Shown: piece after piece, positions 1-32,412 of the stretch | Layout: each line of letters begins with the position of its first letter | How positions within the stretch are numbered: position 1 is the stretch's first letter | Assembly (NCBI GenBank): GCA_017305555.1 | Contig: JAFKKM010000061.1 | Span: 24,655-57,066 of the forward strand | Length of the DNA: 32,412 nt | Origin: Hyphomicrobiales bacterium | GTDB taxonomy: Bacteria; Pseudomonadota; Alphaproteobacteria; Rhizobiales; Xanthobacteraceae | Reading direction: 5' to 3' | Notes under the pieces: model-generated | What the model was told of the DNA's origin: nothing | Seen by the model: only the letters and a program-made list of their open reading frames with translations | Database searches by the model: none | Program-made: the position numbers and the translations under genes

Positions 1-2
1 CC

Positions 3-305
3 GTCGCGGGCTTCGTGCCGCGCGTCTATCTCGGGCAGGCCGTCGCCAACAGCGATTTCCGCAAATTCGACGACGGGCTGCGTATGGTGCTCGATTGTTC
101 GCCGGAGCTTGCCGATACGCTCGAACAGCGCCTCTCAGCGGCGGCCGCCACCGGAACGGTCCGCTACGGCGTGCATCGTCAGGATGCGGCAATGATGACG
201 TGCTTCACGCCGTCGGCGCTGCGCGCGGATCATCTTCATTTCATAGACGGTGCGCGGGGTGGCTATGCGGTGGCCGCCACGGCCTTGAAAGCGTCGCTTG
301 GGTAG
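3..305 (+). CDS. DUF3095 family protein, C-terminal part (5' end outside window)
   Basis: The open frame enters from the left edge, so only about the last 100 residues are present. The tail contains FDDGLRMVLDCSP, YGVHRQDAAMMTCF and HFIDGARGGYA, which I recognise as the conserved C-terminal stretch of DUF3095 proteins. These are bacterial proteins with distant resemblance to class III nucleotide cyclases, and their substrate is not established. The GTG at 15 is not needed as a start because the frame is open to the edge. The gene ends at TAG 303-305, 14 nt before the stop of the convergent DUF2147 gene. Nothing can be said here about the catalytic part, which lies upstream. The family call is from memory of the motif pattern, not from a search. 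Confidence 0.75.
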   Translation, partial: VAGFVPRVYLGQAVANSDFRKFDDGLRMVLDCSPELADTLEQRLSAAAATGTVRYGVHRQDAAMMTCFTPSALRADHLHFIDGARGGYAVAATALKASLG

Positions 306-319
306 TGCGATTGCGCAAT

Positions 320-763
320 TCAGCGCTTCGATCGCGTCCAGTTCTCGCCGCCGCATAATCCGCCGACGCAGCCGTTCACGCGAAGACTGTTCGGTCCCAT
401 CATCGCGATATTGCTGTCGTAAGTGCCACCGTCGTCGGCGTTGTAGATGCGTCCGGCCCATCGCGACACGCCTGAAGGCTGCATCCCGTTGAACAGCGGC
501 AGCCCAATCATCGGCCTGCGGCGAAGCGCGGGATTCGGATTCTTATCGTCGACGGCCGGCTTGCCGGTATTCGGATCGGTCGGATCACGCAGCCAGACCA
601 CGACGCCGCAAATGCCCGTGCCGCAACGGCTGACCTGCACCTTGGCATCGCCGGCCTGTGTGAGCCAAGTGCCGGTGGGATCTCCGGATTCCTGAGCGAA
701 TGCGCCGGACGATAGGTTCAACGTAATTAAAATCGTGGCAATCAGGCCGAATCGCAATGTCAT
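320..763 (-). CDS. Secreted DUF2147 protein
   Basis: A 147-residue protein with a clear Sec signal peptide (residues 1-23, cleavage after AFA), then the DUF2147 pattern: GTWLTQAGDAKVQV near the start, two Cys in RCGTGICG, VVWLRDP, and a Cys-rich end (GCVGGLCGGENWTR). DUF2147 is a small lipocalin-like periplasmic domain of unknown function. The frame stays open to 895, but I chose the ATG at 763 because it carries the signal peptide and has GGAGG six bases ahead; the upstream extension is basic and unlike an export signal. It converges with the DUF3095 gene. A weak promoter-like pair (TTGCAC then TGCATA read on the minus strand, about 790-817) could serve it. Confidence 0.85.
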   Translation of the reverse strand: MTLRFGLIATILITLNLSSGAFAQESGDPTGTWLTQAGDAKVQVSRCGTGICGVVVWLRDPTDPNTGKPAVDDKNPNPALRRRPMIGLPLFNGMQPSGVSRWAGRIYNADDGGTYDSNIAMMGPNSLRVNGCVGGLCGGENWTRSKR

Positions 764-953
764 CAGAATCCTCCAGATCGGTCCCGTGTTGCATAACAAA
801 AGGGCAAACTTGTGCAATGACGTTCCGGCGCCGGTGTGAATATCGGATGGAAGTAAAGAATAAACTGAACGTGGACGATGAAATCGTTGCGCCATGATGG
901 CGCGCCGCGCAACGTTATTCCCGAGGCGAGTGGATATGCTTCGAAATGACGCG

Positions 954-2318
954 CTATTTGCCCCAACGGGTGAAATAGACCGCTAAAGCGGTGACGATGC
1001 CGAAGACCAACATCGCGGTGGCGACCAATGCGAACAGCATCGAGGCCGGTGCGTGAATCGTGGCGAGCCACCAGCCGCCGCCGGCAACGATCAGAAGACG
1101 CAGCGTCGAGGCGAGTACCGGTCCCGTGACTCGCGCGGCGCCTTGTGATGCGAAATACATCGCGATACCGAAGCCGAAAAAGCCGAAGCCCGGTCCCGCC
1201 CATGCGAAATAAGTCGTTGCGGCCGTGGTGACCTCGGCGTCGCTGGTGAACAGCGATATCCACAGCGAGGGCCAGATTGCGACGATGATTCCGATCGCTC
1301 CAACGGTCAGGCCGGCGGCGCAGCCGGTTGTCCATGCGACGCGTCGGGCACGGGCCACCAGACCGGCGCCAATCGCCATGCCGACCATCGGCGTCGATGC
1401 CACGCCGAATGCGAAGGCCACCGGGATCAGCAGGAATTCCAGGCGCGCGCCGATGCCGTAGCCGGCGAGCGCTGCGACGCCGAAGCCGGTGACGATCTTG
1501 GTGAAGACGACGATGGTGAGCACCGTTTGCACCGGCGACAGACATGAGATCGCGCCGACCTTGAGGATGTCGGCGAACATGTTCTTTCGAAGCGCGAAGG
1601 TCGATGGGTGCAATGTCAGCCGGCTGCGACCGCTGGCGAGATACCAGGCGAGGAAGACCGTTCCGATTGTGTAGGCGATCAACTGGCCGCTGGCGACGCC
1701 GATCATGCCGAATCGCGGTATGCCGCCGAGGCCCAATCCCAATGCGCCGCCGCAGATCACCTGCAACACGGCGACGACGAGCAGCGTCATCGAGGGCACA
1801 CGCATGTTGCCGGTGCCGCGCAGGATCGATGCCAGCGTGTTTACCAGCCAGATTGTGATCGCGCCGGAGAACAGCACGGTGGCGTATCCGGTGGCCTCGG
1901 TGAGAACCGCGCCGTCGCCGCCAAGCAGCGCGAATAGCTGCCGGCCGAACAGCAGCATCATCAGTGTGAAGAAAGCGCCGCCGAGGATGCCGATCGTGGC
2001 CGCGTGCCACGCAAGGGCGTTGGCACGATCCACGTTGTCGGCGCCCAGCGCGCGGCTGATCGCGGAGGAGACGCTGCCGCCGATCGCACCAGCGGATGTC
2101 GTCTGCATCAGCATCGTGAAAGGAAAGGCCAGTGCAATGGCCGCCAGCGGCACGATACCAAGCCGGCCGATGTAAGCGGTTTCCGCCACCGCCACCAGCG
2201 TGCTGCCGAACATTGCGACGACATTCGGCAGCGCCAGTCGCAGCAATGTCGGTAGGATCGGCGATGTCAGCAGGGTGTTGGCTTTAGCCGCAGACTGCAA
2301 GCGTACAGGAGCGTTCAT
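954..2318 (-). CDS. MATE family multidrug/toxin exporter
   Basis: A 454-residue polytopic inner-membrane protein with the MATE layout of two six-helix halves. The first half has ALPNVVAMFGSTLVAVAETAYIGRLG and a polar MLMQTTSAGAIGGSVSSAISRALG stretch typical of the family; the second half starts near residue 235 with the same pattern (AISCLSPVQTVLTIVV and GYGIGARLEFLLIPVAFAFG). MATE proteins export cationic drugs, flavonoids or organic acids using a Na+ or H+ gradient; the substrate cannot be read from sequence. It is transcribed alone from a promoter with an operator-like palindrome in its spacer (2381-2409). The long competing frame at 763-2010 on the same strand is an Arg-rich shadow. Confidence 0.9.
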   Translation of the reverse strand: MNAPVRLQSAAKANTLLTSPILPTLLRLALPNVVAMFGSTLVAVAETAYIGRLGIVPLAAIALAFPFTMLMQTTSAGAIGGSVSSAISRALGADNVDRANALAWHAATIGILGGAFFTLMMLLFGRQLFALLGGDGAVLTEATGYATVLFSGAITIWLVNTLASILRGTGNMRVPSMTLLVVAVLQVICGGALGLGLGGIPRFGMIGVASGQLIAYTIGTVFLAWYLASGRSRLTLHPSTFALRKNMFADILKVGAISCLSPVQTVLTIVVFTKIVTGFGVAALAGYGIGARLEFLLIPVAFAFGVASTPMVGMAIGAGLVARARRVAWTTGCAAGLTVGAIGIIVAIWPSLWISLFTSDAEVTTAATTYFAWAGPGFGFFGFGIAMYFASQGAARVTGPVLASTLRLLIVAGGGWWLATIHAPASMLFALVATAMLVFGIVTALAVYFTRWGK

Positions 2319-2380
2319 CGGGGTGAGGTCCGTCGCCGGAGTGAGCCGCCCGACCGTCCGCGCAAACTCTGTAGGTCAGG

Positions 2381-2409
2381 TATATATTACGAACGACATA
2401 TCATAACAA
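2381..2409 (-). promoter_or_regulatory. Promoter of the MATE gene with imperfect palindrome in the spacer
   Basis: On the minus strand TTGTTA (2409-2404) is followed after 17 bp by TATATA (2386-2381). The spacer and -10 contain an 18-bp imperfect palindrome (2384-2401) of the form ATAT..CG..CG..ATAT. A site in this position would let a repressor of TetR or similar type block polymerase, which is common for drug exporters. No regulator gene is adjacent. The promoter is inferred from spacing and similarity to consensus only. Confidence 0.5.
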
Positions 2410-2439
2410 TTAGAAATCCGTTCTGCCGACAATGCATGG

Positions 2440-2967
2440 TCACCATGGCAATCCGCATAAATCGATGACGCCGCCGCCTGCGCCGCGCTTGAGGTCGAAG
2501 GTATATGGCGCCATCGCATCGAACCGCACACGGCCACCGGGTTGTTCGCACCAGACCTCGCCGATAAATCGTTGCCAGCCGCGCGCCTCATAAAATGCGA
2601 CATTGTGCGGCTCGCAGAAAAGCACCGCAAACTGAACGTCTTCGCGATCGCGCAAGGTCTGGATGGCCGCATTGAGCGCGACGCTGGCATAGCCATGGCG
2701 GCGGTGATCGGGATGGGTGGCAACGCCGCCGATTCCGCCGATATTCATGTTTCGGTTATTCCATTTCGCCATCCGGGTGTAGATGCCGACGTGGCAGGCC
2801 AGTTCGCCGTCTGCGGCTTCAACCAGCACACGCAGGTCGGCATTCGCCCACTGGATATGTCTCCACGGCCGCTGTTCAAGTGTCGCTTTGGGCCAGACAA
2901 GCTCGAGCAGCGGCCGGGCCGTCGGCCATGATGCGTCTCCGTTCAGGATGTCGATCTCGATGCTCAT
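2440..2967 (-). CDS. GNAT family N-acetyltransferase
   Basis: A 175-residue single-domain GNAT enzyme. The acetyl-CoA pyrophosphate loop is visible as HPDHRRHGYAS (residues 85-95), preceded by the beta-4 strand GGIGGVAT, and the C-terminal half has CEPHNVAFYEARGW, the usual helix-strand with a Tyr near the thiol. GNAT enzymes move an acetyl group from acetyl-CoA to an amine; the substrate is not known here. The pattern is loosely reminiscent of aminoglycoside 2'-acetyltransferases, but too weakly to name it so. The start at 2967 has AGGAG ten bases ahead; the frame is open to 3027 but lacks a better site. It is divergent from the MFS gene, with 113 bp between the two starts. Confidence 0.8.
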   Translation of the reverse strand: MSIEIDILNGDASWPTARPLLELVWPKATLEQRPWRHIQWANADLRVLVEAADGELACHVGIYTRMAKWNNRNMNIGGIGGVATHPDHRRHGYASVALNAAIQTLRDREDVQFAVLFCEPHNVAFYEARGWQRFIGEVWCEQPGGRVRFDAMAPYTFDLKRGAGGGVIDLCGLPW

Positions 2968-3080
2968 CTTGTCCGGGCTCCTGTCCCGCGTCTGCTGCAT
3001 TCCGTCATGCTTGGCGGTGCGTAGCAAGTTTTGGCTTTCAATGTCAGGATGTTGGAAGTTTATACCGGAAAGGTCGATCG

Positions 3081-4322
3081 ATGGGCGCGGGACAGCTCAC
3101 AACATTCCAGCGCTGGTCGATTCTCGCCGGCGCCGCCGTGCTGCTGAGCCTTGCCATGGGTATGCGCCAGAGCTTCGGTCTGTTTCAGCCCTCGATCATT
3201 CGCGACGTCGGGATCACGGTCGCGGATTTCTCGCTGGCAACGGCGTTGCAGAACGTTGTCTGGGGCGTGACGCAACCGGTGGTCGGCATGTTGGCCGATC
3301 GCTACGGGTCGCGATACGTCATGCTGGGTGGCGTGCTGGTCTATGCGGCGGGACTGGTGATCATGATGTTCACCACTTCGGCGCTGATGTTCATCGTCGG
3401 CGCGGGCTTTTGCGTCGGTCTGGCGCTGTCCTGCACCGCTTCGAGCATCACGATGGCAGTAACCTCCCGCGTTGTAATGCCCGCTCAGCGCAGCGTGGCA
3501 ATGGGCGCGGTCTCTGCGGCCGGGTCGCTCGGTCTGGTCATCGCCTCGCCGCTGGCGCAGACGCTGATCTCCAATGCCGGCTGGCAGATGGCGCTGGTCG
3601 GCTTCCTCGGCCTTGCAGCGGTGATGCTGCCGGCGGCGCTTTTCGCCGGACGCGGCGATACGGTTGAGATCGACAAGGCGGACGATTCCGAACAGCGCGT
3701 CGGTGCGGTGGTGCAATCGGCACTCGGCCATTCCGGTTTTGTGGTGATGTCGATCGCGTTCTTCGTCTGCGGTCTGCAACTGGTGTTCCTCACCACGCAT
3801 TTGCCGAACTATCTGGAAATCTGCGGGCTCGATGCGTCGCTGAGCGCCGAGGCCTTGGCGATGATCGGGCTGTTTAACGTCATCGGCTCCTACGCGTTCG
3901 GCTGGCTCGGCGGCCGCTATCCCAAGCAGATCCTGCTCGGCGGCATCTACATTGCGCGCTCGCTGGCGATCGCGATCTATTTCGCGCTTCCCGCGACGCC
4001 GGCGTCGACGCTGATCTTCGCGGCCGTGATGGGCTCGCTCTGGCTCGGTGTGGTGCCGCTGGTCAATGGGCTGGTGTCGCAACTGTTCGGGTTGCGCTTC
4101 ATGACCACGCTGACCGGCATCGCCTTCCTCAGCCATCAGGCCGGCTCGTTCCTAGGCGCGTGGGGCGGTGGCGTGATTTACGATCGCCTCGGCAGCTACG
4201 ACATGGCGTGGCGCGCGGCAGTGGTGATTGGGCTGGTCGCGGGCGCGTTCCAGATGCTGATGAATGTGCGGCCCCCGGCAGCACGGCCTTCGCTCGACGC
4301 CGCAGTGCCGCGCGCGGCGTGA
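3081..4322 (+). CDS. MFS transporter
   Basis: A 413-residue major facilitator with about twelve hydrophobic segments. The signature loop between helices 2 and 3 is present as GMLADRYGSRYVM (near residue 72), and the second-half equivalent appears as GWLGGRYPKQILL. A polar central loop near residues 195-215 separates the halves. The N-terminal RQSFGLFQPSI matches the oxalate/formate antiporter and monocarboxylate-like group, so an organic anion is a fair guess but not shown. I chose ATG 3081, with GGAAAGG ahead, over the longer frame from 2880, which overlaps the divergent GNAT gene. The large antisense frame at 3060-4136 is a shadow. Confidence 0.88.
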   Translation: MGAGQLTTFQRWSILAGAAVLLSLAMGMRQSFGLFQPSIIRDVGITVADFSLATALQNVVWGVTQPVVGMLADRYGSRYVMLGGVLVYAAGLVIMMFTTSALMFIVGAGFCVGLALSCTASSITMAVTSRVVMPAQRSVAMGAVSAAGSLGLVIASPLAQTLISNAGWQMALVGFLGLAAVMLPAALFAGRGDTVEIDKADDSEQRVGAVVQSALGHSGFVVMSIAFFVCGLQLVFLTTHLPNYLEICGLDASLSAEALAMIGLFNVIGSYAFGWLGGRYPKQILLGGIYIARSLAIAIYFALPATPASTLIFAAVMGSLWLGVVPLVNGLVSQLFGLRFMTTLTGIAFLSHQAGSFLGAWGGGVIYDRLGSYDMAWRAAVVIGLVAGAFQMLMNVRPPAARPSLDAAVPRAA

Positions 4323-4363
4323 TCCGCGTCACAGTCTGTGTAGCTCCTCTATCGTTCAATATG

Positions 4364-4386
4364 ATATCGTTACATGTTGACGATAT
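4364..4386 (+). promoter_or_regulatory. Perfect 7-bp inverted repeat just ahead of the caspase-like gene
   Basis: ATATCGT (4364-4370) and ACGATAT (4380-4386) form a perfect dyad with a 9-base loop, immediately followed by the GAGG ribosome-binding site of the next gene. It may be an operator or an mRNA hairpin next to the ribosome-binding site. The surrounding 75-bp gap is AT-rich and probably also holds the promoter, but I cannot assign its elements. Confidence 0.4.
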
Positions 4387-4397
4387 GAGGTCCGCCC

Positions 4398-5939
4398 ATG
4401 CGTATGCTTGCGCTCGTCTTCGCCGCGCTTGTCGTGATCGTCTGCAATGGCGGCGATGCCTTGGCCGCCAAACGGGTGGCGCTCGTTATCGGAAATTCGG
4501 CCTATCGGAACGTCGCGCCGCTTACCAACCCGGCCAACGACGCAGCTGCGATTGCCGCGATGTTCAGGCAGGCGCAGTTTGATGTGGTGGCGCTGCACGG
4601 TAATCTTGGCAACGTTGAGATGCGTCGTTCGCTCCGCGAATTCTCGGATCAGGCGCGTGGGGCCGATATCGCGGTCGTCTATTTCGCCGGGCATGGCATC
4701 GAGATCGACGGCGTGAACTATCTGATCCCGGTCGATGCAACCATCGAACGTGACACCGATGCTTATGACGAGGCCATCGCACTGGATCGAATCCTGCAAG
4801 CGGTCGAGCCCGCAAAACAGCTTCGCCTCGTGATCCTCGATGCTTGTCGCGACAATCCATTCGCCAAGAAAATGCGGCGCATGTTGGCGGTGCGCACGAT
4901 CGGGCGCGGCCTCGCTGGCGTTGAGCCGAGCCAGCCCAATACGCTGGTGGCTTATGCCGCAAAGGGCGGTTCGACGGCCTCCGACGGTGGTGGCAAGAAC
5001 AGTCCGTTCGCCAGCGCGTTGATCAAGCATCTGACGACGCCGGGCCTCGGTGTGCGCCGGGCCTTCGGCTACGTGCGGGACGATGTTTTGGCAGCGACCG
5101 GCAATCGTCAGGAACCGTTCGTCTACGGTTCGCTCGGCGGCGATGAAGTCACGTTGGTCCCGGCGGCACCTGTTACGGCGGCCGCGGTTCAGGACGTACG
5201 CGGCGACTACGAACTCGCTGACAAAGTTGGCACCGTCGAAGCGTGGGATTCCTTTATCAAGACCCATCCGACCGGTTTCTATACCGATTTGGCCAAGGCA
5301 CAGCGCAACAAGTTACGGAACGACGCGCCGCCGCGGGCTGACGCAGCGTCCGTCCCGCAAAAGTCAGGCGAGGCCGTGCCCGCTCCGCAGACGAAGCCGC
5401 AAGCCGTTGCGGCGCTACCATCCGCCGAGGATGCGTCTTCGCGGGTTGCAGGAGCGCCGAATTTGGATACGTCGCGTTTGCTTCAGGTTGAATTGGCCCG
5501 CGTCGGTTGCGCGACGGGCGAACCCGACGGCGTATGGGGAGCAGCTTCGCAACGCGCGCTCGCATCGTTCAACCGTCACGCCAGGATGCAATTGGATACC
5601 AGCCTCGCAAGTGTTGAGGCGCTGGACGCTGTGCGTGGCCGGCGCGGCCGCGTCTGCCCGCTAAGCTGCGAACGCGGTTCTCACGCGATTGGCGGCAAAT
5701 GCGTGGCCTCGACGTGCCGGCGCGGCTATGAGCGTGACGATGCTGGCGTTTGTCGTCCCGTCGCTCGATTCGAGCGAACCGCGCGCTCCCGTGAGCCGCG
5801 CGAGCGTCGTGAACCCGTGCCACGGCAAGCCCCAAATGCCGCGCAGGTCATTTGCAACGACCATGGCTGCCGCCCTGTCAGCAGAGGCTGCCGCGCGGCG
5901 GTTGCGTCCGGCCCATTTCAATCGGAGGTCTGTAACTGA
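4398..5939 (+). CDS. Secreted caspase-like protein (peptidase C14) with Cys-rich C-terminus
   Basis: A 513-residue protein. Residues 1-23 form a signal peptide ending in DALA. Residues 25-250 are a caspase-fold (C14) domain: KRVALVIGNSAY opens it, the catalytic His is H99 in YFAGHG, and the catalytic Cys is C150 in ILDACRDNPF; AAKGGSTASDG follows as in bacterial orthocaspases. Near residues 270-310 is a conserved helical stretch (ADKVGTVEAWDSFIKTHP). After a Pro/Ala-rich linker comes a region like a peptidoglycan-binding helix bundle (RVGCATGEPDGVWGAASQRA), then a Cys-rich tail with about nine Cys that probably form disulfides in the periplasm. Both dyad residues are intact, so it may be a periplasmic protease; the target is unknown. 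TGAGG precedes the ATG. Confidence 0.87.
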   Translation: MRMLALVFAALVVIVCNGGDALAAKRVALVIGNSAYRNVAPLTNPANDAAAIAAMFRQAQFDVVALHGNLGNVEMRRSLREFSDQARGADIAVVYFAGHGIEIDGVNYLIPVDATIERDTDAYDEAIALDRILQAVEPAKQLRLVILDACRDNPFAKKMRRMLAVRTIGRGLAGVEPSQPNTLVAYAAKGGSTASDGGGKNSPFASALIKHLTTPGLGVRRAFGYVRDDVLAATGNRQEPFVYGSLGGDEVTLVPAAPVTAAAVQDVRGDYELADKVGTVEAWDSFIKTHPTGFYTDLAKAQRNKLRNDAPPRADAASVPQKSGEAVPAPQTKPQAVAALPSAEDASSRVAGAPNLDTSRLLQVELARVGCATGEPDGVWGAASQRALASFNRHARMQLDTSLASVEALDAVRGRRGRVCPLSCERGSHAIGGKCVASTCRRGYERDDAGVCRPVARFERTARSREPRERREPVPRQAPNAAQVICNDHGCRPVSRGCRAAVASGPFQSEVCN

Positions 5940-5963
5940 GGGTGGAATCGAGGTCGCTCGCAT

Positions 5964-5993
5964 TTGACTGTTCTTCGCAGTGGAACCTTATAT
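5964..5993 (+). promoter_or_regulatory. Sigma-70-type promoter of sodB
   Basis: TTGACT at 5964-5969 and TTATAT at 5988-5993 are separated by 18 bp, with TATAAA partly overlapping the -10. Transcription would start near 6000, giving a leader of about 40 nt before the sodB ATG at 6040. This makes the GTG at 5980 (an in-frame extension) impossible as a start, because it lies inside the promoter. Confidence 0.6.
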
Positions 5994-6039
5994 AAAGGGA
6001 ACCGTTAGCCCTCTATCTCCACTATCCCGGACAAAAATC

Positions 6040-6636
6040 ATGACCTTCAAACTTCCCGATTTGCCTTACGCCTATGATGCGCTCGCTCCTCATATGTCCA
6101 AGGAAACGCTGGAGTTTCACCACGACAAGCACCATCAGGCCTATGTCACCAATGGCAACAACCTGCTGAAGGGCACGGAATTCGAGAACAAGTCGCTGGA
6201 AGAGATCGTCAAGGGCTCCTACGGCAAGAATGCTGCGTTGTTCAACAACGCCGGCCAGCACTACAACCACCTTCATTTCTGGAACTGGATGAAGCCGAAT
6301 GGCGGCGGCAGCAAGCTGCCCGGCCGTCTGGAAAAGAAGATCAACGAGGACCTCGGCGGCCTCGAGAAGTTCAAGGCGGATTTTGCCGCCGCCGGCGCCG
6401 GACAGTTCGGCTCGGGCTGGGCTTGGCTGTCGGTCAAGAACGGCAAGCTCGAAGTCTCCAAGACCCCGAACGGCGAGAACCCGCTGGTCCACGGCGCGAC
6501 CCCGATCCTCGGTGTCGACGTCTGGGAGCACTCCTACTACATCGACTACCGCAACCGCCGCCCTGACTATCTGAAGGCGTTCGTCGATCATCTCGTGAAC
6601 TGGGAGTACGTCGACGACCTGCTCGGCAAGGCCTGA
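6040..6636 (+). CDS. sodB: Superoxide dismutase, iron type
   Basis: A 198-residue Fe/Mn superoxide dismutase that converts superoxide to oxygen and peroxide in the cytoplasm. Metal ligands are in place: H27 (in LEFHHDKHH), H77 (in YNHLHFWNW), D160 and H164 (in VDVWEHSYYIDYRN). Gln73 in AGQHYNH occupies the position from which iron-type enzymes supply the active-site Gln, so I call it Fe-type; cambialistic use of Mn cannot be excluded. Length is normal for the family. ATG 6040 was chosen because the family begins at FKLPDLPYAYDALAPH. It is monocistronic, with its own promoter and a strong hairpin terminator. Confidence 0.95.
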   Translation: MTFKLPDLPYAYDALAPHMSKETLEFHHDKHHQAYVTNGNNLLKGTEFENKSLEEIVKGSYGKNAALFNNAGQHYNHLHFWNWMKPNGGGSKLPGRLEKKINEDLGGLEKFKADFAAAGAGQFGSGWAWLSVKNGKLEVSKTPNGENPLVHGATPILGVDVWEHSYYIDYRNRRPDYLKAFVDHLVNWEYVDDLLGKA

Positions 6637-6670
6637 TCTCGGCAAGGTTTGAAATAACATTCACTATTGG

Positions 6671-6697
6671 AAGGGCGGCTTATGGGCCGCCCTTCTT
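6671..6697 (+). terminator. Intrinsic terminator of sodB
   Basis: AAGGGCGGC (6671-6679) and GCCGCCCTT (6686-6694) form a perfect 9-bp stem with a 6-base loop, followed by CTTTGTT. It lies 35 nt after the sodB stop. The U-run is short and interrupted, but the stem is strong. Confidence 0.8.
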
Positions 6698-6808
6698 TGT
6701 TGGCCTTGCGGGAAGATGGCAGTCCAGCGAGGGCCTATGCGATATCCAAGGCCAAATCTGCATAACACTTTGACCTGAAATGATTTTTCAAATCGTGCGG
6801 CGACTGCA

Positions 6809-6837
6809 TTGTTATGTTATAGTGTAACATATATAGA
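6809..6837 (+). promoter_or_regulatory. Promoter of the zinc operon with Zur-box-like operator
   Basis: TATGTTA (6813-6819) and TAACATA (6825-6831) form a perfect 7-bp dyad with a 5-bp centre, closely resembling Zur operators of the ATGTTATANNNTAACAT type. It fills the spacer of a promoter whose -35 is TTGTTA (6809-6814) and whose -10 is TATAGA (6832-6837), 17 bp apart. Zur bound with zinc would therefore block polymerase, and transcription would rise when zinc is scarce. The match to zinc uptake genes immediately downstream makes the assignment stronger than the motif alone. The rest of the 300-bp gap after sodB holds only the sodB terminator and a leader of about 95 nt. Confidence 0.75.
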
Positions 6838-6898
6838 ACCTGTACAGCAGCTTGGCTGCCGGAAGGTATTTTCTAGCGCCGCGCGCACGAGCCGTCAC

Positions 6899-6940
6899 AT
6901 GGCGACCGAGTTCACCCGAGCCGAGACATTCGACCGATGA
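6899..6940 (+). other. Possible 13-codon upstream ORF coupled to the zinc operon's first gene
   Basis: ATG at 6899 opens a 13-codon frame (MATEFTRAETFDR) whose TGA overlaps the ATG of the His-rich gene as ATGA. It lies in the leader after the Zur-box promoter. There is no good Shine-Dalgarno before it, nor before the ATG at 6937, so translational coupling is conceivable. It may equally be chance. Confidence 0.25.
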
Positions 6941-7125
6941 CCCATTCGCACGCACATAGCCACGGCGCGGCCGGCGCGCACCATCATGCGCCGGAAGCGC
7001 CACACCCGGCGCAGCGGGCAACGGTTTCGCTGCTGCGGATGACGCTCGCAGAGCGGCTGGGTTTGGCGATCCTTCTCAGTGTCGGTCTCTGGGGCCTGGT
7101 CTGGCTGGCGATGAGGCCGGCATGA
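6937..7125 (+). CDS. Small His-rich single-span membrane protein, first gene of the zinc operon
   Basis: A 62-residue protein of unknown family. Eight of the first 24 residues are His (THSHAHSHG, then AHHHAPEAPH), a composition typical of zinc-binding tails. Residues about 40-59 (LGLAILLSVGLWGLVWLAM) form a single transmembrane helix, after a short basic/amphipathic stretch. It follows the Zur-box promoter and its stop overlaps the start of the ATPase gene as ATGA, so it is co-translated with the importer. By inference it could bind zinc at the membrane and hand it to or from the importer, or tune its activity; no function is established that I know of. The frame's codon choice fits its neighbours, and the position makes it likely to be real. 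Confidence 0.7.
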   Translation: MTHSHAHSHGAAGAHHHAPEAPHPAQRATVSLLRMTLAERLGLAILLSVGLWGLVWLAMRPA

Positions 7126-7880
7126 GTGCGCAACTGCAATTCCGCAACGTTACCCTCGGCTATGACCGCCATCCTGCCGTCCATCACCTCGCGGGCGAGG
7201 TCGCGAGGGGTGCGCTGCTCGCGGTGGTGGGGCCGAACGGCGCCGGCAAGTCGACGCTGTTTCGCGGCATCGTCGGTCTGCTCAAGCCCCTGTCGGGGAC
7301 CATCGAGCGCGGTGGTCTTGGTGTTCGCGATATCGCCTTCCTGCCGCAAAGCGCCGACATTGATCGTAGTTTCCCGCTCTCGGTATTCGATTTCGTCGCC
7401 ATGGGCCTGTGGCGCGATGCTGGCGCGTTTGGCGGCATTCGCGGGCGGCGACGCCAACGGGTGCAGCAGGCGCTGGCTGCTGTGGGTCTGACCGGATTCG
7501 AGCGGCGCGCCATCGGCACGCTGTCGGGTGGCCAGATGCAGCGCATGTTGTTCGCGCGGCTGATGTTGCAGGATGCGCAAATGATCGTGCTCGACGAGCC
7601 GTTCAACGCCGTCGACGCCAAGACTTCGGCCGATCTGCTACATCTTGTTCAGCATTGGCACGCCGAGGGACGCACCGTGTTGGCAGCGCTGCACGACATG
7701 GATCTGGTGCGCAATCATTTCCCGCAAACCCTGCTGCTGGCGCGCGGCGCCGTGGCTTGGGGCGATACCGCGCAGGTGCTGACGCCCGACAATCTCATCG
7801 CCGCACGGCAGATGTGCGAAGCCTTTGACGACGAGGCGGGGGCGTGCGCGGCGGAAGTTGCATCAGCGCGGGCGGCCTGA
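7122..7880 (+). CDS. znuC: Zinc ABC transporter, ATP-binding protein (ZnuC/AztA type)
   Basis: A 252-residue ABC ATPase that powers zinc import from the cytoplasmic side. Walker A is GPNGAGKST (37-45), the Q-loop lies near LPQSADI (75), the signature is LSGGQMQR (134-141), Walker B is MIVLDEP (154-160) and the switch His is H191 (ALHDMD). The LMLQDAQMIVLDEPFNAVDAKT stretch and the short C-terminus suit the AztA branch of cluster A-I (zinc/manganese) transporters better than enterobacterial ZnuC; the symbol znuC is used in the general sense. It overlaps the upstream His-rich gene by 4 nt and is 3 nt from the permease gene. Confidence 0.9.
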   Translation: MSAQLQFRNVTLGYDRHPAVHHLAGEVARGALLAVVGPNGAGKSTLFRGIVGLLKPLSGTIERGGLGVRDIAFLPQSADIDRSFPLSVFDFVAMGLWRDAGAFGGIRGRRRQRVQQALAAVGLTGFERRAIGTLSGGQMQRMLFARLMLQDAQMIVLDEPFNAVDAKTSADLLHLVQHWHAEGRTVLAALHDMDLVRNHFPQTLLLARGAVAWGDTAQVLTPDNLIAARQMCEAFDDEAGACAAEVASARAA

Positions 7881-7883
7881 CCC

Positions 7884-8753
7884 ATGATCCACGATCTGCT
7901 GATCACGCCTTTCACCGAATTCGAGTTCATGCGCCGTGCGTTGGCGGGCGTAGTGGCGCTGTCGCTCGCCGGTGCGCCGATCGGCGTGTTCCTGATGTTG
8001 AGGCGGATGAGTCTGGTCGGCGACGCCATGGCGCATGCGATCCTGCCCGGCGCGGCCATCGGCTTTTTGCTCTCCGGCCTCAACCTGTTTGCGATGACGT
8101 TCGGCGGATTGATCGCAGGCTTTACTGTGGCGATCCTGTCCGGCGTGGTCGCACGCAACACCGAATTGAAAGAGGACGCGGCGCTCGCGACCTTCTATCT
8201 CGCGTCGCTGGCGCTCGGCGTTACCATCGTGTCCATGCGCGGCACCAATATCGATCTGCTGCACGTTCTGTTCGGCAATATCCTGGCGCTCGACGATCAG
8301 ACGCTGCTGGTGATCGCGTTCAACGCCACCATCACGCTGCTGGCGATGGCGGTGATCTATCGTCCGCTGGTGGTGGAATGCGTCGATCCGGTGTTCCTGC
8401 GCACCGTCAGCCGTGCCGGGGCGCCAACGCATCTCGTCTTCATGGCATTGGTGGTGATCAATCTCGTCAACGGCTTCCATGCGCTCGGCACGCTGCTGGC
8501 GGTGGGCCTGATGATCCTGCCCGCCGGCATCGCGCGATTCTGGTCGCGTGATATTACCGGCATGATCGCGGTCGCAGTGGTGAGCGCGGCGCTGTCCGGC
8601 TATGCCGGATTGGTGCTGTCGTATCACGCCGGCGTGCCGTCGGGACCGGCAATCATCCTGATTGCGGCTGGACTATATGTCGTCTCGGTTTTGTTCGGCA
8701 GCGTCGGCGGCCTGTTGCGGCAGTGGTTCCCCGGCCGCCATCTCGAGGCTTGA
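7884..8753 (+). CDS. znuB: Zinc ABC transporter, permease (ZnuB/AztB type)
   Basis: A 289-residue ABC-3 family permease with about eight hydrophobic segments. The conserved LRRMSLVGDAMAHAILPGAAIGFL block (residues 34-57) is the hallmark of zinc/manganese importers, and HALGTLLAVGLMILPAGIARFWS (about 198-220) is the second conserved stretch that contacts the ATPase. The ATG at 7884 is 3 nt after the ATPase stop, and the TGA at 8751 is followed by one base and then the ATG of the binding protein, so translation is tightly coupled. The homodimeric permease would form the channel for the two ATPase subunits and receive zinc from the periplasmic binding protein. Confidence 0.9.
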   Translation: MIHDLLITPFTEFEFMRRALAGVVALSLAGAPIGVFLMLRRMSLVGDAMAHAILPGAAIGFLLSGLNLFAMTFGGLIAGFTVAILSGVVARNTELKEDAALATFYLASLALGVTIVSMRGTNIDLLHVLFGNILALDDQTLLVIAFNATITLLAMAVIYRPLVVECVDPVFLRTVSRAGAPTHLVFMALVVINLVNGFHALGTLLAVGLMILPAGIARFWSRDITGMIAVAVVSAALSGYAGLVLSYHAGVPSGPAIILIAAGLYVVSVLFGSVGGLLRQWFPGRHLEA

Positions 8754-8754
8754 A

Positions 8755-9651
8755 ATGCGATTGTTACGTATCGCCTTTGCCGCATCGATTCTGCTCGCCG
8801 GCGTCCTTGCGCAGGGGGCGGTTCGTGCCGACGAACGCATCAAGGTGGTGGCGAGTTTCACCATCCTTGCCGATTTTGTCCGCAATGTCGGCGGTGACCG
8901 CGTCGATGTGGTCGCTCTGGTCGGCCCCAATGCCGATGCGCACGTCTATACGCCGTCGCCGGCGGACGCGAAGACCATCGCCGCCGCAAAACTGGTGGTG
9001 GTCAACGGGCTCGGCTTTGAAGGCTGGTTGCCGCGTCTTGTGAAATCCAGCGGCGGCACGGCGCGGATCGTGGTGGCGACCGACGGTATCGTTCCCCTGA
9101 AAGAACCGCCGGGCGGCCACCACAGCGTCGATCCGCACGCCTGGCAATCGGTGCCGAATGCGAAGGTCTATGTCGAGAATATCCGGCGGGCGCTGGCCGA
9201 GGTTGATCCGGCATCCGCTGACAGCTATCGCGCCAATGCAGCGCGTTATGTCGTCCAACTCGATGCGCTGGATCGCGACGTCCGCGCGATGGTCGCACAA
9301 ATTCCGGAAGCCCGCCGCAAGGTGATCTCGACCCACGGCGCATTCGGCTATTTCGCCGCCGCCTATGGGGTGGCCTTCGTCGCGCCGCAGGGCGTGTCGA
9401 CGGACACCGAGCCGAGCGCGCGCGATCTCGCCAGCATCATCGCACAGATCCGCAAGGAAAAAATTCCGGCGGTTTTCCTTGAAAATATCAGCGATCCTCG
9501 CCTGATCCGGCGCGTCGCCGCCGAAACCAGCGCGAAAATCGGCGGTACGCTGTATTCCGACAGCCTGACCGACGAAAAGGGCGAGGCCCCCACTTACATT
9601 GACATGGTCAGGCACAATATTAAGACGTTGCAAGACGCGCTGGATAAGTAG
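8755..9651 (+). CDS. znuA: Zinc ABC transporter, periplasmic substrate-binding protein (ZnuA/AztC type)
   Basis: A 298-residue cluster 9 (A-I) binding protein. Residues 1-25 are a signal peptide ending VRA. The four expected metal ligands are visible: H63 (ADAHVYTPSP), H128 (DPHAW), H194 (STHGAFGYF) and D269 (LYSDSL). The flexible loop before the second ligand is short (GGHHSVDPHAW) and lacks the long His-rich insertion of E. coli ZnuA, as in AztC. A frame open to 8662 was rejected because the signal peptide starts at 8755, one base after the permease stop. With three His and one Asp the site fits zinc, though manganese binders look similar; the Zur box and neighbours favour zinc. Confidence 0.9.
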   Translation: MRLLRIAFAASILLAGVLAQGAVRADERIKVVASFTILADFVRNVGGDRVDVVALVGPNADAHVYTPSPADAKTIAAAKLVVVNGLGFEGWLPRLVKSSGGTARIVVATDGIVPLKEPPGGHHSVDPHAWQSVPNAKVYVENIRRALAEVDPASADSYRANAARYVVQLDALDRDVRAMVAQIPEARRKVISTHGAFGYFAAAYGVAFVAPQGVSTDTEPSARDLASIIAQIRKEKIPAVFLENISDPRLIRRVAAETSAKIGGTLYSDSLTDEKGEAPTYIDMVRHNIKTLQDALDK

Positions 9652-9679
9652 GCAGGCCCTCCCTGTCGTGCCGGCCTGC
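9652..9679 (+). other. Intercistronic hairpin between znuA and the G3E GTPase gene
   Basis: GCAGGCC (9652-9658) directly after the znuA stop pairs perfectly with GGCCTGC (9673-9679). There is no U-run, so it is not a standard terminator. A hairpin here could protect the upstream mRNA, giving more binding protein than GTPase, or act as a weak attenuator. Confidence 0.45.
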
Positions 9680-9701
9680 GTCCCATCCCGCCGGAGTGAT
9701 C

Positions 9702-10790
9702 ATGTCCGAAACCACCGCTGAAAAAATCCCCGTGACCGTGCTGACCGGCTATCTCGGCGCCGGCAAAACCACCCTGCTCAATCGCATCCTGTCCGAGAAC
9801 CACGGCAAGAAATACGCCGTGATCGTCAACGAATTCGGGGAAATCGGCATCGACAACGACCTGATCATCGGCGCCGATGAAGAAGTGTTCGAAATGAACA
9901 ACGGTTGCATCTGTTGCACCGTGCGCGGCGATCTCGTCCGCATTCTTGACGGTTTGATGAAGCGGAAGGGCAAGTTCGATGCGATCATCGTCGAGACCAC
10001 CGGCCTCGCCGATCCCGCGCCGGTCGCGCAGACTTTCTTTGTCGATGAAGACGTGCAGAACAATGCGCGGCTCGATGCGGTGGTGACGGTCGCCGACGCC
10101 AAGTGGTTGAGCGACCGTTTGAAGGACGCGCCGGAGGCCAAGAACCAGATCGCCTTCGCCGATGTTATCGTGCTGAACAAGACCGATCTGGTGACGCCGC
10201 CGGAACTGGCCGAAGTCGAGGGCCGCATTCGCGCGATCAACCCTTACGCAAAACTGCATCGCACCCAGCGCTGTCAGGTGGCGCTGTCAGACGTGTTGGA
10301 ACGCGGCGCATTCGATCTCGACCGCATTCTCGAACTGGAGCCGGAATTCCTCGCGGCGGATGAGCATGACCACGATCATGAGCATTGCCACGACGAGAAC
10401 TGCACCCACGAGCATCATCATCACGACCACGATCACCACCATCATGATCACGACCACGGCCATGGTCACGGCATGAAGCACTATCACGACGAGGACATGC
10501 AGTCCTTGTCGCTGCATAGCGACAAGCCGCTCGATCCCAACAAGTTCATGCCATGGTTGCAGCAACTGGTCGCGACCGAAGGCCAGAAGATCCTGCGTTC
10601 CAAGGGTATCCTCGCCTTCAGCGGCGACGACGATCGTTACGTATTCCAGGGCGTCCACATGATGCTCGAAGGCGATCACCAGCGCGCGTGGAAAGAAGGC
10701 GAGCCGCGCCAAAGCCGGTTGGTGTTCATTGGTCGCGAACTGCCTGAGCAGACCATTCGCGACGGCTTTGAACGGTGTATCGCGGCGTGA
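9702..10790 (+). CDS. COG0523 / CobW-family G3E GTPase, zinc chaperone-like
   Basis: A 362-residue G3E P-loop GTPase. Walker A is GYLGAGKTT (16-24), the metal-binding CxCC motif is GCICC (68-72), the switch II/Walker B region is VETTGLADPAP, and the guanine-specificity motif is NKTD (159-162). Residues 222-262 are an extreme His/Asp-rich loop (about 20 His) followed by the CobW C-terminal domain (about 280-360). Zur-controlled COG0523 proteins such as YeiR, ZagA and ZNG1 are thought to deliver zinc to client enzymes when zinc is scarce. ATG 9702 has CCGGAG ahead and is preferred to GTG 9696. It sits 50 nt after znuA and overlaps the WD40 gene. Cobalt or nitrile hydratase roles are less likely, given the context. 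Confidence 0.9.
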   Translation: MSETTAEKIPVTVLTGYLGAGKTTLLNRILSENHGKKYAVIVNEFGEIGIDNDLIIGADEEVFEMNNGCICCTVRGDLVRILDGLMKRKGKFDAIIVETTGLADPAPVAQTFFVDEDVQNNARLDAVVTVADAKWLSDRLKDAPEAKNQIAFADVIVLNKTDLVTPPELAEVEGRIRAINPYAKLHRTQRCQVALSDVLERGAFDLDRILELEPEFLAADEHDHDHEHCHDENCTHEHHHHDHDHHHHDHDHGHGHGMKHYHDEDMQSLSLHSDKPLDPNKFMPWLQQLVATEGQKILRSKGILAFSGDDDRYVFQGVHMMLEGDHQRAWKEGEPRQSRLVFIGRELPEQTIRDGFERCIAA

Positions 10791-11809
10791 GCAAGGCGTT
10801 CGAACCATCCGAAAATTCGGACTCCATCGTTTCGGTCACCGATCGCGTTCGCCCGATCGAAATCGGAATGCCGGTCAGTGCCGTGCATTTCCTCGGTGAA
10901 ACCGCGGTCTTCGTCGGCGATGAGGAAATGCTGACGTTCGTGACCGGAAGCGGAGAGGCGGCGCGGCTGCCGGTCCACGACGGCGCCGTTCTCTGCGTGG
11001 CCTCGGACGGCAAACGGATCGTCACCGGCGGCGACGACGGCAAAGTCGTCGAGGTCAAGGCCGACGGCAGCGTCGCGACGGTTGCGACCGATGCCAAGCG
11101 GCGCTGGATCGACAACGTCGCGCTCCATCCCGATGGCGCGGTGGCGTGGTCCGCCGGCAAGACGGCGTTTGTCCGCAGCGCGAAAGGCGAGGAGAAGTCC
11201 CGCGACGTGATCTCCACGGTTGGGGGGCTGGCCTTTGCGCCGAAAGGCTTGCGGCTGGCGATCTCGCACTATAACGGCGTGACGCTGTGGTTTCCCAACA
11301 TGACCGCAACGCCGGAAGTGCTCGACTGGGCCGGCTCGCATCTCGGCGTCGTCTTCAGCCCCGACAACAAATTCCTGGTGACGTCGATGCATGAGCCGGC
11401 GCTGCACGGCTGGCGTCTCGCCGATGCGCGTCACATGCGGATGACTGGTTATCCGACGCGCGTGAAGTCGGTGTCGTGGAGCGCGGACGGCAAGTCGCTC
11501 GCGACCTCGGGCGCCGACACCATCATCCTGTGGCCGTTCGCCAGCAAGGATGGCCCGATGGGCAAGGAGCCAGGCATCCTTGCGCCAATGCCGTCGCGGG
11601 TGACGATGGTGGCGTGCCATCCGAAGCAGGAGATCATCGCGGTCGGCTATTCCGATGGCACGGTGCTGATGGTTCGCATTTCCGATGGCGCCGAGATTTT
11701 GGTGCGGCGTAAGGTCGAGCAGGCGATCGCGGCACTTGCCTGGAACGCCAAAGGCAGCGTGCTGGCGTTCGCCGACGCCGATGGCAACGCGGGACTATTC
11801 ACGCTGTAG
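10787..11809 (+). CDS. Cytoplasmic WD40-repeat protein paired with the G3E GTPase
   Basis: A 340-residue protein with no signal peptide, made of about seven WD40-like blades. Repeating units can be seen in LGVVFSPDNKFLVTSMHEPALHGWRL, VKSVSWSADGKSLATSGADTIILWPF, MVACHPKQEIIAVGYSDGTVLMVRI and AALAWNAKGSVLAFADADGNAGLF. WD40 propellers usually serve as docking platforms. The GTG at 10787 overlaps the GTPase stop (GTGA), so the two are translationally coupled; a GTG at 10775 in the same frame is the alternative start. The coupling suggests that the propeller acts with the GTPase, perhaps as scaffold or client adaptor in zinc delivery. That role is inference, and I know of no characterised member. 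Confidence 0.82.
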   Translation: MSKAFEPSENSDSIVSVTDRVRPIEIGMPVSAVHFLGETAVFVGDEEMLTFVTGSGEAARLPVHDGAVLCVASDGKRIVTGGDDGKVVEVKADGSVATVATDAKRRWIDNVALHPDGAVAWSAGKTAFVRSAKGEEKSRDVISTVGGLAFAPKGLRLAISHYNGVTLWFPNMTATPEVLDWAGSHLGVVFSPDNKFLVTSMHEPALHGWRLADARHMRMTGYPTRVKSVSWSADGKSLATSGADTIILWPFASKDGPMGKEPGILAPMPSRVTMVACHPKQEIIAVGYSDGTVLMVRISDGAEILVRRKVEQAIAALAWNAKGSVLAFADADGNAGLFTL

Positions 11810-11818
11810 CGGACAAAC

Positions 11819-12535
11819 ATGCGCTTTCTGGCGACGTTTCAGGCCTATGACTTTCTCGATACGCTCGTCAGCCTGACGGCGGCATTCGTGCTGGCGACCC
11901 TGATCGGTGCGGAGCGGCAATACCGGCTGCGCACCGCGGGCTTGCGAACCAACGTGCTGGTCGCGGTGAGTGCGGCCGCCTTTGTCGATATCGGTATGCA
12001 TCTCACGGGCGCGGACGGTGCGGTGCGCATCATCGCCTATGTGGTGTCGGGCATCGGTTTCCTCGGTGCCGGCGTGATCATGAAGGAAGGCATGAACGTG
12101 CGTGGCCTCAACACCGCCGCGACGTTGTGGGGCTCGGCGGCAGTCGGAAGTTGCGCGGGCGCGGACCTGGTCGCGCAGGCGGCGGCACTGACGGCGTTTG
12201 TTCTGGCGGGGAACACGTTGTTGCGGCCGCTGGTCAATGCCATCAACCGACGTCCATTGGACGAGCGTGCGTCGGAAGCGACCTATGAAGTTCTGCTCAC
12301 CGTCGATGCGGCGGCAATGAGCACTCTGCGCGAGACATTGGTCGCGAAGCTCGAAGCTGCGCAATATCCGGTTAGCGACGTGCAGGTGATCGATCGCACC
12401 GACGACGTTGTCGAGATTATTGCGACGCTGGTGAGCACCGCAGTCGAGGCGAAGGAACTGGATTCCGTGACGGTCGATCTTGCCCGGTTGCCGGGCGTGC
12501 GCCATGCGACGTGGAACGTCAGCACCAAGGATTGA
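11819..12535 (+). CDS. MgtC/SapB family membrane protein
   Basis: A 238-residue protein. Four to five hydrophobic helices occupy residues 12-135 with the MgtC signature: ATLIGAERQYRLRTAGLRTNVLV (25-47), GIGFLGAGVIMKEG (77-90) and GLNTAATLWGSAAVG (94-108). Residues 150-238 form a soluble ACT-like domain. MgtC proteins help cells grow in low magnesium and, in pathogens, inhibit the F-type ATP synthase; other members of the family are less clear. The ATG is 9 nt after the WD40 stop, so it is probably the last gene of the zinc operon, although an internal promoter cannot be excluded. No terminator with a U-run follows; a hairpin at 12537-12576 is the only candidate. Confidence 0.88.
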   Translation: MRFLATFQAYDFLDTLVSLTAAFVLATLIGAERQYRLRTAGLRTNVLVAVSAAAFVDIGMHLTGADGAVRIIAYVVSGIGFLGAGVIMKEGMNVRGLNTAATLWGSAAVGSCAGADLVAQAAALTAFVLAGNTLLRPLVNAINRRPLDERASEATYEVLLTVDAAAMSTLRETLVAKLEAAQYPVSDVQVIDRTDDVVEIIATLVSTAVEAKELDSVTVDLARLPGVRHATWNVSTKD

Positions 12536-12536
12536 G

Positions 12537-12576
12537 GTTCCGGCGTGCTGAGCTGTTGCCCGTAATATGCCGGAAC
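12537..12576 (+). terminator. Inverted repeat after mgtC-like gene, possible operon end
   Basis: GTTCCGGC (12537-12544) begins just after the stop codon and pairs perfectly with GCCGGAAC (12569-12576) across a 24-base loop. No U-run follows, so if it ends transcription it is not a standard intrinsic terminator. Confidence 0.3.
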
Positions 12577-12628
12577 ATTCATCCGCCCCGCATGTTGGTC
12601 TTCGCAAGGCCGGTAGCGGAACGGACCT

Positions 12629-12973
12629 ATGACACCGAGTGAAAGCAAACGCGTCGATCGACGTGACTTCATCGTCACGGCTATAGCAATCGTCTTCGGT
12701 CTGACGGTAGCTGGCGTTTCGCTGATGCAGGTCACTGTGGACGACAGGCCGCAACTTGCGCAGGTGATGCCGTTGCCGGCCGACCAAAACAAGAAGAGCG
12801 ATCCGCCGGCTCCGTTGAATCCGGAATCCTCACCCAAATATCCGACATCGCGCCCCACCACGCCGCCACCACAGCCGGCGCGGCCTGACGCGGATGCGCG
12901 GAACAAGGGCGCCAGGCCGGTGTTGCCGCCGGCGCCTGCGGAGAAATCGGGGCCGTCGATCGATGCGAAATAG
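12629..12973 (+). CDS. Small membrane-anchored proline-rich protein, unknown function
   Basis: A 114-residue protein. A basic start (ESKRVDRRDF) is followed by one hydrophobic helix (residues 15-34, IVTAIAIVFGLTVAGVSLMQ), and the rest (about 36-114) is low-complexity, rich in Pro, Ala, Asp and Lys, most likely an extended periplasmic tail. No domain is recognised. It resembles an uncleaved signal anchor with a Pro-rich spacer, as in some cell-envelope proteins, but nothing specific supports that. GGA stands ten bases before the ATG. It is followed by the strong bidirectional terminator at 13003 and has no clear operon partner. Confidence 0.65.
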   Translation: MTPSESKRVDRRDFIVTAIAIVFGLTVAGVSLMQVTVDDRPQLAQVMPLPADQNKKSDPPAPLNPESSPKYPTSRPTTPPPQPARPDADARNKGARPVLPPAPAEKSGPSIDAK

Positions 12974-13002
12974 CGCTCAGAGATTCTGCTGCGTCTAAAA
13001 TG

Positions 13003-13042
13003 AAAACGCCCGGCGCTCACCAAGGTGAGGCCGGGCGTTTTT
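13003..13042. terminator. Strong bidirectional intrinsic terminator
   Basis: AAAACGCCCGGC (13003-13014) pairs with GCCGGGCGTTTT (13030-13041), and the apical CTCACC/GGTGAG (13016-13021 with 13024-13029) extends the stem to about 18 bp with one bulged G. The arms end in T-runs on both strands, so it serves the Pro-rich gene on the plus strand and homospermidine synthase, which ends at 13067, on the minus strand. Confidence 0.92.
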
Positions 13043-13066
13043 CGTGTTGCGCATTGTTACACGGCG

Positions 13067-14512
13067 TCAGCGAACCAGAATGTTCTTGAACTGCCACGGA
13101 TCGCTGGTGTCGATGTCTTCCGGGAAAAGGCCCGGACGATCCGTCAGCGGTGTCCAGTCGGTGTAGTAACCCTTCACCGGGCCGAGATACGGTAACTGGA
13201 TTTCCAGCAGGCGGTCGAAATCCATCTCGTCGGTTTCGACGATGCCTTCGTTCGGATTTTCCAACGCCCACACCATGCCCGCGATCAACGCCGACGTCAC
13301 CTGCAAGCCGGTGGCGTTCTGATAGGGCGCGAGTTTTCGCGTCTCCTCGATGGAGAGTTGCGAGCCGAACCAGTAGGCATTGTTGTCGTGGCCGAATAGC
13401 AGCACGCCGAGTTCGTCGATACCATCGACGATCTCGTTTTCATCGAGGATGTGATGCTTCTCCTGTGCCTTGGCGGCGCGGCCGAACATTTCGTGCAGCG
13501 AGAGCACCGCATCATCCGCAGGGTGATACGCATAGTGGCAGGTCGGCCGATAGACAGCCTTGCCGGACGCGTCGAACACCGTGAAATAATCGGAGATTGA
13601 GATCGATTCATTGTGAGTGACGAGGTAGCCGTATTGCGCACCGCGGGTCGGGCACCAGGTACGCACGCGCGTATCGGCGCCGGGCTGCATCAGATAGATC
13701 GCCGCGCCGCAGCCGGCCTCGTGGGTGTGTGCGTTTTCAGGCATCCACTTTTCATGAGTACCCCAGCCGAGTTCGGAAGGCTGCACGCCTTCCGATATTA
13801 AGCCTTCCACCGACCAGGTGTTGACGAAAACGTCCGGCTCCTTCGGCTTCTTGGCGCGCTGGGTGTCGCGTTCGGCGATGTGAATGCCCTTGATACCGGC
13901 CTGGCGCATCAGGTCTGCCCATTCGGCCCGGCTCTTTGGCTTCGGCGCATTGAGCTTGAGGCCGGCGGCGACATTCATCAGCGCCTGCTTGACGAAGAAC
14001 GAGACCATGCCGGGGTTGGCGCCACAACAAGAGACGGCGGTTGTCGAGCCTGCGGGACGGGCCTTCTTGGCAGCCAGTGTGTTCTCGCGCAGCGCGTAGT
14101 TGGAGCGCGCTTCCGGGCCCTTCGAGGCGTCGAAATAGAAGCCGAGCCAAGGCTCATTCACCGTATCGATGTAAAGCGCACCGATTTCGTTGCAGAACTC
14201 CATGATGTCGGCGGAGCCGGTGTCGACCGAGACGTTGACGCAGAAGCCCTGTCCGCCGCCTTCGGTCAGTAGCGGGGTCAGCAGTTCGCGATAATTGTCT
14301 TTGGTCAGGCCTTGCTGGATGAAGCGCACATTGTGCTTCTCGCAGTGTGCCTTGCGGCCTTCGTCCTTGGGATCGATTACCGTGATGCGCGACTTGTCGT
14401 AATCGAAATGCCGTTCGATCAGCGGCAGCAATCCCTTGCCGATCGATCCAAAGCCGACCATGACGATCGGGCCAGTGATGCGCGCGTGCACGGGCGAAGC
14501 GGATGACGGCAT
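13067..14512 (-). CDS. hss: Homospermidine synthase
   Basis: A 481-residue enzyme of the saccharopine-dehydrogenase-like fold that uses NAD+ to join two putrescine molecules (or putrescine with spermidine) into homospermidine, the main triamine of many rhizobia and relatives. The nucleotide-binding loop is GFGSIGKGLLP (residues 20-30), followed by VIDPKDEG. Other conserved blocks are NVSVDTGSADIMEFC, DTVNEPWLGFY, CCGANPGMVSFFVKQAL, WGTHEKWMPENA and YQNATGLQVTSALIAGM. Length matches the family. The start at 14512 has GGAG ten bases ahead. The ornithine decarboxylase gene lies 2.1 kb upstream on the same strand and would supply putrescine. Confidence 0.95.
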   Translation of the reverse strand: MPSSASPVHARITGPIVMVGFGSIGKGLLPLIERHFDYDKSRITVIDPKDEGRKAHCEKHNVRFIQQGLTKDNYRELLTPLLTEGGGQGFCVNVSVDTGSADIMEFCNEIGALYIDTVNEPWLGFYFDASKGPEARSNYALRENTLAAKKARPAGSTTAVSCCGANPGMVSFFVKQALMNVAAGLKLNAPKPKSRAEWADLMRQAGIKGIHIAERDTQRAKKPKEPDVFVNTWSVEGLISEGVQPSELGWGTHEKWMPENAHTHEAGCGAAIYLMQPGADTRVRTWCPTRGAQYGYLVTHNESISISDYFTVFDASGKAVYRPTCHYAYHPADDAVLSLHEMFGRAAKAQEKHHILDENEIVDGIDELGVLLFGHDNNAYWFGSQLSIEETRKLAPYQNATGLQVTSALIAGMVWALENPNEGIVETDEMDFDRLLEIQLPYLGPVKGYYTDWTPLTDRPGLFPEDIDTSDPWQFKNILVR

Positions 14513-14554
14513 TTACCAGAACTCCAGTAGATCAAAGTGAGATCGAGTTGTGCG

Positions 14555-14576
14555 AAAAGCCGTCCGAGGCGGCTTT
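14555..14576 (-). terminator. Terminator-like hairpin ahead of hss
   Basis: Read on the minus strand, AAAGCCG, a 7-base loop and CGGCTTTT form a perfect 7-bp stem followed by four T, ending 42 nt before the hss ATG. It could end read-through from rnk, or act as an attenuator if the hss promoter lies upstream of it. Confidence 0.5.
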
Positions 14577-14667
14577 GTGCAGGGTGTTGAAAACGACAAA
14601 TGGCCGTGAAAATCAAGGCCAAATGCCGTGGTTGAGCTGAAGGACGATGTCATATCGCCTTCATAAA

Positions 14668-14702
14668 TCGCGCCTCGCAGCCGAGGCGGCCGCGAGGCGC
14701 GA
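14668..14702 (-). terminator. 11-bp inverted repeat after rnk
   Basis: TCGCGCCTCGC (14668-14678) and GCGAGGCGCGA (14692-14702) are perfect complements with a 13-base loop, 40 nt after the rnk stop on the minus strand. A short T-rich stretch follows (GATTTATG). It probably ends rnk transcription. Apart from this and the hairpin at 14555 I see nothing certain in the 230-bp gap. Confidence 0.5.
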
Positions 14703-14742
14703 AAGTCGTGTTGCCGAGATTGGTCGTCTTCGGCTGAAATAA

Positions 14743-15150
14743 TCAGTTCACGCGAACTACCGTAAGCGCGCGCCAGCCGCCGGCCGGCGTCTGGAACTCG
14801 ATGGTCTGCCCGGCCGACAGGCCGATCAGCGCCGCGCCGATCGGCGTCAAGATTGAAATCTTGCCGCTGTCGACGTCGGCTTCTTCCGGGAACACCAGCG
14901 TCACCGTGCGCGTCTGTCCGCCGACGTCGTCACGGAACGTCACCTCGGATTGCATGGTGACGACGCCGTTCATCGGCGCATCGGCCTCGCGGATTTCCGC
15001 GCGGTCGATCTCCCGCGCGAGAAATTCGGCAGTCGCCGGATATTTCTCAGCGGCCGCATCAGCGATATTTCGAAGTCGTTCGACATCCCGCGCGCTGATG
15101 GCGATGCTCGGGAGCCGCGTTTGCAGATCTTGATCCATGTCCTTCACCAT
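14743..15150 (-). CDS. rnk: Rnk / GreA-GreB C-terminal family protein (nucleoside diphosphate kinase regulator)
   Basis: A 135-residue protein of the Rnk group. It has the short N-terminal helix pair (ISARDVERLRNIADAAAEKYPATAEFLAREIDRAEI) that replaces the long GreA coiled coil, then the FKBP-like C-terminal domain with VTLVFPEEADVDSGKISILTPIGAALIGLSAGQTIEF. Rnk binds RNA polymerase near the secondary channel without cleaving transcripts, and affects nucleoside diphosphate kinase levels in some species. The start is uncertain: ATG 15150 lacks a ribosome-binding site, and ATG 15138 has GAAGGA only one base away. Transcription probably ends at the inverted repeat near 14700. Confidence 0.85.
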   Translation of the reverse strand: MVKDMDQDLQTRLPSIAISARDVERLRNIADAAAEKYPATAEFLAREIDRAEIREADAPMNGVVTMQSEVTFRDDVGGQTRTVTLVFPEEADVDSGKISILTPIGAALIGLSAGQTIEFQTPAGGWRALTVVRVN

Positions 15151-15483
15151 TGGTTGGTCGTGGGTTGCCGGTCGCAGGGCCGGAAGCCGTACTTCACACG
15201 CAATGACGAAAACGCATCACGTATGACGTGTGGATTGTTGGAGTGCAGCGATGTGAGAAGAGAGCGAAGTCGAATGGCTTGTCCCGGGACGGCGCATACG
15301 CGCGTCCGCCCGGGCTACCTTCCTGCGATCAGGTGGCCGGCGCGAAGCAACAGTCGTGTTGGGCGCGTGTTCGACATAATGAATTAAAGGTAGGTCTTAC
15401 TTGCGAGAAGTCAACGCCTTCGGCGCGACATTTTGGCGCGAATGCCTTAAATCGGAACTTTGGCCGGCGATACGCGCGTTTAT
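15151..15483. other. 333-bp gap, no gene seen
   Basis: No convincing coding frame or RNA gene. It contains the imperfect CCCGGG palindrome at 15283-15314, an AT-richer stretch near 15370-15400 (ATAATGAATTAAAGG), and presumably the promoter of rnk. Frames here show no plausible ribosome-binding site. Confidence 0.5.
15283..15314. repeat. Imperfect palindrome, possible dispersed repeat
   Basis: CCCGGGACG (15283-15291) is mirrored by CGTCC and CCCGGG (15303-15314) with a three-base insertion. The flanks (CTTGTC...GCTACC) look like short GC-rich palindromes scattered in Bradyrhizobium-like genomes. Only one copy is in the window, so this is a guess. Confidence 0.3.
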
Positions 15484-15870
15484 TCAGCTTCGACGCTTCG
15501 CGGTCACTTCGATCTCGATCTTCATCTCAGGCTTGAGCAGCGCGGCGACCACCAGCAACGTCGCGGCAGGGCGAATCTCACTGAGATGTTGACCGCAGAC
15601 CGCGAACACCGCGTCGGCATCGGCCGGATCGACGATGTAATACGTCGCGCGCACGATGTCAGCCATCGCGAAGCCCGCGCCTTCCAGCACGCCGCCGATG
15701 GTCTTGAAGCAGTTGGTTGCTTGTGCGGCGACGTCTTCCGGAAGCGTCATGGTCGTGTAGTCGTAGCCGGTGGTGCCGGAAACGAACATGAAGTCGCCGT
15801 CGACAACGGCGCGGCTGTAGCCGGCGGTCTTCTCGAACGGCGATCCGGTGGAAATCAACTGGCGGGCCAT
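15484..15870 (-). CDS. RidA family protein (Rid/YER057c/UK114)
   Basis: A 128-residue protein of the RidA superfamily. YSRAVVDGDFMFVSGTTGYD (18-37), the QATNCFKTIGGVLEGAGFAMADIVRATYYI block and the IRPAATLLVVAALLKPEMKIEIEVTA end are all typical. The Arg in IRPAAT corresponds to the catalytic Arg that binds the carboxylate of 2-aminoacrylate and similar imines, so imine deaminase activity is plausible, though many Rid subgroups have other roles. The start has AAGGACGAG just ahead. It lies 35 nt downstream of the GNAT gene on the same strand, so the two probably share a transcript. Confidence 0.88.
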   Translation of the reverse strand: MARQLISTGSPFEKTAGYSRAVVDGDFMFVSGTTGYDYTTMTLPEDVAAQATNCFKTIGGVLEGAGFAMADIVRATYYIVDPADADAVFAVCGQHLSEIRPAATLLVVAALLKPEMKIEIEVTAKRRS

Positions 15871-15905
15871 ATCGGTCTCGTCCTTGTATTGGTCGCTGTG
15901 AAAAC

Positions 15906-16508
15906 TCAGGCAGCGTGTGTTGCGGCGGCGACCAGCATTTTGCGATGACGTGCGCGCGGACGCCGCGCCTTTGCGCCGGTCGCGACGATCATGCCGGAAG
16001 CTTCGTCAAGCGCGCCGGGGCGCAATTCAACGGCCAACAGCCGCTCGCGCTCGAACGGGCCCGGCAATGCCAGATCGCCGGTCTTGGTGGCGCTGAAGCC
16101 GAAGCGCGCGTAGTAGTCAGGATCGCCGCGCAGGATCACTGCGCCGTGGCCGCGTGCTGCCGCTTCGTCGAGCGCATGGCGCATCAGCGCCGCGCCGATG
16201 CCGAGCTTGCGGCACGACGCTTTGACCGCCAGCGGGCCGAGCACCAGCGCCGGAATGCCTGCGGCGCTAACGTGCCAGAGCCGCACGGTGCCGACCACGC
16301 GGCCATCGTGCTCCGCCGTGAAGGCGAGGCCTTCGGCGGGCATACGTCCGTCGCGCAGGCGTTGGCAGGTGCGGGCATGGCGACCTTCGCCGAAGCTCGC
16401 ATCCAGCAATGCTTCACGCGCGCGAACGTCCGAGGTGCGCTCCGCGCGGATCGCGAACGGAGCGGCATCGGAAGGGAGGGCGGTGATCGACTTCCAAACA
16501 ACAGTCAT
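15906..16508 (-). CDS. GNAT family N-acetyltransferase (YhbS-like)
   Basis: A 200-residue GNAT protein. EGLAFTAEHDGRVVGTVRLW is the central sheet, LGPLAVKASCRKLGIGAALMRHAL carries the acetyl-CoA loop (about residues 91-114), and RGDPDYYARFGFSATK is the family's C-terminal motif. This matches the YhbS-like putative acetyltransferases. A basic tail (AKARRPRARHRK) is unusual. The substrate is unknown. The ribosome-binding site at 16508 is poor, so the true start could be an internal one. It precedes RidA by 35 nt and follows ornithine decarboxylase after two hairpins; a link to polyamine acetylation is possible, but not shown by sequence. Confidence 0.82.
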   Translation of the reverse strand: MTVVWKSITALPSDAAPFAIRAERTSDVRAREALLDASFGEGRHARTCQRLRDGRMPAEGLAFTAEHDGRVVGTVRLWHVSAAGIPALVLGPLAVKASCRKLGIGAALMRHALDEAAARGHGAVILRGDPDYYARFGFSATKTGDLALPGPFERERLLAVELRPGALDEASGMIVATGAKARRPRARHRKMLVAAATHAA

Positions 16509-16580
16509 GGCACGTCAGTCCCCACGCGAACGGATTCGAAAAACCGCCGCATGTTGTCAGCAAAGATGTTGTGACGGGAT

Positions 16581-16602
16581 GGAAGCCGGCGCGCCGGCTT
16601 CC
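16581..16602. terminator. Perfect 22-bp GC-rich palindrome downstream of odc
   Basis: GGAAGCCGGCG and CGCCGGCTTCC are exact complements with no spacer, giving a 9-bp stem with a 4-base loop. It lies between the GNAT start and the odc stop. No long U-run follows on either strand, so termination would be partial or dependent on other factors. Confidence 0.5.
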
Positions 16603-16636
16603 GATGGTTCAAGTTCGAGGCGTGCGCTCGGATGGC

Positions 16637-16655
16637 CTGATCGCGGAGCGATCAG
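16637..16655 (-). other. Hairpin overlapping the odc stop codon
   Basis: CTGATCGC (16637-16644) and GCGATCAG (16648-16655) are perfect 8-bp complements around a 3-base loop, and the 5' arm of the minus-strand hairpin includes the TGA of odc. It may stabilise the 3' end of the message. Confidence 0.4.
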
Positions 16656-17794
16656 ATGTGATAGGTCTTCAGCGGCGGGATGCCGTTGAAGGCCACCGAC
16701 GAGTAGGTCGAGGTATACGCCCCGGTGCCTTCGATCAGCAGCTTGTCGCCGATCTCGAGCGTGACGGGCAGCGGATACGGCACCTTTTCGTACAATACGT
16801 CGGCCGAATCGCAGGTCGGGCCGGCGAGGATGCACGGCGCCATCTCCGCGCCGTCGTGCGGCGTCTTGATGGCGTAGCGGATCGACTCGTCCATCGTCTC
16901 GGCGAGGCCGCCGAACTTGCCAATGTCGAGATAGACCCAGCGGTTCTCGTCGTCGTCGCTCTTCTTCGAGATCAGCACCACTTCCGTCTCGATGATGCCG
17001 GCGTTGCCGACCATGCCGCGGCCCGGCTCGATGATGGTTTCCGGGATGCGGTTGCCGAAGTGCTTGCGCAGCGCGCGGAAGATCGAGCGGCCGTACTGCA
17101 CCACCGGCGGCACGTCCTTCAGATAACGGGTCGGGAAGCCGCCGCCCATGTTGACCATGGAGAGGCTGATGCCGCGCTCGGCGCAGTCGCGGAACACCTG
17201 CGAGGCCATCGCCAGCGCACGGTCCCACGCCTTCACCTTGCGCTGCTGCGAACCGACATGGAACGAGATGCCGTACGGCTCGAGGCCGACGCGCTTGGCA
17301 TGCTCGATCACGTCGACCGCCATCTCCGGGTCGCAGCCGAACTTGCGCGACAGCGGCCACTCGGCGCCGGCGCAATCGTAGAGGATGCGGCAGAACACCT
17401 TGGCGCCGGGGGCGGCGCGGGCGACCTTCTCCACCTCGGCGGTGCAGTCGACCGCGAACAGGCGAATGCCCAGCGCGAAGGCGCGCGCGATGTCGCGCTC
17501 CTTCTTGATGGTGTTGCCATAGGAGATGCGGTCCGGCGTCGCGCCGGCGGCCAGCGCCATTTCGATCTCGGCGACGGTCGCGGTGTCGAAGCACGAGCCG
17601 AGCGAGGCCAGCAGCGACAGCACTTCCGGCGACGGGTTCGCCTTGACGGCATAGAACACGCGCGAGTCAGGCAGCGCCTTGGCGAAGGTCTGGTAGTTGT
17701 CGCGCACGACCTCGAGGTCGACCACGAGGCACGGCTCGGTGTCGAGACCTTCGCGGCGGCGGTTGCGGAGGAATTCCTGGATACGTTCGGTCAT
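16652..17794 (-). CDS. odc: Ornithine (lysine) decarboxylase, fold-III PLP enzyme
   Basis: A 380-residue eukaryote-like (alanine-racemase fold) decarboxylase that turns ornithine into putrescine. The PLP lysine is K51 in FYAVKANP, the phosphate-binding Gly-rich loop is VNMGGGFPTRY, EPGRGMVGNAG binds PLP, and the catalytic Cys is in TCDSADVLYE near the C-terminus. HVGSQ is also present. Many alphaproteobacterial members also accept lysine, so dual specificity is possible. ATG 17794 is preceded by GGGAGAG five bases away; the in-frame extension to 17950 is part of the RNA leader. Together with hss it makes a putrescine-to-homospermidine route. The long structured leader suggests control by polyamines or ornithine. 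Confidence 0.93.
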   Translation of the reverse strand: MTERIQEFLRNRRREGLDTEPCLVVDLEVVRDNYQTFAKALPDSRVFYAVKANPSPEVLSLLASLGSCFDTATVAEIEMALAAGATPDRISYGNTIKKERDIARAFALGIRLFAVDCTAEVEKVARAAPGAKVFCRILYDCAGAEWPLSRKFGCDPEMAVDVIEHAKRVGLEPYGISFHVGSQQRKVKAWDRALAMASQVFRDCAERGISLSMVNMGGGFPTRYLKDVPPVVQYGRSIFRALRKHFGNRIPETIIEPGRGMVGNAGIIETEVVLISKKSDDDENRWVYLDIGKFGGLAETMDESIRYAIKTPHDGAEMAPCILAGPTCDSADVLYEKVPYPLPVTLEIGDKLLIEGTGAYTSTYSSVAFNGIPPLKTYHI

Positions 17795-17840
17795 CGCACT
17801 CTCCCAATCGGCCCAGCGACGGACCGTTGAAAAACCGTTC

Positions 17841-17908
17841 TTCGGATGTGAGCGCTTCGGCCCGGCCGCACGATGGAGGTGCGACGAAGCCTCGGACTCA
17901 TATCCGAA
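17841..17908 (-). ncRNA. Structured leader element close to odc start
   Basis: Three nested stems read on the minus strand. The outer one is 17908-17897 with 17852-17841 (12 pairs, one mismatch), the middle one GCTTCG/CGAAGC (17890-17885 with 17859-17854), and the inner one CGCAC/GTGCG (17883-17879 with 17871-17867) closing a 7-base loop CTCCATC. The loop holds CUCC, which could pair with the GGAG of the odc ribosome-binding site. The position, about 46 nt before the ATG, suits a translational switch. Rfam's speF leader is known upstream of alphaproteobacterial ornithine decarboxylases and may be what this is; I cannot test it here. Confidence 0.5.
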
Positions 17909-18012
17909 CTGTGCTGCCGTGGATTGGTTGGGAATTTCCCGCCCGCTCACCTGGCAATGAAGGACAAGCCTTTTCAGTAGCCCGCGCCGGCGTTGGACTG
18001 CCGGTAGAGACC

Positions 18013-18065
18013 AAAAAAGCCCGCTCCGTCGTTGCTTTAAGTCGCGTCCCCCGTTGAGAGCGGGG
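18013..18065 (-). promoter_or_regulatory. Attenuator-like alternative hairpins in the odc leader
   Basis: On the minus strand CCCGCTC (18064-18058) pairs with GAGCGGG (18026-18020), which is followed by C and six T (18018-18013), as in an intrinsic terminator. The same 5' segment (CCCCG, 18065-18061) can instead pair with CGGGG (18053-18049). The two pairings exclude each other, a terminator/antiterminator arrangement. It lies about 220 nt before the odc ATG. Confidence 0.5.
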
Positions 18066-18111
18066 TGCGCCGGTTCGCCTCCGGCTGCCGGTCACGGTTG
18101 CAAGTCAATGA

Positions 18112-18152
18112 GACCCTTCAAGCGGCGCATCCCTTGAGAGAGATGCTGGGTC
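18112..18152 (-). ncRNA. Nested hairpin in the 5' part of the odc leader
   Basis: GACCC/GGGTC (18152-18148 with 18116-18112) encloses GCATC/GATGC (18146-18142 with 18131-18127). The stretch also opens a 12-codon frame (ATG at 18130, TGA at 18094-18092; MRRLKGLIDLQP), a possible leader peptide whose AAGGG is too close to the ATG to be convincing. Confidence 0.4.
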
Positions 18153-18243
18153 CCATTTCCTTGGCGGCTGTCCGGCCTCTTGTCCGGATACCCACCGACC
18201 GACACACGACCACAGGCACGTGCGAAATTGGGCAGAGCGGGAG

Positions 18244-18272
18244 ATAAGTGTTTTGAATTCGCCGCGCAACAA
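18244..18272 (-). promoter_or_regulatory. Possible promoter of odc
   Basis: TTGTTG (18272-18267) and ACTTAT (18249-18244) are 17 bp apart on the minus strand, after an A/T-rich stretch. A start near 18237 would give a leader of about 440 nt. The 610-bp region 17795-18404 has no convincing gene; it holds this promoter, the hairpins above, and near 18359-18372 a TTAA-N6-TTAA sequence. Confidence 0.4.
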
Positions 18273-18404
18273 TTTTTTCGGGCGCGCGACAAATTTCCCC
18301 ACCCTGTGATCGCGCGAGCGCTTTCGCGGCGGCAAACGCCGCCGAACATGAATGGTCGTTAATCGTTGTTAACGAGAAATGACGCTGTCGCGTCCGCGGT
18401 CCGA

Positions 18405-18662
18405 TTAAACGCGGCGGGTGAACGGCTCGACGCGGCGGGCGCCGCGAACGAAGCTGATCATGATGAGGACGCCGATGACGAACAGGATGGCCTGGAGGAT
18501 GTGGGCGCCGAAGGTGTCCAGCCCGAACAGGATAGCCAGCGCCCAGCCGCCGGCGAAGGCGGCGCCGAACACCTCAGCGCCGATCAGGATCGCCGCCGAG
18601 ATGACGGTGATGACGCTGGGCCAGGCGATTTCGCGGCGCTCGTTGGTGGTGTGATCGGTCAT
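18405..18662 (-). CDS. Small two-span membrane protein, unknown function
   Basis: An 85-residue protein. A short polar start (MTDHTTNERREIA) is followed by two hydrophobic segments (about 15-40 and 46-71), with a basic C-terminus (RGARRVEPFTRRV). No family is recognised. The start at 18662 has AGGA nine bases ahead; the longer frame to 18713 lacks such a site. It is transcribed away from the M3 peptidase gene and probably alone. Confidence 0.65.
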   Translation of the reverse strand: MTDHTTNERREIAWPSVITVISAAILIGAEVFGAAFAGGWALAILFGLDTFGAHILQAILFVIGVLIMISFVRGARRVEPFTRRV

Positions 18663-18806
18663 GGTCGGGTCCTGTTGCGGGCGCAATGTCTCCGAAAACC
18701 CTTCCGGTAGCAAGCGTCATGGTATTTTCGAGCGAAGCGGTAATCCGTTTGGGTCAAGAAATCGCGTCGAATCAAAATCTTAAAGGCCCAAAAAAGCCGC
18801 ATGACG

Positions 18807-18815
18807 TGCTATAAT
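18807..18815 (+). promoter_or_regulatory. Extended -10 promoter before the M3 peptidase gene
   Basis: TGCTATAAT matches the extended -10 consensus exactly. No good -35 lies 17 bp upstream, as is usual for this promoter class. A start near 18822 gives a leader of about 40 nt. Confidence 0.5.
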
Positions 18816-18862
18816 TTGGCGGAACCGAGACGACGCAAATCATAACTTCGAGATCGTAGAAC

Positions 18863-20941
18863 ATGACCGCCGTTGCGATGGCCCCGACCACCGAGAATCC
18901 GTTGTTGCAGGCGTGGCTGACGCCGCACGAGACGCCTCCGTTCGACGCCATCCGGCCCGAGCATTTCCTGCCGGCCTTCGAGCAGGCCTTCGCGGACCAT
19001 GCCGCCGAGATCGCCGCCATCACCCACGATCCGGCGACGCCGGACTTCGCCAACACCATCGTAGCACTGGAACGCGCGGGCCGGCTGCTGAGCAAGGTGT
19101 CGGCCGTGTTCTACGATCTGGTCTCGGCGCATTCGAGCCCGGAACTGCTCGCCATCGACAGTGAGGTGTCGCTGCGGCAGGCACGACACTGGAATCCGAT
19201 CCTGATGAACGCGGTGCTGTTCGGCCGTATCGCGATGCTGTACCAGCGCCGCGCCGAGCTCAAGTTGACGCCGGAGCAGATGCGGCTGCTGGAGCGGACC
19301 TACACCCGATTTCATCGTGCCGGCGCCGGCCTCGACGATGCTGCGAAAACGCGCATGGCGGCGATCAACGAGCGGCTGGCGCAGCTCGGCACCACCTTTA
19401 GCCACCATCTTTTGGGTGACGAGCAGACGTGGTCCCTCGAACTCGGCGAAGCCGACCGCGATGGCCTGCCGGAGAGTTTCATCGCCGCTGCCCAGGCTGC
19501 TGCCGCCGAGCGCGGGCAGCCCGGCAAGGCCGTCGTCACGCTGTCACGCTCCTCGGTCGAGCCCTTCCTGAAGGAATCCAGCCGCCGCGACCTGCGCGAG
19601 AAGGTGTTCAAGGCCTTTGCCGCGCGCGGCGACAACGGCAACGATAACGACAACAACGCCACGATCGTGGATATCCTGGCGCTGCGCGAGGAAAGCGCCA
19701 AGCTGCTTGGCTACCCGACTTACGCAGCGTATCGACTTGAGGACTCCATGGCGCGGACGCCGCAGGCGGTGCGCAACCTGCTGGAACGAGTGTGGCGTCC
19801 GGCGCTGGCGCATACGCTGGCCGATCGCGATGCATTGCAGGAACTGGTGGCCGAAGAGGGCGGCAATTTCGCGCTGGCGCCGTGGGACTGGCGCTACTAC
19901 GCCGAGAAGCTGCGGCAGCGTCGCGCCGATTTCGACGACGCCGCGATCAAGCCCTATCTCGCGCTCGAGAACATGATCGCCGCCGCCTTCGACTGCGCCA
20001 CCCGGCTGTTCGGCGTCACCTTCATCGAACGCAAAGACATCCCGGTCTGGCACCCCGACGTTCGCGTCTGGGAGGTCAAGGACGCGAACGGCAAGCACAA
20101 GGCGCTATTCTACGGCGACTACTTCGCACGACCGTCGAAGCGTTCCGGCGCGTGGATGACCTCGCTGCGCGACCAACAGACACTCGACGGTGACGTCGCG
20201 CCGCTGATCATCAACGTGATGAACTTCTCCAAGGGCGCCGAAGGGCAGCCCGCGCTGTTGTCGCCGGACGACGCGCGGACCCTGTTCCACGAGTTCGGCC
20301 ATGCGCTGCACGGCATGCTGTCGAACGTCACCTATCCGTCGCTGTCCGGCACCAGCGTCTTCACCGACTTCGTCGAACTGCCGTCGCAGCTCTACGAGCA
20401 CTGGCAGGAGCAGCCGCAGGTGCTGCGCCAGTTCGCGCGCCATTATCAGACCGGCGAGCCGCTGCCCGACGATCTGTTGCAACGCTTCCTGGCCGCACGC
20501 AAATTCGGCCAGGGTTTCGCCACGGTGGAATTCGTCTCATCGGCCCTGCTCGATCTCGAATTCCACAGCCAGCCCGCGGAAGCCAGCCGTGACGTGCGTG
20601 CGTTCGAACAGCGCGAGCTGGAGAAGATCGGGATGCCGGCGGAAATCGTGCTGCGGCATCGGCCGACGCAGTTCGGCCACATCTTTTCCGGCGATCATTA
20701 CGCCTCGGGTTACTACAGCTACATGTGGTCGGAAGTGATGGATGCGGATGCCTTCGGCGCGTTCGAGGAAGCTGGCGATATCTTCGACCCCACCGTGGCC
20801 AAGCGGCTGCACGACGACATTTATTCGTCGGGCGGCTCCCGCGAACCGGATGAAGCCTACATCGCCTTCCGTGGCCGCAAGCCCGAGCCCGATGCGCTGC
20901 TGCGCGGGCGCGGGCTGCTCGACACGCCGGAAGCGGCCTGA
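18863..20941 (+). CDS. M3 family oligopeptidase / dipeptidyl carboxypeptidase
   Basis: A 692-residue zinc metallopeptidase of family M3A. The active site is FHEFGHALH (H476, E477 and H480 as ligands and catalytic residue), with the third ligand expected about 28 residues later in FTDFVELPSQ. Other conserved parts are MNFSKGAEGQPALLSPDDARTL before the motif and GDHYASGYYSYMWSEVMDADAF (about 610-632) after it, which holds the substrate-binding Tyr/His. No signal peptide is present, so it is a cytosolic enzyme that trims oligopeptides left by ATP-dependent proteases. It is close to both Dcp and PrlC/OpdA and I cannot separate the two by eye. ATG 18863 lacks a strong ribosome-binding site; the Met six residues in is an alternative. 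Confidence 0.92.
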   Translation: MTAVAMAPTTENPLLQAWLTPHETPPFDAIRPEHFLPAFEQAFADHAAEIAAITHDPATPDFANTIVALERAGRLLSKVSAVFYDLVSAHSSPELLAIDSEVSLRQARHWNPILMNAVLFGRIAMLYQRRAELKLTPEQMRLLERTYTRFHRAGAGLDDAAKTRMAAINERLAQLGTTFSHHLLGDEQTWSLELGEADRDGLPESFIAAAQAAAAERGQPGKAVVTLSRSSVEPFLKESSRRDLREKVFKAFAARGDNGNDNDNNATIVDILALREESAKLLGYPTYAAYRLEDSMARTPQAVRNLLERVWRPALAHTLADRDALQELVAEEGGNFALAPWDWRYYAEKLRQRRADFDDAAIKPYLALENMIAAAFDCATRLFGVTFIERKDIPVWHPDVRVWEVKDANGKHKALFYGDYFARPSKRSGAWMTSLRDQQTLDGDVAPLIINVMNFSKGAEGQPALLSPDDARTLFHEFGHALHGMLSNVTYPSLSGTSVFTDFVELPSQLYEHWQEQPQVLRQFARHYQTGEPLPDDLLQRFLAARKFGQGFATVEFVSSALLDLEFHSQPAEASRDVRAFEQRELEKIGMPAEIVLRHRPTQFGHIFSGDHYASGYYSYMWSEVMDADAFGAFEEAGDIFDPTVAKRLHDDIYSSGGSREPDEAYIAFRGRKPEPDALLRGRGLLDTPEAA

Positions 20942-20951
20942 CTTTATTCAC

Positions 20952-21067
20952 GTCATTGCGAGCACTTGGATCGATGCTCCGCGTTGTCCGGGCACAGGCT
21001 CCGCGAAGCAATCCAGTTTTCCTTTAAGAGTTTGGATCGCTTCGTCACTTCTGCTCCTCGCAATGAC
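20952..21067. repeat. Dispersed palindromic repeat between dcp-like gene and zevA
   Basis: GTCATTGCGAG (20952-20962) and CTCGCAATGAC (21057-21067) are perfect inverted ends. Inside, CGAAGCAATCCA (21004-21015) mirrors TGGATCGCTTCG (21033-21044) with one mismatch. This GTCATTGCGAG...GCGAAGCAATCCAG pattern is one I associate with repeats found many times in Bradyrhizobium and Rhodopseudomonas chromosomes. Its right end is 16 bp from the next start codon. Confidence 0.75.
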
Positions 21068-21082
21068 CAAAGGAAATTCGAG

Positions 21083-21718
21083 ATGCATCGACTGTATGGA
21101 ATGCTGTTGATCGTGATGTTGCTCGTCGTCAGTGCGACGACCGCGTCGGCGCATCCGCATGTCTGGGTCAAGGCCGCGAGCGAACTGATCTATGCGCCGG
21201 ACGGTACCGTCACCGGCGTGCGGCATACCTGGACCTTCGATGATATGTTTTCGACCTATGCCTTGCAGGGCATCGAAACCAAGACCAAGGGTGTCTACAC
21301 CCGCGAGGAATTGGCGCCGTTGGCGCAAACCAATGTCGATTCGCTGAAGGAGTTCGGCTTCTTCAGTTTCGCCAAGGCGGACGGCAAGAAGCAGAAATTC
21401 AATGAGCCGACCGATTACTATCTCGAATACAAGGACACCGCGCTGGTGCTGCACTTCGTGCTACCGTTCAAGACGCCGTTCAAATCCCGGCAGATGCAGC
21501 TCGAGGTGTTCGATCCGTCCTATTTCGTGGATTTCCAGTTGCAGGACAAGGATCCGATCAAACTGGTTGCGGCACCTGCGGGCTGCGCGATGATAATCGA
21601 GCGTCCGAGCGACGGCTCGGCCGCAGCGAAGAAGCTGGGCGAGGATAATTTCCTCGACGGCAGTAACGATAATTTCGGCGCGATGTTCGCCAATAAGGTG
21701 ACGGTGAACTGCCCATGA
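21083..21718 (+). CDS. zevA: ZevA-like periplasmic protein (DUF1007)
   Basis: A 211-residue protein. Residues 1-23 are a signal peptide ending ASA, and the mature protein begins HPHVWVKA, the conserved start of DUF1007, where the His cluster may bind metal. TWTFDDMFSTYAL, VDSLKEFGFFSF and FKSRQMQLEVFDPSYFVDF follow the family pattern. In Haemophilus influenzae the DUF1007 protein ZevA works with the NicO protein ZevB in zinc acquisition. Here the stop overlaps the start of a NicO gene by 4 nt, the same pairing. AAGGAA stands nine bases before the ATG, next to the palindromic repeat; the frame from 20966 runs through the repeat and is rejected. Confidence 0.85.
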   Translation: MHRLYGMLLIVMLLVVSATTASAHPHVWVKAASELIYAPDGTVTGVRHTWTFDDMFSTYALQGIETKTKGVYTREELAPLAQTNVDSLKEFGFFSFAKADGKKQKFNEPTDYYLEYKDTALVLHFVLPFKTPFKSRQMQLEVFDPSYFVDFQLQDKDPIKLVAAPAGCAMIIERPSDGSAAAKKLGEDNFLDGSNDNFGAMFANKVTVNCP

Positions 21719-22800
21719 CCCTGCGAAGCGAGGATGCCGTTCGCAGGGGTGCGGTGTGGTCGATCCTTCTGGTCGCCGCGGTGCTGTCGGCCGATGGTAT
21801 CTTTCATGCTGCCCTCGCGCAGAACCCGTTCGGCGCGCCGCGCGCGGTGCCGGACCAGCAGGTCGGTGGGATCATTGGCTGGGTTCTCGCGAAGCAATCC
21901 GAGTTCTATCGCGCGATGTCCTCGACCATTCGTGCCGCCAAGAACGACGGCAGCGCGGTCTGGACCCTGCTCGGCATCTCCTTCGCCTACGGCATCTTCC
22001 ACGCCGCCGGGCCAGGTCATGGCAAGGCGGTAATCTCGTCGTATCTGGTTGCCAACGAAGAAACCGCGCGGCGCGGCATCGTGTTGTCGTTCGCATCGGC
22101 ATTGGCACAGGCGCTGGTGGCGGTGGTGATCGTCGGCATCGGCGCGTGGCTGCTGAATGTCACCGCGAAAACCATGTGCGGCGCCGAGCGCATCATCGAG
22201 ATCGCGAGCTACGGGCTGATCGCCGCGTTCGGCGCGCGGCTGGTCTGGGTCAAGGGCGGCGGGTTTTTTCGCGCGCTGTCGGCGTCGCGCGCATCCGGCC
22301 CGCAACTCGCGATGGCGCATCATCACCACGAGCACCACGGTGATGGGCATGGTCATCATCACGATCATCACCATGATGCCGCCCACCATCATCACCACCA
22401 CGATCACGACGCACATTGCGGGCATTCCCATGGACCGGAACCGGAGCAGTTGGCCGGGCCGGGCGGTTGGAAGCGCGGCCTCGCCGCGGTCGCGGCAGTC
22501 GGTATCCGACCCTGTTCCGGAGCGATCCTCGTGCTGGTGTTCGCCTTGGCGCAGGGGCTGTTCTGGGCTGGTGTCGCCGCGACCTTCGTGATGGGGCTCG
22601 GCACCGCGATCACCGTTGCCGCCATTGCCACCCTCGCGGTATCCGCCAAGGGTGTGGCGCGACGTCTTGCCGCCGGCCGCAACGGTGGCGGCGCGCTGGT
22701 GATGCGTGGCGTGGAGTTCGCCGCCGCCGGTCTCGTCCTGCTGCTCGGCACCGGCCTGCTGCTGGGCTATGTCTCCGCCGAGCGCGTCACCTGTTTCTGA
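21715..22800 (+). CDS. zevB: ZevB-like NicO family metal transporter with poly-His loop
   Basis: A 361-residue inner-membrane protein of the NicO family. FAYGIFHAAGPGHGKAVISSYLV (about 92-114) is the family's first signature and GIRPCSGAILVLVFALAQG (about 263-281) the second. Between them, residues about 203-240 form a cytoplasmic or periplasmic loop with more than 20 His, which would concentrate metal. NicO proteins include RcnA (Ni/Co export) and ZevB (zinc). Pairing with DUF1007 points to the ZevAB type; the direction and metal remain to be shown. It overlaps zevA by ATGA. A GCCGTGAC inverted repeat follows before hemH. Confidence 0.87.
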   Translation: MTLRSEDAVRRGAVWSILLVAAVLSADGIFHAALAQNPFGAPRAVPDQQVGGIIGWVLAKQSEFYRAMSSTIRAAKNDGSAVWTLLGISFAYGIFHAAGPGHGKAVISSYLVANEETARRGIVLSFASALAQALVAVVIVGIGAWLLNVTAKTMCGAERIIEIASYGLIAAFGARLVWVKGGGFFRALSASRASGPQLAMAHHHHEHHGDGHGHHHDHHHDAAHHHHHHDHDAHCGHSHGPEPEQLAGPGGWKRGLAAVAAVGIRPCSGAILVLVFALAQGLFWAGVAATFVMGLGTAITVAAIATLAVSAKGVARRLAAGRNGGGALVMRGVEFAAAGLVLLLGTGLLLGYVSAERVTCF

Positions 22801-22813
22801 CCGCACTATCAAA

Positions 22814-22846
22814 GCCGTGACCTCCGTTGCCTTGACAAGTCACGGC
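22814..22846 (+). other. 8-bp inverted repeat between zevB and hemH
   Basis: GCCGTGAC (22814-22821) and GTCACGGC (22839-22846) are perfect complements around a 17-base loop that contains TTGACA at 22832-22837. There is no U-run and no matching -10. It could be a weak terminator of zevB or an operator for hemH. Confidence 0.35.
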
Positions 22847-22869
22847 CGGAACGCCAAGCCAGCCACATC

Positions 22870-23898
22870 ATGACCCTTGCCGATCAACCCTCGCCGTCTG
22901 CCACCGCCACGCAAAGCCGGATCGGCGTGCTGCTGGTCAACCTTGGGACGCCGGACACCGCCGATGCGCAAGGCGTGCGCGTCTATCTCAAGGAGTTCCT
23001 GTCGGACCCGCGTGTCATCGAAAATCAGGGTCTCGTCTGGAAGCTTGTGCTCAACGGCATCATCCTGCGCACCCGGCCGTCACGGAAGGCCAAGGACTAT
23101 CTGAAGATCTGGAACACGGCACAAAACGAGTCGCCGCTGAAAACCATTTCCCGCGCCCAGGCCGACAAGCTCGCGGCGGCTCTCGACAATTCCGATCGTG
23201 TCGTGATCGATTGGGCCATGCGCTACGGCAACCCGTCGATGCAGTCGCGGATCGAAGCGCTGATCGCGCAGGGTTGCGATCGCATCCTCGTCGTGCCGCT
23301 CTATCCGCAATATTCCGCCGCGACGTCGGCCACGGTATGCGACGAGGCGTTCCGCGTGCTCCGTGCCTTGCGCGCGCAACCGACGCTGCGAGTGTCGCCG
23401 CCTTATTACGACGATCCGGTTTACATCGATGCGCTGGCGGCCTCGATCAAGACGCATCTGGCGACGTTGTCGTTCGAGCCCGAGAAGATCCTCGCGTCGT
23501 TCCACGGGATGCCGCAGAAATATATCGACAAGGGGGATCCGTATTACGACCAGTGCGTCGCTACCACCGAGGCGTTGCGGACACGGTTGGGGCCGAATGC
23601 CGGCAAGCTGATGCTGACGTTCCAGTCGCGCTTCGGTTTCGATCCCTGGTTGCAGCCCTATACCGACAAGACGGTGGAGAAACTCGCCAAAGACGGCGTG
23701 CGGCGGCTTGCCGTCATCACGCCCGGATTCTCGGCCGATTGCCTGGAGACGCTGGAGGAGATCGCGCAGGAGAATGCCGAAATCTTCCGTCACAATGGCG
23801 GCGAGCAGTTTTCCTTCATTCCGTGCCTGAACGACAGCGAGGGCGGCATGGATGTCATCCGTCAGCTTGTGCTGCGCGAGTTACAAGGCTGGTTGTGA
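22870..23898 (+). CDS. hemH: Ferrochelatase
   Basis: A 342-residue ferrochelatase that inserts ferrous iron into protoporphyrin IX, the last step of protoheme synthesis, at the inner face of the membrane. GVLLVNLGTPD opens the fold, VYLKEFLSDPRVI follows, and the active-site His is H212 in SFHGMPQKYIDKGDPY. TFQSRFG, PWLQPYTD and TPGFSADCLETLEEI (with the catalytic Glu) are all present. Length is normal and no Cys cluster for an Fe-S centre is evident. It lies 69 nt after zevB and may share its transcript. Zinc is an alternative substrate of ferrochelatase in vitro, which gives a loose link to the preceding genes, but nothing more can be claimed. Confidence 0.95.
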   Translation: MTLADQPSPSATATQSRIGVLLVNLGTPDTADAQGVRVYLKEFLSDPRVIENQGLVWKLVLNGIILRTRPSRKAKDYLKIWNTAQNESPLKTISRAQADKLAAALDNSDRVVIDWAMRYGNPSMQSRIEALIAQGCDRILVVPLYPQYSAATSATVCDEAFRVLRALRAQPTLRVSPPYYDDPVYIDALAASIKTHLATLSFEPEKILASFHGMPQKYIDKGDPYYDQCVATTEALRTRLGPNAGKLMLTFQSRFGFDPWLQPYTDKTVEKLAKDGVRRLAVITPGFSADCLETLEEIAQENAEIFRHNGGEQFSFIPCLNDSEGGMDVIRQLVLRELQGWL

Positions 23899-24037
23899 TC
23901 GACCTCGCCAAGGTCTGAGGCGCGCGATTCGAGCGGTTTCGAACCTGATTTGTGGCGTCTGCGACCAAACAGGGGGTTGCGGCTGCTGGTTTGGCGTGGC
24001 TGCATGACCCCTGTTGCCATTGGGCTGGGAGAGGCTG

Positions 24038-25018
24038 ATGTCCGGTTTCGATATTTTCGCCATTGCCGTCGTGCTGCTGGTCGTTGTCACGCTGTTCGCC
24101 GGCGTGAAGACGGTGCCGCAGGGCTATGACTGGACCATCGAACGGTTCGGCAAGTTCACCCGCACCCTCTCGCCCGGCCTCAATCTCATCATCCCGTATT
24201 TCGACCGCGTCGGCCGCAAGATCAACATGATGGAGCAGGTGATCGACATTCCCGGCCAGGAAGTCATCACCCGCGACAACGCCACGGTGTCGGTGGACGG
24301 CGTAGCGTTCTATCAGGTGTTCGATGCCGCCAAGGCGAGCTACGAGGTCGCAAACCTCACCCATGCCATCACCACGCTGACCATGACCAATATTCGCTCC
24401 GTGATGGGCGCGATGGACCTCGATCAGGTGTTGTCGCATCGCGACGAGATCAACGAGCGGCTGCTGCGCGTCGTCGACGCCGCGGTGGCGCCATGGGGCG
24501 TCAAGGTCAACCGCATCGAGATCAAGGATATCGTGCCGCCCGCCGATCTGGTGGAAGCGATGGGCCGGCAAATGAAGGCCGAACGTGAAAAGCGCGCCGA
24601 CATCCTGCAAGCCGAAGGTCAGCGGCAATCCGAAATTCTCCGTGCCGAGGGTGCCAAGCAGAGCCAGATACTGCAGGCCGAGGGCCGTCGCGAGGCGGCG
24701 TTCCGCGACGCCGAGGCGCGTGAGCGTTCCGCCGAAGCGGAAGCCAAGGCGACGGAGATGGTCAGCGACGCCATCGGCAAGGGCGACGTCGCGGCGTTGA
24801 ATTACTTCATCGCCGACAAATATATCAAAGCGTTCGGGCAACTGGCCGAGTCGCCGAACCAGAAGGTGATCATGCTGCCGCTGGAAGCTACCAGCATGTT
24901 GAGTTCGCTGGCCGGCATCGGCGAGATCGCCAAGGCAACGTTCGGCGAGAGCGCCGCGTCATCCGCCAACGCGGCGGCGCGCCGCTCCTCGGTGCCGCCG
25001 ATGCCGCCGCAACGCTGA
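24038..25018 (+). CDS. SPFH/Band 7 protein (paraslipin, QmcA-like)
   Basis: A 326-residue membrane-anchored SPFH protein. A single N-terminal helix (residues 4-23) is followed by [33 protein letters not shown], the start of the SPFH domain, which runs to about residue 195. A charged coiled-coil with repeated [19 protein letters not shown] units (about 190-245) drives oligomer formation. ATG 24038 has GGGAGAGG just ahead; the frame opens at 24014 without a site. The NfeD gene begins 8 nt after the stop, the standard partnership in which NfeD helps assemble or anchor the SPFH ring, a membrane quality-control microdomain. A QmcA-type function is inferred. Confidence 0.92.
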
Positions 25019-25026
25019 GGATCGAG

Positions 25027-25470
25027 ATGACGTCCATGTTCGTGATTCTCGGCACCTGGAACTGGTTGATCCTCGGCCTTGTGCTGATCGGCGTCGAGGT
25101 GTTGGCGCCGGGCGTGTTCATGCTGTGGCTCGGCCTCGCCGCATTGTTGGTCGGGTTGTTGTCCTTCGCCATCGATCTGCACTGGCAGATGCAGATTCTG
25201 CTGTTCGCGGTGTTCGCCGCGATCGCGGTGCCAATCTGGCGAAGTCTGGCGCGGCGCGGCAAGGGCGAAACCGCGAGCCCGTTCCTGAACCGGCGCACCG
25301 ATGCGCTGGTCGGCCGCGTTTTCACGCTGGAGAAGCCGATTCAGGACGGCAGCGGTACGGTACGGATCGACGATACCATCTGGCGCGTCACCGGCCCCGA
25401 TGCGCCGGCGGGCAGCCGCATCCGCATCGTCAAGGCCGATGGCGCCATGCTGACGGTTGCAGCCGAATAG
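25027..25470 (+). CDS. NfeD family protein, partner of the SPFH gene
   Basis: A 147-residue short-type NfeD. Two to three hydrophobic helices (about 10-28, 32-50 and 53-68) are followed by a basic turn and an OB-fold domain at about 80-147 (DALVGRVFTLEKPIQDGSGTVRIDDTIWRVTGPDAPAG). It lacks the ClpP-like protease domain of long NfeD proteins. Located 8 nt after the SPFH gene, it almost certainly forms a complex with that protein. It converges with the HxlR gene, 26 nt away, and no terminator is evident between them. Confidence 0.92.
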   Translation: MTSMFVILGTWNWLILGLVLIGVEVLAPGVFMLWLGLAALLVGLLSFAIDLHWQMQILLFAVFAAIAVPIWRSLARRGKGETASPFLNRRTDALVGRVFTLEKPIQDGSGTVRIDDTIWRVTGPDAPAGSRIRIVKADGAMLTVAAE

Positions 25471-25496
25471 GCCGGCGCTATTCTCGGCGCAACGGG

Positions 25497-25877
25497 TTAC
25501 TGGTTGCTCCAACGCTCTGCGAATTGATGCAGCGGCAGGAGCATTTCAAGCAAGTCCTGCCCCGTCGCCGTCAGCCCGTATCCGTGCGATGGGTTCAGTT
25601 CGAGCAAGTTGGCAGCTCGCAGTTCGGCAACGCGGGTCTGGATGATCGTGGGTGAAGCATCATCGCAGGCTTCGCGCAGCGCTCGCGATGTCAGGGACCG
25701 TTCGCGCAGTTCCCAAAGAATCCGCAAGGTCCAGCGCCGGCCCAGCAGGTCGAGCAGCGCCATGATCGGCCGGCCGGTCCTAGAGCCGCGCACCGACGGC
25801 CGCTTCGCCGGTCGGGCGTTCTGTTCGTGGCCCTGTGCCGGAGGTGTCGCAATCGTTCGTCGTGTCGCCTTTGTCAT
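25497..25877 (-). CDS. HxlR-type winged-helix transcriptional regulator
   Basis: A 126-residue protein. A basic, probably disordered start of about 35 residues precedes the HxlR winged helix: MALLDLLGRRWTLRILWELRERSLTSRALREAC, then DASPTIIQTRVAELRAANLLEL as recognition helix region, and GYGLTATGQDLLEML for the wing and last helix. The usual N-terminal Cys-Pro of HxlR sensors is absent, so redox sensing by that Cys is unlikely. ATG 25877 has AAGAGG ahead; GTG 25883 is an alternative. It is divergent from the CMD-family gene, with two dyads between them that are probably its own operators. Confidence 0.85.
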   Translation of the reverse strand: MTKATRRTIATPPAQGHEQNARPAKRPSVRGSRTGRPIMALLDLLGRRWTLRILWELRERSLTSRALREACDDASPTIIQTRVAELRAANLLELNPSHGYGLTATGQDLLEMLLPLHQFAERWSNQ

Positions 25878-25892
25878 CCGCACCTCTTGTTT

Positions 25893-25933
25893 TGCTACAT
25901 AAAATGTAGCATCGTGCTACGATTACTGTAGCA
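25893..25933. promoter_or_regulatory. Two phased operator-like dyads between hxlR-type gene and CMD gene
   Basis: TGCTACAT-AAA-ATGTAGCA (25893-25911) is a perfect 8-bp dyad. TGCTAC and GTAGCA (25915-25920 and 25928-25933) form a second dyad with a 7-bp centre. Their centres, near 25902 and 25924, are 22 bp apart, two helical turns, so bound dimers would lie on the same face. All four half-sites read TGCTAC. The position in the divergent promoter region fits self-regulation and control of the neighbour. Confidence 0.75.
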
Positions 25934-25946
25934 ACGGAGTCCTGCG

Positions 25947-26495
25947 ATGTCACGGATCGCGCCGCTTGAGCCGCCTTACGATATTGAAATCCAGCAGCAA
26001 TTCGATCGGATCATGCGTGGCGCTCCACCGCTGATGCTGTTTCGGGTCATCGCGAGCAACGCGCGAGCCTGGGAGAAATTCAAGGGCGGCAGCTTGCTCG
26101 ATGGCCGGGCTCTGTCACTGCGCGAGCGTGAGATCGTCATCGACCGGACCTGTGCGCTCACGCGCTGCGAATACGAATGGGGCGTCCATGTCGCGACGTT
26201 CGCGCGCGCCGCCGACCTGACCGATGAGCAGGTGCGTGCGACGGTGCTTTGCGATGCGGACGAGGCCTGCTGGTCGGCCGGGGAGCAGGCGCTGATCGCC
26301 GCCGTCGATGCGCTTCATCACCGCGCGACGCTGAGCGACGGTGAATTCGCGGCGTTAAGGAAGCACCATGACGATGCGAAGATCTTCGAGGTCATCTTGC
26401 TGTGCGGATTCTACCGCACAGTCGCCTATCTGGCGAACGGGCTGAGCCTGCCGCTGGAGACAAACGCCGCGCGATTTCCGCGCAGCGCCGCGTGA
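25947..26495 (+). CDS. Carboxymuconolactone decarboxylase (AhpD-like) family protein
   Basis: A 182-residue all-alpha protein of the CMD/AhpD superfamily. The key helix is REREIVIDRTCALTRCEYEWGVHVATF (about 59-85): the Cys in RCEYEWGVH and the His seven residues later match the proton relay of the family, but the CxxC of AhpD peroxidases is not present (the two Cys are five residues apart). The second half repeats the helical pattern. Its function may be hydrolase- or peroxidase-like on small organic substrates, not defined. GGAG stands seven bases before the ATG. It is probably controlled by the divergent HxlR-type regulator. Confidence 0.85.
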   Translation: MSRIAPLEPPYDIEIQQQFDRIMRGAPPLMLFRVIASNARAWEKFKGGSLLDGRALSLREREIVIDRTCALTRCEYEWGVHVATFARAADLTDEQVRATVLCDADEACWSAGEQALIAAVDALHHRATLSDGEFAALRKHHDDAKIFEVILLCGFYRTVAYLANGLSLPLETNAARFPRSAA

Positions 26496-26507
26496 ATTGA
26501 TCGGCCG

Positions 26508-27494
26508 TCAAGCCACGCCGGCGCGGAGCAGATCGTGCAGATGCAGGATGCCGACCGGCTTCTTGCCGTCGGTGACGATCAATGCGGTGATCTTCGAGGT
26601 GTTGAGAATTTCCAATGCCTCGCCGGCGAGCAGCTTGGCGCCGATGGTTTTCGGATTCTTCGTCATCACCTCGTCGACGCGCGCGGTCATCAAATCCGGG
26701 CGCATATGACGGCGCAGGTCGCCGTCGGTCACGATTCCGGCGAGGTAGCCGCCCTCGTCGACGATGCCGATGCAGCCGAATCCCTTCGAGGACATTTCCA
26801 CCAGCGCTTCGGACATTTTTGTGCCGAGAGGCTTCAGCGGAATCGCTGCGCCGGTGTGCATCAGGTCGCGGACGTATTTCAGCATCGCGCCGAGCTTGCC
26901 GCCGGGATGCAGCACGCTGAAATCGACCGACGTGAAGCCACGGCCTTCGAGCAGCGCGATGGCGAGCGCGTCGCCGAGCGCCAGTTGCAGCACCGACGAG
27001 GTGGTGGGCGCGAGGTTGTGCGGACAGGCTTCGCGCGCCTTCGGCAAGGTCAGTGCGATATCGGCGGCCTGCGCCAGCGTGGACTCGCTTTCCGCCGTCA
27101 TCGCGATCAGGCTGATGCGGAAGCGCTTCGCGTAAGTGATCAGGTTCTTCATCTCCGGCTGCTCGCCGGACCAGGAGATCGCCAGTACGATGTCCTCGGC
27201 GGTGATCATGCCGAGATCGCCATGGCTCGCCTCGGCGGCATGGACGAAGAACGCCGGCGTGCCGGTGGAGGCGAAAGTCGCCGCGATCTTGCGGCCGATA
27301 TGGCCGGATTTGCCGAGGCCGGTGATGATCACCCGTCCCTTGGCATGAAGCATTAGATCGATGGCGCGCGTGAAAGCCGCGCCGAGTTCGCCCTGAAGGG
27401 CGGCGGCCAGCGCGGTGACGCCGCTGGCCTCGGTGTCGAGCGTTCGCAAGGCGGATTGCAGCGCCGCGCTCGCGGTGTCGTCGGGGGAAGGCAT
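26508..27494 (-). CDS. kdsD: D-arabinose 5-phosphate isomerase (KdsD/KpsF type)
   Basis: A 328-residue enzyme, the same length as E. coli KdsD. An SIS sugar-isomerase domain fills about residues 35-170, with GLGKSGHIGRKIAATFASTGTPAFFVHAAEASHGDLGM and ISWSGEQPEM, followed by LPKAREACPHNLAPTTSS and GDALAIALLEGRGF. Two CBS domains follow (about 200-328, with IVTDGDLRRHM). It converts ribulose 5-phosphate to arabinose 5-phosphate for Kdo in lipopolysaccharide. I chose ATG 27494 (AAGGA six bases ahead) over upstream Met codons to 27557. It is divergent from a large outer-membrane protein gene, so both neighbours serve the envelope. Confidence 0.92.
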   Translation of the reverse strand: MPSPDDTASAALQSALRTLDTEASGVTALAAALQGELGAAFTRAIDLMLHAKGRVIITGLGKSGHIGRKIAATFASTGTPAFFVHAAEASHGDLGMITAEDIVLAISWSGEQPEMKNLITYAKRFRISLIAMTAESESTLAQAADIALTLPKAREACPHNLAPTTSSVLQLALGDALAIALLEGRGFTSVDFSVLHPGGKLGAMLKYVRDLMHTGAAIPLKPLGTKMSEALVEMSSKGFGCIGIVDEGGYLAGIVTDGDLRRHMRPDLMTARVDEVMTKNPKTIGAKLLAGEALEILNTSKITALIVTDGKKPVGILHLHDLLRAGVA

Positions 27495-27605
27495 TGGGGT
27501 CCTTGAGTTGAGTGTCGTCATACGCGTTTCCGGTGCGGTTGGCGCGGGTCTTATCACGCCCGGCGCGGCCAGGCGACGGCCGAAACTGGCTCCCTCAACG
27601 CCTCG

Positions 27606-27613
27606 TTAACCAT
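27606..27613. promoter_or_regulatory. CtrA-like motif in the kdsD / beta-barrel divergent region
   Basis: TTAACCAT at 27606-27613 matches the alternative CtrA half-site motif described in alphaproteobacteria, and lies in an AT-rich stretch with two more TTAA words (27619-27635). The divergent genes are envelope genes, which CtrA often controls. One 8-mer is weak evidence. Confidence 0.3.
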
Positions 27614-27702
27614 AATTGTTTTAACTCCTTTAACGACGTTTCTCGCCGGCCGCGCCGCGTCTTGCCCGCGTGCCTGCAAGTATCTGGGTTTATTGGAGTT
27701 TG

Positions 27703-29403
27703 ATGGTCGTGAGGCCGGGTCGAGAGAGCCGTTGTCGGCGTCGCACGCAGCGCGCGCGGCTGGCGCTCGCCTGCGGGGCGGCGATAGCCGCCGGCATCGC
27801 GCCGTCCCACGCCCAGATGCTGTCGGACCTGCTGAGCCCGAACCCCGGCCAGTTCGCGCAGATGCCGGACGGATCGCCCCGCAGGACCGATCGTACCGAG
27901 CCGACCCGCGCGTTCGGCGTCACCACGCAGGATCGCGATACCAAGGCCTCGTCGCGGATCGGCCAGATCCCGACCTATGGCATCCCCGCTGCGTCCGGTG
28001 CATCCGACGACGGCTTCGATTCCCTCAATCGCAAGCGCAAGACGGCGAAGGCGCCACCCGGCGCGCCGAAGCTGAAAGGCGCGGTCGCGCCTGATCCCTA
28101 TGCCAGCATGAAGCCGCTGCCGCGCATCAGTTCGCCGCCGTCCCAGAACGCCAACAAAACGCCGCTGGCGCCGGCGATGGTTGGCGCGGTGGTCGGCCAG
28201 CCCTATCGCAAGCGGCTGAAGCCGGACGACGATCCGTTCGGCGCAGTCGGCGATTATGTCGGCAGCTTCCTGGTCAAGGGCGCGGTTGAAATCGGCGGCG
28301 GCTACGACAGCAATCCCGGCCGTTTCAACGACAAGGAGCGCGGCTCGGCGTTCTACCGGATCGCGCCTGAACTGTTGATCGCGACCGACTGGGAGCGCCA
28401 CTCCATCGTCGCCGATCTGCGCGGCTCGTTCACCGGCTATGACAAGACGTTCCCGTCGACGCCCGGCGTCGCCTCCTCGGTGCCGACCGTGCTGGATCGT
28501 CCGGACTTCACCGGTACGGTCAAGGGCCGGTTCGATGTCAACCGCGACACCGCCATCCTCAGCGAGTTGCGGCTGCGCGTCGGCACCGACAATCCCGGCA
28601 GCCCGAACATTCAGGCCGGCCTCTCGAAGTATCCGATCTTCACCACCACTGGCGGCTCGCTCGGCATCGAGCAGAACTTCAACCGTCTGCAAATCACCGC
28701 CAGCGCTACCGCCGACCACACCGCCTATCAGGATTCCAAACTCACCGACGGCACCACGTTCAGCAACGACGACCGCAACTTCAACACGTTCGGCGGCGTC
28801 GCGCGCGCGAGCTACGAGGTGATGCCCGGGCTGAAGCCGTTCGGCGAGGTTCAGGGCGACACGCGTGTTCATGAGGTCAAGGTCGATCGCAATGGCTATC
28901 AGCGCGATTCCAACGGCGGCTATGTCAAGGCCGGTACCACCTTCGAATTCACGCGGCTGCTCACCGGCGAAGTCTCGATCGGCTACGCCATGCGCAGCTA
29001 TCAGGACCCGCGGCTCACTCAACTCACCGGGCTTCTGACCAGCGGTTCGTTGGTCTGGTCGGCATCGCCGCTCACCACCGTGAAGTTTATCGCCAACACC
29101 TCGGTGGACGAAACCACGGTGCCCGGCGTCGCCGGCGTGTTGACGCGCACTTATACCGCCGAGGTCGATCACGATTTCCGCCGCTGGCTCACCGGCATCG
29201 GCAAGTTCACTTACGGCACGCTCGACTACCAGAACGGCAACCGGCTCGACACCATCTATTCGGTGTCTGGCGACTTGGTCTACAAGCTCAACCGCAATCT
29301 CTGGGTGAAGGGCACGCTGCGCCGCGACTGGCTGGAATCCAGCGTTGCCGGCATGAGCAGCGCGTCCACCGTGATGATGCTCGGCGTGCGTGTGCAGAAC
29401 TAA
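27703..29403 (+). CDS. Outer-membrane beta-barrel protein (BBP2-like putative porin)
   Basis: A 566-residue exported protein. A basic start (RPGRESRCRRRTQRAR) precedes the hydrophobic signal segment, with cleavage after SHA near residue 37. Residues about 38-190 are a low-complexity, Pro- and charge-rich region. From about 195 (VKGAVEIGGGYDSNPGRFND) the sequence is a row of alternating-residue strands that ends with KGTLRRDWLESSVAG and MLGVRVQN, as in the putative beta-barrel porin 2 group. The long disordered front may contact peptidoglycan or other envelope proteins; this is a guess. GGAG is five bases before ATG 27703. The 688-residue frame on the opposite strand is a shadow. Confidence 0.82.
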   Translation: MVVRPGRESRCRRRTQRARLALACGAAIAAGIAPSHAQMLSDLLSPNPGQFAQMPDGSPRRTDRTEPTRAFGVTTQDRDTKASSRIGQIPTYGIPAASGASDDGFDSLNRKRKTAKAPPGAPKLKGAVAPDPYASMKPLPRISSPPSQNANKTPLAPAMVGAVVGQPYRKRLKPDDDPFGAVGDYVGSFLVKGAVEIGGGYDSNPGRFNDKERGSAFYRIAPELLIATDWERHSIVADLRGSFTGYDKTFPSTPGVASSVPTVLDRPDFTGTVKGRFDVNRDTAILSELRLRVGTDNPGSPNIQAGLSKYPIFTTTGGSLGIEQNFNRLQITASATADHTAYQDSKLTDGTTFSNDDRNFNTFGGVARASYEVMPGLKPFGEVQGDTRVHEVKVDRNGYQRDSNGGYVKAGTTFEFTRLLTGEVSIGYAMRSYQDPRLTQLTGLLTSGSLVWSASPLTTVKFIANTSVDETTVPGVAGVLTRTYTAEVDHDFRRWLTGIGKFTYGTLDYQNGNRLDTIYSVSGDLVYKLNRNLWVKGTLRRDWLESSVAGMSSASTVMMLGVRVQN

Positions 29404-29411
29404 TTCATTCA

Positions 29412-30263
29412 TCATTCGCCGGCGGCGGAGACTTCCGGCCGCCAGGTCAGCAGCCGCTTCTCGATGGTCGTCAGAATCCATTCCGCGCACAGCGCCACCA
29501 CCGCGATGACGATCATCGCGGCGAACACGCCGTTGGAATCGAACGAGCCCTGCGCGCTGGCGATCAACAGGCCCATGCCCTCGCGCGCGCCGAGGAATTC
29601 GCCGACGATGGCGCCGATCAGCGCGAAGCCGAACGAGACGTGTAGGCTGGCGAGAATCCACGACAGCGCCGAGGGCAGGATCACCGCGCGCGTCACCTGC
29701 CAGTCGCTGGCGCCGAGAATCCGTGCGTTGGCGATCAGGTTCTTGTCCGCCTCGCGCACGCCCTGGAAGGCGTTACCGAACACCACGAAGAACACCATCA
29801 CCACTGCCAGCGCGATCTTCGACGGCGAGCCGAGGCCGAGCGCGACGATGAAGATCGACCCCATCACGATGCGCGGGATCGAGTTGGCGATCTTGATGTA
29901 GATCGAGAACACGTCGGACAGCAGTTGATTACGGCCGAGCGTGATGCCGCACAGAACGCCCAGTACGGAGCCGATCACGAATCCTGCGCCGGCTTCATAG
30001 ATCGTCACCCAGACCTGCTTCCACAGCGGGCCGATCGAGGTGCCATTGTGAATCCAGTCGATCAGCTTGTCGATGATCGCGCTCGGCTGCCCGAAGAAGA
30101 ACGAATCCAGTAAGCCGGCGCGCACGCCCAATTCCCAGCCGCCGACGAACAGCACGAAGACGATGATCCGCAGCGCAATGATCATGCGCCAGCGGCGGCG
30201 TTGCCGTTCCGCGAGGGATTCGATGCGGCCTTCGGTGGCGAGCGGTGCGGTGGCGTCGGTCAT
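29412..30263 (-). CDS. ABC transporter permease, nitrate/sulfonate/taurine type
   Basis: A 283-residue inner-membrane protein of the BPD_transp_1 group (SsuC/TauC/NrtB like). About six hydrophobic segments are present, and the EAA loop that contacts the ATPase is seen in DWQVTRAVILPSALSWILASLHVSFGFALIGAIVGEFLGA (about residues 186-225). FGNAFQGVREADKNLIANARILGAS precedes it as usual. It is the last gene of the set; its start codon overlaps the ATPase stop as ATGA. The substrate cannot be read from sequence. Confidence 0.9.
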   Translation of the reverse strand: MTDATAPLATEGRIESLAERQRRRWRMIIALRIIVFVLFVGGWELGVRAGLLDSFFFGQPSAIIDKLIDWIHNGTSIGPLWKQVWVTIYEAGAGFVIGSVLGVLCGITLGRNQLLSDVFSIYIKIANSIPRIVMGSIFIVALGLGSPSKIALAVVMVFFVVFGNAFQGVREADKNLIANARILGASDWQVTRAVILPSALSWILASLHVSFGFALIGAIVGEFLGAREGMGLLIASAQGSFDSNGVFAAMIVIAVVALCAEWILTTIEKRLLTWRPEVSAAGE

Positions 30264-31060
30264 GCCATGGCCTCGCGTCGTGCGCGCAATACCTCGTCGC
30301 GCAAATCGTCGGACAGGCGGCGGGCGATTGCGACGAAGCGCTCGTCGTAGCGCAGCGTGCCGATGTTGCGCGGGCGCGGCAGATCGATGGTGTGGACCGA
30401 TTTCACCCGCGCCGGGCGCGTGGTCAGCACCGCGACGCGATCCGCGAGCAGGATCGCCTCGTCGAGATCATGCGTCACGAACAGCACCGCCGCGCCGGAC
30501 TGCGTCCACAGCGTCAGCAGTTCCTCCTGCATCAGTTCGCGGGTCTGCACGTCGAGCGCGGAGAACGGCTCGTCCATCAGCAGCACCTCCGGCTTGTTGA
30601 TGAAGGTCTGCGCCAGCGCCACGCGCTTGCGCATTCCGCCCGACAGTTGGTGCGGATGATGATGCTCGAAGCCGGTCAGCCCGACGCGGGCGATCCAATC
30701 GCGTGCTTCCGCTTCCGCCTTCGCACGCGGCACGCCGCGAAACAGCGGTCCTGCCATCACGTTGCCGAGCACGTCGCGCCACGGAAACACCGCGTCCTGC
30801 TGGAACACGAAGCCGACGCGGCGATCGACGCCGGTGACGGGCGCGTCGAACAGCGTCACGGAGCCGCCCTGCGGCTGTGCGAGGCCGGAGACAAGCCCCA
30901 GCGTCGTCGACTTGCCACAGCCGGTCGGCCCCACGATCGCACAGAATTCGCCGGGCGCGATGGCGAGGTCGAAGTTTTCGAGCGCGGACAGCACGTCGCC
31001 GCTCGGCGTGACGAAGCGGCGGGCGACGTTCTTCAGTGCGACGGCGGTGGCTGCGCTCAT
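30260..31060 (-). CDS. ABC transporter ATP-binding protein, nitrate/sulfonate/taurine type
   Basis: A 266-residue ABC ATPase of the SsuB/TauB/NrtD group. Walker A is GPTGCGKST (44-52), the Q-loop is VFQQDAVFPWRDVLGNV (83-99), the signature is LSGGMRKRVALAQ (138-150), Walker B is VLLMDEPFSALD (158-169) and the switch His is in VTHDLDEA. All motifs are intact. Its ATG follows the substrate-binding gene's TGA after one base, so translation would normally be coupled to that gene. Because the upstream gene has a premature amber codon, ribosomes may not reach the coupling point, which could lower its expression. Confidence 0.92.
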   Translation of the reverse strand: MSAATAVALKNVARRFVTPSGDVLSALENFDLAIAPGEFCAIVGPTGCGKSTTLGLVSGLAQPQGGSVTLFDAPVTGVDRRVGFVFQQDAVFPWRDVLGNVMAGPLFRGVPRAKAEAEARDWIARVGLTGFEHHHPHQLSGGMRKRVALAQTFINKPEVLLMDEPFSALDVQTRELMQEELLTLWTQSGAAVLFVTHDLDEAILLADRVAVLTTRPARVKSVHTIDLPRPRNIGTLRYDERFVAIARRLSDDLRDEVLRARREAMA

Positions 31061-31061
31061 C

Positions 31062-32111
31062 TCAATGCGCCGCGTTGGCCTTGGTGACGAATTCGGTGGT
31101 GAAGGTCTTGCTAAGGTCGATGGTCTTGCCCTTCACGTTGGGTGAAAATGTCGCCAGCACCCGCAGCACCGATTCCGGCGCGCCGGCCGGCATCAGGCCG
31201 TCCGGCGAATATTGGGGCTTGCCCTCTTTGAGGCCCTTCACATACAGGGCCTTGTCGCCGGCCATGTAGTCCTTCGGCATCTTGTCAGTGATCTCTTCGG
31301 CCGAGTGGCTGTGTATCTACTTCAAGGTCTTCACCAGCGCGTTGACCAGTTTCTGCGCGGTCTCCTTGTTGGCTTCCATGTAGCCGCGGTCCATGTAGAG
31401 GCAGGCGGCGGGATAATCGCCGCCCAGCGCCGCACGCGTCGTTTCCGGCGTGCGCAGGTCGATCGACACCTTGGCGCTGCCGCGTGCCAGCGCGCGCTGC
31501 ACGGTCGGCTCGGTGGTCATGCCGGAGACGATCTTACCCTGCTGGATAGCGGCGAGAAACGTGTCGCCGGCGCCGACCGGCACCAGCGAGTAATCCTGGT
31601 TTTTCAACCCGGCGCGCGAGGCGAGGTAGCGCGTGAGGAAGTCGGTCGCCGAGCCGAGCCCGGTGACGCCGAGCGCCTGGCCCTTCCAGTTGGCGGGATT
31701 GCTGTATTTGTCGGCTTCGTCGGCCTTGACCAGCACGGTTTCACCGGGTGCGACGGCGAACTGCACCACGCTGGTGATGAACTTGCCCTTGGCTTGCAGG
31801 TCGATGGTGTGATCGTAGAAGCCGACCACGCCGGCGACTTCCCGCGCCAGCAGCGCGGTGGCGGCTGCCTGGCCGGACGTGGTGTTGTAAAGCTCCACGT
31901 CGAGCCCCTGTTCCTTATAGAAGCCGAGCTGTTCGGCGAGTTTCGCCGGCAGGTAGATCTGCTTGTCGATGCCGCCGACCATGATCTTCACCTTGGTCTG
32001 CGCTTGCGCGGGCGTCGCCGAGAGCGTCAGCGTCGCGGGCAGAAGGAGTAGCGCCAGCGCCAGCGGCGCGGCCGTCAGGGCGGAGACAATGGCGGCAAGG
32101 CGTGAGCGCAT
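31062..32111 (-). pseudogene. ABC transporter substrate-binding protein (NMT1/SsuA-like), interrupted by in-frame TAG
   Basis: Codons 1-264 read as a normal periplasmic binding protein: signal peptide to about AQA, VKIMVGGIDKQIYLPAKLAEQLGFYKEQGLDVEL, then GVTGLGSATDFLTRYLASRAGL and a C-lobe ending LVNALVKTLK. Codon 265 is TAG (31319-31317); the same frame then continues for 84 residues (IHSHSAEEITDKMPKDYMAG...) that fit the missing C-terminal part, to TGA 31064-31062. No frame shift is needed, so this looks like a single base change, possibly from TGG. The truncated product would lack part of the C-lobe. The start at 32111 has GAGGAA ahead; ATG 32126 lies over that site. A sequencing error cannot be excluded. 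Confidence 0.85.
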
Positions 32112-32153
32112 CGGGTGTTTCCTCATTGGGATTGGCTCGATCGATTTGGCCGC

Positions 32154-32182
32154 ATCAGGCTCCCTGCGACAAAATGTGTCAA
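32154..32182 (-). promoter_or_regulatory. Possible promoter of the ABC operon
   Basis: TTGACA (32182-32177, minus strand) matches the -35 consensus; 17 bp on, CCTGAT (32159-32154) is a weak -10. It would give a leader of about 35 nt before the binding-protein start. The rest of the gap 32183-32341 shows nothing certain. Confidence 0.35.
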
Positions 32183-32341
32183 CTGGTTCGTTTGGCTACG
32201 GGTTTTGCGCGCGCAGCTGCTGAGGCCGCGCCTGCCGGCGCGTCATCGGGTCTCGCAGCGGCCCCTCAAAGGCGAGGGGAGATGGAGCGCCGCAGGGCGC
32301 GACATCGTGTGTAGATCGCGCGCCGCATGATCTTGCGAGGA

Positions 32342-32412
32342 TCATGGACTCGGCGCGCGCATCGCCTTGCGGCGTTCCACCGAGAAGGTCTCGGTCATCA
32401 CCGCCACGAACT
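32342..32412 (-). CDS. C-terminal end of an unidentified gene (runs off the window)
   Basis: On the minus strand the frame entering from the right edge reads FVAVMTETFSVERRKAMRAP and ends SP then TGA (32344-32342). Only 23 codons are visible. Codon use fits the surrounding genes, and the amphipathic, charged ending looks like a protein tail, but the product cannot be named. It may belong to the same operon direction as the ABC importer, 230 bp upstream of it. Confidence 0.35.
   Translation of the reverse strand, partial: FVAVMTETFSVERRKAMRAPSP

Follow-up and report, generated by a model that had tools for sequence, protein, structure and literature searches.

A 62-residue protein encoded directly upstream of the ATPase gene in a zinc operon of a Hyphomicrobiales bacterium is a real and widespread component of an established importer type, unnamed in the literature searched. 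The protein, here labelled AztX for convenience only, is probably an accessory subunit of the AztABC zinc importer with a single membrane helix. Modestly favoured is also the wider reading that AztABC importers across Alphaproteobacteria and beyond carry an unrecognised extra membrane subunit, which was lost in the AztABCD lineage and repeatedly gained a cytoplasmic His-rich tail for zinc transfer. The stretch of DNA analysed comprises 32,412 nucleotides (hereafter the window), and the features of the operon are compiled in Table 1.

Table 1 Features of the zinc operon, with positions counted from the first nucleotide of the window
Feature	Position	Strand	Basis and remarks
Zur-type box TGTTATAGTGTAACA	6815–6829		Palindrome, 1 mismatch to TGTTATNNNATAACA
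Miniprotein gene (62 aa, AztX)	6937–7125	+	First gene of the operon; sequence, selection, linkage to AztA
His-rich N-terminal tail, residues 1–24, 8 His	6937–7008	+	Lineage-variable; alignments, tree
Conserved pre-helix motif S31-L-L-R-M-T-L-A-E-R40	7027–7056	+	Alignments of 28 and 37 sequences
Single membrane helix, residues 37–59, including W52	7045–7113	+	AlphaFold2 model
aztA, zinc ABC transporter ATPase	7122–7880	+	NF040873, 217.9 bits; cut-off 220
aztB, permease	7884–8753	+	NF040871, PF00950
aztC, zinc-binding protein	8755–9651	+	NF040870, PF01297
COG0523/CobW-type GTPase, His-rich insert, putative zinc chaperone	9702–10790	+	PF02492, PF07683; translation

The ORF reads MTHSHAHSHGAAGAHHHAPEAPHPAQRATVSLLRMTLAERLGLAILLSVGLWGLVWLAMRPA, and its translation has a single hydrophobic stretch and histidines at positions 3, 5, 7, 9, 15, 16, 17 and 23. 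The stop codon (TGA, 7123–7125) shares an ATGA overlap with the start codon of the ATPase gene at 7122. The preliminary description of a 62-residue protein with eight His in its first 24 residues and one membrane helix, preceded by a Zur-box promoter and overlapping the ATPase start, is borne out by the ORF, the box and an AlphaFold2 model; the start given there, 6809, lies near the edge of the box and not at that of the gene, which begins at 6937. The importer had there been set against the standard ZnuABC model; the NCBIfam models best matching its ATPase, permease and binding protein are AztA, AztB and AztC, rather than ZnuCBA, with scores of 217.9, 265.1 and 316.5 bits against curated cut-offs of 220, 280 and 350. 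In an ATPase tree the protein of the window groups with the AztA rows, apart from the ZnuC-like ones, and AztC is the sole match to PF01297 (ZnuA family) in the genome at E ≤ 0.001. Going by these best matches, the same ATPase, permease and binding protein families constitute the AztABCD importer (NF040873, NF040871, NF040870, NF038015), from which the operon differs by its extra first gene and by the lack of the metallochaperone AztD, for which no match at E ≤ 0.001 was found in the genome of the window.

Downstream of the COG0523 GTPase, genes for a WD40 protein and an MgtC-type protein follow. The WD40 gene (10775–11809) overlaps the end of the COG0523 gene, encodes a protein with no evident signal peptide and keeps the same place in three relatives (L157, L158, L159). 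On its upstream side the operon is adjoined by a gene for an Fe/Mn superoxide dismutase (6040–6636), which is also the neighbour in genome G005 (L158), and a caspase-like (Peptidase_C14) protein is encoded at 4398–5939. At 16652–18233 on the minus strand, Rfam matches to the speF leader and the ar45 sRNA lie upstream of a gene whose translation suggests a putative ornithine-decarboxylase-like protein.

The association of the miniprotein gene with aztA was followed outwards from the host genome. A search with the single sequence retrieved it from 29 of 61 genomes (its own counted), and in 20 of 20 fetched loci it stood directly before aztA with a gap of −7 to +8 nt. Within the host family, a 19-member profile (E ≤ 0.01) gave 133 hits, distributed over 131 of 149 genomes; 131 of these hits are located directly 5′ of an AztA match. 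Counted from the best AztA place per genome, i.e., with second places omitted (including one of 204 bits in G010) and likewise three genomes with a weaker best AztA match and no miniprotein hit (G078, G160, G168), 131 of 133 family genomes have an adjacent profile hit, and the ORF is visible by eye in the other two (G106, G070; L139, L140). All 13 family genomes devoid of an AztA match at 1e-50 belong to the 18 in which no miniprotein hit was obtained, and an adjacent-type hit in the absence of AztA was observed in none of the host-family genomes.

Within the host order, 52 of the 58 hits of a wider profile precede an AztA match; of the six that remain, the hit in G206 also stands before an AztA-like ATPase (L125). 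An adjacent profile hit was missing at 40 of 92 AztA-model places; inspection of 24 of these 40 revealed five clear miniproteins (L113, L114, L116, L117, L122) and two divergent ones (L142, L145), the places without miniprotein being eight AztA of the AztD-operon clade, L115, L124 and seven ZnuC-like ATPases. For the host class, 39 AztA-model places were detected in 38 of 240 genomes, 26 of them with an adjacent profile hit. Five of the 38 places outside the window, all chosen by the AztA model alone, are ZnuC-like (35–41 % identity) and carry no miniprotein; among the other 33, a short single-helix ORF ending at aztA is present in 30, L184 and L193 carry a more divergent form, and genome G356 (L191) has its profile hit 1.1 kb upstream.

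Named genomes were collected by the AztA protein alone. Among the best 80 of at least 578 such matches, 79 carry the ORF by rule, ordinary laboratory genera among them (e.g., Rhodopseudomonas palustris XCP, Bradyrhizobium sp. BTAi1 and Nitrobacter winogradskyi), and in the 80th (L274) inspection by eye located it some 160 bases farther upstream. Outside the class, a sample of the phylum provided 17 places: all 13 with E ≤ 3.7e-5 are located directly before an AztA-like ATPase (11 at 50–57 % identity, two at 36 %), and the four with E ≥ 1e-3 are not. Two loci outside the class (L366, L367) harbour short-tailed, His-bearing ORFs resembling the miniprotein upstream of an ATPase that shares only 36 % identity with AztA, possibly representing a spread of the miniprotein to another importer type. 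In most loci the miniprotein stop is near the aztA start (gaps of −13 to +82). Of the marks of the functional class of small single-helix transporter subunits, a single helix and conservation with one transporter operon were found here. The additional component of a Zur-type zinc operon that had been proposed beforehand is upheld: the gene is conserved directly upstream of aztA, and its product has no match to Pfam or NCBIfam models at E ≤ 0.001. The roles considered for it there, a zinc relay or a regulator of importer assembly, are candidates.

The miniprotein gene is a real coding gene under purifying selection. Compared to the nearest relative (L271), 1 nonsynonymous and 18 synonymous changes were counted over the full ORF, and 0 and 6, respectively, over the first 25 codons. 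For the 38-codon core, the median dN/dS is 0.31 in frame (2830 pairs from 81 sequences) versus 1.44 and 1.69 in the other two frames. In the 30-codon tails of 81 loci, 783 of 2346 codons specify His (CAC 426, CAT 357), versus 26 and 63 of 2265 in the other frames; the use of both codons and the scarcity of His out of frame indicate that the amino acid is kept, and not a simple DNA repeat. Three plasmid records name the ORF a hypothetical protein (Paracoccaceae La 6, QEW23251.1; Skermanella rosea, WP_203101353.1; Thioclava, WP_339115353.1), and two further ones, in which the gene table is incomplete, list the ATPase without it.

Judged from the alignments, the widespread part of the protein is a membrane core of about 35 residues with one predicted helix and positive charge on its N side. 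S31, R40 and W52 are invariant in 28 aligned sequences, and over 37 sequences R40 and W52 remain so, with S31 in 90 % or more, a conservation that is partly circular because the members were gathered with profiles; the rule scoring the named loci itself demands R...W. The core follows the pattern S-x-[LIF]-[LMR]-x-[ST]-x3-R-[LVIM], succeeded by a helix usually with L/I-W and often with W-A near its end. The mid-helix Trp is absent in 4 of the 30 class ORFs (L200, L201, L204, L209) and in the two divergent ones. AlphaFold2, supplied with the 19-sequence alignment, modelled one long helix over residues 37–59 (pLDDT about 97 over 41–60) and a tail devoid of secondary structure (pLDDT about 60). 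A profile-based structure search of the PDB returned nothing credible. Lys plus Arg are more numerous before than after the hydrophobic stretch in 127 of 133 distinct sequences, equal in 6 and reversed in 0, and a mean of 3.2 residues follows this stretch. Under the positive-inside rule, this charge bias predicts a tail-anchored protein with its N-terminal tail in the cytoplasm. A zinc relay, as considered in the preliminary description, would hence, if any, operate only where zinc leaves the permease.

The His-rich tail is variable. At least five His before the core were counted in 26 of 91 rows of the AztA tree and fewer in the other 65, the counts for relatives referring to the open frame before the core (in named loci to the 50 residues before the core Arg) and not to start sites. 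On the AztA tree the tail label needs 11 changes, five of which are forced by well-supported branches, and many members consist of the core only, with about 32–45 residues. All 79 named rule-passing loci have at least three His and 78 of them at least five, with a range of 3 to 18. In the refuting check set out beforehand, the frame proved conserved upstream of homologous importers, and the His cluster as well within the host family, but not in many other lineages; since the cluster is lineage-bound and the core widespread, "His-rich miniprotein" names a lineage-specific addition. The tail as defining feature of the protein was accordingly rejected, as it is missing in many lineages in which the core persists. 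A downstream COG0523 gene (45 % identity or more) accompanies 11 of 17 loci with a tail of at least five His and 5 of 29 without (Fisher p = 0.003, uncorrected for kinship), counted among 46 loci in which 4 kb or more of sequence follows the aztA start; the remaining 6 of the 17 tailed operons have no such gene downstream. A trade-off between the His of the tail and the His-rich loop of AztC was rejected as well, no relation between the two being found (rho −0.08, p 0.65, n = 37).

Loci without the miniprotein were placed on a midpoint-rooted tree of 124 ATPases labelled by rule, 112 of which are AztA rows. None of the 12 others has the miniprotein; these are termed ZnuC-like, a label assigned by identity (33–41 % to AztA of the window) and by their grouping in a clade of their own. 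Sixteen of the 112 AztA rows are labelled as lacking it, namely 12 in one clade nested among carriers, L115 apart from these, and L191, L211 and L215, where despite the label a profile hit lies about 1.1 kb before, directly before and about 0.2 kb before AztA, respectively. Two rows (L184, L193) were set to carrier by hand. The Klebsiella locus (L230), which stands beside the 12-row clade, was labelled a carrier by a looser rule and is counted here as lacking, as no miniprotein was seen by eye at this plasmid locus.

The 12-row clade comprises aztABCD of Paracoccus versutus, a Shinella locus with divergent aztD, two genomes with AztD in the cluster (G273, G333) and also AztA from genomes without any AztD match. 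AztD as a strict replacement of the miniprotein is not supported: no match to it was found in seven genomes with a miniprotein-less AztA (G217, G252, G057, G250, G215, G307, G268), and genome G149 has both, so that AztD is not tied to the miniprotein-less importer alone. In this genome (C1) the AztD gene is located 1.7 Mb away from the miniprotein–AztA locus. Across the class sample, none of the 240 genomes matches AztD at 1e-20. AztB is not clearly longer in the absence of the miniprotein (288, 290, 291 and 299 aa versus 288 and 289 aa in two carriers). The absence of the miniprotein from the AztABCD clade, L230, L115 and L124 implies that the importer can do without it. The simplest reading, with a midpoint root that is not secured, is that of an ancient component which disappeared from the line of the AztABCD systems characterised biochemically.

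The Zur-type box sits 107 nt before the ATG of the miniprotein gene, and the 7-1-7 inverted repeat in this promoter marks the gene by sequence as a candidate member of the Zur regulon. A box matching TGTTATANTATAACA at 12–14 of 14 positions precedes the miniprotein core in 79 of 79 named rule-passing loci. In a survey of 91 rows (90 loci, L122 being counted twice), the best box matched at least 11 of 14 positions in 47 rows, so that many loci outside the host family show no such box; the mean best match over the survey was 10.15, versus 7.69 in shuffled sequences. Boxes of this quality (at least 11 of 14) end 46–110 nt before aztA in five rows of the miniprotein-less AztD-operon clade and 227 nt before it in a sixth, versus mostly 120–280 nt in carriers. 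From box and gene order we infer that the miniprotein would be co-regulated with aztABC under Zur. Elsewhere in the window (21086–22800), the gene for a DUF1007 protein precedes that for a NicO-type metal transporter whose loop is very rich in His, a pair resembling ZevAB; no Zur box with up to three mismatches was found just upstream of it. DUF1007 genes also adjoin aztA on Thioclava and Paracoccus plasmids.

No description of the miniprotein was found in the open-licence PMC literature. AztABC-like zinc importers are known as ZniCBA from Rhizobium leguminosarum (PMC12183173) and Klebsiella pneumoniae (PMC10797113), and the available excerpts of these two reports mention no small gene at ZniCBA. 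In Cupriavidus, the name ZniCBA designates an unrelated efflux system. For R. leguminosarum, a Zur motif 153 bp before zniC and a stretch between 258 and 88 bp before zniC that is required for expression are given in the excerpts (PMC12183173). At locus L122, from the same order as the host, 156 bp separate the end of the box from aztA, and the miniprotein ORF fills this gap; by analogy of spacing, the ORF may well be present before R. leguminosarum zniC, too.

Small single-helix subunits of transporters are already known, and KdpF and CydX are short one-helix proteins, each tied to one membrane complex. AcrZ is likewise short, with one helix, and tied to one membrane complex (PMC7267776). The present protein differs from these three by its association with a metal ABC importer and by the His tail of some lineages. 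CbtB (PF09489), a putative cobalt transporter subunit of about 60 aa with one helix and rich in His, was also considered; membership was rejected, as the miniprotein has no Pfam match at the threshold given above, and the nine families to which one or more of the 19 members matched at E ≤ 1 did not include CbtB, a limit at which HMMER filters drop most weak matches.

Under the favoured reading, zinc starvation would act via the Zur-controlled promoter to induce AztX as first cistron of aztX-aztABC. The N-terminus would stay in the cytoplasm while the helix inserts with its C-terminus out, and the core (S-x-L-R-x-S-x3-R, then a helix usually with Trp) may pack against AztB, aiding its folding, stability or coupling to AztA, much as AcrZ, KdpF and CydX serve their partners. 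In some lineages, that of the window included, a disordered His-rich tail would have been added on the cytoplasmic side, where it may capture Zn2+ as the ion exits AztB and either pass it on or act as a buffer, perhaps to the benefit of the COG0523 GTPase encoded in the operon. In this scheme we infer the binding to AztB, the effect on transport, and the binding and hand-off of zinc.

Rather unlikely is that AztX serves mainly as a membrane-tethered cytoplasmic zinc chaperone, the His tail of which ferries zinc from AztB to clients such as COG0523, while its helix is a mere anchor. The numerous His before the core in the named loci, the cytoplasmic side predicted for the tail by charge, its co-occurrence with COG0523 genes and the amino-acid selection on it (no nonsynonymous change versus L271) would all suit a chaperone; most tree rows, however, lack the tail yet keep the helix core, and a mere anchor would not need the conserved Ser and Arg. 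An assembly or turnover factor, which helps AztB to insert or controls its degradation without being a lasting subunit, is improbable, its position as first cistron before aztA and aztB and its small single-helix architecture being compatible with such a role, as all observations made here are equally with a stable subunit. Distinctly improbable is a regulatory leader, the translation or nascent-chain insertion of which controls aztA translation while the product itself is without function: first position, a stop near the aztA start in most loci and a hydrophobic C-terminus would fit, but the low dN/dS and the conservation of the peptide beyond the class argue against it, as does a coupling that is not universal (G356 and L274, with the distances given above). 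A chance ORF or annotation artefact, as might be suspected from the shortness and the missing family match, has a practically negligible probability, being refuted by the selection at codon level, and disfavoured by the linkage to AztA and by the annotation as hypothetical protein in the three plasmid records.

In current descriptions, zinc ABC importers consist of three parts plus periplasmic helpers, and to our knowledge no small subunit is known for importers of the zinc/manganese type; AztX would, if the favoured reading is true, be the first. A conserved further membrane product, short and sometimes unannotated, would change the reconstitution and the assays of these importers, and its His-tailed form would offer a handle on the fate of zinc after it has left the permease.
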